Made by a program: the position numbers and the translations under genes
Virus record (IMG/VR): IMGVR_UViG_3300013010_000030
Location: 1 to 40,014 of that record
DNA from: a virus
Strand: one strand, 5' to 3'
Length of the DNA: 40,014 bases
Notes under the pieces: model-generated
Seen by the model: the letters and a program-made list of their open reading frames with translations, nothing else
Database searches by the model: none
Told to the model about the DNA's origin: nothing
Part shown: one piece after another, positions 1 through 40,014 of the stretch
Position numbering within the stretch: position 1 is the stretch's first letter
Layout: the number at the start of each line of letters is the position of its first letter

Positions 1-113
1 ATAACGAGGGAAGAGATCACTGCCTCAGTAGCAGCGGGTGTCGTGTACAAAGTAGCGTACGTCCCTGTACTCGCTGTGCCTTGTACCTGTGCGTATTTGT
101 ATGCTGTTGCCAT
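1..113 (-). CDS. Tail/fibre protein N-terminus, cut by the window edge
   Basis: The ATG lies one base after the stop of the upstream fibre gene. The visible 37 residues begin MATAYKYAQVQG and contain YTTPAATEAVISS, a beta-rich pattern common at the start of phage tail or fibre proteins. The reading frame is open to base 1. If base 1 is joined to base 40014, the frame continues without a stop into the glycine-rich protein at the right edge, giving one protein of about 305 residues. I therefore read this as the N-terminal, virion-attaching part of that fibre. The alternative is an unrelated truncated gene. The frame and start are seen directly; the function is inferred from operon position and composition. 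Confidence 0.6.
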   Translation of the reverse strand, partial: MATAYKYAQVQGTASTGTYATLYTTPAATEAVISSLV

Positions 114-114
114 G

Positions 115-615
115 TCATGCTCCAATCAGAAAGAACGGGTTTAATCCTACCTCAATACCATTAATAGTACCGCTAAAGGTAGCACCATTAATGGAAACAT
201 CAGTAAGAGTCTTATTAGTTAAATTTTGAGTATCAGTAGTTCCCACCACGCTACCAGTCACACTATGCACATTTGAGGCTGAATTAACGTGCAAGTTAGC
301 CTCGTCAGCGTCCGTGGCAGTAAAAATGTGCTCCAGTTCAGCACCAATTTGGTGAGGAGTTACAGTTGTTTGGTCAGCCCCACGACCATTAACAAGCCCA
401 TTATCAAACACAGTCAAAACATTTCCGGCACGAGAAGAACAAAGAATCTTCTCTTCGACAACCTTACCACGATCAACAACCACATAGAACGGTCCAGAAG
501 AACCTGTAGGGTAGTTAGAAAGATCACCACACTCAATAGTGAGAGCCGCTGTAGACCCGTTCAAAACAGCAGTTAAAACAGCGAGTTTAGCATTACCAGC
601 ATATGAACGTCTCAT
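115..615 (-). CDS. Putative fibre/structural protein with conserved C-terminal tip
   Basis: This 166-residue protein is rich in Ser, Thr, Val and Gly. The N-terminal half (LTIECGDLSNYP... FYVVVDRGKV... EKILCSSR) resembles small beta-sandwich structural proteins. The second half has NVHSVTGSVVG and a TDTQNLTNKTLTDVSI segment, a motif widespread in phage fibres (TQTLTNKTL-like). It ends GLNPFFLIGA, close to the end of the collagen-like fibre encoded three genes upstream (SPSFFLGGM). ATG directly follows the TAA of the upstream tail gene, so the two are translationally coupled. Likely part of the tail fibre or its adaptor; the exact role is unknown. Confidence 0.7.
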   Translation of the reverse strand: MRRSYAGNAKLAVLTAVLNGSTAALTIECGDLSNYPTGSSGPFYVVVDRGKVVEEKILCSSRAGNVLTVFDNGLVNGRGADQTTVTPHQIGAELEHIFTATDADEANLHVNSASNVHSVTGSVVGTTDTQNLTNKTLTDVSINGATFSGTINGIEVGLNPFFLIGA

Positions 616-2499
616 TTACACCACTTCCTCAAGAGTAATCAAAAACGTGCCCTGCCAACCATTACCAGTAGTAGACAGACGTTCAGGTTGCCACACAAAA
701 TCACGGGCAAGAACCTGATACGACTGACCTGACTCTTGATACTGGAAGACAGTTCCGTTTTGAATCAAACCCAGTAACGCATTTTTATCGTTTAACGAGT
801 TCCTAGATTCTACCATTCCGTTGATTTCAACTTCGTCAGCGATTAAAACAGGGACATCCCAACGTGATGCTTGACCTTTAACAGGGAAGGCGCGTAACTC
901 CCAGCGGGTAGGGATAGGTCCTTTAGTATTATCAATAGGGCAGCGAATAATGACATAACGGACGTTGATTCTGGAGAACTTAGTGCCATAAAGGTTAATG
1001 TTGTCGCTACGAATACTGTTAGGACTTACCTGTATACGGGCATAACGGGCATACAAACTAGCGTCATACGACAAATCAAGATACAAAAACCCCTGACAAT
1101 TAGGAACCCACTTAGCCTGCATATACAAAGAAGCCTTCAAATCCTCAACACTAAACGACATCGAACCCTGCGTAAGCCAACCAGCAGGAACACGATCAAC
1201 ACCCTCAAAATAAACACCAGAACCCTCAACAGAAAACACGCGCTTATCCAACCAAGTAACACACGAAGTAACATTCGCTGCCGCTTCACCCCAAGCAGCA
1301 ATATCGTTAGCGTAAGCAGGAGTTAAATTAGTAGTAGTAAACGTAGTCAAATCTAAACGACCCAAACCCGGAACCGGACTCGTAGGAAAAACGTTAACCG
1401 TGTCACTATTCACAGGAACATAACCGGGGTTCATAGAAGAAACCCCATACCACATGAAACGATCCTGAGCCTCAAAACAACGAACAGGTTCATCAGTAGG
1501 AATAATCGCACCAAGAAGAAGATCACCATTAGCATCAGGTTGCGCCATACGCACACCCTTATTAGTACCAATAAAAATAAAACCAAGATACTCGCTAATC
1601 GTGTAACCAATCTCCCCATCAGGAAGTTGAGCAGCAACAATCGCTGGATTCAAACCAGTAGCATCATCTTTAATAGTTACCTTATGAACAACCCACTTAT
1701 CTCCCTTACCACCAAGAAGATAAATAGCATTAGGACCCTCACACGCAGACTCCCACCTAAAAGAAGGATCAGGGTTAGTGTAAATAGTTTCAATCTGATT
1801 ATCAGTCTTAATCCACTTCAACACGTTAGCGTGACCAACAAGAAGATAATCTTTCTCCCACTCAATCATGTTAGCGCCAGTTAATACAACGTTGTAATAA
1901 CGCGCTGCCGTATCAGCAGGCCCATCAAGACGATAAATGTACCCATTATCATTCAACCCCATAATCGCATCACCACGATCAGCAATATCAATAATAGGAT
2001 CAGGGCCAAGAGCAACACTCGCAGTCATAGTCCCAAAATCAGAATACCAATAAGTGTAATTACCATTAACAACAACAAGATAACCATCATGCAAAGTCAA
2101 CCAAGACTTACCACTAAGCGTTTGCAACTTAGTAGTCTCAGGGAGCAAACTAAAACGCCAACTTGTCCACGGATCAATACCAAACGAATCCTCGTAACGA
2201 GACTGAATAGCGTTATCACGATCCAAGTTAGACTGACCAGCGCCAGAACTCCAATCAGAAACTTGCTGCCTCCAAATGTTTTGAGGAAGCAACAACAAGT
2301 CACGATTGTCAGCAGTGTTACGTTGTTGCAAAACATCAATAGACCTTTGCGAATAAGCCTTAGACGCAGTATCAATAGGATAAATATGACCATTAATAGC
2401 AACCATAGAACCACCAAGGTTTGCTAAAGCACTACTACCAGCCTCGCTACCACCGCCGTAAAATGGTTCATCAAAAGGTTGAGTTATTTGTGTAGGCAC
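616..2499 (-). CDS. Large tail protein, propeller-like
   Basis: This 627-residue protein starts at GTG, overlapping the adaptor stop by one base, after a GGGGAG ribosome site. The N-terminus (about residues 40-125) has QRSIDVLQQRNTADNR, SGAGQSNLDR and FGIDPWTSWR, a block seen in tail proteins of many actinophages. The middle consists of repeated short beta units with aromatic and Gly turns (LVVVNGNYTYWYSD, IMGLNDNGYIYRLDG, YLLGGKGDKW), the pattern of a beta-propeller as in podovirus tail nozzles. Placement just after the putative adaptor supports a tail tube or nozzle component that contacts the fibre. Assignment is by context and pattern; a minor tail protein of a siphophage is the alternative. 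Confidence 0.65.
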   Translation of the reverse strand: MPTQITQPFDEPFYGGGSEAGSSALANLGGSMVAINGHIYPIDTASKAYSQRSIDVLQQRNTADNRDLLLLPQNIWRQQVSDWSSGAGQSNLDRDNAIQSRYEDSFGIDPWTSWRFSLLPETTKLQTLSGKSWLTLHDGYLVVVNGNYTYWYSDFGTMTASVALGPDPIIDIADRGDAIMGLNDNGYIYRLDGPADTAARYYNVVLTGANMIEWEKDYLLVGHANVLKWIKTDNQIETIYTNPDPSFRWESACEGPNAIYLLGGKGDKWVVHKVTIKDDATGLNPAIVAAQLPDGEIGYTISEYLGFIFIGTNKGVRMAQPDANGDLLLGAIIPTDEPVRCFEAQDRFMWYGVSSMNPGYVPVNSDTVNVFPTSPVPGLGRLDLTTFTTTNLTPAYANDIAAWGEAAANVTSCVTWLDKRVFSVEGSGVYFEGVDRVPAGWLTQGSMSFSVEDLKASLYMQAKWVPNCQGFLYLDLSYDASLYARYARIQVSPNSIRSDNINLYGTKFSRINVRYVIIRCPIDNTKGPIPTRWELRAFPVKGQASRWDVPVLIADEVEINGMVESRNSLNDKNALLGLIQNGTVFQYQESGQSYQVLARDFVWQPERLSTTGNGWQGTFLITLEEVV

Positions 2500-3383
2500 T
2501 AAACTCCCCTATAGATAGGGATGCGAGTAACAAGCCTAGACATTTCCTCTTGAACACGAGACTTATACATACGCTGCAACTGATTAGCAATAGAACTATT
2601 AGAAGTAACAGGAACCTCATCAGGACGACGAGAATCACCCTGAGAACTAATCTGTGTACGGCGAGACTCAGTAGTCAACAACAACTCAACCGATGCACCC
2701 AAAGCAGGAATATCCAACATAGAATCAGACAACCCAAGATTAACAACAGGATCATCAGCAAGACTCGTAGCCTGACTAAACGGAGCCTTATAAGTAAACT
2801 CAATCTTAGTACCAGAAGGAATAGACAACAACAAACGAACCACATTCTGTTCAGTACTGTACTGCCAACGGTAATGTCGAGGAGCAAGATTACTCCACAC
2901 ATCAGTAGTACCGGGCCAACGCCAACGCACACGAAGAATGTTAATCATATCCGCTGCCTCAACAGGAACCTCATACGTTTGATAAGTAGGATCAACCTCA
3001 GCAACCCAAGTACCAATCTTGTACAACCCAGCCTCAGGAGAAGACATAGAACGCAACTGGTCATTGATAGCGTTAAACGCATACCAGTCAGTCATACGAG
3101 GACGCACATACACCATGTCCCCAGCAGCAACAGAGTTTCGAGGTGAGTTATCGTAACCCGGAATAACAAACACCGTGTTATCCGTAGAATAAACACCCTT
3201 AACAAACCACACGTTCAAACCACTAGAAAGCAACATGCCCTTCTGAATACCATCAACACCAAGTTCAAGTTGAATACTTGTTTGACCCGCTGACGCTGAA
3301 ACCTGAGCAAGGTTCACATTCTCAGTCATAGACCCATACACGCGCCTACGAACATCCGCAACAAGATCAGCAACAGTAGTCAC
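2499..3383 (-). CDS. Putative head-tail adaptor protein
   Basis: A 294-residue protein starting at GTG, one base into the stop of the collagen-like gene, behind a GGAGG site. The N-terminus (VADLVADVRRRVYG) is the amphipathic opening helix typical of podovirus adaptor or connector proteins; the middle is beta-rich (QLELGVDGIQKGMLLSSG, AAGDMVYVRPRM), and the C-terminal third is helical (IANQLQRMYKSRVQEEMSRL). The family binds beneath the portal and receives the tail tube. The downstream gene is the likely tail tube or nozzle, which suits that role. Family naming is from pattern and gene order, not from a profile search. Confidence 0.6.
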   Translation of the reverse strand: MTTVADLVADVRRRVYGSMTENVNLAQVSASAGQTSIQLELGVDGIQKGMLLSSGLNVWFVKGVYSTDNTVFVIPGYDNSPRNSVAAGDMVYVRPRMTDWYAFNAINDQLRSMSSPEAGLYKIGTWVAEVDPTYQTYEVPVEAADMINILRVRWRWPGTTDVWSNLAPRHYRWQYSTEQNVVRLLLSIPSGTKIEFTYKAPFSQATSLADDPVVNLGLSDSMLDIPALGASVELLLTTESRRTQISSQGDSRRPDEVPVTSNSSIANQLQRMYKSRVQEEMSRLVTRIPIYRGV

Positions 3384-4714
3384 TACATACCTCCAAGGAA
3401 AAATGATGGACTAAAATCTGTTTCTCCAGACAAAGGTGATCCATTAACAAGAACCGCTGTTGCGTTGACTGTTCCGTTAATATCTAATTTGTATGCGGGG
3501 CTGCTCGTACCTATACCAACATTGCCGCTAGGCATAATACGCATTTTCTCATCAGCAGGAACCCAGTTTGCTGCATCAGTATTTAAGTCAACATAGAAAA
3601 CAAGAGGCCCGTTACCGTTAGGACTCTGCCGCAATTGACCAATTGCAGCCTTCCGATACGTTGGATCAGAGCCGAAATCAATGCCAGCGATACCAAGATT
3701 AGCGTTGTTGTTTTGTACTGAGATACCAGCAAATCCTGTTGAGTCAACATCTGTAACATGCAGCCGTTCAGACGGACTACTTGTACCTATACCAACATTG
3801 CCAGCAGCATTCACAACAAACGGTGTCGCATCAGGGTTAGTCGAATCCTCTACCACCAACGCGTTACCTGTACCCGTTTGCGTCACAAGCAAAGCGGGGG
3901 TCGTGGTGTTGGCATTAACAACAGTAGAACCAGTGACAGTTCCACCAGTAGTAGCCAAAGCACCAACGTCACTAGCAGTCAAAGTAATAGAAGTACCAGT
4001 TTTACCATTAACCGTAGTCGGGTCACCCTGAGGTCCCTGTGGACCTGTAGCACCAGTAGCCCCAGTCGCACCTGTCGCACCAGTAGCACCCGTATCGCCA
4101 GTATCACCCTTTAACCCTTGAATCCCTTGAATACCTTGGATACCTTGATCGCCCTGAGGACCCGTGTTACCAATAGGACCTTGAGGTCCCGTAGGTCCAG
4201 TATCACCAGTTAAACCAGTTTCACCTTGAATACCCTGAATCCCCTGAATACCCTGAATACCCTGATCGCCTTGAGGACCTTGGAACGTACCAGCATCAAT
4301 CCACGAACCACCATTCCAAACATACAAATGCCCATCCTCATCAACAATCCAAGCATCACCCGGATAATTACCAAGAGCAGGCAAAGCAGCAACAGTCGCT
4401 TTAGTTCCCTTAACATTAATCGAATCACCCTGAGGACCCTCAGGACCCGTATCACCCTGAGGACCCTGCACACCAGCAGGACCCGTAGGACCCTCAGCAC
4501 CAGTAGGACCCTGCGCCCCAGTAAGACCAGTATCACCCTGAACACCCTGAACACCCTGCACACCCTGCGGTCCAACAGGACCCTGAGGACCAGCAGGCAA
4601 TCCCTCTACAGCAGAATTAAGAGTATTAATCGCCTCAATAATAAGATTAGTATCATCAGCAGGAGCACCATCACCCGGATTCTTATTCGGGGTAGGCAGC
4701 GTCAAATCAGCCAT
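3383..4714 (-). CDS. Collagen-like tail fibre protein
   Basis: About 443 residues. A short globular N-terminus (MADLTLPTPNKNPGDGAPAD) probably anchors it to the virion. Two collagen-like Gly-X-Y tracts follow, at about residues 40-98 and 146-230, separated by a folded insert containing LPALGNYPGDAWIVDEDGHL. After the collagen come a VNGKTGTSITLTASDVGAL segment, two copies of a NVGIGTSSP motif typical of fibre tips, and the ending SPSFFLGGM. Such proteins form elongated trimers for host binding. An in-frame TTG lies one codon upstream, but the ATG is preceded by AGGAGTTATTG and is preferred. The DNA has dense short direct repeats, so the tract length may vary between relatives. Confidence 0.85.
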   Translation of the reverse strand: MADLTLPTPNKNPGDGAPADDTNLIIEAINTLNSAVEGLPAGPQGPVGPQGVQGVQGVQGDTGLTGAQGPTGAEGPTGPAGVQGPQGDTGPEGPQGDSINVKGTKATVAALPALGNYPGDAWIVDEDGHLYVWNGGSWIDAGTFQGPQGDQGIQGIQGIQGIQGETGLTGDTGPTGPQGPIGNTGPQGDQGIQGIQGIQGLKGDTGDTGATGATGATGATGATGPQGPQGDPTTVNGKTGTSITLTASDVGALATTGGTVTGSTVVNANTTTPALLVTQTGTGNALVVEDSTNPDATPFVVNAAGNVGIGTSSPSERLHVTDVDSTGFAGISVQNNNANLGIAGIDFGSDPTYRKAAIGQLRQSPNGNGPLVFYVDLNTDAANWVPADEKMRIMPSGNVGIGTSSPAYKLDINGTVNATAVLVNGSPLSGETDFSPSFFLGGM

Positions 4715-4723
4715 CAATAACTC

Positions 4724-5056
4724 CTAATCAAACTGTGAATCGTAGGTTTCAGGATACACGTTATCCGTATAAACATTACGCCAAGTGTACCCTGCCGCTG
4801 TCAACGACTCATACTCAAAGGAATCAACATCAGTACGATAATCAGTTCCCCCAAGAATAAACGTGTGGACATCATCGTTTTGAATATCATCATTCTCAAA
4901 AGTAGCACGTTCAGCGACACTCCCATCCGTATAAATAATCACACTATTCTGTGCAGGAGGAGGCAAAATAAAAGACCACAACGGGCTAATACCCTGACCC
5001 TGAATAGTACGAGGACCATAAGTACCACGCCCCAACAACTGCACCTGAATAGTCAC
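4724..5056 (-). CDS. Small virion-associated protein, uncharacterised
   Basis: A 110-residue acidic protein starting at GTG with a strong GGAGGAAG site and overlapping the preceding stop by one base. It has an IPPL-free N-terminal beta region (LLGRGTYGPRTIQGQG) and ends with acidic, aromatic stretches (TFENDDIQNDDVHTF, YTWRNVYTDNVYPETYD). Similar short proteins occur beside head-tail genes in actinophages, but I cannot name a function. Its place between the basic proteins and the collagen-like fibre suggests a structural or fibre-assembly role. Confidence 0.65.
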   Translation of the reverse strand: MTIQVQLLGRGTYGPRTIQGQGISPLWSFILPPPAQNSVIIYTDGSVAERATFENDDIQNDDVHTFILGGTDYRTDVDSFEYESLTAAGYTWRNVYTDNVYPETYDSQFD

Positions 5057-5211
5057 TACTTCTTCTTCCTCCGAACAGCAGAATTATCAACAAGATTAGG
5101 ATACGGACGACCAGCAGCCTTAGCCCTCCGCTTAGCAGCAGCCTTCTGACTCGCTGTCAAAGGCGTAGACTTTTTTTTAGGATTAGGCTTATCCCAAAAC
5201 TGTTTAGGCAT
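5056..5211 (-). CDS. Small basic Lys/Ala-rich protein
   Basis: A 51-residue, strongly basic protein: MPKQFWDKPNPKKK at the start, TASQKAAAKRRAKAAGRPY in the middle and RRKKK at the end. The ATG chosen overlaps the end of the preceding microprotein by eight bases; a longer in-frame extension would run deep into that gene. No fold is evident beyond a probable amphipathic helix. It is one of four consecutive basic products downstream of the capsid gene, and a nucleic-acid-binding role in the virion is the most natural guess. Confidence 0.65.
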   Translation of the reverse strand: MPKQFWDKPNPKKKSTPLTASQKAAAKRRAKAAGRPYPNLVDNSAVRRKKK

Positions 5212-5332
5212 ACTTACCCGGTTTAGTATCCGTAGGCTTCTTAACCTCCGACTTACCACCCGACTTACCCAAAATCATAGGAGCAGCGACCTTCTTATCA
5301 TTAGGTGTAGAACACCCACACTTATAACACAT
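5204..5332 (-). CDS. Cys-rich basic microprotein
   Basis: A 42-residue protein not obvious in a length-filtered gene search. It opens MCYKCGCSTPNDKK, giving three cysteines in six residues, and continues with Lys-rich sequence. The ATG directly abuts the upstream TAG, and AGGGGTAAG lies at ribosome-site distance. Its last eight bases overlap the next gene. The Cys cluster suggests metal binding or disulfide use; no function is known to me. The same MCYKCGC-type opening occurs in small proteins of other marine and freshwater phages. Confidence 0.6.
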   Translation of the reverse strand: MCYKCGCSTPNDKKVAAPMILGKSGGKSEVKKPTDTKPGKYA

Positions 5333-5596
5333 CTACTTACCCCTTCCATGAGGCTTACTTGAATGATACTTACGACTAGCAGCAACACCCTGCTTAACAG
5401 TCTTAGCACCAGCCTTCTTCGTCAAATTAATTTTATCCCACTTCTTACCCTTGTTACCCGCATGATCAACAACAACACGACCACCAACCTTCTTAACCGT
5501 GTGCTTAACCCCAGTGATCTTCACAGACTTCTTCTTCACTTTAGGTTTACCTTTCTCATACGACTTAGTAACAAAAGTCTCACCAAGAGAAGCCAT
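5333..5596 (-). CDS. Basic protein, histone-like composition
   Basis: An 87-residue Lys-rich protein (MASLGETFVTKSY, then KPKVKKKSVKITGVKH and KKVGGRVVVDHAGNKGKKW). The ATG overlaps the upstream TAA by one base (TAATG), which fixes the start and removes four residues from the maximal frame. Alternating Lys/Val and Lys/Gly would suit a beta-rich nucleic-acid-binding protein. No named family recognised. It belongs to the basic cluster after the capsid gene. Confidence 0.65.
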   Translation of the reverse strand: MASLGETFVTKSYEKGKPKVKKKSVKITGVKHTVKKVGGRVVVDHAGNKGKKWDKINLTKKAGAKTVKQGVAASRKYHSSKPHGRGK

Positions 5597-5865
5597 TAAC
5601 AATCCCACGCTCTCAACGACTTATTAATACGACTATTAGGATTCTTCGCTGTCTTAGCCGAAGTATTCTTCTTCTTCATACCCTCCATACGGGCACAAAA
5701 CGACTTCCTACGAGCAGCGGATTTAGGTGACTTCTTAGCAGCGGCCTTCTTCACCGGAGGTTTCAATTTGCCACCAGTAGCCTTGTTATAAGACGCACGA
5801 CCTTTAGCGTTCAAGCCCCCCTTAGGGTTCTTACCCGCTTTCCGCTGCCACGCAGGAGTAGCCAT
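5596..5865 (-). CDS. Basic virion-region protein, DUF6321-like
   Basis: 89 residues. The N-terminal block (WQRKAGKNPKGGLNAKGRAS, then a KATGGKLKPPV segment) and RRKSFCARMEGM match the pattern I associate with the DUF6321 family of marine phages, which has no assigned function. A KKAAAKKSPKSAARR stretch makes it strongly basic, and the protein ends RAWDC. It is directly adjacent to the larger basic gene upstream and overlaps the next by one base. The domain name is from memory of the motif and needs a profile search. Confidence 0.7.
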   Translation of the reverse strand: MATPAWQRKAGKNPKGGLNAKGRASYNKATGGKLKPPVKKAAAKKSPKSAARRKSFCARMEGMKKKNTSAKTAKNPNSRINKSLRAWDC

Positions 5866-6375
5866 TTACTTAGTCTTTACAAACTTTTTAGTTTTACCGT
5901 TCCAACGATACGTTTCAATATTGTTAGGAGGACCAAAACGATACAAAGAACCATCCTTAGGATTTTTAACACCAACCGTCGCCGGACCAACCATTCCAGC
6001 AGAAGGTTTCTTTACGCCACCATACTGAGTAAACGGTTTCTTAGGCGCGGCTTTCTTAACACCACCAGCCGATTTAATTCTTTTCCAAGTAGCGGTCTTA
6101 GCGTCATACATGTTATACGCCTTACCCTTAGCACCAAGACGAACAGTTCCATCTTTAACACCAGCATTTTGCTTAGCGCGTTGAGCCATAGTCCCAGACG
6201 GTTTACCAGCAGTAACACCAGTACGCTTAGCACCCGACAAGCGATCTGCACTTGTTCTTGTGGTACTTGTCTTTCTTGCTGTTGCAATTCTTTTATTTCT
6301 CGCTGCTGCTTTCTTCGCTGCTGCTGCTGCTTTCTTCGCTGCTGCTGCGCGAGCCATACTATCTGCTGTAGCCAT
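5866..6375 (-). CDS. Lys/Ala-rich histone H1-like virion protein
   Basis: 169 residues. After MATADSMAR the N-terminus is an Ala/Lys repeat (AAAAKKAAAAAKKAAARN), like the tails of bacterial H1-type and KfrA-like DNA-compaction proteins. The central region has RTSADRLSGAKRTG, and the C-terminal part is a small beta domain (KAYNMYDAKTATWKRIKSA, DGSLYRFGPPNNIETYRW). The ATG is chosen over an in-frame TTG two codons upstream because AGGAAGG sits seven bases before it. The first gene after the capsid hairpin, it is probably made in quantity. A DNA-condensing or capsid-decoration role is inference. Confidence 0.7.
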   Translation of the reverse strand: MATADSMARAAAAKKAAAAAKKAAARNKRIATARKTSTTRTSADRLSGAKRTGVTAGKPSGTMAQRAKQNAGVKDGTVRLGAKGKAYNMYDAKTATWKRIKSAGGVKKAAPKKPFTQYGGVKKPSAGMVGPATVGVKNPKDGSLYRFGPPNNIETYRWNGKTKKFVKTK

Positions 6376-6407
6376 TTTCAAACCTTCCTAAATTTTATAA
6401 GAGGATT

Positions 6408-6440
6408 CCCCTCCCCCCAATCTTAAATCAGGAGGAGGGG
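6408..6440 (-). terminator. GC-rich hairpin just after the capsid gene
   Basis: On the minus strand CCCCTCCTCC pairs with GGGGGGAGGGG around a 12-base loop, with one G-U pair, beginning eight bases after the capsid stop. No clear U-tract follows directly (AATCCTCTTATAAAATTT), so it may be a partial terminator or an mRNA-stabilising structure that sets capsid transcript levels above the downstream genes. Confidence 0.6.
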
Positions 6441-6447
6441 CTACTCA

Positions 6448-7485
6448 TTAAGCCAATGTTGCTTGAGTATTAATGTGAAGAAGTGCTTCTGAACGGAACA
6501 CTGAGTAACCAACAAGGTGGTACCAGCCAACCGAAGCAAAACGCTTCAACTTATCAACAACAGGAGCAACAACAGTTCCGGGCTGAGGACCGAAACCGGG
6601 AGCCGTGCTGTACGCCTTAGCAAGAGCCTCAGCACCCATCAGGTAACCGCGACCTTGATTCGTAAGGTGGTTGTTAACAACGAGACGAACGCCTTCGTAA
6701 GTTCCAACCTCACCCATGAACACGCTGTTACCAGCAGTACCCATACCACCTGCATAACCAACCATCCAACGGAAGCCGGTATCGGTAGTATCAGACATCA
6801 ACTGCTGAGCCTGATATGGGCTAATGACAGCAACATAGTTGCCACCACGCAACGGACGAACATTGTTCGACCGAAGAATAGCAACACCATCACGAAGAGC
6901 ATCGCCACTAAGAGGAGCAGCAGCGTCACCAATAGAACCAACGCTTCCGGTGGTAGCGTCATCATAAGTAATAGATGTTACGTCTAGTGCAACACGAGCC
7001 AACGTATCAACAGAAAGACCGGCGTTGTAACCAACACGCTCTGCGATAAGTGGGTCCATAGCGATCATTGAAGTTCCACGGATAAGAGCGGTGTTTGTAA
7101 CAGCCGTTCCATATTCGCGCATTGCAATCGTAAGAGCCTTGGATGACAAGGTTACGGAGTCAACATCAATGTTTTCCAGCAACGGAGTGGTTTGCTCAGA
7201 AATGTCATCCACGAATGAAAAACGAACTGAACCGCCACGGTGCGTGGTGTTAGAAGCCCGAACTGTAGCGAATTGATCGAAGATCAGTTCAGGGCGAAGT
7301 GACGGATAGACCGCAAGGTCATACGCCTTAGTAACGAACTGGCTACCAAGCGTAATGTCTACGATAGGTGCTGGAGCGTTAATGGATAGTGGACCCGCTG
7401 CGGTGACAATCTCACCGGGCGAATACATCGGACTGGTGGCTGGACCGTTCTGGTTCGAGCCGGGTGTACCTGTACCTGCTGGCAT
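6448..7485 (-). CDS. Major capsid protein, N4 gp56-like
   Basis: 345 residues, ATG with an AAAGGAAG site. After a Gly/Pro-rich start come YDLAVYPSLRPELIFDQFA, GGSVRFSFVDDISEQTTPL, ALTIAMREYGTAVTNTALIR and IAERVGYNAGLSVDTLAR. This order (tyrosine/arginine-rich N-arm, TTPL, EYG, then VGYN..L..DTLA) is that of the N4 gp56 family of HK97-fold major capsid proteins. It forms the head shell on a scaffold, and the gene directly upstream has scaffold properties. It is followed by a GC-rich hairpin, consistent with high expression. This is among the surest assignments in the window. Confidence 0.88.
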   Translation of the reverse strand: MPAGTGTPGSNQNGPATSPMYSPGEIVTAAGPLSINAPAPIVDITLGSQFVTKAYDLAVYPSLRPELIFDQFATVRASNTTHRGGSVRFSFVDDISEQTTPLLENIDVDSVTLSSKALTIAMREYGTAVTNTALIRGTSMIAMDPLIAERVGYNAGLSVDTLARVALDVTSITYDDATTGSVGSIGDAAAPLSGDALRDGVAILRSNNVRPLRGGNYVAVISPYQAQQLMSDTTDTGFRWMVGYAGGMGTAGNSVFMGEVGTYEGVRLVVNNHLTNQGRGYLMGAEALAKAYSTAPGFGPQPGTVVAPVVDKLKRFASVGWYHLVGYSVFRSEALLHINTQATLA

Positions 7486-7496
7486 TTTAACTTCCT

Positions 7497-7964
7497 TTAC
7501 TGGTCAATGTTTGTTGGAATACCGAACTGTCGAGCAACATCCAACATGGCTTCCATCCCGCCTTCTTCCATCGCTGACTCAAGTTGAGCAAGAGCCGCTT
7601 CCTCTGAAAGTCCCTCATACGCGACTCCAGATGATGCAGACATAACTCGTTGTTGAGCAGCAGCAACATTATCAATGACAGAATCATCTTCCTGCCCCTG
7701 TGATGTTAAGAAACCGGATTCTAAAGCAGCCTGACGAATAGCCTCCGCTGTCATATCCCCCTCATAACCCTTAACAAAATAATTCATCTTCGGGTCATTC
7801 ATTGGAAGTCCAGCCTTAGCAAAAGCCAGTTCACGTTTCAAATCAGCCAATTCCTTTTCCAATTGTTTCTTACCATTAGCAGCGCGACGAAGACTTTTAA
7901 TGTCTCCATTATCACCAACAGCATCAACTTCATTGGAATCAAAATCTTCTTCATAATCGGACAT
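7497..7964 (-). CDS. Putative capsid scaffolding protein
   Basis: 155 residues with a very acidic start (MSDYEEDFDSNEVDAVGDNG), then a predicted coiled coil (RAANGKKQLEKELADLKREL) and a helical, Glu/Ala-rich C-terminus. Size, acidity, coiled coil and position immediately before the capsid gene are the hallmarks of phage scaffolds. The longest frame starts at 8042 but its first 26 residues read through a dyad-rich leader; the ATG at 7964 follows AAGGAAGGGAAGAG and is chosen. No protease is encoded nearby, so the scaffold probably exits intact. Confidence 0.75.
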   Translation of the reverse strand: MSDYEEDFDSNEVDAVGDNGDIKSLRRAANGKKQLEKELADLKRELAFAKAGLPMNDPKMNYFVKGYEGDMTAEAIRQAALESGFLTSQGQEDDSVIDNVAAAQQRVMSASSGVAYEGLSEEAALAQLESAMEEGGMEAMLDVARQFGIPTNIDQ

Positions 7965-8190
7965 TGCTCTTCCCTTCCTTAAACTCGCATGAATGGGAGA
8001 TTCATACGGAGGTTGTGTGTTTTTGAGACAGGTTTGTCTCAAGATATGGTTTAGCCAAAATACTCATATAAGACAGGCCAACGTCTCAATGGAAAAAACC
8101 TTAACTACTAGCACACCCACTTTTCAGAAGGGCCAATATAAGGTACTGTTCATAGTATAGACACAAAGAAGCATTTATGTTGCTTTAGGG
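7965..8190 (-). promoter_or_regulatory. Leader with two operator-like dyads before scaffold and capsid
   Basis: This 226-base gap is the only sizeable one inside the late operon. It carries a perfect inverted repeat (TTGAGACA and TGTCTCAA, four-base spacer, 8023-8042) and a related imperfect dyad (8069-8089, TTGAGAC and TGTCTTA on the minus strand). TATACT and TATATT -10-like boxes lie upstream in the leader, but I find no good -35 partner. A weak hairpin near the upstream stop (AAGCA/TGCTT) may end incoming transcripts. A separate capsid-module promoter under operator control is plausible but not proven. Confidence 0.45.
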
Positions 8191-9234
8191 TTAGCGTGTC
8201 GCTGCGGAACCTAAACCACCAACACCTTGTGTGTTAGAAGTAAATCCCCCACCTTGTTGGAACTGACCAGCACGACCCTTTTGAACACGCTCAATAGCCT
8301 TCTGGCTTTGCTGATCATTCATCAAGTTTCCAGAAATTAATTGCTCCTGTGAAACAACATCTCCACGCCCTTGCATGAAACCTCGTTGTCTAGCGGTTTG
8401 AGCGAAACCTTGACGAGCCTCTTGTTGAGTAATACCAGCCTCGTTAAGTCTTTCAGCCATACCAGAAGCAATAGAGAAGTCTTGCATTTGGGCTTCAGCA
8501 CCAATTTGAGCAGACGCATACTGTTTATTAAGTAACGGTAGTGCTTTCTCAGGATCAAGGAAGTATGCTGTTAAACCTCCACTTTCAATACCGTAGTAGT
8601 CGCGGAAAGTGTCGCGTACTTCTTGGCTTGCTTGGAACGCTCCGGCTGCTGCCATAGTGACACGGTTCTCTAGTTCTTGTGCAGATACTTCGTTGGTTAT
8701 AAGATTAGTGATAGTGTCTGTGCCAAGCATCCCAGCAGGCAAACCATAAGCACGTTCCAATCCAGCAGCATTACGCTCAAAATCAATATACGCTGCCTCG
8801 CTAATAGCCCTCTTCTTCGCAGACAAAGCAGCCATAGCAGGAAAACGATCCTTATACTCCTGAGTGTCTCGAATCTGAGCAATAACAGCGTCACCATCAA
8901 GACCACTTTTTACATACGATTCAATCTTTCCCATGAGAGAAGAAAGACCATAAGTATCCATCAAGCCACGTAAAGTAGCCACAACGTTGTTTACACGCCT
9001 TGTCTCCGCTAAATTAGCCTGATCTATAAAAAACTGATTAGGATCAACAGCAACCTTTTCTACCTCTTTTTTAGGAGGTTTATTTGCCGCAGCAGCATTC
9101 TTAGCCTGCGTTTCTTCCCACAATTTCCAATAAGGGTCTTGTCTAACATTGCTACCAATAAAAGCAGCATTAGGATCTACGTTAGCAAACGGATTATTAT
9201 AAGCCGCGTTTACTTGCTCTTGAGTTAATTCCAT
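8191..9234 (-). CDS. Internal virion/ejection-type protein (347 aa)
   Basis: An almost wholly helical protein opening MELTQEQVNAAYNNPFANV, with a Lys/Pro-rich linker (NKPPKKEVEKV), then helices including YKDRFPAMAALSAKKRAISE and ITQQEARQGFAQTARQRGFM, and a Gly/Gln-rich disordered end (FQQGGGFTSNTQGVGGLG). This layout recurs in proteins grouped around the giant virion gene in actinophages. No enzymatic motif seen. Three such proteins in a row between portal and scaffold suggest an internal core or DNA-ejection complex; this is inferred from position and composition. Confidence 0.6.
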   Translation of the reverse strand: MELTQEQVNAAYNNPFANVDPNAAFIGSNVRQDPYWKLWEETQAKNAAAANKPPKKEVEKVAVDPNQFFIDQANLAETRRVNNVVATLRGLMDTYGLSSLMGKIESYVKSGLDGDAVIAQIRDTQEYKDRFPAMAALSAKKRAISEAAYIDFERNAAGLERAYGLPAGMLGTDTITNLITNEVSAQELENRVTMAAAGAFQASQEVRDTFRDYYGIESGGLTAYFLDPEKALPLLNKQYASAQIGAEAQMQDFSIASGMAERLNEAGITQQEARQGFAQTARQRGFMQGRGDVVSQEQLISGNLMNDQQSQKAIERVQKGRAGQFQQGGGFTSNTQGVGGLGSAATR

Positions 9235-9236
9235 TA

Positions 9237-10289
9237 CTAGCCCACCAATCCAAACATTTCCATAACCCTACTAGCCGTACTAGCAACTTGATTCTGAGCC
9301 TTATTCGTATTCATCCAACGAGGATCATTACGCAGCGACTGTTGAAACTCCCACAAACTTTTAGGCTTAAAATTACCTTTATCATCAACACCCGTCAAAG
9401 CACCACGAATATACTGATCATTCAAATCAATACTCTGAGGATCAATCTCTAACTCAGTACCCATCGTGTACAAATAACTACTAGCAAGATCACGAACATT
9501 CTGACCAGCAAGAATCTTATCGCTGTAAGAAGGCCAAAAACTAGCAGCCTGCTCACGAATATCCAACTCAACATCTTCCTTATTAGTCAACCCCATAACA
9601 ATACTTCTAGCCTGACTCTGAAAATAATCATCAGAAAATTTCAAACCATTCGCTGAAGCAGTATTACGCAACTGCATAGCATACGTCCTAATATCACCCT
9701 TAGGCTCATCCATAGAAGCAGGAGTATCCTGAGCATACTTACCAATAGCATCAATAAGTTTGAACTCGCGCTCAGGCTGATCCCAACCATCATTAACCCT
9801 TTGCTGAGCCAACTCATTTAACTTAGCCTCATCCAAAGGACCAATACCCATAGACAAAGCCTGACGTTTAATTACTTCCTTAGACTCATCAAGAGAAGCA
9901 GCATAAGCAGCAGGATCAGTTTTCTGTAACTTAAAAGCAGCACGAGCATACTGATTATTTTCCTGCCACCATGTCGAACCCATAATTTTGTTTTGAAAAT
10001 TGTTCAAACCCTGCTGTCCAGCCTCAGGTTCAAAGAAACCCTTACGAGAACTCTCTTCAAAAATTTGCTTCAACTCATCATTACTATCAATGATCTTAGT
10101 AATCCATTGAAGATCAGGACTCAAAGAACTAACATCAAGTTGATCCTGATCAGGAACACCATCATAGTTAACGTCAGTAATACCAGAAGCCTTAGCGGTC
10201 CTTTTATTCTCCCGCTGGTTAGCAGTAAGTTTCTTATTAGGAACCTTAGTTAAGTTTTTAATACCCTGATCTTTAGTCTCTTCAGCCAT
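9237..10289 (-). CDS. Internal virion/ejection-type protein (350 aa)
   Basis: Helical and charged, starting MAEETKDQGIKNLTKVPNKK with an EF-hand-like acidic loop (NYDGVPDQDQLD, about residues 41-52). The body has repeated Trp/Phe helices (GSTWWQENNQYARAAF, QAASFWPSYSDKIL) and ends with LWEFQQSLRNDPRW and a short helix. No catalytic motif. ATG follows TAGGGATT. It lies two bases from its neighbour and is probably made at equal levels. Likely partner of the giant virion protein; function unknown. Confidence 0.6.
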   Translation of the reverse strand: MAEETKDQGIKNLTKVPNKKLTANQRENKRTAKASGITDVNYDGVPDQDQLDVSSLSPDLQWITKIIDSNDELKQIFEESSRKGFFEPEAGQQGLNNFQNKIMGSTWWQENNQYARAAFKLQKTDPAAYAASLDESKEVIKRQALSMGIGPLDEAKLNELAQQRVNDGWDQPEREFKLIDAIGKYAQDTPASMDEPKGDIRTYAMQLRNTASANGLKFSDDYFQSQARSIVMGLTNKEDVELDIREQAASFWPSYSDKILAGQNVRDLASSYLYTMGTELEIDPQSIDLNDQYIRGALTGVDDKGNFKPKSLWEFQQSLRNDPRWMNTNKAQNQVASTASRVMEMFGLVG

Positions 10290-10294
10290 AATCC

Positions 10295-11110
10295 CTATCC
10301 CAACATACTTAGAAACGATTGCAAACCAGTAGTAGAAAGTTGTGTCTCAGCATACTGCTCATCACTCTTAGCATATTCCTTAGCAAACTGTTGAGTAGAA
10401 ACCCCACCCTCAGATGTGCCCTTATTAGAAACAGTTTGAGAAGCAGGATTAGCAGAACCAGAAGAATCAGTAACCCTCCTACTAATAAGAGGATTCGCTT
10501 CCTCAGTAGCGTTCAACGCCTGCAAGAAAGTTTTATATTCTTTAGTCGAAGGTTTACGACCCAAATAACTACCAATAGCATTATCAATAAGAGCACGGGC
10601 ACTAGAAGGATCAGTTAAATTAACATTCTCATCGTTATAAACAGTCCTAGTTGGACCCGAATATCCGCCACCCGCACCCGCGCCAGCAGGAGAACGAGCA
10701 GCCAACATTTCTGCCACATCCCAAGGACTGATCGGTTTACCTGTCGCATTAGAATAAACGCCAGCCTGATCAATCATCTGTTCCCAATAATATTGGTTAT
10801 TTAATCCAGTAGGTTTTTTACCTGTTAATTTTTCAATAGCATTATCAAAACGCTTAATTTCTTGAGGGTTCATACTTACATAACGAGATTTAGCCTCATC
10901 AATAGTAAACATTCCATTAGATGCCCCCGGTTTTTGCAGCAAAGTAGGAACACCTTTAGTTAAATCATAATCAGGTCCAAGATAAACCATTCCATCTGTA
11001 GCGGAAGGTTGACCAAAAACACCACTAAGCCCCATAGATCCAGCCAACTGTTGAGCCTCAAGAGAGTTCTGAAACTGTCCTGTACTCGGACTCGGTTGCA
11101 TTAAACTCAT
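10295..11110 (-). CDS. Virion-region protein (271 aa), low-complexity linkers
   Basis: Starts with ATG after GAAGGAG and overlaps the stop of the giant gene by four bases (ATGA). It contains a helical domain (FTIDEAKSRYVSMNPQEIKR to EQMIDQAGVY), a Gly/Ala linker (SPAGAGAGGGYSG), a second helical unit (ARALIDNAIGSYLGRKPSTK) and a Ser/Thr-rich tail ending LQSFLSMLG. The ALIDNAIGSYLGR pattern recurs in actinophage virion-region proteins. No enzymatic residues recognised. Probably works with the adjacent ejection-type proteins. Confidence 0.6.
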   Translation of the reverse strand: MSLMQPSPSTGQFQNSLEAQQLAGSMGLSGVFGQPSATDGMVYLGPDYDLTKGVPTLLQKPGASNGMFTIDEAKSRYVSMNPQEIKRFDNAIEKLTGKKPTGLNNQYYWEQMIDQAGVYSNATGKPISPWDVAEMLAARSPAGAGAGGGYSGPTRTVYNDENVNLTDPSSARALIDNAIGSYLGRKPSTKEYKTFLQALNATEEANPLISRRVTDSSGSANPASQTVSNKGTSEGGVSTQQFAKEYAKSDEQYAETQLSTTGLQSFLSMLG

Positions 11111-14100
11111 TGTCCAACTCCTTCTTCACTAGCCAACTGTTGCAAGTAAATATTACCCGGTGCTTGTGGATTACTATCTCCGCTTAAGTATAGGCTATCA
11201 ATCTCAGCCCACCGCTCATCTTGATTACGCCACTTAGTACGCATAGCATCCCACCCAATTTTCCATTGCAAATTACTATCATGCTCAATACTGTGCCCAG
11301 ACTGATCAAGAACAGCAATAAGATTTCGGCGCATACTCACATACTCATCCATTATCCCAAGCAAACCTTCTTTTTGCCCATTAATAAGAAGATTACGGAA
11401 ATCATCATTATTAATAGCAGACTCCAAAACCCGCACAGCCGACTGAGTTTTAGAACCACCACGATCCTGAAAATCAACAATCCAACCCTCATAATCAGGA
11501 TTAGACATCATGTTAGCAACCAAACGATCCTTAGCAGCCTTATACGGAGCAGCAGCCTTCAACTCGTAAGAACTCAAACCAGCCGACCGCAACTGCCCAT
11601 CCAACTGATCAATAGCCTTACGATAAACAGTCCAACCAACAAGTTTCTGACGCTCAGCATTAGCCTCCTGAGGAGACTGCACCTCACGCCACTCACGATT
11701 AGTACCCGGAATTTTACCAACCTTCTGCCAGTTATAAGCACCCTGATCGTAATCTTCAGCAGCACGACGATTGTTAACAAGAATCCCAAGAACACTAAGA
11801 TCCTTCTCCCCAACATTAGAAGAAACTTCCCGAATCAAAGGCTCCAAAGTTTTACTATCAGAAACAGCCTGAGGATTAGGATTAGCCCCACCAACATTCT
11901 TAGTAACCTTAGTAAGAGAAGCCTCAAGACCCCAATCACCAAACATATTATCCATATTCATGTTCGCTGTTAAAGGATTAGCAGCCTGCAACTGCTTATA
12001 CACTTCCTGCAAAGCAGCCTGAGGAGTTTCAATTTTAGGACGAGTAAGAATAGGGAACGGAGTAAGAGGAGTAGGAACACCCTGATTACCCAGCAAACTA
12101 AACCAAAACGAGTTAGTTACACGCTTATTAATCTCTTCAGCATTAGGAGCATCATCACGCTCACCAGCCCTCCACCGCATATTTTGTGTGTGCATATGCA
12201 ACGCATACTGGTAACCATACTGTTCAGATAACTCATCACGAGACTGCAAAAACTTTTGACCATAAGCAGGAATCAACTTATCCCAAGAAAACAATTTAGT
12301 TGAAGCACCCTGACCTTCACCAAAAATATAATCCTTAAACAAACCATAAAACTCGTTACCATTCTCTTCACCAAGAATAGACTTAATAGCCTGAGGAGTT
12401 TCAATAGGAAAAGCATTAGCCTTCATTAACTCACTAGCACTAACCTGAATCCAAGGAGTTGGGCGAGGAACAATACCAAACCCAGTCTCAGGCATCCACA
12501 CATTCAAACCATCTTTAGGAATATTTAACAAATCTTCAGGACTTAAAATACCGCCAATAACAGGAAAATCAACATTATCCTGCAAACTCTTAGTCACCCA
12601 ATCCATAGGCATAGGAAGAGTAAGATTCCCATTCTCATCCTCAATACCAAGACGACTAGGCATACGCCACAAATCAGCAATCATAGGAGCAAGCCAAGGT
12701 TCCTTAAACAACAACTTACCCGTCACCGTTGCACTATTTTGAGTAGCACTAATAAACGGGAAAATCCATTCCCCATACTTACCAAGATTAGTACGCCGCT
12801 CAATCGTGTACATCCACTCACGAGTATCCTTCAAAGCCTGCCTATGAGCCTGAGTTTGAATCCTATTCAATTCAGCAGCAGAAATCTTAAACGAATCATG
12901 CGCAATAGTCCCACCCTGCTCAGCATTAGAAGCACTACGAGCCTTACCCTTAAGCAACTTATCGCCTTGCCCACTATTAACAAGATGACGTTCAATAAGA
13001 ATATTTCGCGCAACCTTATACTGCGTATTATAAAAACCACCACGAGTAATAGCGTCTTCAGGAATAGTACCCAAAGCCCTAAACATTTTGCTAGTAAACT
13101 TAGCCCAAATATTCATAACACCATCTGTACCCATTTGGACAACATTAGAACCTTGAATATATCCAAGAGTTCCACGCTGGTCTTCAGGAATTAACTTAAG
13201 CGCATCACCAACCATTTCAGGAGTAATCTTAGTTGTTTCAGTAGCAGTACCACGCAACTTTTCATTAGCCCTAGTTTCAAGCAAAGACAAAAACTCAGAA
13301 CGATGCTGCATCTGCCCACGAACCTGCAAAGAAACTTCATCAAGATACACACGGGCCTGTTCTAAATCAGTAACAGTAACCCTTTGAACACCTGCCGCTG
13401 AACGCTCCATCTCAGCAAACTTTTTAACATCTTTACGTGCTGATACAGCAACCTTTTCTCCCGCTTGAGCAGCGCCAACATAAGCATCAGGAACAGTTTT
13501 AGCAACACTCTCTAAATTACCTTCACCCATTTGGCTTAACAAACGAATAAGAAAAGTATTACCTTCTTCAGTTGAAGTCATTTCTTTAAGAACCGCTTCA
13601 CGATTCCATTTATTTTTAACAAGAGAACGTATAATCCAAGAAGAAGATGCTTCTTCAATAGCGTCAGCAAGCCCAGCAGTCCATTGCTTTTCTAAGCCCG
13701 GTTCAAATTTAACAGAACTATTAGGACGTATACTTACTTTTCTAAAAAACGAGTTCCAAATATCAGCCTTCAACGACAACGATTGAGTAACAGTTCCATC
13801 AGCCGACATAAGATCACGGTTAATCTGATCATACGGACCCGTAAACGCATCATCATAATATCCACCATCAGGCCCAAGTGACCTACCACTACCAATACGC
13901 TTCTGTCGCCCTGCCTGAGTACGATACATAGACATTGCTTTACTAGGGCTAGTAGCAAGATTTTCACGATCCATAACTACTTTAGATTGTGCAGCAATAA
14001 GTTCCGAAAGATTTTGCAACGTGCGCTCATCAAAAACATTATCAAACCCTTCTTCCATAATGTCTTGAGCAGTTTCGATAAGAGCCTCTAAAGAAGCATC

Positions 14101-17100
14101 ATTGCTTTTTATTTGTTCATCTAAATCTGCAAGATTCTTTTTACGCCATGTCCCAAAAGCAGTGCCTTCAACAGCAGCATCAAACTTGTCAATGTTTGCA
14201 GCCACCGCTTCTCTAGCAGCCGTTAAACGATCAGAAGCAGACTGCGCCCCAGCCAAATAATCAGCCTCAGTCATTTTAGAAAGAGACTTATCAGGACGAG
14301 TAACAATATACATTTTTTCAATATCAGTAGCACCCAACTCAGGAACCGCTGTTTGCCAAAAATAATCATCAACAGCAGCATCATTTACTTCACGCAAATA
14401 AGGACTAAATTCAGAATCAGCAATTGCTTCCGTTGCTTTCTTACTTCTCTTACTTACTGTTGTTTTAACAATCTTATTACGAATACCAAAAGCAGTACCA
14501 GCAATAGGCCACGTTAAAGGAGCAAGGCTTGCAGAATAAGCCATAGCACGAACAGTACCTTCAAAAATATTACGTTGCGTATACGACAAACGCATCAATG
14601 TCGCTGGTCGCCAAAAGTTATTAAACAAATCATATGCGCCACCGGCTGCTTCACCTGCCATACTCATTTTTGCTTTAAGAGTTTGACCGTTATCTTTGGC
14701 GTAAGTTTGTTTAAGGATTTTTTCAAGTTCATGCCAGTTCTGCATGTACGTACCATTAGCAAGTTGCGAATCAAGGTATCCAACAGTTTGAATTGTTCCA
14801 TCTTCAGGATCAACAAAATATCCTCTTTTGGAAATAAGTTCCAACTGGGCGGCACGTTTTTTATTAGCCTGATTCCAAATTTCTTCCAAACCATCTTTAC
14901 CTAAACCATAAGCCGCTGCGTAATCATCTGCAATACGTCTTTCAATATCATCAAGAACTTGCTTGGCATCTATATTAGGGTTATTTAATGCTTCATAAAA
15001 CTCACCAAAATATTTTTCTCTTGCTGCTTGCCCACCCACTTCTACTTCTTCAGTTTTAACACGTAAAGTTTTTTTACCAGCACCATCTTCAATAGTTTCA
15101 AAAACATTTTGCTTAGTTTTAGGATCTACAATATTTCGAGAAACTTTAACAGACTCTCCAGTAAACAACTCTGTACCAAGAGCAGCAGTAAACTCACGCT
15201 CAGAACCAACAGTAGCCGTACCCTTCAAACCAATATAACCATTAGGTGTTTCTGCACCCATCCAACGCCAAACACGAACATTCCTTTGTAATCTACTTGT
15301 TCCTTCAAACGCTGATTTACTAAACCATCCATCTTTCTCACGAATGATTTCACCATACTCATTTTTAGTAGTAACTTTCTTTGGAAGAATACTTGTACCT
15401 TCAGCAGAATACTGATACTTCGCTGTACGCCTACGCTCACGAGAACCCATAACCATACGACTGTAAGCGTTATTGTAAGCAGGGAGAAAGGTTCTACTTG
15501 TAGCAGCAGCATCAAACATATTAGTGTGCAACATTTGATCATAAACATCACCAGAACGAAACAATGATTCGACAATAGCGTCAGCACGATCTTGACGGTA
15601 GAAAGCACTCGTAGGATCTAAATAATCTATTTGCTTCCTACCAGAAGCAATATCATTTAACTCAGTTAACTCATCTAAATTTTGTTTCAATGTTTTTAAC
15701 CGTTGAGTTAATAAACCATTAGAAGTTAAATCTTTTGTTGTAGGTTTTGCTATTCCTTCAATACCACGAATTTGCTCTTCAAGATTAGCAATGTTTTGTT
15801 TAGTGTTTTCAATTTCTTTAAGATAAGCGTCACCCGCTTCTTTAACCTTTTGAGGTTCAGTACCAAGTGACTTAAACGCTGCTTCTTCTCTACGATACCT
15901 AAAAATAATATCTGCATAACCAGCATCAAGCAAAGCAAGTTTTTGTGAAGCACCCGGAGTACCAATAGCCGACTGAAGAATAAGGTTAGAAACCGCTGGG
16001 CTATCTGACTTGTGAATAAGACTAGCGATAGTTGCTCTATCAGTTAAACCATTAAAACTAGGATCAAGAGATATTTCTTCAACAGACATTGTTCGTCTAC
16101 CTTGATCATCAACTGTATGCCATTGATGAAGTGTCCTAGCCAAAGGATTTTTATAATCAGGAATAGGGTCTACTGCATTAAACGTAACAGGATCAATTAG
16201 TTGTTGAGGGCGGAAACTTGGATCAGAAGTGACACGGTTAATAATTCCTTCAGGCATTTCTTGTGCAAGATTACGTGCTTCACCCATTTTAATTATTTCT
16301 TCAACACGGGCATTACCACCAGTACCCATTTCTTCAACAGCGTCATCACCAAATGCCTTAAAAGCCTGAGCGGTTTTAACACTACCCGGTTTACCAAGCA
16401 AACCAAGGCGCATTACTTTAAGACCAACACCAGCACCAATAGCAGGATCAACGAACATTAAACCAGCATCAGTAATGCCAGACATCCATTGTTCAAACCC
16501 AGAAGAAAACGCTTTTTCGCGTTGTTCCGTGTCCATAATGTTGAAACCGTCTTTTTGCAAAGGGCTTGTGTCGGCAGCGAGCGCAGCAAGAATAAACGGT
16601 GCAGTAGCAGGGTTCATTAACAAAACATCTGATAAACGTCCTCCACCTTCACGGATACGTTTTGCTTCCGCAGCCACAGATGCGATAGCGATTTGTCCGG
16701 GTGAAGGAGCCATACCCGGTTCCATCTCGCCACTAAAAACTTGCCCAACATCTAAACCGCCAGAAAGTTCATCGTAAGACAAAGTGCGTACACCACCGGG
16801 TGCAGCAGAAATTAATCCACCAAGTCCAATGTTTAACAAGTCGTATCCACCAACGAGGTGTTTGAAGAAACCGTCAAATACTGATTCAACACCACTAAGA
16901 TTTATTCCAAAGAAAGATAAATCTGCTTCGTCACGGTAATCAAAAATACGAGCCATCATACTTGTGCCCTTATCAATAAGGGACTGTTCGTTGTTTAGGC
17001 TAGCAGTATTTTCTTGAACGTATCCTTTAGGGTTGTTTCTAAATTCATCAATGTCTGCTGCTCGCGCGACAGCGGCACCTGAAGGGATAAGTGGGTCAAT

Positions 17101-17304
17101 GAAACGACCTGAAGGTAATGGTTGTGACAAAGCAGGGTCGCTGGGTACACTTGGTAGGTATGCTGATGGTTCAAACGGGTTTGATGCGTATAAAGGATTC
17201 GCTATGCCTTGTTTTTGGGCACGGTTGTTAGCCATATCTTGAGCAAATTTTCTTTGTTCTTCAAGACGTTTTTGACGCGCTTTTTCTTTATCAGTACCAA
17301 TCAT
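11107..17304 (-). CDS. Giant virion protein, putative internal/ejection protein
   Basis: 2065 residues, about 15 percent of the window. The N-terminus is charged (EKARQKRLEEQRKF), followed by Pro-rich sequence and hydrophobic, Gly-rich helices (about 130-170, FFGINLSGVESVFDGFF and LLNIGLGGLISAAPGG; about 285-310). Coiled-coil-like segments (ENTKQNIANLEEQIRGIEG), a second hydrophobic patch (SLAPLTWPIAGTAFGI) and a Trp/Pro-rich stretch (WIFPFISATQNSATVTG, about 1510) follow. I see no transglycosylase, protease or polymerase signature. Position between portal and capsid argues against a tape measure; an internal core protein ejected with DNA fits better. Function is inferred. The start overlaps the preceding microprotein stop (TAATG). 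Confidence 0.7.
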   Translation of the reverse strand: MIGTDKEKARQKRLEEQRKFAQDMANNRAQKQGIANPLYASNPFEPSAYLPSVPSDPALSQPLPSGRFIDPLIPSGAAVARAADIDEFRNNPKGYVQENTASLNNEQSLIDKGTSMMARIFDYRDEADLSFFGINLSGVESVFDGFFKHLVGGYDLLNIGLGGLISAAPGGVRTLSYDELSGGLDVGQVFSGEMEPGMAPSPGQIAIASVAAEAKRIREGGGRLSDVLLMNPATAPFILAALAADTSPLQKDGFNIMDTEQREKAFSSGFEQWMSGITDAGLMFVDPAIGAGVGLKVMRLGLLGKPGSVKTAQAFKAFGDDAVEEMGTGGNARVEEIIKMGEARNLAQEMPEGIINRVTSDPSFRPQQLIDPVTFNAVDPIPDYKNPLARTLHQWHTVDDQGRRTMSVEEISLDPSFNGLTDRATIASLIHKSDSPAVSNLILQSAIGTPGASQKLALLDAGYADIIFRYRREEAAFKSLGTEPQKVKEAGDAYLKEIENTKQNIANLEEQIRGIEGIAKPTTKDLTSNGLLTQRLKTLKQNLDELTELNDIASGRKQIDYLDPTSAFYRQDRADAIVESLFRSGDVYDQMLHTNMFDAAATSRTFLPAYNNAYSRMVMGSRERRRTAKYQYSAEGTSILPKKVTTKNEYGEIIREKDGWFSKSAFEGTSRLQRNVRVWRWMGAETPNGYIGLKGTATVGSEREFTAALGTELFTGESVKVSRNIVDPKTKQNVFETIEDGAGKKTLRVKTEEVEVGGQAAREKYFGEFYEALNNPNIDAKQVLDDIERRIADDYAAAYGLGKDGLEEIWNQANKKRAAQLELISKRGYFVDPEDGTIQTVGYLDSQLANGTYMQNWHELEKILKQTYAKDNGQTLKAKMSMAGEAAGGAYDLFNNFWRPATLMRLSYTQRNIFEGTVRAMAYSASLAPLTWPIAGTAFGIRNKIVKTTVSKRSKKATEAIADSEFSPYLREVNDAAVDDYFWQTAVPELGATDIEKMYIVTRPDKSLSKMTEADYLAGAQSASDRLTAAREAVAANIDKFDAAVEGTAFGTWRKKNLADLDEQIKSNDASLEALIETAQDIMEEGFDNVFDERTLQNLSELIAAQSKVVMDRENLATSPSKAMSMYRTQAGRQKRIGSGRSLGPDGGYYDDAFTGPYDQINRDLMSADGTVTQSLSLKADIWNSFFRKVSIRPNSSVKFEPGLEKQWTAGLADAIEEASSSWIIRSLVKNKWNREAVLKEMTSTEEGNTFLIRLLSQMGEGNLESVAKTVPDAYVGAAQAGEKVAVSARKDVKKFAEMERSAAGVQRVTVTDLEQARVYLDEVSLQVRGQMQHRSEFLSLLETRANEKLRGTATETTKITPEMVGDALKLIPEDQRGTLGYIQGSNVVQMGTDGVMNIWAKFTSKMFRALGTIPEDAITRGGFYNTQYKVARNILIERHLVNSGQGDKLLKGKARSASNAEQGGTIAHDSFKISAAELNRIQTQAHRQALKDTREWMYTIERRTNLGKYGEWIFPFISATQNSATVTGKLLFKEPWLAPMIADLWRMPSRLGIEDENGNLTLPMPMDWVTKSLQDNVDFPVIGGILSPEDLLNIPKDGLNVWMPETGFGIVPRPTPWIQVSASELMKANAFPIETPQAIKSILGEENGNEFYGLFKDYIFGEGQGASTKLFSWDKLIPAYGQKFLQSRDELSEQYGYQYALHMHTQNMRWRAGERDDAPNAEEINKRVTNSFWFSLLGNQGVPTPLTPFPILTRPKIETPQAALQEVYKQLQAANPLTANMNMDNMFGDWGLEASLTKVTKNVGGANPNPQAVSDSKTLEPLIREVSSNVGEKDLSVLGILVNNRRAAEDYDQGAYNWQKVGKIPGTNREWREVQSPQEANAERQKLVGWTVYRKAIDQLDGQLRSAGLSSYELKAAAPYKAAKDRLVANMMSNPDYEGWIVDFQDRGGSKTQSAVRVLESAINNDDFRNLLINGQKEGLLGIMDEYVSMRRNLIAVLDQSGHSIEHDSNLQWKIGWDAMRTKWRNQDERWAEIDSLYLSGDSNPQAPGNIYLQQLASEEGVGQ

Positions 17305-17465
17305 TAATAATTCCTACTCATGTCAATACCAGTTAAACCTTTAATGAAAGAGTCTCTGGTTGCGTCATCAGGCCACGGAATAATACTCATGTGAACGATT
17401 GTTGGGGCGTTTTCTACTCCCAACGCATCAGTAAATGCTGCAAGGTTTTTCACAAACATGTCCAT
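17304..17465 (-). CDS. Microprotein between portal region and giant gene
   Basis: 53 residues beginning MDMFVKNLAAFTDALGVENA and ending GIDMSRNY. It fills the gap exactly: its ATG abuts the TAA of the preceding gene with AAAGGTGC just upstream, and its TAA overlaps the ATG of the giant gene. Such perfect packing supports a real gene. It appears to be a short helix-strand-helix protein without known motif. Possible head-completion or portal-associated accessory factor. Confidence 0.6.
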   Translation of the reverse strand: MDMFVKNLAAFTDALGVENAPTIVHMSIIPWPDDATRDSFIKGLTGIDMSRNY

Positions 17466-17825
17466 TTAAGCACCTTTAATGTAACGAAACAGGGACCTTA
17501 CGCTGTCTGGTGTATCTGGGTTATCTAAATACAATCCGATAAGGGGAAGGAAACGGGCTAGTTGTTGTGTTTCTTCCATTCTTGTGTCTCGTGTTGGTCC
17601 TGCTCCCGGTCCACTTCGTAAACCTGCGGTAATAGGTTCTTCTGGGAATTGGGTTGGATCAGTTAAGTTAGGGGAGTCTTCTGGGGTTTGCATGGGTGGG
17701 GCGGGAGGTGCTTCCATGCCACCAGCAGCAGGTGATCCTGCTTGCTGGTCGTAATTGCTTGTTAAATCGGTACGATTTGAATAGCCTTTGCCGGGTGTTC
17801 CTTCTCGTTTTCCGCCTCGTGGCAT
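17466..17825 (-). CDS. Portal-linked protein, disordered
   Basis: 119 residues, MPRGGKREGTPGKGYSNRTD at the start, then a Pro/Gly/Ala-rich disordered stretch (SPAAGGMEAPPAPPMQTP) and a short C-terminal helix region (QQLARFLPLIGLYLDNPDTP). The MPRGGKREG opening is one I associate with small genes following the portal in actinophages. ATG overlaps the portal stop by one base. Function unknown; a flexible linker or head-assembly factor is possible. Confidence 0.65.
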   Translation of the reverse strand: MPRGGKREGTPGKGYSNRTDLTSNYDQQAGSPAAGGMEAPPAPPMQTPEDSPNLTDPTQFPEEPITAGLRSGPGAGPTRDTRMEETQQLARFLPLIGLYLDNPDTPDSVRSLFRYIKGA

Positions 17826-19627
17826 TATGCTGCTCCTCTACGTAGTGTTGATAGTAGGGACCCTAAGTTCTGCTGGCTGGGGTTTGGGCCTTGTACGGCT
17901 GCCTGTGGGCCTCCTGCGGCCTGTGGGCCAGCCATTGCTTGTACGGTTGCGTCTGCGCTAACAGAGTTAGGTGTTTGTTCTGCTTCCGCCTGTTGTTCTT
18001 TGAGTGCTTCTTCTGTTACTTTGTTGAGTGCTTCTGCTAGTTCCATTTTGTCACTTCGTACAAGTTTCATTACTTTGGCTACAACGAGGGGGGCGATTGC
18101 CCCGGATGCTGCTTGTTGTTGTAATCCTGACATTATGGCTTGTTCTAAACCTTCAGCAATAATTGTGTCGTGTTCAAATTCTGGGTTGTCAATGTATGGG
18201 TCTAAGGTTGATGCGGTTTCTTTTGACATGATTCCTAAACCGACACGTTGCCCGATACCAATGATGAGGCTGTTGAGGTCTGCTCCGCTTGCTGGGTATG
18301 AAACGATGTGTTCTTTTGTTTCAAATGTTTCATCAGCAATGTAGGAGATTGGTCGTGCTGAGTTACCTGTGCCGACATATAGGGTTCTTTTATTTGTGCC
18401 GTCCCAATTTTTAGCCAGTTCAATGGCTGCTTCGTTTTCTTCTTGTAGCGCGTAAGCGAATGTTTCTTGGGCTTCGGCTACTGGGTAGTCAATGACAGCG
18501 GAAAGTACAGCGTCGCCCCGCCTACCAGTGCGTATGTTGCTTCCTGATTCTCCGCCGAACTCTGCGGGGATTCCAGCGGTAAGACGTTGGCTACGCTCCA
18601 ACCTATCAATGGTTGGGTTAGTGAGATAGCCCGGTTGGGATTGGACTTCTTTGATGTCTCCACCAGCAATGATATTAACCATTCCTGTTCGACCATCATG
18701 TGGCCCGTCAAGAAAACGACCCACTTCACCTGAACGACTAACCAAATATGTGTCAGGAAAAATGCCTTTCTCAACAGCGATTGTTTCAAGTGCCATAAGT
18801 TTAGCCTGCTGATAGTACATGCCTATCATGTTGTCGAACTGTCCCCCTGCTGTGTCTAATGTGATACGCATTGGGATAACAACAGGGTTTTCATCACCAC
18901 TCATGTTGGCATAGTTTTCTAAAATAACGCCTCGCATTTGTGTCCCGTTTGATTCCATTTCAATCATTGCGTATGGGTCTACGGATTTGTATCCAGCAGC
19001 AATAAGCATTGTTTGTTCTGTGTTTACGTACTCTAAAAGAAGGATGCTGGCATCGTTTGGCATTTCTGTTTCACCTGTAAGAGCGCGTAGTTTGTCACCG
19101 TAGCCTTTTGAGCGTAGCCATGCTACTGACCTGCGGTACGCAAAAATGCAGTCAGTTGGTGAAAGGTGACCGGGAAGAATATCAGTTGAAGGGTACGTTT
19201 CTAAAGGATGCCTGACCTGCCAAGTCGGACGCTTATCCTTATTATTCCAACGTATAACAACAGGAGACATGCCATAAGCAATCTGGTGCCTTCCTCTTTG
19301 TTTCATTTTCATTGATAAACGATCTGACTGCCACCAACCCGTAACGGTACGGGAAGCAGTTAAAGCCCTACGGTCACTTACCCGGACACCGGGTTTAATG
19401 CTGGAAAAGGTTACTGAAGGAACAACAGAAGTGATACGTCCAGCCATTTGGTCAACGCCTTGCGCAAGCAAATTAGGGACGGACGGCATGGTGCTGTCTT
19501 CCATGTCAGGAAGAGGTATTTCCATAGTGCCGTTATAGATTGCTTGAATGATTTTCATTTTCTGGTGCAACGGACCATAGAAAGAAAGTCTCTGACGGTA
19601 AAGTTGGATAACTTCTTGAGCGTTCAT
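17825..19627 (-). CDS. Portal protein
   Basis: 600 residues. The order of segments is that of SPP1/HK97-class portals: helical N-terminus (QRLSFYGPLHQKMKIIQAIY), beta-rich wing (PTWQVRHPLETYPSTDI), long helix (GMYYQQAKLMALETIAVEKG), GIPAEFGGESGSNIRTGRRG before the stem and crown, and a Gln/Ala/Pro-rich tail (MAGPQAAGGPQAAVQG). It forms the dodecameric DNA channel at one vertex, docks the terminase and receives the adaptor. The ATG overlaps the terminase stop by four bases with GAGGAATTG upstream. Its coding strand is A-rich, unlike the T/G-rich 5' half of the terminase gene. Confidence 0.85.
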   Translation of the reverse strand: MNAQEVIQLYRQRLSFYGPLHQKMKIIQAIYNGTMEIPLPDMEDSTMPSVPNLLAQGVDQMAGRITSVVPSVTFSSIKPGVRVSDRRALTASRTVTGWWQSDRLSMKMKQRGRHQIAYGMSPVVIRWNNKDKRPTWQVRHPLETYPSTDILPGHLSPTDCIFAYRRSVAWLRSKGYGDKLRALTGETEMPNDASILLLEYVNTEQTMLIAAGYKSVDPYAMIEMESNGTQMRGVILENYANMSGDENPVVIPMRITLDTAGGQFDNMIGMYYQQAKLMALETIAVEKGIFPDTYLVSRSGEVGRFLDGPHDGRTGMVNIIAGGDIKEVQSQPGYLTNPTIDRLERSQRLTAGIPAEFGGESGSNIRTGRRGDAVLSAVIDYPVAEAQETFAYALQEENEAAIELAKNWDGTNKRTLYVGTGNSARPISYIADETFETKEHIVSYPASGADLNSLIIGIGQRVGLGIMSKETASTLDPYIDNPEFEHDTIIAEGLEQAIMSGLQQQAASGAIAPLVVAKVMKLVRSDKMELAEALNKVTEEALKEQQAEAEQTPNSVSADATVQAMAGPQAAGGPQAAVQGPNPSQQNLGSLLSTLRRGAA

Positions 19628-21585
19628 GCAATTCCTCTACGAGAGTTAAACAGCCATGCCGGTCGAGCCATTTGATACATGCCTTCCCTGCGCCGCGTGT
19701 AATGGTTTTCTACCGCAAGTTTTTGAAACCACGTAGACATTAGGGTATCATCCGTGTCTCCATCAGGATAGGATATACCCTCTTGTATTAAATAACCCAT
19801 CTGTAAACGAGATTGTGGTGTCGCCCAAGGAATACGGATCATGCCCTGTCGAAACAAATCACCAATAGATTCAAACCCAAACTTAGGGTCACGCTTGTTC
19901 ACAGAGGTTGTGTGAGGAATAAATATTTGCCCCGTCTGCTCCATCCACTTTTGAACGTGAGGCTGAGACAACAACCATCTCTGGGCAGCGTTCACCTCAA
20001 CCACCACATGCGTAATAGGCACACCCATGTTGTTTGATTCTTCTGTCACCTCAGGGATCAGGCCAGTCCACTCGAACGTATTAAGGTCAAGGCTAATGAA
20101 ATCTTCGGGGTTCATTCTTTGTCGCCACAAATTAATAATATACCTGCGGTCCGTGTCCGGGTCGTACATCCACCAGATCACAGCCCAAAACTCAGTAGGG
20201 GAAGGGTCAACTGTAATAAACGACCAAGCATCACTATCTATAAGATGCGGGGGAATCTCGTAGATGCTGCGTTCAAGGTCCTTACAACCCGGCGCATAAT
20301 AACCCTCACTATCCAAACCACCATCAATCCACACAGGATCAATCAGGCCACCAACATCAGTACCCTCTTCCTGCTGGTAAATAAGTTGATAATGGCGAGG
20401 ATTCTGAAACTTAACCTGCTCCAACATTTTCCACGGCAAACGATACGGATCAAGCAAACAACCCTCAGGCCACGGCTTAGCGTCCAACCCATGATCATCA
20501 TCACACCCCTCCGTATCATGCGCCTTAAACACAACATGCGTGTACTTAGGAGTCTCATCCAAATTCTTCTTATCAAGACAATAACGATACAAATCATTAT
20601 TAGCAATCCTCTGGCCCTGCAAAATCAAAACCCCACCCGGCTCCAAACGAGTCTCAGCCTCAGTATCCCACCACTCCCGAATATTATCCTTCGACTCAAC
20701 AGTCTTAACATTCTTCCGATCCACCAAGTCATCCCACACCACAACATCAAAACGGCCACCAAGAAAACCACTATCCTGACCCCAAGCCGACAACGTAGCC
20801 TCCTTATCATCAAGAGAAGTACCATCCAACTGCCGAACCACCAACTCATCACCACGCCACTTATCTGAACGACCCTCCGGCTTAAAAATACCAAAATCAT
20901 CCTGCAACGTAGCCTCAGCATCAAACGACTTACCAAGAATCAAATCATCAGCATTAACCCGCAAAGGAGCATCACGCTCCAAACTCTTCTTAATACGACC
21001 CGCATACATGCGCGCCTGACGCTCAGTACGCGAACCAATCTGAATACGAATCGAACGATCACGAGCAATAATCCAACACGGAATATCATGCGTAAACAAC
21101 GTAGACTTACCAGAACCCGGAGGCTCATTCATCACAACAAACTCCCGATCCGCAGACTCCAACCGCCGCAAAATCTCATACGCAGCCCTCTCCTGCCACG
21201 GAGTAGACCTACGCCCAAAATACCGCAAACGAAAAAACCCAAAATCCTCCAAAGCCCGCTGAGCCTCAACACTCAAAGGAGGAGCAACAACCACCCCACC
21301 CACCACAGACACACCAAGCACAGACGCAGCCTCCAACCCAGAAGACCCCTGATCACCCCGCTCAAAACGATAAGCAGACGAAACACTCAACCGCGCCCGC
21401 CTAGCAGCCTGCTCAACCCCCAACCCACCATTACGCGCCTCAAAAAACCTACCCCACCTATCCAAATCAACCCTCTTCACCCACAAACCATAGCAGAACC
21501 ACACACCGAACCCCAATGACAAAACAACACTGTCCGCATATATACCCCTATGGAGGGGTACCAGCCTCGGCAAGGCCCCGGTCAT
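19624..21585 (-). CDS. terL: Terminase large subunit with extra N-terminal HTH-like region
   Basis: About 653 residues. ATPase: Walker A NEPPGSGKSTLF (near 155-165), Walker B VVVWDDLVD, coupling region LILQGQRI. RNase H-like nuclease: ITVDPSPTE, VVVEVNAAQR and DTDDTLMS supply the acidic residues. It packages DNA through the portal, encoded directly after it. Residues about 40-90 (RWGRFFEARNGGLGVEQAA, then RARLSVSSAYRFERG) look like a helix-turn-helix, which is normally in a separate small terminase; none is found. The start is uncertain: ATG follows GGGAGGGGGG within a direct repeat, while a GTG at 21480 would give a shorter protein beginning at the HTH region. Confidence 0.88.
   Translation of the reverse strand: MTGALPRLVPLHRGIYADSVVLSLGFGVWFCYGLWVKRVDLDRWGRFFEARNGGLGVEQAARRARLSVSSAYRFERGDQGSSGLEAASVLGVSVVGGVVVAPPLSVEAQRALEDFGFFRLRYFGRRSTPWQERAAYEILRRLESADREFVVMNEPPGSGKSTLFTHDIPCWIIARDRSIRIQIGSRTERQARMYAGRIKKSLERDAPLRVNADDLILGKSFDAEATLQDDFGIFKPEGRSDKWRGDELVVRQLDGTSLDDKEATLSAWGQDSGFLGGRFDVVVWDDLVDRKNVKTVESKDNIREWWDTEAETRLEPGGVLILQGQRIANNDLYRYCLDKKNLDETPKYTHVVFKAHDTEGCDDDHGLDAKPWPEGCLLDPYRLPWKMLEQVKFQNPRHYQLIYQQEEGTDVGGLIDPVWIDGGLDSEGYYAPGCKDLERSIYEIPPHLIDSDAWSFITVDPSPTEFWAVIWWMYDPDTDRRYIINLWRQRMNPEDFISLDLNTFEWTGLIPEVTEESNNMGVPITHVVVEVNAAQRWLLSQPHVQKWMEQTGQIFIPHTTSVNKRDPKFGFESIGDLFRQGMIRIPWATPQSRLQMGYLIQEGISYPDGDTDDTLMSTWFQKLAVENHYTRRREGMYQMARPAWLFNSRRGIA
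21543..21560. promoter_or_regulatory. Perfect inverted repeat inside the terminase start region
   Basis: TACCCCT and AGGGGTA flank ATGG. It lies within the first codons of the long terminase frame; if the terminase actually starts at the downstream GTG it would be in its leader. Possible protein-binding site or translational hairpin. Confidence 0.4.
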
Positions 21586-21630
21586 ACCCAACCACCCCCC
21601 TCCCTATGGTTTTCCACCCAACCACCCCCC
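21586..21630. repeat. 15-bp direct repeats, 30-bp period
   Basis: ACCCAACCACCCCCC occurs twice with identical sequence, copies starting at 21586 and 21616. On the minus strand the copies read GGGGGGTGGTTGGGT and sit just before the terminase ATG, so the first also supplies purine-rich sequence for ribosome binding. Spacing of three helical turns suggests a protein-binding iteron, for instance for packaging. Confidence 0.6.
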
Positions 21631-22184
21631 CCAATGAGCGTTACCTAGGGTTGGTGTGGGTTGTTTCGTGTGGCTTGCCCCTCCCCTTTGTGTGTCTTAC
21701 CTTGTGTTGAGGGTGACCCTAGTGTGTGTGTTACTACCTACGCTGGTTGGTGACTCATGTGTCGCTGGTCGCGTGTGTGTTGTGTTTGACTTGTGTGTGT
21801 GTACCGTACCTGCGACGTCGGGGCTTGTGTTGTGGTTGGTTTCCGGGGTGTTACCCCGATACCCCAAAGACTATTGGCTGGCTTCTTAGTTCTCCGCTCA
21901 ATCCCCCCATGACTGGGGGGAGTCGCTACGAACCTCTCTCTCTCGGTCTACCTTTTTCACCGTTCTTCGCGTGTCCCTTTGGTATCGCGGCTACCCGCTC
22001 TACCCCCACTTTGTCTCGATTTGTCACGGGACGGGTACGCACATGGAGTGTCTCGTTTCCCTTTATGGCTCTTTGTCTCTTAGTGCCTTGTCGCTGTGTC
22101 GGGAACTTGCGAGTCACACGCATGTGCGCCCATCGGCAGCGCGCTCCTAGCGACTGCCTCCACCCTGTTGTTGATAACGATTGC

Positions 22185-22209
22185 GTAACATCAAACAGAT
22201 CAATGTTAC
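22185..22209. promoter_or_regulatory. Operator-like dyad
   Basis: GTAACAT and ATGTTAC are perfect inverted repeats separated by 11 bases, giving a 25-base site about 155 bases before the first early gene and next to a possible leftward -10 box. Looks like a regulator site. Confidence 0.45.
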
Positions 22210-22215
22210 CCAATT

Positions 22216-22245
22216 GTTATAAACGATCCCGCACAAATAGGACAA
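22216..22245 (-). promoter_or_regulatory. Possible late promoter (weak)
   Basis: On the minus strand TTGTCC and TATAAC are separated by 18 bases. It would start transcription near 22208, adjoining the dyad, and run toward the terminase through a long leader. Hexamers are reasonable but the spacer is one base long and nothing else supports it. Confidence 0.35.
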
Positions 22246-22363
22246 AGCCGAGGTAGTAGTTAATTACAGCCTGCCTGCATTAACAGCGACAGCGAAGGGT
22301 AGATAAGAGACAGATGTAGACCGAGAGAGACAGAACAGTCAATCTCATAACTAAGGAGATAAC

Positions 22364-22651
22364 ATGAACGACATTCAAATACTAGCAATACTCGCTATGG
22401 TGAGCATGTCCATACCCGCTGCGTTGGCTTTCATGTTCTGGAAGGAACGTAACGATGTCATAGAGCAACGTGACAACTTCGAGATCAACTTCCTAGATAT
22501 GCAAAAGGACATGAAGTTTTGGAAGGGTCTCGCTACTGGTGACGATCAGGGTCTTGACTTGGATGACTATCTTGATGATTGGCAGGGACTACGTGACGAG
22601 GCTCAATGGCACTTCGGGCCTCGTGACAAGTGGGGTTCCAGCAATGCGTGA
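22364..22651 (+). CDS. Small membrane-anchored protein
   Basis: 95 residues, ATG after AAGGAGATAAC, the first gene of the rightward operon. One N-terminal transmembrane helix (about residues 5-26, ILAILAMVSMSIPAALAFMF) is followed by a charged, probably coiled region (WKERNDVIEQRDNFEINF) and an acidic tail (LDLDDYLDDWQGLRDE). Topology suggests the tail faces the cytoplasm. The first-expressed position suggests an early host-takeover or superinfection role, but no family is recognised. Confidence 0.7.
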   Translation: MNDIQILAILAMVSMSIPAALAFMFWKERNDVIEQRDNFEINFLDMQKDMKFWKGLATGDDQGLDLDDYLDDWQGLRDEAQWHFGPRDKWGSSNA

Positions 22652-22868
22652 CGTAACAGTAGATACATTCAGGTGGATAACAAACCTCAAGCCTAATGAT
22701 GCCGCTGCTAATTACTTTCAAGTTTACTTTCTTGATACACATGCAGCATTTCAAGAAGGTTGGGACGCAGGGTTTGACGCAGCAGTAAATACCACACACT
22801 CAGGAGGTTCCAGCAATAACACTTATAGTTCAGACGATCAAGTAATTTGGGGGTCTGATTATGCGTAA
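22644..22868 (+). CDS. Small early protein, uncharacterised
   Basis: 74 residues, MRDVTVDTFRW at the start, with FQVYFLDTHAAFQEGWDAGF in the middle and a Ser/Asn-rich acidic end. The ATG lies eight bases inside the end of the previous gene (ATGCGTGA), and its own end overlaps the next gene in the same way (ATGCGTAA), so this start is preferred to an upstream one in the longer frame. Function unknown. Confidence 0.6.
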   Translation: MRDVTVDTFRWITNLKPNDAAANYFQVYFLDTHAAFQEGWDAGFDAAVNTTHSGGSSNNTYSSDDQVIWGSDYA

Positions 22869-23010
22869 CGAACAGTGTGAAGACTATCCGTGTTGCGGTC
22901 ACACAGACGGCTTAGGGTGCAATTACGTACCCGATCCAAGTATCTACCATCACGCTAGTTGCGATCACGAAATTGGTGACTGTATCTGGGCGTATGCAGA
23001 ACAAGATTAG
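22861..23010 (+). CDS. Cys/His-rich microprotein, putative zinc-binding
   Basis: 49 residues with CEDYPCCGHTDGLGC followed by YHHASCDHEIGDC: six cysteines and four to five histidines, enough for one or two metal sites. The CxxYPCCGH pattern is familiar from small actinophage proteins of unknown function. Too short for most gene callers; the eight-base overlap with the previous gene and an intact frame support it. Confidence 0.65.
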   Translation: MRNEQCEDYPCCGHTDGLGCNYVPDPSIYHHASCDHEIGDCIWAYAEQD

Positions 23011-23069
23011 ATCGCTGTCGCTTCGGCTCGGGTGCAATGCCCGAGTCGTTGCGATACCTATCTGGTATC
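23011..23069 (+). other. Structured intergenic RNA, two hairpins
   Basis: A nine-base stem CGGCTCGGG/CCCGAGTCG (one G-U) with a seven-base loop is enclosed by ATCGC/GCGAT (23011-23015 with 23051-23055). A second hairpin GATACC/GGTATC (23053-23069) overlaps the outer stem, so the two are mutually exclusive. No U-tract follows. It sits in the leader of the next gene and could be a processing site, terminator remnant or translational switch. Confidence 0.5.
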
Positions 23070-23093
23070 TAACTACAAATAACAGGAGATAAC

Positions 23094-23894
23094 ATGAGTA
23101 CAACACAAGATCCGAAGTTCATTCCATCTAACGAAGCACTGTCAGTCGTTGGTCTGACACAGACTAAGTTAAAGACTGACGAGTCTATCTTCAAGATGCT
23201 CGCACACAATGATGAGCAGATTGACACGCTTGAGTCGCAGAAGTCGGTGGCTATCTATGTTCTCAAGCAGCGCGGTTGGACTAACGCCAAGATAGCGCAA
23301 CGTACCAACTATGCGGAACGTACAGTTGTTCGCAAGTACATAGAAGGTATGGCGGTGCTTCGTACACAGGAGACGACACGCACAATCTCAGCAGTTAGGT
23401 CCGCTGATCTTACCGAGGCTGCGGTGCAGGAATGCACTAAAGGTACAGGTGACAGCGAGTCCAAGATTCAGAAGTTGGAGGTCGCTGCTCTTACCAAGGA
23501 AGTGACAGGTAAGTATCAAACCGAGCATGGCAAGGCTCCCAGTGCTGCCACCATCATCAAGGTAGTTGAGGAGACTAACAAGGTTGTTAAGGCTCAGGCC
23601 GAACCCGCCACGGCTGGGACGTTGATTGACGCTATCCCGCAGATCACAGAAGGTCTAGGGCTTACGGTCAAGCAGCGTGACACGGAATCAGACGGTGGTG
23701 CTAACACGCCACAGACTGTGGAGTTCCACATCAAGGCTGCGCTCAAGGACGCTAAGGCTATCGCGAAAGCAGCGGGCGAGGCTTACGTACCGACTCCAGC
23801 AGATGTCAAGGCTATCTTGGGCTTGTGCCAGTTCCTCAACTTGGAACTCATGCTTCCCGAAGATGTCGAGGCAAGTGTTAAGGCTATGGCATGA
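23094..23894 (+). CDS. HTH DNA-binding protein, putative early regulator or replication initiator
   Basis: 266 residues, ATG after AACAGGAGATAAC. Residues about 50-85 form a helix-turn-helix (YVLKQRGWTNAKIAQRTNYA, then ERTVVRKYIEGM), preceded by a short helical region with MLAHNDEQIDTLESQK. The rest is helical and Ala/Lys/Glu-rich (AALTKEVTGKYQTEHGKAPS). It resembles phage ParB-like or initiator-type DNA binders only in layout. Position near the divergent gap and before the repeat-rich region at 24.2 kb fits a regulator or origin binder; this is inference. Confidence 0.65.
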   Translation: MSTTQDPKFIPSNEALSVVGLTQTKLKTDESIFKMLAHNDEQIDTLESQKSVAIYVLKQRGWTNAKIAQRTNYAERTVVRKYIEGMAVLRTQETTRTISAVRSADLTEAAVQECTKGTGDSESKIQKLEVAALTKEVTGKYQTEHGKAPSAATIIKVVEETNKVVKAQAEPATAGTLIDAIPQITEGLGLTVKQRDTESDGGANTPQTVEFHIKAALKDAKAIAKAAGEAYVPTPADVKAILGLCQFLNLELMLPEDVEASVKAMA

Positions 23895-24052
23895 CACTTC
23901 ACATCTACCCGATACAAAACAACGTGGATCTCGTTCTCGCTGTTGATGACGCAGGCTATTACACCAAGAAACGGGACACGTTGTTTGGTGCGCTTGACGT
24001 TATGCGTCAACTCTATGACGACATCGTGATTCACGTTAATCCGATAGATTAA
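23891..24052 (+). CDS. Microprotein downstream of the HTH gene
   Basis: 53 residues (MTLHIYPIQNNVDLVLAVDD ... GALDVMRQLYDDIVIHVNPID). ATG overlaps the previous TGA by four bases. Pattern suggests a small alpha/beta protein. It is followed at once by a strong terminator, so these genes form the first early transcription unit. No family recognised. Confidence 0.6.
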   Translation: MTLHIYPIQNNVDLVLAVDDAGYYTKKRDTLFGALDVMRQLYDDIVIHVNPID

Positions 24053-24058
24053 GGACAC

Positions 24059-24102
24059 GCCCCTCTCTCAGCCACAATGGTTGGGAGGGGGGCTTTCTTT
24101 TT
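24059..24102 (+). terminator. Intrinsic terminator of the first early unit
   Basis: A 15-base stem with three G-U pairs (GCCCCTCTCTCAGCC with GGTTGGGAGGGGGGC), loop ACAAT, then TTTCTTTTT. Begins seven bases after the preceding stop. Confidence 0.9.
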
Positions 24103-24231
24103 CCTCGTTCGCTGGTCGGCGGGTTGAGGGGCTTACGCCCCTACTCCCTGCACCCCTTACCCGTCCGTGGTCACGTTGGCTCCCCTAGCGGGACCCCCTT
24201 CCACACCCGCCACGGCACTAAAACATAGCGT

Positions 24232-24266
24232 CCGTGCCATTGTGTCAAGGTGGTGCGGTTTTTTTT
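24232..24266 (+). terminator. Second terminator-like hairpin with T8
   Basis: CCGTGCC pairs with GGTGCGG (two G-U pairs) across 13 bases, followed directly by eight T residues. A weaker CCC/GGG hairpin before another T8 run ends at 24310. Confidence 0.55.
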
Positions 24267-24389
24267 GTGTTGGGATTACTAGGTCATAGCCCTTGGGGGT
24301 GATTTTTTTTGTGGGGCGTGTCATTGTGTCATGGTGTTGGGTGTGTGGGGGGTGTTGGTGTTATGAGGTCATAGGTTTTGGTGGGGGTG
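24238..24389 (+). repeat. Imperfect tandem repeat, about 84-bp unit
   Basis: Two units share an opening CATTGTGTCA(A/T)GGTG (24238 and 24322), an AGGTCATAG block (24281 and 24366) and a G-rich end. Spacing of the two blocks within a unit is 43 and 44 bases, so the units are aligned copies rather than chance hits; the sequence between blocks has diverged. Confidence 0.6.
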
Positions 24390-24412
24390 GGTCGGCATTT
24401 GGTTTGAGAGCC

Positions 24413-24441
24413 TTGACTTAACCCCTTATATAGCGTATAGT
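24413..24441 (+). promoter_or_regulatory. Early promoter P1
   Basis: TTGACT, 17-base spacer, TATAGT. The -10 box is half of a dyad TATAGT-GT-ACTATA (24436-24449). The leader ends in AAACAGGAGGAAT just before the ATG at 24475. Closely related to two further promoters at 25.0 and 26.2 kb. Confidence 0.85.
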
Positions 24442-24474
24442 GTACTATATCACATCAACCAAACAGGAGGAATA

Positions 24475-24657
24475 ATGATAATCACTCACGCACTAACCCT
24501 AGACGACAAACTAGAAATTCAATACAGCGGAACACCCAACCTGTTCTACCTCAGAGCAGGGGACATTAGTCTCGTTCTTACTAAAGAAAATGTTGAAACT
24601 ATTTATTCAGAATCATTCGGTGCCTTGATGCACTCTGACGAGAAAGTAGGTAACTAA
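24475..24657 (+). CDS. Small early protein, uncharacterised
   Basis: 60 residues (MIITHALTLDDKLEIQYSGT ... NVETIYSESFGALMHSDEKV). First gene behind promoter P1 with an AACAGGAGGAATA site of near-consensus strength, so it is probably expressed highly. The sequence suggests a compact beta-sheet protein. No family recognised. Its leader is the best match to the candidate antisense RNA near 34.5 kb. Confidence 0.7.
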   Translation: MIITHALTLDDKLEIQYSGTPNLFYLRAGDISLVLTKENVETIYSESFGALMHSDEKVGN

Positions 24658-24659
24658 TC

Positions 24660-25001
24660 ATGGATATGTATTGCACAACATGCGGAGAACCGTGGGACAC
24701 AGACACACTCCACGAAGTAATTGACGAACGTATGATGGAAGGTTCGCTGCCTGCCACTAAGTTCCCCGGAATTACTCACGGTGAGGAGTACAAGGCTTAT
24801 CGTGCTATTTATGACAGCAATTACGACATTGTGCGTAACGATTTCTATAACAAAGGTTGTAAGGCTATGACTGGGTACACAAGTGACTGGTGTGAGCGTA
24901 GGAATAGTGGTGCTGCTGACGCTATGAACGTGATGATTGACCTGATGGGTGATGATCTTGACGCTATCGCTTGCATGATGAGTGATGCAGGGTTTCAGTA
25001 G
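24660..25001 (+). CDS. Small protein with N-terminal CxxC, actinophage family
   Basis: 113 residues. It opens MDMYCTTCGEPWDTDTLHEV, a CxxC followed by GEPWD and an acidic-His segment that I recognise from many actinophage small proteins of unknown function. Further cysteines (NKGCKAM, DWCERR, IACMM) could complete a metal site. The last third is a helix with ADAMNVMIDLMGDDLDAIA. Start two bases after the upstream stop, with AGGTAAC before it. Function unknown. Confidence 0.7.
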   Translation: MDMYCTTCGEPWDTDTLHEVIDERMMEGSLPATKFPGITHGEEYKAYRAIYDSNYDIVRNDFYNKGCKAMTGYTSDWCERRNSGAADAMNVMIDLMGDDLDAIACMMSDAGFQ

Positions 25002-25004
25002 CCC

Positions 25005-25033
25005 TTGACCTAACCTTATATATAAGATAGTAT
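25005..25033 (+). promoter_or_regulatory. Early promoter P2
   Basis: TTGACC, 17-base spacer, TAGTAT, overlapped by a dyad GATAGTA-TTG-TACTATC (25026-25042). It begins only four bases after the preceding stop. Leader contains GAAACAGGAG before the ATG at 25067. Confidence 0.85.
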
Positions 25034-25066
25034 TGTACTATCAACTTAACGAAACAGGAGAACACA

Positions 25067-25393
25067 ATGTGTGACACAAACTGGTACCAAATACGCAGAG
25101 AATACGAAAACTATGCCCTAATTGACTGGGAAAACGGTGACATAGACAAGTCAGAGGACGGCATATTCACCTACGCCACACAAACCGCTGACAGCAGCCA
25201 CTGCGTCATCTACTACGGCTACCAACGTGAACTATGGGCTGACAGCCAAGACATACGCGACTACGAACAGGACGCTATTGACTGTGGTCACGAAAGTGTT
25301 GCAGAAATACAGCAATACTGCGTGTACATGGCTCTACAAGACGCTATCCGCGAGACCCTTGACGAACTATTAGCAGAGGAGACAACAGCATGA
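25067..25393 (+). CDS. Acidic early protein, uncharacterised
   Basis: 108 residues, strongly acidic (DWENGDIDKSEDGIF, ELWADSQDIRDYEQDAID, ETLDELLAEETTA). First gene behind promoter P2. The acidity and size recall DNA-mimic or anti-restriction proteins, but there is no specific motif and this is only a possibility. Stop overlaps the next start (ATGA). Confidence 0.65.
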   Translation: MCDTNWYQIRREYENYALIDWENGDIDKSEDGIFTYATQTADSSHCVIYYGYQRELWADSQDIRDYEQDAIDCGHESVAEIQQYCVYMALQDAIRETLDELLAEETTA

Positions 25394-25533
25394 AACAATG
25401 CCCTTGGTGCTATGAACCCGCTGAACATGGGATATGGACACCTAGACATGGCTGGCATGATCTATGCCAACGTCATTACAACGAAACATCAAGAGAACTT
25501 ATTGACTACTTTCTAAACAAATTGGAGGCGTAA
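25390..25533 (+). CDS. Zinc-ribbon-like microprotein
   Basis: 47 residues with CPWCYEPAEHG near the start and HDLCQRHYNE in the middle: a CxxC plus CxxH arrangement suited to one zinc ion, then a short helix (SRELIDYFLNKLEA). Four-base overlap with the preceding gene. Likely a DNA- or protein-binding accessory; function unknown. Confidence 0.65.
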   Translation: MKQCPWCYEPAEHGIWTPRHGWHDLCQRHYNETSRELIDYFLNKLEA

Positions 25534-25534
25534 C

Positions 25535-25681
25535 ATGAGCAGATATGTTTTTAATAGTTCCGGTGAACTAACGCATTGCGGTACTAAGATCACATGGAAA
25601 GACTGCACTAAAGGACACGCTGATTGTTTCGTAAGCGTGTGCAGTGTTTGTGGTCTTAGTGACTTTGACTGTGACTCCTGA
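25535..25681 (+). CDS. Cys-rich microprotein before the WhiB gene
   Basis: 48 residues (MSRYVFNSSGELTHCGTKIT ... CSVCGLSDFDCDS) with six cysteines and two histidines, including a CxxCG knuckle. ATG follows TTGGAGGCGTAAC. Probably metal-binding. Its stop abuts the WhiB-like start, so the two are likely co-translated. Confidence 0.65.
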   Translation: MSRYVFNSSGELTHCGTKITWKDCTKGHADCFVSVCSVCGLSDFDCDS

Positions 25682-25682
25682 C

Positions 25683-25895
25683 ATGGAGTGGATGGATAAC
25701 GCTTTATGCCGTGAAGTTGATTACGAATTATTCTTCCCCGATGCGGGAGGTAGTAGTAAAACAGCACGAAAAGTATGCGATAAATGCGAGGTCAAGACTG
25801 AATGCTTGGCCTTTGCACTCACTTTCCCTAGCATGATCGGTATATGGGGAGGCACAACAGAGAAACAAAGACGACTAATGAAACAGGAGGCATGA
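25683..25895 (+). CDS. WhiB-like iron-sulfur transcription factor
   Basis: 70 residues carrying the complete WhiB signature: a first Cys in MDNALC, then ARKVCDKCEVKTECLAFAL supplying the other three, followed by GIWGGTTEKQRR, the G(V/I)WGG turn and basic tail. WhiB proteins bind a [4Fe-4S] cluster, contact the primary sigma factor and redirect transcription; they are confined to actinobacteria and their phages. This is the strongest host clue. The length is near the minimum for the family. The start is either this ATG, which follows the previous stop by one base, or one three codons later with GGAG upstream. Confidence 0.88.
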   Translation: MEWMDNALCREVDYELFFPDAGGSSKTARKVCDKCEVKTECLAFALTFPSMIGIWGGTTEKQRRLMKQEA

Positions 25896-25896
25896 C

Positions 25897-26208
25897 ATGG
25901 AAGTTATATACAAAGACGGAAGCATGTCCGAATTTGATGAGCGTGGATCATTTCATAACGGTGGTCTCGCTATCGAACGGCTGCGTCTTATCACGGCTAA
26001 AAGTGCGTTAAAGATTTACATTAACACAGAAGGCAAAATGCAATTAACACGTAACGGGGCGCAAAACGCTATCGTTAATGTGATTGAGCCTTTGACTGGT
26101 AAGAAGTATAAGCGTTCGATGAAGGGTAAGCAGGAGGCTCTTGATGATTGCCTTGATTTGCTTGCCAAGTTGGAGCATGAGGCTGTTATTTATGGAGAAG
26201 AAGATTAA
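25897..26208 (+). CDS. Small early protein, uncharacterised
   Basis: 103 residues, ATG after AAACAGGAGGCATGAC. The first half is beta-rich (MEVIYKDGSMSEFDERGSF, LKIYINTEGKMQL), the second helical and basic then acidic (YKRSMKGKQEALDDCLDLLA). Downstream of WhiB and probably co-transcribed with it. No family recognised. Its ribosome site is embedded in the end of the WhiB gene. Confidence 0.65.
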   Translation: MEVIYKDGSMSEFDERGSFHNGGLAIERLRLITAKSALKIYINTEGKMQLTRNGAQNAIVNVIEPLTGKKYKRSMKGKQEALDDCLDLLAKLEHEAVIYGEED

Positions 26209-26212
26209 CCTC

Positions 26213-26241
26213 TTGACCTAAGTATCAAGATAGTGTAGTAT
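26213..26241 (+). promoter_or_regulatory. Early promoter P3
   Basis: TTGACC, 17-base spacer, TAGTAT. ATAGTGTAGTAT over the -10 box differs by one base from the P1 core ATAGTGTACTAT. Leader carries AAACAGGAG before the ATG at 26276. Confidence 0.82.
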
Positions 26242-26275
26242 ATGTATATCAAATCAACCAAACAGGAGAAACAAC

Positions 26276-26923
26276 ATGAACACATTCAAAGCAGGAGACA
26301 GAGTAAAAGTAGTCAACTATCCAGAGCATGTACGCAACGGAATGGAAGCGACAGTACATATAAACCAACCTACGGCAGGAGAGGCCGTCCATAGTTACTT
26401 CATTGACTTCGATGACACAGTAAGTTTGTGGATGCAGACACGCTACCTTGAACTAATCCCTACTATGCCTAAACCTCTTCCACCTAAAGATGACTACGCT
26501 GGCATGTCACTAGAAGAACAGGTCGCTGAACTTACAGATGATCTGTACCAAGTGTCTCGTTCTTATGTTGCTGCCAGTACACATAGAGACAAACTTCAAC
26601 ATGACATTGACTTTTTCACAGAAACAATGCGCGATGTCAAAGATGTTGAGGGCTGGTGTGATGACGGAACCAATAAAATCATTTGGCAACTTAACGATGG
26701 TTTTAATGTTCACTACATTGAGCCTTTCCAGCAAGAGCACGAGGTTGAGTACGAGATCACAGCATCAATCAGTACTTCAGGTACAGTCATGGTTATGGCT
26801 TCATCTCAAGAGGCTGCCGATGAATTCTTTGCTGACGACCCTGAGTCTTACATAACTCCAGAAGAACTCGCTAAAGAAGCAACATACTATGGATGGGACC
26901 ACATCGAAGTAGAAGTTATTTAA
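26276..26923 (+). CDS. Early protein with SH3-like N-terminus
   Basis: 215 residues. Residues 1-62 (FKAGDRVKVVNYPEHVRNGM ... TRYLELIP) have the shape of a small SH3/KOW-like barrel. A helical section follows (LEEQVAELTDDLYQVSRSY), with two further alpha/beta stretches (EYEITASISTSGTVMVMAS, EELAKEATYYGWDH). Acidic overall. First gene behind promoter P3. Function unknown; nucleic-acid or ribosome contact is a guess from the barrel. Confidence 0.65.
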   Translation: MNTFKAGDRVKVVNYPEHVRNGMEATVHINQPTAGEAVHSYFIDFDDTVSLWMQTRYLELIPTMPKPLPPKDDYAGMSLEEQVAELTDDLYQVSRSYVAASTHRDKLQHDIDFFTETMRDVKDVEGWCDDGTNKIIWQLNDGFNVHYIEPFQQEHEVEYEITASISTSGTVMVMASSQEAADEFFADDPESYITPEELAKEATYYGWDHIEVEVI

Positions 26924-26925
26924 TC

Positions 26926-26972
26926 TTGGTAGGGGGGTATGCGACCCCCAACGACTCGCTCCCCCCTACCAA
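26926..26972 (+). terminator. Long hairpin without U-tract
   Basis: TTGGTAGGGGGG pairs perfectly with CCCCCCTACCAA around a 23-base loop that contains a competing CCCCC. No T-run follows. Could be an actinobacterial-type terminator lacking a U-trail, or a structure limiting read-through into the next gene, whose ribosome site lies just beyond. Confidence 0.55.
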
Positions 26973-26995
26973 CCCCACTACTAAGGAGAAACAAA

Positions 26996-27361
26996 ATGGG
27001 TAAACTTAAAGACCTACACTTGTCAGAAGACACACCACCAGATGCTTTTGACCAGTTCTACATAGACATCAGCCTTGTACTAGACAACAATGAGACAGCG
27101 CACCTAATGATGCACACAATGTGTAAACAAGCATTAGAAGAAGCCAAGAAAAAATCTCTTTCCAACGCTGTAGCAATTAACATATTCGCGTACAAAATAC
27201 AAGATTTCTATAACAGGTCTATTGACTATGTTTCACGTGAAACGGCACAAAATTCAGTAGGCAACATGCTAGTTCAGCAAATGTGCTATAACATTCCTTT
27301 ATACGTTTTCGACAGAATTGCTAAAGACTTCTTTACCGATTACATAAAAGACTCGGGTTGA
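26996..27361 (+). CDS. Helical early protein, uncharacterised
   Basis: 121 residues. The ATG after AAGGAGAAACAAA is chosen over an upstream start whose codons lie in the hairpin. The sequence is helical (HLMMHTMCKQALEEAKKK, VAINIFAYKIQDFYNRSIDY) with Met and Cys residues but no motif. It ends the third early unit, directly before a strong terminator. Confidence 0.65.
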   Translation: MGKLKDLHLSEDTPPDAFDQFYIDISLVLDNNETAHLMMHTMCKQALEEAKKKSLSNAVAINIFAYKIQDFYNRSIDYVSRETAQNSVGNMLVQQMCYNIPLYVFDRIAKDFFTDYIKDSG

Positions 27362-27376
27362 CTCCTTACCCGACCG

Positions 27377-27414
27377 CCCCTATCCAGCACGACATGGCTG
27401 GGTAGGGGTTTTTT
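27377..27414 (+). terminator. Intrinsic terminator
   Basis: CCCCTATCCAGC pairs with GCTGGGTAGGGG (one G-U), loop of eight bases, followed by TTTTTT. A short TCGGGT/ACCCGA hairpin (27354-27373) precedes it. Also lies close to the end of the leftward HNH gene. Confidence 0.92.
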
Positions 27415-27443
27415 ATATCCATACGCGGGACGTATGACATTGG

Positions 27444-27869
27444 TTACGTGTCTGTGCGTCTTTCTCTGTCGCAAACACGACATACTCGCTTGTTTTGTTG
27501 GGTGATACGGGTGTTGGCTTCGTTGTATTCGTGACCTTTAGGGCAGTGTGTCTTACGTCTTTCGGCGTGGTCTTGACGCATTGTGTTTTCGCTGGGAGTT
27601 ACGGGTTCGAGGTGGTCTGGGTTGCAGCATTTGCGGTTTCTGCATAGGTGGTCTAGTTGTAAGCCAAGTGGTATTTGCATGTTTCGGTAGTGTTCATAGG
27701 TGATTCTGTGTATTGCTCTTACTGATGCACCGCTGGCTTTGGCCCATTTGCCGTATCCGTTGCTTGTTGCGTCTCCTTGCCATTCCCAGCATCCTTCTTC
27801 GTTGGGTTTGATGAGGCGTTGGAGTCGTGCGAGTTCTGCTCTGTTAAGTATCCATGTTGGTTGTGGCAT
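27444..27869 (-). CDS. HNH endonuclease, free-standing, leftward
   Basis: 141 residues. The N-terminus (CWEWQGDATSNGYGKW) is the zinc-binding front of a homing-type HNH; the core LQLDHLCRNRKCCNPDHLEP carries the HNH His-Asn-His pattern with CRN.KC. A second zinc knuckle (HCPKGHEY ... CRVCDRERR) closes it. Such genes act as homing or packaging-associated nucleases. It opposes the surrounding genes. No Shine-Dalgarno precedes the ATG; a promoter (TTGTCA, 17, TATGAT) ends six bases upstream, so the mRNA is probably leaderless, a common actinobacterial arrangement. Likely a mobile insertion. Confidence 0.85.
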   Translation of the reverse strand: MPQPTWILNRAELARLQRLIKPNEEGCWEWQGDATSNGYGKWAKASGASVRAIHRITYEHYRNMQIPLGLQLDHLCRNRKCCNPDHLEPVTPSENTMRQDHAERRKTHCPKGHEYNEANTRITQQNKRVCRVCDRERRTDT

Positions 27870-27875
27870 GAATGC

Positions 27876-27904
27876 ATCATACTACTTGACATAAGGGTTG
27901 ACAA
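27876..27904 (-). promoter_or_regulatory. Leftward promoter of the HNH gene
   Basis: On the minus strand TTGTCA, 17-base spacer, TATGAT. Predicted start of transcription falls at the ATG itself. It overlaps the rightward promoter almost completely. Confidence 0.75.
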
Positions 27905-27914
27905 GCGATACTAT
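27886..27914 (+). promoter_or_regulatory. Rightward promoter before the SSB unit
   Basis: TTGACA, 17-base spacer, TACTAT, with the gene start at 27935 behind AAAGGGG. Interleaved with the leftward promoter, so the two must compete for polymerase. Confidence 0.75.
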
Positions 27915-27934
27915 TTACATAGAAAGGGGTAATT

Positions 27935-28111
27935 ATGCTAACTGACATACAAAAAAGTAACATAGCAAATTGGGTATCTGAATTTCCAAGATACTCACAC
28001 GTTATAACCGACCCATCAATGGTGTGTATATTTGCAAAAGACCCACCCCCTAACGATCCATCGGAGGTTCCACCAAATATATGGACAGCATTGACGGACG
28101 ACCTGAAGTAA
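27935..28111 (+). CDS. Small protein at head of the SSB unit
   Basis: 58 residues (MLTDIQKSNIANWVSEFPRY ... NIWTALTDDLK). ATG after AGAAAGGGGTAATT and immediately behind a strong promoter. It overlaps the next gene by 31 bases. The helical start and Pro-rich centre (KDPPPNDPSEVPP) match nothing I know. Confidence 0.6.
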   Translation: MLTDIQKSNIANWVSEFPRYSHVITDPSMVCIFAKDPPPNDPSEVPPNIWTALTDDLK

Positions 28112-28329
28112 AACCACGAGTACGCAAGATTGACTGGCAACGTGTCGTAAGCGAACTAGATGCACTACCACCACAAACGAATGCGTTCATAGGTGTTGTA
28201 GATCAGTCAATCAGAACGCACTTAAAGAAGGGTAGGTATACCTATATTGACCCCTCCCTGTACGTTATTTGGACAGAAGCGGTCGCTGGGTCACGTACTC
28301 AAGCCCGTCTTTACATGAAACGGAAATAA
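28081..28329 (+). CDS. Small basic protein, uncharacterised
   Basis: 82 residues (MDSIDGRPEVKPRVRKIDWQ ... YMKRK). GGAGG lies 12 bases before the ATG, inside the previous gene. The layout (basic, beta hairpin RYTYIDPSLYVIW, basic end) resembles small nucleic-acid-binding proteins. The stop overlaps the next start (TAATG). Confidence 0.6.
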   Translation: MDSIDGRPEVKPRVRKIDWQRVVSELDALPPQTNAFIGVVDQSIRTHLKKGRYTYIDPSLYVIWTEAVAGSRTQARLYMKRK

Positions 28330-28697
28330 TGAAAGCACCAAAAGAAGGTAATGAACGATGGGAACGCACATTAAGTAGATATTTTGCAGCCTATGGTGTG
28401 CCTCTTCGCTGGTCATATTCAGCAAGACGGTACAAAGGTATAGCAGGACATCTATTTGCAAGACTTAATCCTTATAATGAAGATAAGATGTGGCAACTTA
28501 TGCCACAAACAGTAAGAAAATATGAAAATGAACGCAATCCAGATGGTAAACAGGTTGTTATATTTGCGACTAACCGTAGATATGGTGACTCAATAGATGA
28601 CTCACTCGTAATAATGCGAATGGGCACATTTGTCCCAATGCTTAAAGCATTAGTGGATTCAGACAAGGAAAGGTGGAACGATGTTACCAACAATTAG
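28329..28697 (+). CDS. Replication-module protein of unknown function
   Basis: 122 residues; the TAATG overlap fixes the start and excludes a longer frame. Features are WERTLSRYFAAYGVPLRWSY, an FARLNPYNEDKMWQLMP segment and a C-terminal VIMRMGTFVPMLKALVDSD, suggesting an alpha/beta fold. It overlaps the SSB gene by 17 bases, so a role in DNA replication or repair is likely by association only. Confidence 0.6.
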   Translation: MKAPKEGNERWERTLSRYFAAYGVPLRWSYSARRYKGIAGHLFARLNPYNEDKMWQLMPQTVRKYENERNPDGKQVVIFATNRRYGDSIDDSLVIMRMGTFVPMLKALVDSDKERWNDVTNN

Positions 28698-29082
28698 TGG
28701 TGAGTTCGGAGTAGTACAAGACCCAGAGTTGAAGTTCAACGCTGACGGTAGAGGCTGGCTAAAAATAAGAGGCAAAGCCACCTCACGCAAAAAAGATGCC
28801 AGTGGGAACTGGGTTGATGGAGAGATATGTTTCATTGACATCATTGTTTCTGGGAAACTCAGTGAACACGCAACAGAATCAGTAGTTAAAGGCTCAACCA
28901 TTACAGTAAATGGGAGCCTCCACTACCGTGAATGGGAAAGTAATGAAGGAACAAAACAGAAGTCATACAGTATTTTTGCTGACTCAATCGGGTTGACACC
29001 ACGGTTCGGTCCAGTTAGGGCTGCTGACTTGCCACCAGTACAACGAGTTGTACAAGACCAAAGTGATGAGGCACCATTCTGA
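28681..29082 (+). CDS. ssb: Single-stranded DNA-binding protein
   Basis: 133 residues with the OB-fold pattern of SSB: LPTISGEFGVVQDPELKF, GWLKIRGKATSRKKD, FIDIIVSGKLSEHATESV and STITVNGSLHYREWES, followed by a linker and the acidic tip QSDEAPF. In bacterial SSBs that tip recruits partner proteins; this one resembles the host-type DDxxF end. It protects single strands during replication and works beside the helicase and Rad52-type protein. ATG after AAAGGTGGAACG. Confidence 0.87.
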   Translation: MLPTISGEFGVVQDPELKFNADGRGWLKIRGKATSRKKDASGNWVDGEICFIDIIVSGKLSEHATESVVKGSTITVNGSLHYREWESNEGTKQKSYSIFADSIGLTPRFGPVRAADLPPVQRVVQDQSDEAPF

Positions 29083-29291
29083 TGGATGAAAGACGTAAAG
29101 AAATGTTAAAAGCGTATCAAGATGCGTCATCTGAACTGCGTTATGCACATGATGACGAGTTCCAAATGATTCTACAGCGCATTTATGATGAGCGAGAGAT
29201 CAATGTTCGTAAACGTAGGTCACGTAAACAGGCACAAACAGGTAGGGTTAACGCTGCTTATGCGCTTATTGCATCAAAGCAAGACAGTTAA
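29082..29291 (+). CDS. Small charged helical protein
   Basis: 69 residues, nearly one long helix (MDERRKEMLKAYQDASSELR, EREINVRKRRSRKQAQTG). The ATG overlaps the SSB stop (TGATG). Strongly basic in the second half, so it probably binds nucleic acid or SSB. No family recognised. Confidence 0.65.
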   Translation: MDERRKEMLKAYQDASSELRYAHDDEFQMILQRIYDEREINVRKRRSRKQAQTGRVNAAYALIASKQDS

Positions 29292-29505
29292 TTGACATAA
29301 GACTGTGGGGGGCGTAGGTTAGCCTGCGTCCCCTCACAGAAAGAAACAGGAAATCATAGTGTAGTTCTATAAGAGCCAAGGCATACCCAAACTGGCGTTG
29401 TTTGTATTGGGGAGACGACTGCGTAGCATGACGGAGGAAGCACTACGCTCGTGAAGGCCAAGGCTAGGTAGGGCGACTATGAAAAAAACAGGGAAAGGAA
29501 AAAAC
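29292..29505 (+). promoter_or_regulatory. Long structured leader of the helicase gene, possible promoter
   Basis: A possible promoter TTGACA, 17 bases, TAGGTT opens the gap. A large hairpin follows (29304-29338; TGTG...CACA closing, CGTAGG/CCTGCG inner stem), without a U-tract. Two more stems follow, CAAAC/GTTTG (about 29389-29405) and GCGTAG/CTACGC (29421-29448), together with two GCCAAGGC copies (29375, 29457). The density of stems suggests a functional RNA leader rather than spacer. Confidence 0.5.
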
Positions 29506-30714
29506 ATGACAGAGATTCTAGAACAATTACAGTTATCAGCCTTATACCATGCAAGTACTAGCAACAAGAACGCAGAAACAGTATTCAGTATTGTTGATGT
29601 TGCAGACTTTGAACTTGGTAAGCAACAAAGTATCGCTGAGATTATTGTGAAACTACTTGTTGAAAATAAAGTAGATCAAATGGCTGTCGCTAGTGAAGCA
29701 TCTAAACATGCCAAGGGTTTAATGACTTGGTTCATGGTGAGTGTGAAAGAAGAGTTGTATAGCACAGCAACGTATTGTGCTAACGGTGTTCGTGAAGCAG
29801 CGAACCGTAGGCGTTTAGAGTCAACACTTAACAGGGCTTTAAGCATGTCTGTGAATATGAATCGTGACGTTGATGAGATTCTTGCAACTCTCACTACAGA
29901 ACTTGACGCCACTCACGCAAACATATCTAGCGGATTAACGACAGTTGATTTCGATGATGTCATTAATGCGCAGGATGATTTACGTCCGTGGATTATGCCT
30001 AACATGCTACGAACTAATGAGCGCATGATTATTACTGGGCCTGAAGGTGGTGGTAAGAGTGTTCTCGTTGCACAAATGTGTCTAGGCGCATCTATGGGTA
30101 TCAACACGCTGTCAGCAGGGCTGGATAAACATGAGCCGTTACGAGTGCTAATGCTTGACGTTGAGAACGACCGACTACAAGTGCGTAACAACATGCGAAA
30201 GATTTACCCGACACTACGAGAAATGAATGACGTTCAACCTAGCATAGAGTGGATAGATTGCCAGTACACGGATCTATCTGATCCTGTTGAGCAGCAAAAA
30301 GTTGTTCGTATTGCTAAAGAAAAACGACCTCAACTCATGTATATGGGTTCTCTGTATCGTCTTGCTCCTGAAGGAGACAAGGTTGATGCAGCGTTCACAC
30401 ATATTTCACGGACAGTAGATCGTATTCGTTCTGAAACAGGTTCAAGTGTTTTGCTGGAGGCTCACGCTGGGCATGGTTTGAGTAATGATCGTAACGGTAT
30501 GCGTCCTTACGGTTCATCTATGTGGTTACGTTGGCCTGAGTTTGGTTTTGGAATGGTTAGACATAAGCAATCAAATAATATAGAGTTAAAGAACTGGCGT
30601 GGAAATAGAAGTGATGATCGCCAGTGGCCTACGGGACTACGCCGTGGAAGCGTATTACCGTGGCAACCAATAATGAATGATGAATGGGAAGCACTCTACG
30701 GAACAGCCGACTAG
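29506..30714 (+). CDS. DnaB-like replicative helicase/ATPase
   Basis: 402 residues. The N-terminal 110 residues are helical (SALYHASTSNKNAETVFSIV), like the DnaB N-terminal domain. The RecA-type core has Walker A GPEGGGKSVLVAQ (about 178-190), Walker B RVLMLDVEND, then a YMGSLYRLAPEGDK region, LLEAHAGHG with a catalytic-type His, and WLRWPEFGFGM near the end, as in AAA_25/RepA-like helicases. It should unwind DNA at the fork; no primase domain or polymerase is nearby. An ATG nine codons upstream (29479) is possible, but this one has AGGGAAAGGA at the right distance. Confidence 0.82.
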   Translation: MTEILEQLQLSALYHASTSNKNAETVFSIVDVADFELGKQQSIAEIIVKLLVENKVDQMAVASEASKHAKGLMTWFMVSVKEELYSTATYCANGVREAANRRRLESTLNRALSMSVNMNRDVDEILATLTTELDATHANISSGLTTVDFDDVINAQDDLRPWIMPNMLRTNERMIITGPEGGGKSVLVAQMCLGASMGINTLSAGLDKHEPLRVLMLDVENDRLQVRNNMRKIYPTLREMNDVQPSIEWIDCQYTDLSDPVEQQKVVRIAKEKRPQLMYMGSLYRLAPEGDKVDAAFTHISRTVDRIRSETGSSVLLEAHAGHGLSNDRNGMRPYGSSMWLRWPEFGFGMVRHKQSNNIELKNWRGNRSDDRQWPTGLRRGSVLPWQPIMNDEWEALYGTAD

Positions 30715-30730
30715 AAACAGGGAGAACAAA

Positions 30731-31000
30731 ATGAATTACGCAGCAGATGGGCCACTAGAACCAAACTGGCCTGAAGAAGTGCAAGAAACTTTCTTACCAG
30801 ATGTATTGGGTTATCGGGTACTCGTTATCGAATGGTCAGATGACACATACACACTCAACATCTACCGACTGGAATCACTTAACGATGCAGATGTTATTCA
30901 AGATGGGGAAATTACTTACGATTCAATTCCTTCAGAGGAACTAATACGCACAATCATTGAAGAAACAATTGAAGAACGAGCAGACAGGAGTATGGAATGA
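30731..31000 (+). CDS. Small acidic protein after the helicase
   Basis: 89 residues (MNYAADGPLEPNWPEEVQET ... IEETIEERADRSME). Chosen start has CAGGGAGAACAAA; a longer frame would extend into the helicase gene. Beta-rich centre (YRVLVIEWSDDTYTLNIYRL) with an acidic helix at the end. The next start overlaps its stop. Unknown function, possibly a helicase partner. Confidence 0.6.
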   Translation: MNYAADGPLEPNWPEEVQETFLPDVLGYRVLVIEWSDDTYTLNIYRLESLNDADVIQDGEITYDSIPSEELIRTIIEETIEERADRSME

Positions 31001-31362
31001 GTACAGTATTGCCCTATGCAGGGACATCAGGTTGGAGTGGCACAGATACCAGTAAAGAACGTGCCGCAACTAGCGACAAGAGCGGTAAAACTTCTGATAT
31101 TCAAGCCTATACGCTAGGCTCTTTGTACGGAAGGTTAGAAAAAGGTATGACTTGGAAGGAGTTGTCGGAACAAACAGGATGGCATCATGGCACATCATCA
31201 GGTGTGTTGAGCGTTCTTCACAAAGCAGAACGTATCTATCGGTTAAAAGAACGCCGAGGAGGATGTCGGGTCTATGTCTATCCCGATTACTTAAACGGTA
31301 GGGAACACGACATGCAAGGCCGAAAGCCAAAGGAATGTCCCAACTGTGGACACTCCCTATAA
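30997..31362 (+). CDS. Winged-helix protein with C-terminal zinc knuckle
   Basis: 121 residues. Residues about 36-90 form a winged helix (TLGSLYGRLEKGMTWKELSE, QTGWHHGTSSGVLSVLHKAE, then the RLKERRGGCRVYVYP wing). The end has KECPNCGHSL, half of a zinc ribbon. The family recurs in freshwater and marine actinophages; I recall no proven function. It could load the helicase or regulate transcription. Four-base overlap with the previous gene; CAGGAG is upstream. Confidence 0.7.
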   Translation: MSTVLPYAGTSGWSGTDTSKERAATSDKSGKTSDIQAYTLGSLYGRLEKGMTWKELSEQTGWHHGTSSGVLSVLHKAERIYRLKERRGGCRVYVYPDYLNGREHDMQGRKPKECPNCGHSL

Positions 31363-31376
31363 CTCTAGGAGTAAAC

Positions 31377-31778
31377 ATGATCGCTTTATTACTCGCTGCC
31401 GTTATCGCAGTAGCACCTGTACAAGTATCAACGCAAACAATTGGATACGCTGAAAGTTCTTACCAAGGCAAGTGGTATCACCCTAAATGGGAAAAAGTAC
31501 GCAAGTGCATTATGTTCCACGAATCTCGTTTCAATTACAGGGCAAAAAACAAAACATCATCAGCGAGAGGCGCGTACCAATTTCTCGATTCTCAATGGAG
31601 AGAAGGGTTAGTTTGGATGATGCTTGACGAAGGAGGAAATGTGAAAGAAATAAAATCTCTTCGTAACAAGCCAATTCATAAATGGAATCGCTACTATCAA
31701 GATCGGTCTTTCTTCACAGCATGGAGGCATGGTGCTGGTAAGAAGCATTGGTCACTACAAGCGCACAGGTGCTACTAA
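31377..31778 (+). CDS. Secreted Rpf/lysozyme-like muralytic enzyme
   Basis: 133 residues. The N-terminus (MIALLLAAVIAVAPVQVSTQ) is a signal peptide or anchor. The domain that follows, KCIMFHESRFNYRAKN with catalytic-type Glu49, then SARGAYQFLDSQW, is the resuscitation-promoting-factor/transglycosylase-like fold typical of actinobacteria and their phages. It would cleave the glycan backbone outside the membrane. It sits in the early operon, apart from the amidase and holins, so it may serve entry or early wall work. The ATG after CTAGGAGTAAAC is chosen over a longer frame inside the previous gene. Confidence 0.75.
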   Translation: MIALLLAAVIAVAPVQVSTQTIGYAESSYQGKWYHPKWEKVRKCIMFHESRFNYRAKNKTSSARGAYQFLDSQWREGLVWMMLDEGGNVKEIKSLRNKPIHKWNRYYQDRSFFTAWRHGAGKKHWSLQAHRCY

Positions 31779-31787
31779 GGAGAGGTA

Positions 31788-31931
31788 ATGCTTAACCCTG
31801 ACACGTATGATCCAAAGCCAAAACCAAGGTATGTTGAAGATACATTCTGTCCTCATTGCTATACCAGTGGTTATCCGACTAACCATTATTTGTATCGCTG
31901 CAACAGTATTGAGTGCGGAAGATACTTCTAA
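31788..31931 (+). CDS. Zinc-ribbon microprotein
   Basis: 47 residues: Pro/Lys-rich start (YDPKPKPRYVED), then FCPHCYTSGYPTNHYLYRC and IECGRYF, a CxxC and C...C pair that should bind one zinc ion. ATG after AAGGAGAGGTA. The stop overlaps the resolvase start. Possibly a nucleic-acid-binding accessory. Confidence 0.65.
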   Translation: MLNPDTYDPKPKPRYVEDTFCPHCYTSGYPTNHYLYRCNSIECGRYF

Positions 31932-32284
31932 TGAGCAACCCACAGAAAAACAAAGGGAGTGCGTATGAGCGAAGTATTGTTAATTATCTTAGAAGTGCTG
32001 GCTTTGACGCTGATAGGACTCGCGCTGGGTGGACTGATGATAGGGGTGATGTACATGGTGTCACCGACAGCGAGGGCAATCCTTTCACGTTTGAGTGCAA
32101 GAACCACAGACGAGACAATCTTCCCGGATGGATCGTGGAACTTGAACGTGAGATTGCTAACGCAGGAGGAGACATCGGTGTTGTTGTCCACAAGAAACAT
32201 GGAACAGCGAAACCTGAAGATCAATACGCCACGCTCCCATTTGAAATGTTGGTGCAACTCATCAAGAAAGCAGGGTACAAATGA
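31931..32284 (+). CDS. Holliday-junction-resolvase-like PD-(D/E)XK nuclease
   Basis: 117 residues. NKGSAYERSIVNYLRSAGFD at the start, then RAGWTDDRGDVHGV with the catalytic Asp, and NPFTFECKNHRRDNLPGW with the E-x-K, followed by EREIANAGGDIGVVVHKKHG. This order matches Hjc-type and related small resolvases of phages. It would resolve branched DNA before packaging. The TAATG overlap fixes the start. Another open frame with a good ribosome site lies inside this gene (see findings). Confidence 0.78.
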   Translation: MSNPQKNKGSAYERSIVNYLRSAGFDADRTRAGWTDDRGDVHGVTDSEGNPFTFECKNHRRDNLPGWIVELEREIANAGGDIGVVVHKKHGTAKPEDQYATLPFEMLVQLIKKAGYK

Positions 32285-32379
32285 TTAGCATGGTGACTCA
32301 GCCAGAATATTTAATACTAATGGCAGGATTAGCGGGATGTCTCCTATACGGAGTTTATGTTTTCCTGTTTAAGAAATGA
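32281..32379 (+). CDS. Tiny membrane protein
   Basis: 32 residues: MISMVTQPEYLILMAG then a single hydrophobic helix (LAGCLLYGVYVFLF) ending KK. Joined by ATGA overlaps to both neighbours, which supports translation despite the length. A holin-like or membrane-docking microprotein is possible; function unknown. Confidence 0.5.
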   Translation: MISMVTQPEYLILMAGLAGCLLYGVYVFLFKK

Positions 32380-32759
32380 AGTTCACAACAAAAACACGTG
32401 ACCTTGTGCTTGAAAGGGCACACCATAAGTGTGAGATATGTGGGTCATCAGTAAACAACCCTAACTTGCACCATCGTAAGCCAAGGGGTATGGGAGGGAC
32501 TAAGAACCCGGATAGTCGTAGCCCTGCTAACGCTCTCTATCTGCATTTCCAATGCCATGCGTGGGTAGAAAGCAACAGGGAAAAATCTTATGACCTTGGT
32601 TATCTTGTTAAACAGCAAGAGCAGAGCGATAAGAAACCTGTACTTACCTACTTGGGGTGGGTGCTATTGCACAACGATGGAACAACGACTACGCTAGAGG
32701 AGGCGTGGGATTCGGAGGGGAAGCCAGTCCCACGCCACTCTTTGACACTAGATAACTAA
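32376..32759 (+). CDS. HNH endonuclease
   Basis: 127 residues. KCEICGSSVNNPNLHHRKPR carries the first zinc pair and the HH of HNH; GGTKNPDSRSPANALYLHFQ and CHAWVESNREKSYDLGYLV complete it. The family is widespread in phages, often near terminase or recombination genes, and nicks or cuts DNA. Here it sits in a recombination cluster with a resolvase and a Cas4-like nuclease. The C-terminal 20-odd codons overlap the convergent HTH gene. Confidence 0.82.
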   Translation: MKFTTKTRDLVLERAHHKCEICGSSVNNPNLHHRKPRGMGGTKNPDSRSPANALYLHFQCHAWVESNREKSYDLGYLVKQQEQSDKKPVLTYLGWVLLHNDGTTTTLEEAWDSEGKPVPRHSLTLDN

Positions 32760-33060
32760 TATCAACAATGTCTGATGCCTTATGGCGAACAAGTGGATTG
32801 TGCCTGTTAGTTTTATCTGAATAATATTTGATGAGGGCTTTAACTTTTCGTTCGCTGATGTCAAAGGCTTCCGCTATTTGACCAGTTGACCAGCCCAGTA
32901 CTTTAAGTTCAAAACAAGTGGTAGCGATTTGGTTGACGAGTCTGTCTATGACTTCTGATTTGATTCCTTTTATTAGTTCAAGTCTGGCTCGTGGATCGGT
33001 TTCTACCTCTAGAGGATTAAATAGTTCATTGATGGACTGATGATTGACATAGTGATACAT
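32689..33060 (-). CDS. HTH regulator, leftward, divergent from the Rad52-type gene
   Basis: 123 residues. GWSTGQIAEAFDISERKVKA (about residues 57-77) is a clear helix-turn-helix; upstream helices (ARLELIKGIKSEVIDRLVNQ) may dimerise. The first ATG of the long frame is rejected because its upstream codons overlap the rightward gene. Like the HNH gene at 27.8 kb, it has no Shine-Dalgarno before its ATG and may be leaderless. The 3' end overlaps the HNH gene by 71 bases. Position suggests a repressor or activator of the rightward promoter it faces. Confidence 0.7.
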   Translation of the reverse strand: MYHYVNHQSINELFNPLEVETDPRARLELIKGIKSEVIDRLVNQIATTCFELKVLGWSTGQIAEAFDISERKVKALIKYYSDKTNRHNPLVRHKASDIVDISYLVSKSGVGLASPPNPTPPLA

Positions 33061-33072
33061 AGAGAGTAAAGT
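33044..33072 (+). promoter_or_regulatory. Promoter of the recombination unit
   Basis: TTGACA, 17-base spacer, TAAAGT. It overlaps the start codon region of the leftward HTH gene, so binding by that regulator or collision could control it. Leader has an AGGTGATAGAA ribosome site. Confidence 0.85.
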
Positions 33073-33109
33073 ACACCATGTAACTACAAACAGGAAATAG
33101 GTGATAGAA

Positions 33110-33565
33110 ATGATTACATCAAGGCAGCAAGAAATCCTTCTCAAAGGAATAAATGGTGAGCGTATCGCTCAACGTAAAGGCGGTGGAGGGCGTAGCCTTT
33201 CTTACCTAGAAGCATGGGATGTAAAAGCCCACATGAACCGCATCTTCGGTTTCCTTAACTGGTCATCAGATGTCAGTATCGCTGAATTAGCATACGAAGA
33301 AAACTCTGACGGTCGCTGGAACGTAGCCTACAAAGTAATCCTTACCCTCAAAGTTAACGGAGCCTCTTATACAGAAGCAGCAGTAGGGTCTTCCACGCTA
33401 CCATCTAGAGGAGAAGCACACGACATGGCAATCAAAACCGCTGAGTCAGATGCTTTCAAAAGAGCAGCAATAAACCTTGGTGACCAGTTCGGCCTATCGC
33501 TATACAACAATGGCTCAACAGCGCCAGTAGTTAAACAAACACTCGTGGAACCGATAGGAGAATAA
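33110..33565 (+). CDS. Rad52-type single-strand annealing protein
   Basis: 151 residues: RQQEILLKGINGERIAQRKG, SYLEAWDVKAHMNRIFGF, then VSIAELAYEENSDGRWNVAY, a GSSTLPSRGEAHDMAIKTAE segment and FKRAAINLGDQFGLSLYN. The AHMNRIFGF...W and ESDAFKRAA..LG.QFGLSLY blocks are hallmarks of Rad52/Rad22-like annealing proteins. It anneals single strands made by the nuclease encoded next. The ATG is preferred over a GTG three codons upstream because AGGTGATAGAA is a ribosome site that would be cut by the GTG start; the same site recurs at 34.59 kb. Confidence 0.83.
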   Translation: MITSRQQEILLKGINGERIAQRKGGGGRSLSYLEAWDVKAHMNRIFGFLNWSSDVSIAELAYEENSDGRWNVAYKVILTLKVNGASYTEAAVGSSTLPSRGEAHDMAIKTAESDAFKRAAINLGDQFGLSLYNNGSTAPVVKQTLVEPIGE

Positions 33566-33566
33566 T

Positions 33567-34514
33567 ATGAGCCTCAACGAAGAAATACAACGCTCAGTAA
33601 TAGATGCGTTAGCAGCCCAAGAAAACAGAACTCCACGCACCATGCAGTCCCGTGAAGGCATCCTTGGACCATCAGACATTGGGTTCTGCCGACAGAAAGC
33701 AACCCTCGTATCCAAGCAGACAGAGCCAACAGATGATCCACCTAAATGGTCGGCTGCCGTAGGGACAGCGATGCACACCTACATTGAGGCTGCACTTAAA
33801 AAGAACCTTGGATGGTTAGTAGGAAGCATTGACCAGATACGTACCACCGCTGAACTACCAAGTGGTGCAAAAATATCTGGACACCCTGACATTGTTGTTC
33901 CAGAATCAAACATGGTGTTAGACATTAAAACAGTCAACGGATTCCAATGGATTAAACGCAACGGACCCTCCATGTCACACAAATATCAGCGTCACTTGTA
34001 TGCGATGGGATGCGTCCAGTCAGGACTATTCGACCCAGAGAAACCCGTGTGGGTAGGAAACGTGTACTTTGACAGGTCAGGTAAAGAAGGAACACCCATA
34101 GTGTTCATTGAAGAGATGGATAACAGCCTCACCGCTGAAATAGATCAATGGGTAGAAGACGTTATATATGCAGTCAAAAATAACCAAGACGCATCACGAG
34201 ACGTAGCAGCAGCGGTATGTGAGCAAATCTGCGAGTTCTTCACTATCTGCCGTGGAGGGTTAGAAGTCAACGATGGGCAAGAACTCATCCAAGACGAATA
34301 CCTCCTATCTACTATAGAAATGTATGTCGCTGGTAGGGACATGGAAAACGAAGGCAAGCAAATGAAGAAAGAAGCCTCCGAAAAACTATCCAACGTCAAC
34401 GGCATAACACAAACCCACCAAATAAGATGGGTACACGTAGGTGCATCATCCATGAAAGCCTACGAACGCTCAGGCCACGACCGACTAGATGTTCGGAAAC
34501 GCAGAACTTCCTAG
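33567..34514 (+). CDS. Cas4/RecB-like Fe-S PD-(D/E)XK exonuclease
   Basis: 315 residues. A Cys in IGFCRQK (about residue 43) and the cluster CEQICEFFTICRGG (about 216-228) are placed like the four [4Fe-4S] ligands of Cas4 and AddB-type nucleases. The nuclease core is AVGTAMHTYIEAAL, GHPDIVV (Asp) and VLDIKTV (D-x-K), with a QRHLYAMG helix after it. It should resect double-stranded ends to feed the annealing protein encoded one base upstream. It is a recombination exonuclease, not a CRISPR part: no Cas gene or array is present. The stop lies inside a following hairpin. Confidence 0.85.
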   Translation: MSLNEEIQRSVIDALAAQENRTPRTMQSREGILGPSDIGFCRQKATLVSKQTEPTDDPPKWSAAVGTAMHTYIEAALKKNLGWLVGSIDQIRTTAELPSGAKISGHPDIVVPESNMVLDIKTVNGFQWIKRNGPSMSHKYQRHLYAMGCVQSGLFDPEKPVWVGNVYFDRSGKEGTPIVFIEEMDNSLTAEIDQWVEDVIYAVKNNQDASRDVAAAVCEQICEFFTICRGGLEVNDGQELIQDEYLLSTIEMYVAGRDMENEGKQMKKEASEKLSNVNGITQTHQIRWVHVGASSMKAYERSGHDRLDVRKRRTS

Positions 34515-34592
34515 CGGATTCCTCCTGTTTCTGCTAGGATAAACGAGCGGTCCTCAGTTTCCACCTGTTTCCTGAGGACCGCTCCCTATTTT
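34510..34592 (+). ncRNA. Candidate two-hairpin regulatory RNA with anti-Shine-Dalgarno loops
   Basis: Hairpin 1 is CCTAGC/GCTAGG (34510-34515, 34533-34538; one more T-A pair outside), loop GGATTCCTCCTGTTTCT. Hairpin 2 is the perfect 13-base terminator stem, with CCTGTTTC in its loop. Both loops are complementary to the AAACAGGAG leaders of early genes: ATTCCTCCTGTTT matches 24461-24473 over 13 bases. Whether a separate RNA is made, or the 3' end of the nuclease mRNA serves, cannot be told from sequence. Confidence 0.4.
34545..34592 (+). terminator. Strong intrinsic terminator
   Basis: GAGCGGTCCTCAG and CTGAGGACCGCTC form a perfect 13-base stem with a 14-base loop, followed by CCTATTTT. Ends the recombination unit. 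Confidence 0.9.
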
Positions 34593-34604
34593 AAGGTGAT
34601 AGAA

Positions 34605-34874
34605 ATGACTGAAACAATAAGACAATGTTGGGCTTTCCATAAGCACGGTTCACGATGCGAACACCCCGCTGGACACCCCGGAAACCACATGGTTTCAAAA
34701 GAATGGGACGACCTCGACTGCGCCACACCCGGAGAATCAGAACCGGGGGCGTATGAAAAAACACGTGTGGCAGCACCTATTGAGACGCATGAGCGAACAA
34801 TTAAATGTATCGCTTGTAGTCATGCTCACCGTAATGCTGAATGTAAATGCGGTTGTCACGAGTTCATAGGCTAA
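34605..34874 (+). CDS. Cys/His-rich zinc-binding protein
   Basis: 89 residues with two knuckles: CWAFHKHGSRCEHPAGHPGN near the start and CIACSHAHRNAECKCGCHEF at the end. The CxxCxHxH...CxCGCHEF pattern is one I know from actinophage small proteins of unknown function. The ATG follows AAGGTGATAGAA, the same extended ribosome site as the Rad52-type gene; an in-frame GTG lies inside that site. Its stop overlaps the glycosyltransferase start (TAATG). Confidence 0.68.
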   Translation: MTETIRQCWAFHKHGSRCEHPAGHPGNHMVSKEWDDLDCATPGESEPGAYEKTRVAAPIETHERTIKCIACSHAHRNAECKCGCHEFIG

Positions 34875-35923
34875 TGGCAATAGCATTTATCACCTCAGAC
34901 TACAGTGGTAAATTCCCTTACATGGTTCCCAATGGGTGCGCCTACTACCGTTGCCTTTTACCAATGTCTGTCGCTGGTCTTAAAGGACGCATGGGTTTAC
35001 CAGCGTGGGATGCTAACCAAGGTTTCGGTGTTAAAGAAACAGAAGACACAGGAATCTTTGGGTTCAACACGGTAGTACTGAAACTGTTAATGAATCGTTG
35101 GACACCGAAACAAATAGAGTTAGCGCAGGCTCTTGGACAGAAAATCATTGTGGACATTGATGATTACCATGAGGCTCTTACACCAGCGAATAAAGCCTAC
35201 GCTGAAACTCACCCAGAAAAAAATAAAGTTGCTAACCGTGATTTTTATCAGCAGGTCATTGAGGCAGCAGACGCAGTAACAGTCTCTACACCATTCTTGT
35301 ATGACATTTACTCTCAGCAGCGTGAAAACGTGTACATGATACGGAATGGCGTATCAATAAGACAGTTTGAGCGTAGGAAACACACAACACAGAAACCTGT
35401 ATTTGGGTGGGCAGGTGCAACTAACTACAGGAACAACGATTTAGAGCAGTTGCGTGAATGGCTACCTAACTTCCTCGAAGAACACAACCTGTACTTTCAT
35501 CATGCAGGCCACAGCCCTGATGCACCATCGTTCGCTGAGGTAACGGGAATAGCAACGCGCCGTGTTATGACTAGCCCTTTAACTCATATTAACGATTACG
35601 CATCGGGGTTTAAGTTTGATGTAGGGATCGTGCCCCTTAACGATATTCCTTTTAACCATGCTAAAAGCAACATCAAAGGTTTAGAATACATGGCTGGTGG
35701 AATACCATTCATCGCTAGTGATCTCCCCGAATACAGAGTGTTACATGAAACAGGAGTGGGGGTATTGGCAACAACAGCGGATGAATGGAAAGAGGCAGCG
35801 TCAAGGTTCCTTGACTACAAAACAAGGAAGCAAACCTCAGCGATTGGTTGGGCTATAGTAAACAAGGATTGGTCTATAGAGGCTAGAGCGAAAGAATGGA
35901 ATGAAGCACTTAGTCAGGGATAG
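34874..35923 (+). CDS. Glycosyltransferase, GT4-like
   Basis: 349 residues. The N-terminal domain has YYRCLLPMSVAGL and IIVDIDDYHEAL; the central AADAVTVSTPFLYDIYS, then VYMIRNGVSIRQF and PVFGWAGATNYRNND, mark the Rossmann cores of GT-B enzymes. The C-terminal VGIVPLNDIPFNHAKSNIKG, then EYMAGGIPFIASDLPEY, is the nucleotide-sugar-binding motif. It transfers a sugar, perhaps to phage DNA, virion proteins or host wall polymers. It ends the rightward operon. The ATG is chosen because it overlaps the upstream stop; a longer frame runs into that gene. Confidence 0.8.
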   Translation: MAIAFITSDYSGKFPYMVPNGCAYYRCLLPMSVAGLKGRMGLPAWDANQGFGVKETEDTGIFGFNTVVLKLLMNRWTPKQIELAQALGQKIIVDIDDYHEALTPANKAYAETHPEKNKVANRDFYQQVIEAADAVTVSTPFLYDIYSQQRENVYMIRNGVSIRQFERRKHTTQKPVFGWAGATNYRNNDLEQLREWLPNFLEEHNLYFHHAGHSPDAPSFAEVTGIATRRVMTSPLTHINDYASGFKFDVGIVPLNDIPFNHAKSNIKGLEYMAGGIPFIASDLPEYRVLHETGVGVLATTADEWKEAASRFLDYKTRKQTSAIGWAIVNKDWSIEARAKEWNEALSQG

Positions 35924-35975
35924 TTCGCTTCGTGGAGTGCGACTTTTGTAGGGGCTTGGTTGCGATTTTTGCGTT

Positions 35976-36009
35976 TAACATGGAACATAGTTTTCTTTAT
36001 TCCATGTTA
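35976..36009. terminator. Bidirectional-type hairpin between convergent operons
   Basis: TAACATGGAA and TTCCATGTTA form a perfect ten-base stem with a T-rich 14-base loop, between the ends of the rightward and leftward operons. Neither side has a clean U-tract (TTACTTAAACTT rightward; AAACGCAAAAATCG leftward), so efficiency is uncertain. Confidence 0.6.
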
Positions 36010-36019
36010 TTACTTAAAC

Positions 36020-36163
36020 TTAACGCTCCCAAGGATCTAATTTGTCTTCCCAAAACTCTATTTCATCCTGACGCACACACTCTGCACACAACAAATGCCA
36101 ACCCCTATGCGCTAAACCACCGGGCTGCTTACAACGATCACACGCTACTAAAGGCTCTTCCAT
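36020..36163 (-). CDS. Zinc-binding microprotein, end of the late operon
   Basis: 47 residues: LVACDRCKQPGGLAHRGWHL then CAECVRQDEIEFWEDK. CxxC...CxxC forms a likely zinc ribbon. ATGA overlap with the preceding gene. The last gene before the convergent hairpin. Role unknown. Confidence 0.65.
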   Translation of the reverse strand: MEEPLVACDRCKQPGGLAHRGWHLLCAECVRQDEIEFWEDKLDPWER

Positions 36164-36363
36164 CAGTCTTCATCTTGATCCGAATCAATCAACTGCCATG
36201 CGTTTGTTTCAACCATAGCGTTCAATGATTCTTTCCACAGGTTATTCACACGCTTAATAAGATCATCCGCTACATCAGGATTCCACGATGCACCCTCAGC
36301 GATAAGTTCCACACGAAGTTCACCATAGGTAACCTTCGCTATCAGGTTTTTGCTTATCGCCAT
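36163..36363 (-). CDS. Small protein, uncharacterised
   Basis: 66 residues (MAISKNLIAKVTYGELRVEL ... NAWQLIDSDQDED), mostly helical with an acidic tail. TAATG overlap with the upstream gene and ATGA overlap with the downstream one. Its composition suggests a soluble accessory; no family recognised. Confidence 0.65.
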   Translation of the reverse strand: MAISKNLIAKVTYGELRVELIAEGASWNPDVADDLIKRVNNLWKESLNAMVETNAWQLIDSDQDED

Positions 36364-36626
36364 TACTCATCCCTCGCCATTGAATCGTGTATCAGAAAGT
36401 ATGCCACACCATCCACAGCGTTATCCCTAGCGTAACCGGCTTTAGAGCGACTGATCTTGACTAGAACCATCATCAACGCTACATCTTGAGCCGTAACCTC
36501 TTTGTCCAGATACCCACCCCACATGGCTGCTATGCGTCCAAGGTTCTCTTCAGGGCTACCGTATGAATCGTTACGGTCTTCATCAACTAAACGGATTGCT
36601 TCTACAGCGACAGTTGGGTCTACCAT
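36363..36626 (-). CDS. DUF6378-like phage protein
   Basis: 87 residues. RNDSYGSPEENLGRIAAMWG, then EVTAQDVALMMVLVKISRSK and DNAVDGVAYFLIHD match the pattern of the DUF6378 family found across phages (short, all-helical, NTP-pyrophosphatase-like acidic helices). Activity is unproven; a MazG-like nucleotide hydrolase fold has a similar look. ATG after AAGGAAAC, overlapping the phosphoesterase stop by seven bases. Confidence 0.75.
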   Translation of the reverse strand: MVDPTVAVEAIRLVDEDRNDSYGSPEENLGRIAAMWGGYLDKEVTAQDVALMMVLVKISRSKAGYARDNAVDGVAYFLIHDSMARDE

Positions 36627-37363
36627 GAGTAACGGTTTCCTTCCACAACGAATGACTTGTTATCAATATAAATAAGTGATGGTGAAACTTTATTCCCATC
36701 CACATGCAAAATACCGAAGGCTTGCTGCCAGTTATGTGTTTTTGTGTATTTCGCTTGGTTGAAGTCCATGAGACATCCGACTTCCATCCCATACATGGTT
36801 CGGGTTATCTTCCCATTAACACTTTGGGTATGAGGACGAATACCGGCTCGATGTGTGTGCCCACAAGCCACAGACATACCCACGCGTTGAGTGAGTGCCC
36901 ACGCAGTTTGGCCCGGAACACCACTCACCCCTGATTCGTCACCGTGCATGATTACCCAGTTCGGTGCTACGCGAAAGGCTTCCTCATGGTAGGTGATATT
37001 TAGATCATCAAGACGCAGAAAGTTCCTTAGATCCAACTCAGGTAGCCCCAGAAGGCCCGGTAAACGGCTTGTGAGGGCATTTAGAAGACGGTCAGTATGA
37101 TTGGACCGGATACAATGATCCACCCCCAGATTGGCTAATATCTCCACAGTCAGGTCACGGTCACGCCCAATCGTGCGCTCCCACTCACCGGCTTTACCCT
37201 GAGTCCAGCGTCCAATTTGAGGCAAATCAATTTCATCACCCACCGTAACAACAATGTCATCAGGCGCTCTAAGATCAGAAATAGCCTGAGCAACAGCGTC
37301 AACTGCCCGCTTATCGTGGTAAGGAACCTGTAAATCTGATATTAACCAGACTCTATGGGACAC
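36620..37363 (-). CDS. Metallophosphoesterase
   Basis: 247 residues from a GTG five bases after the methyltransferase stop. Calcineurin-like motifs in order: ISDLQVPYHD, VGDEID, RSNHTD, VIMHGDES and CGHTHRAG, together giving the two-metal site. Substrate unknown; phage relatives act on nucleic-acid 3' ends, nucleotides or phosphoesters. A longer frame from 37450 overlaps the methyltransferase coding sequence and opens with low-quality hydrophobic residues, so it is rejected. Lies between the methyltransferase and the DUF6378-like gene, with which it may form a nucleotide or modification group. Confidence 0.82.
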   Translation of the reverse strand: MSHRVWLISDLQVPYHDKRAVDAVAQAISDLRAPDDIVVTVGDEIDLPQIGRWTQGKAGEWERTIGRDRDLTVEILANLGVDHCIRSNHTDRLLNALTSRLPGLLGLPELDLRNFLRLDDLNITYHEEAFRVAPNWVIMHGDESGVSGVPGQTAWALTQRVGMSVACGHTHRAGIRPHTQSVNGKITRTMYGMEVGCLMDFNQAKYTKTHNWQQAFGILHVDGNKVSPSLIYIDNKSFVVEGNRYSW

Positions 37364-37367
37364 AGGA

Positions 37368-37895
37368 CTAAGGCTTCCTACAAAACACTTCAACACCCAA
37401 ATAAGCAGGAGCGTTAGTGTCCCATACCGTGATATTAGAAGGAGGAACAATCACACACTTATCAGTCATATTAGCCTCCACCACCTCAAACCCAACCCAC
37501 TCGAATAATGATCTTAATCCAGCATCAGTCCACCGCGTATAGTCATACGGGTATCCATGCACAGGAAAAGTTTGATGAGTAGCGACATACAACCATCCAC
37601 CGCTCTTAATAATCCTGAACAACGCAGCAGCAGCCACCCAAGGGAACTGGATATGCTCAAATGTAGAAGCCGAATACACACCTTCAAACGAATCATCAGA
37701 AAACTCTTTGAAATCGTGTGCATCAGACACCACATCAACATCATCACCCTCAAGGTAATCAGTCATAGTGAAATCACAATCCGCTGGAAACAAATTTTTG
37801 TGATGCGTAGAATCAAGACCCCATTTACGAGTCCCCAACTCTAAAGCCTTACCACAAGAAGAAGCAGCAGAAACTACTGCTTGATTAGCGGTCAT
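37368..37895 (-). CDS. Class I SAM-dependent methyltransferase
   Basis: 175 residues. KALELGTRKWGLD (glycine loop of motif I), DFTMTDYLEGDDVDVVSDAH (motifs II/III), SFEGVYSASTFEHIQFPW and LFRIIKSGGWLYVATHQ give the Methyltransf_11-type fold. There is no DPPY/NPPY motif, so a DNA adenine or N4-cytosine target is unlikely; small molecule, sugar or protein substrates fit better. The ATG overlaps the amidase stop; a GTG three codons earlier is a weaker option. Together with the glycosyltransferase it could modify a glycan, but they lie in different operons. Confidence 0.8.
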   Translation of the reverse strand: MTANQAVVSAASSCGKALELGTRKWGLDSTHHKNLFPADCDFTMTDYLEGDDVDVVSDAHDFKEFSDDSFEGVYSASTFEHIQFPWVAAAALFRIIKSGGWLYVATHQTFPVHGYPYDYTRWTDAGLRSLFEWVGFEVVEANMTDKCVIVPPSNITVWDTNAPAYLGVEVFCRKP

Positions 37896-38494
37896 CCCAT
37901 CCACTTATTTACTTCAGACTGGTCGTACACAATGTCTGGCTTCCGGGTAGTCCAATCCCTGTGACGGGGATGACGGACAGTAGCCTTCCGCTTCCGCTCA
38001 GGCCAACGGCAAGCAACCCCACACGCCTCCTGAAGAAGAACAAGAGACTTACGTTGAGCCAACGTGAAATCCTTCTTCTTACCCTTAGACATGATCTCCA
38101 CACCCAACAAGTAATCGTTACCCATGTTGTCAGGAATATTAAAACCATCCCAAGGAAACTTACCCTTAAACGAACCCTTACCAGCATGCCACACAGGAAA
38201 AACGGAATGAACATACACAGTTCCATCACGGTCAAGAGTGAAGTTCGCTGCCGGAACCCGATAATGATTCTGAATAAAGTTAATAATCCCGTTGTTAGCA
38301 CCCTTCTGATTACCCTTAGCCTTAGGATTCGTTGAATCCGTAGCAGCCCCAGCGGTGTGATGCAGCATCAAAGCCACAGGAAGGCTTTTAGGGCCACGCC
38401 AAGCAACCCTACGCTTAACAAACCACTTCTTCTGGAAGACAACCTTGTCACCAAGTTCAGCCTTCAAAACCCTCTTAAAACGTCGAGTAAACAT
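37892..38494 (-). CDS. N-acetylmuramoyl-L-alanine amidase endolysin
   Basis: 200 residues. LMLHHTAG (His45/46), the PVWHAGKGSFKG loop, YLLGVEIMSKG with Glu133 and VRHPRHRDWTTRKPDIVYD near the end are Amidase_2/PGRP motifs; His45, His178 and Asp187 are the likely zinc ligands. It cuts the amide bond between glycan and peptide stem to release progeny. The N-terminus is basic, without a signal peptide, so it depends on the holins encoded just upstream. ATG with GAGGAGGAATA, a near-consensus site; the start overlaps the holin stop. Confidence 0.88.
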   Translation of the reverse strand: MFTRRFKRVLKAELGDKVVFQKKWFVKRRVAWRGPKSLPVALMLHHTAGAATDSTNPKAKGNQKGANNGIINFIQNHYRVPAANFTLDRDGTVYVHSVFPVWHAGKGSFKGKFPWDGFNIPDNMGNDYLLGVEIMSKGKKKDFTLAQRKSLVLLQEACGVACRWPERKRKATVRHPRHRDWTTRKPDIVYDQSEVNKWMG

Positions 38495-38712
38495 TATTCC
38501 TCCTCAGGAACAGTAGATAAATCATACGGTTCATCAGGGAACGGAGTCAGATTTGCTAGGGCTAATGACGGAGCAACAATCGCACCGATCATCGCAATCC
38601 ACAGCGGAGCAGCCTCTCCATCTATCACCCCATAAATTACAAACAGCGGAACAACAGCGAGGCAAACTCCATAAATCCATTTACGACCTTCACGAGAAAC
38701 CAACCAACTCAT
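38494..38712 (-). CDS. Holin-like protein, two membrane helices
   Basis: 72 residues. Two hydrophobic helices (YGVCLAVVPLFVIYGVI and APLWIAMIGAIVAPSLALA) joined by a short acidic turn, and an acidic tail (FPDEPYDLSTVPEEE). Size, topology and adjacency to the amidase fit an actinophage holin, which forms membrane holes that free the endolysin. TAATG overlaps on both sides. Confidence 0.8.
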   Translation of the reverse strand: MSWLVSREGRKWIYGVCLAVVPLFVIYGVIDGEAAPLWIAMIGAIVAPSLALANLTPFPDEPYDLSTVPEEE

Positions 38713-38930
38713 TAATCCTCCAGTCCAATCTTTTCAGCGATACGGCGCACAGTATCAGCAACATCCGCTAAAGAGTCACCCCCATTGCGATACCCCGGCT
38801 GGATTGGGCGTGTCGCTTTAGTCAACTCATCCCGAACCACCACTCTGGTTAGCCACAAAAAGCCTGCCAAAACACCAGTAACGATGGTGATGACACCGAC
38901 TATTAAGGCTATCCATTCGCTAGGAGACAT
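38712..38930 (-). CDS. Second small membrane protein of the lysis cassette
   Basis: 72 residues. One N-terminal helix (WIALIVGVITIVTGVLAGFL) followed by a basic then helical soluble part (SLADVADTVRRIAEKIGLED). Such single-helix partners often accompany holins in actinophages, as pinholin, antiholin or lysis regulators; sequence cannot separate these. Confidence 0.72.
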   Translation of the reverse strand: MSPSEWIALIVGVITIVTGVLAGFLWLTRVVVRDELTKATRPIQPGYRNGGDSLADVADTVRRIAEKIGLED

Positions 38931-38936
38931 AACAAA

Positions 38937-39182
38937 CTACTCAGCGACTTCTTCCACTACAGGTGCAACGAACACATCATTCTCGCTGTCATAAGTGAAC
39001 CCGATACCCGCATACGTTCCACGAATGTTGCCGTTGTAGGAAGTACGCTTCCAAGTACCTTGTAGTCCGATGCCGTGAATGTATGTTTCGATCGCTGCAT
39101 CTGATTCTGTAGCATCCAGATTGTCAGGGACAACGATTACTTCACGGACAATATTGTCTTCTATACGTGCTGCGTGTGCCAT
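38937..39182 (-). CDS. Small phage protein, tail-region family
   Basis: 81 residues: MAHAARIEDNIVREVIVVPD, then a TWKRTSYNGNIRGTYAGIGF segment and a YDSENDVFVAP end. This opening and the closing pattern recur in a family found next to tail-fibre genes of aquatic phages (MAHFAxxxxNxVxxVIVV). Function unproven. ATG after GAAAGGAAACACA. Sits between the glycine-rich fibre and the lysis genes. Confidence 0.72.
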   Translation of the reverse strand: MAHAARIEDNIVREVIVVPDNLDATESDAAIETYIHGIGLQGTWKRTSYNGNIRGTYAGIGFTYDSENDVFVAPVVEEVAE

Positions 39183-39209
39183 TGTGTTTCCTTTCGTAGA
39201 TATGTTTAA

Positions 39210-40014
39210 TTAGTCTATTGGGTAGCGGATGATTACGATGCCGGAGCCGCCTGCGCCGCCTAGACCGGGGGTGCCCCCGCCACCACCACCGCCACCAGTG
39301 TTTGCTGTTCCGCTTGTTGCTGTCGTGTTAGTGCTAACACCCGCACCACCACCACCGGAGCCACCGGCACCGCCTGTGCCACCAAAAGCACCGCCACCGC
39401 CGCCCCCCGCCCTTGTTACTGAACTGCCAGTTATTGAAGATGATTCACCGGCACCACCGACACCGCCCACGGTTGCCGTTGCGTTTCCACCTGCTGCGTT
39501 AGCACCGCCACCGCCACCGGCTGGGAAATTTGCTGCCGCGCTTGCACTTTGCCCACCGTTGTTGCCTTGTCCCGACGTAGCAGTTCCTCCGAGGAACGGC
39601 CCTGCGCTGCTTATACCTGCACCGCCACCGCCGGAGCCTCCATCGAATCCTTTCGTAGTGTTATAGCCACCACCAGCACCGCCACCATCGCCATAAAATT
39701 GGTAAACGCGAGAGGCAACGCCTGTATAACCGTTTTCGTTAACTCCAACGCTGCCAAGACCACCGGCTCCGACGACTACTGTATGCGTACCCGTAATAAA
39801 GTAAGCGTTATTTAACGATAGATATCCACCTGCACCGCCGCCGCCGCCGGATCGGCTGCCACCACCGGCACCGCCGCCAACAACAAGAACGTCCACAAAC
39901 CCTTGAGCATTCACCGTCAACGAACCACTCGAAGTAAACGAATGCACCTTATACGTTTTACCATTCACACCATTAGTGCCATCAGCGACATAAGTAGTTT
40001 CAGTACCACCACTC
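39210..40014 (-). CDS. Glycine-rich tail fibre/adhesin, continues past the edge
   Basis: At least 267 residues; the frame is open at base 40014, so the N-terminus lies outside. It starts SGGTETTYVADGTNGVNG, then YKVHSFTSSGSLTVNAQGFV and DVLVVGGGAGGGSRSGGGG, and continues with Gly-rich repeats to GIVIIRYPID. This is the Gly-rich receptor-binding domain common in aquatic phage fibres, which can fold as a polyglycine-II bundle. A GTG at 39968 could give a shorter protein but has no ribosome site. Joined across the edges it would continue the reading frame of the partial gene at base 1. Confidence 0.8.
   Translation of the reverse strand, partial: SGGTETTYVADGTNGVNGKTYKVHSFTSSGSLTVNAQGFVDVLVVGGGAGGGSRSGGGGGAGGYLSLNNAYFITGTHTVVVGAGGLGSVGVNENGYTGVASRVYQFYGDGGGAGGGYNTTKGFDGGSGGGGAGISSAGPFLGGTATSGQGNNGGQSASAAANFPAGGGGGANAAGGNATATVGGVGGAGESSSITGSSVTRAGGGGGGAFGGTGGAGGSGGGGAGVSTNTTATSGTANTGGGGGGGGTPGLGGAGGSGIVIIRYPID

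Follow-up and report, generated by a model that had tools for sequence, protein, structure and literature searches.

Directly behind the Cas4/RecB-type exonuclease gene of a phage recombination unit stand two hairpins whose loops are complementary to the ribosome sites of early genes, and the question raised by this locus is what such an element does. The window analyzed here is an IMG/VR virus record, taken over its whole length of 40,014 bases. A sequence-only reading had inferred that early genes could be silenced through these loops by a recombination-unit transcript or its processed 3′ end. That proposal is supported, and the element is likely a phage-encoded antisense RNA that turns down early genes; a discrete RNA, its pairing within the cell and the sign of its effect (repression) all remain inferred, with no expression data available for the phages that carry it. 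A WhiB-like protein encoded at 25644-25895, judged from reading of the open reading frame, suggests an actinobacterial host.

Results

Two hairpins follow the exonuclease gene

The two hairpins claimed by the sequence-only reading behind the Cas4-like gene were both confirmed, and their coordinates are collected in Table 1 together with those of the surrounding genes, promoters and leaders. The exonuclease stop codon (TAG at 34512) falls within the 5′ arm of hairpin 1 (HP1). Folding of the hairpin region yields -47.5 kcal/mol versus -30.0 +/- 3.5 kcal/mol in shuffled sequences (z = -5.1). A core, CC(T/A)CCTGTTTC, is common to the loops of HP1 and hairpin 2 (HP2); the stems are unlike. In the near-identical contig L003, a change of GGA to AGA lengthens the HP1 stem to 10 bp and leaves a loop of 11 nt, TTCCTCCTGTT.

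The label of terminator that HP2 had received proved weak and unsupported. An intrinsic terminator calls for a GC-rich hairpin with an immediate U-tract, and this criterion is unmet, as the 13-bp hairpin is followed by the tail CCTATTTTAA, which contains no U-tract. Relatives show no consistent U-tract behind the hairpin either. Good U-tracts are found elsewhere in the window, at the hairpins of 24059-24093 and 27376-27409.

The gene behind the element encodes an 89-aa Cys/His-rich protein without a match in Pfam or PHROG, for which six homologues share 26 invariant columns. It is conserved beside the hairpins and might be a partner protein of the RNA.

Table 1 Positions of the features discussed, in bases of the window
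Feature	Position	Strand	Description
Candidate promoter P1	24413-24441	+	TTGACT-17-TATAGT; consensus scan
Leader/ribosome site, first gene behind P1 (24475-24657)	24461-24473	+	13 nt antisense to loop 1; duplex -20.3 kcal/mol
Candidate promoter P2	25005-25033	+	TTGACC-17-TAGTAT; consensus scan
Leader/ribosome site behind P2 (gene 25067-25393)	25051-25060	+	10 nt antisense to loop 1; duplex -17.2 kcal/mol
Ribosome site of gene 25897-26208	25880-25890	+	11 nt antisense to loop 1; duplex -19.4 kcal/mol
Candidate promoter P3	26213-26241	+	TTGACC-17-TAGTAT; consensus scan
Leader/ribosome site behind P3 (gene 26276-26923)	26260-26268	+	9 nt antisense to loop 1; duplex -13.5 kcal/mol
Ribosome site of 89-aa open reading frame (start ~30731)	30713-30721	+	9 nt to loop 1, 8 nt to loop 2
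Candidate promoter, recombinase-exonuclease unit	33044-33072	+	TTGACA-17-TAAAGT; consensus scan
Rad52-type recombinase leader	33088-33103	+	AAACAGGAAATAGGTG; 8-nt match; duplexes -11.4 (loop 1) and -13.7 (loop 2) kcal/mol
Rad52/22-type recombinase gene	33110-33565	+	Pfam PF04098, E=1.4e-25
Cas4/RecB-type exonuclease gene	33567-34514	+	PHROG 35747, E=1e-61
HP1	34509-34539	+	7 bp; TCCTAGC-GGATTCCTCCTGTTTCT-GCTAGGA
HP1 loop (loop 1)	34516-34532	+	GGATTCCTCCTGTTTCT; antisense to early leaders
HP2	34545-34584	+	13 bp, perfect; GAGCGGTCCTCAG-TTTCCACCTGTTTC-CTGAGGACCGCTC
HP2 loop (loop 2)	34558-34571	+	TTTCCACCTGTTTC
89-aa Cys/His-rich protein gene	34605-34874	+	conserved directly behind the element

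The loops are antisense to early ribosome sites

The antisense matches of 13, 11, 10 and 9 nt that had been claimed for early ribosome sites were all confirmed as stated, as was the match at 30714 (GAAACAGG). Among 218 hairpin loops of the window (stem of at least 6, loop of 9-22, both strands), no other matches an early leader as well as loop 1, whose 13 nt compare with 9 for the runner-up. The motif CCWCCTGTTT, counted on either strand of the window, is seen four times versus 0.22 expected, and the four sites are the two loops and two leaders. Leader matches of loop 2 are only 8 nt long in the window, and the window's recombinase leader fits the loop more weakly than do the leaders behind other promoters. 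One further stretch that matches loop 1, AGAAACAGGA at 29342-29351, is intergenic with no obvious start codon close by.

The hairpin stem is conserved by pairing in relatives

Relatives were gathered by searches with the glycosyltransferase, the exonuclease and the small Cys/His protein, and their gene order is the same as that of the window. In approximately 27 uncultured contigs, the exonuclease stop codon is followed at once by a long hairpin that is rich in GC and has a pyrimidine-rich loop, mostly of 11-17 nt, and the Cys/His gene is usually next behind this hairpin. HP2 is the conserved core of the two-hairpin element. Among 23 distinct HP2 hairpins from relatives, each of the five innermost stem positions is occupied by three to four different kinds of Watson-Crick pair. 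That is to say, the stem is preserved by pairing, through compensatory change, and not by sequence.

Three relatives (L004, G012 and G022) lack the element, and in L004 and G012 the next gene starts at the exonuclease stop codon. Element-bearing relatives also present a promoter-like sequence directly before the recombinase, and in most further relatives found by the recombinase search the gene is not preceded by a promoter of its own and such a hairpin is mostly missing. The hairpin being mostly missing where the recombinase has no promoter of its own, the element and the promoter-leader seem to travel together. Contigs L247 and L249-L260 are of this kind, with a recombinase gene seemingly internal to an operon, no promoter of its own and no hairpin. 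No equivalent hairpin was found in the stretches examined of isolated phages with related recombination genes (Tank, BruhMoment, Kithara, Mojorita and ReT1v-2). An exact collection-wide search with the 14-mer of the HP2 loop returned a flood of unrelated matches.

The HP1 loops of many relatives have a conserved C-run of their own (CCCCCC, often followed by GT; L007, L154, L156, L157, L158, L163, L168, L170, L171 and L178), which sits in quite different stems and for which no convincing leader targets were found. In L010 and L011, such a C-rich HP1 loop can pair with a G-run of the HP2 5′ arm as an alternative fold, which is absent from the window.

Loops and early leaders co-vary across phages

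Loops and leaders that change independently in relatives would have refuted the sequence-only reading. This test was run, and on the whole the change is joint: by computation, loop and leader co-vary, and this co-variation is restricted to early genes. Across phages, the loops track the own-leader variants GAACAGGAG, GAAACAGGAGAG, AACAAGGAGAAACC, ACGGGAGGCA and GAAACAGGTG. The G015 loop, GGTTTCTCCTTGTTC (also given as GGTTTCTCCTTGTTCCC), matches over 14 nt, twice, leaders containing AACAAGGAGAAACC and has further matches of 12, 10, 9 and 9 nt. The G016 loop, TTTGCCTCCCGT, corresponds to three leaders with ACGGGAGGCA(A), an unusual ribosome site. Matches to the own leader reach 12 nt in G006, 11 nt in G017 (two) and 10 nt in G010 (two). 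G023 combines GAAACAGGAGAG with CTCTCCTGTTTC over 12 nt, and G006 and G017 combine GAACAGGAGAG with CTCTCCTGTTC, so that the two versions differ by an extra base that occurs in loop and leader alike. L153 and L154 combine GAAACAGGTG, at the exonuclease start, with CACCTGTTTC, and in L157 the loop CCATCCCT faces the recombinase leader AGGGATGG.

When loops were swapped among 10 phage groups, early leaders were better fitted by their own loop (permutation p = 1e-5 by length, 3e-4 by duplex energy). The same test on late minus-strand leaders of the 10 groups gave p = 0.54 and 0.38, respectively. For the recombinase leader alone, examined in 16 groups, the own loop matched a mean of 7.7 nt versus 6.1 nt for the others (p = 3e-5; p = 1e-5 by duplex energy), and omission of the related groups G006 and G010 left p = 7e-4 by length and 1e-5 by energy. 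Related contigs are not fully independent, so these permutation p values are approximate. In six of eight contigs, the element loop is the single best match among 64-314 hairpin loops, and matches of at least 9 nt lie at a start codon in 33 of 48 cases on the plus strand and 6 of 13 on the minus strand.

The correspondence is not without exceptions. The own loop fits the recombinase leader poorly in G018, G019/L173, L171, L189 and L238, and in G007 the loop gained a mismatch with the leader unchanged, which shortens the match from 12 to 10 nt. The Shine-Dalgarno core accounts for part of each match.

The recombination unit is the most frequent predicted target

Counting of matches shows that in relatives the loop is most often complementary to the leader of one of the two genes just upstream, recombinase or exonuclease, a feature of feedback that the earlier reading had not foreseen. 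The Rad52-type recombinase leader is the target in G006, G007, G010, G015, G017 and G023; this gene lies two genes upstream of the element, behind a promoter-like sequence and with a leader of ~25 nt. The exonuclease leader itself is the target in G016, L153 and L154, and more weakly in L157. The remaining targets are genes that come first behind additional early promoters (P1-P3 of the window; 22879 and 23559 in G015).

Discussion

Proposed mechanism

Under the model we propose, the RNA end of the recombinase-exonuclease unit would fold into stable hairpins that present a single-stranded loop of 10-14 nt able to base-pair with early mRNAs across their 5′ leader and Shine-Dalgarno region. The main targets would be the unit's own leader and those of other early operons that have similar promoters and short leaders. 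When the unit has been transcribed to its end, the loop, as part of either a processed 3′ fragment or the long mRNA, may pair with these leaders in trans, and possibly in cis. Such pairing would keep the ribosome off, and the duplex may be exposed to RNase III. The predicted outcome is negative feedback on the recombination proteins together with a timed shut-down of early genes. Negative feedback is proposed because the unit's own leader is the commonest target, and control of other early operons would be added to it. Action in trans is favored because the best matches of the window and of G015 lie behind other promoters; cis action like that of icaR is not excluded.

Alternative explanations

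The rival that survives best, albeit an unlikely one, is pairing purely in cis between the 5′ and 3′ ends of one mRNA, whereby the recombination transcript would bind its own leader with the loop at its 3′ end, as in icaR, and other leaders match only through sharing a promoter-leader cassette. The recombinase/exonuclease leader is indeed the most frequent target, and icaR provides a precedent (PMC3868564). However, the longest matches (24461 in the window; 22879 and 23559 in G015) lie behind other promoters 8-10 kb upstream, and the window's recombinase leader matches less well than the leaders at these sites.

It is very unlikely that the hairpins instead control the downstream Cys/His gene in cis by masking or exposing its ribosome site or by attenuation. 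In favor of this, HP2 ends ~10-20 nt before the Cys/His start in the window and several relatives, and L010 and L011 offer the alternative fold between the HP1 loop and the HP2 5′ arm. Against it, the window has no alternative fold, and the loop tracks distant leaders and ignores the Shine-Dalgarno sequence of the downstream gene (in L153, CACCTGTTTC stands before AAGGAG; in L160, CACCTGTTTC stands before GGAGG).

We give as little weight to mimicry of the 16S rRNA anti-Shine-Dalgarno tail, by which the loop would bind ribosome sites generally. Loop 1 (GGATTCCTCCTGTTTCT) does resemble the 16S tail. The sequence CTCCTTTC is also found within the loops of L159 and L161. Mimicry needs neither conserved bases outside the Shine-Dalgarno core nor discrimination between early and late genes and is therefore disfavored: the conserved pairing exceeds the rRNA core, with loops that follow the A(A)CAGGAG, AACAAGGAGAAACC or ACGGGAGGCA of the leaders, and the own loop is not preferred at late genes.

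A role as transcription terminator or stabilizer of the mRNA 3′ end, with the loop sequence incidental, draws on the strong GC-rich stem behind a gene and is likewise very unlikely, given the lack of U-tracts described above and a loop that is conserved in type and co-varies with leaders. Finally, a DNA-binding protein site present at the leaders and, reversed, at the hairpin can be all but ruled out: the leaders do share a repeated motif, like operators or stoperators, but in one phage after another the opposite-strand copy is found unpaired, in the loop that caps a long perfect stem, a placement for which DNA recognition has no need.

Relation to known RNAs

The preferred reading, a phage antisense RNA, can be compared with described systems. 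Scanning against all Rfam families (cmscan) gave nothing in the window at gathering thresholds and nothing in the element region and its relatives at E<=5, which places the element itself outside Rfam; its mode of action, inferred, would be akin to c4, to icaR pairing and to autoregulatory RNAs of 3′ untranslated regions. Rfam and the literature that could be searched bear out the earlier reading, which knew of no actinophage RNA of this kind. The c4 antisense RNA (P1/P7) is a phage RNA that pairs, probably via its loops, around the ribosome site of a phage mRNA (PMC12197685), and the loops of the present element share this complementarity to phage mRNA ribosome sites. In contrast to c4, the element sits behind its main target gene, hits several early leaders and belongs to phages of actinobacterial type.

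In icaR of Staphylococcus aureus, a pyrimidine motif of the mRNA 3′ region binds the Shine-Dalgarno sequence of the same mRNA, stops initiation and creates an RNase III substrate (PMC3868564). Pairing of a pyrimidine-rich 3′ region with a Shine-Dalgarno region is the common feature; icaR, however, is bacterial, with a short UCCCCUG and one target, whereas here a hairpin loop offers 8-14 nt to several early phage targets. With transcript extents inferred, complementarity of the icaR type is present at the recombinase leader in the six contigs named above and at the exonuclease leader in L153, L154 and G016; the window is weaker at 8 nt. The autoregulatory small RNAs OppZ and CarZ resemble the element as RNAs from an operon's end (3′ untranslated region) that feed back on their own operon (PMC7398697). 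They differ in being RNAs of Gram-negative hosts with a chaperone-dependent mode.

The actinobacterial 6C RNA (Rfam RF01066) is alike in its two stem-loops and in the CCCCCC loop that HP1 has in many relatives, and differs in that the HP2 loop of the element has no C-run. Its covariance model found no match at the element in 14 records. Identity with 6C was rejected, as a C-run of about six in both loops is required: HP2 is without one in relatives, and neither loop has one in the window. A sub-threshold 6C match (27.6 bits, E = 0.0025) does occur in the early region of the G015 contig, at 26183-26261 (L191 6183-6261), and contains CTAACCCCCCGTGGG, which resembles the HP1 loops of relatives.

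Significance

We consider the two-hairpin element a likely case of a previously undescribed RNA switch for early phage genes, an inference made from sequence alone and without RNA data. If this is true, a large group of uncultured phages of actinobacterial type would possess a conserved antisense regulator that is absent from Rfam, recognized through the co-variation of an RNA loop with scattered ribosome sites, and phage recombination genes would be linked to feedback control by RNA.

A parallel in the start-associated sequences of cluster K mycobacteriophages

Cluster K mycobacteriophages carry a 13-bp start-associated sequence (SAS), GGGATAGGAGCCC, at many start sites, with its role left open as "RNA or protein" and one opposite-strand copy noted in three genomes (PMC3203893). 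Two later papers, from 2024-2025, still describe this role as "ill-defined" or "unverified" (PMC11373665, PMC12699233), and term searches of both found no mention of an antisense hairpin. RNA-seq of Adephagia, from 30 and 210 min of infection and from the lysogen, has been published (PMC11373665). The SAS resembles the targets described here as a repeated, over-conserved sequence at early ribosome sites (PMC3203893). In Adephagia and Angelica (K1), the opposite-strand copy (GGCCTCCTATCCC) is exactly the loop of a hairpin of ~20 bp, which in Adephagia lies at about 58,660-58,720. A hairpin loop antisense to a repeated start sequence is present both in the window (13/11/10/9 nt) and in K1 (GCCTCCTATCCC versus GGGATAGGAGCCC). 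Anaya, Validus, Niklas and Efra2 have the identical K1 loop on a stem that varies with pairing largely kept, and in Amelie the loop reads GCCCTCCTATCCC. The hairpin region has matches in 173 phage records, and in 126 of these the match spans most of the region. The K1 element differs from that of the window in its apparently unrelated sequence and in its position, which is at the right end of the genome in the interval separating genes 92 and 93 and not behind an exonuclease.

No anti-SAS hairpin was found in TM4 (K2), Keshu (K3), Kratio and OkiRoe (K5), Unicorn (K6), Aminay (K7) or Nergal and AnnaSerena (EF); cluster EF (AnnaSerena) has its own start sequence (PMC7302621). The parallel is therefore real for K1 and does not yet explain the SAS in general. 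Adephagia has been isolated and infects the laboratory strain M. smegmatis mc2 155, and the one SAS that it carries on the opposite strand forms the loop of a conserved hairpin, so that the function of the SAS, open since 2011, becomes testable in this phage. A bolder reading, which on balance we would stop just short of endorsing, is that actinophage start-associated repeats are targets of a phage hairpin RNA with an antisense loop. This arrangement would have arisen at least two times (in the present group and in K1) and would form a common, tunable off-switch for early operons that is driven by their own transcription.

In DarthP (L222 30380-30560) and Ekdilam (L229), the homologous hairpin is kept and its loop has drifted to CCTCCTTCCCC; despite the drifted loop, DarthP still has 17 start sequences of the ATAGGAG type. 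At the right end of Adephagia and Angelica (L214 33683, L215 33635), the anti-SAS hairpin is intergenic or lies under an annotated hypothetical gene, depending on the K1 record, and the short genes annotated over it may possibly represent over-annotation of an RNA locus.
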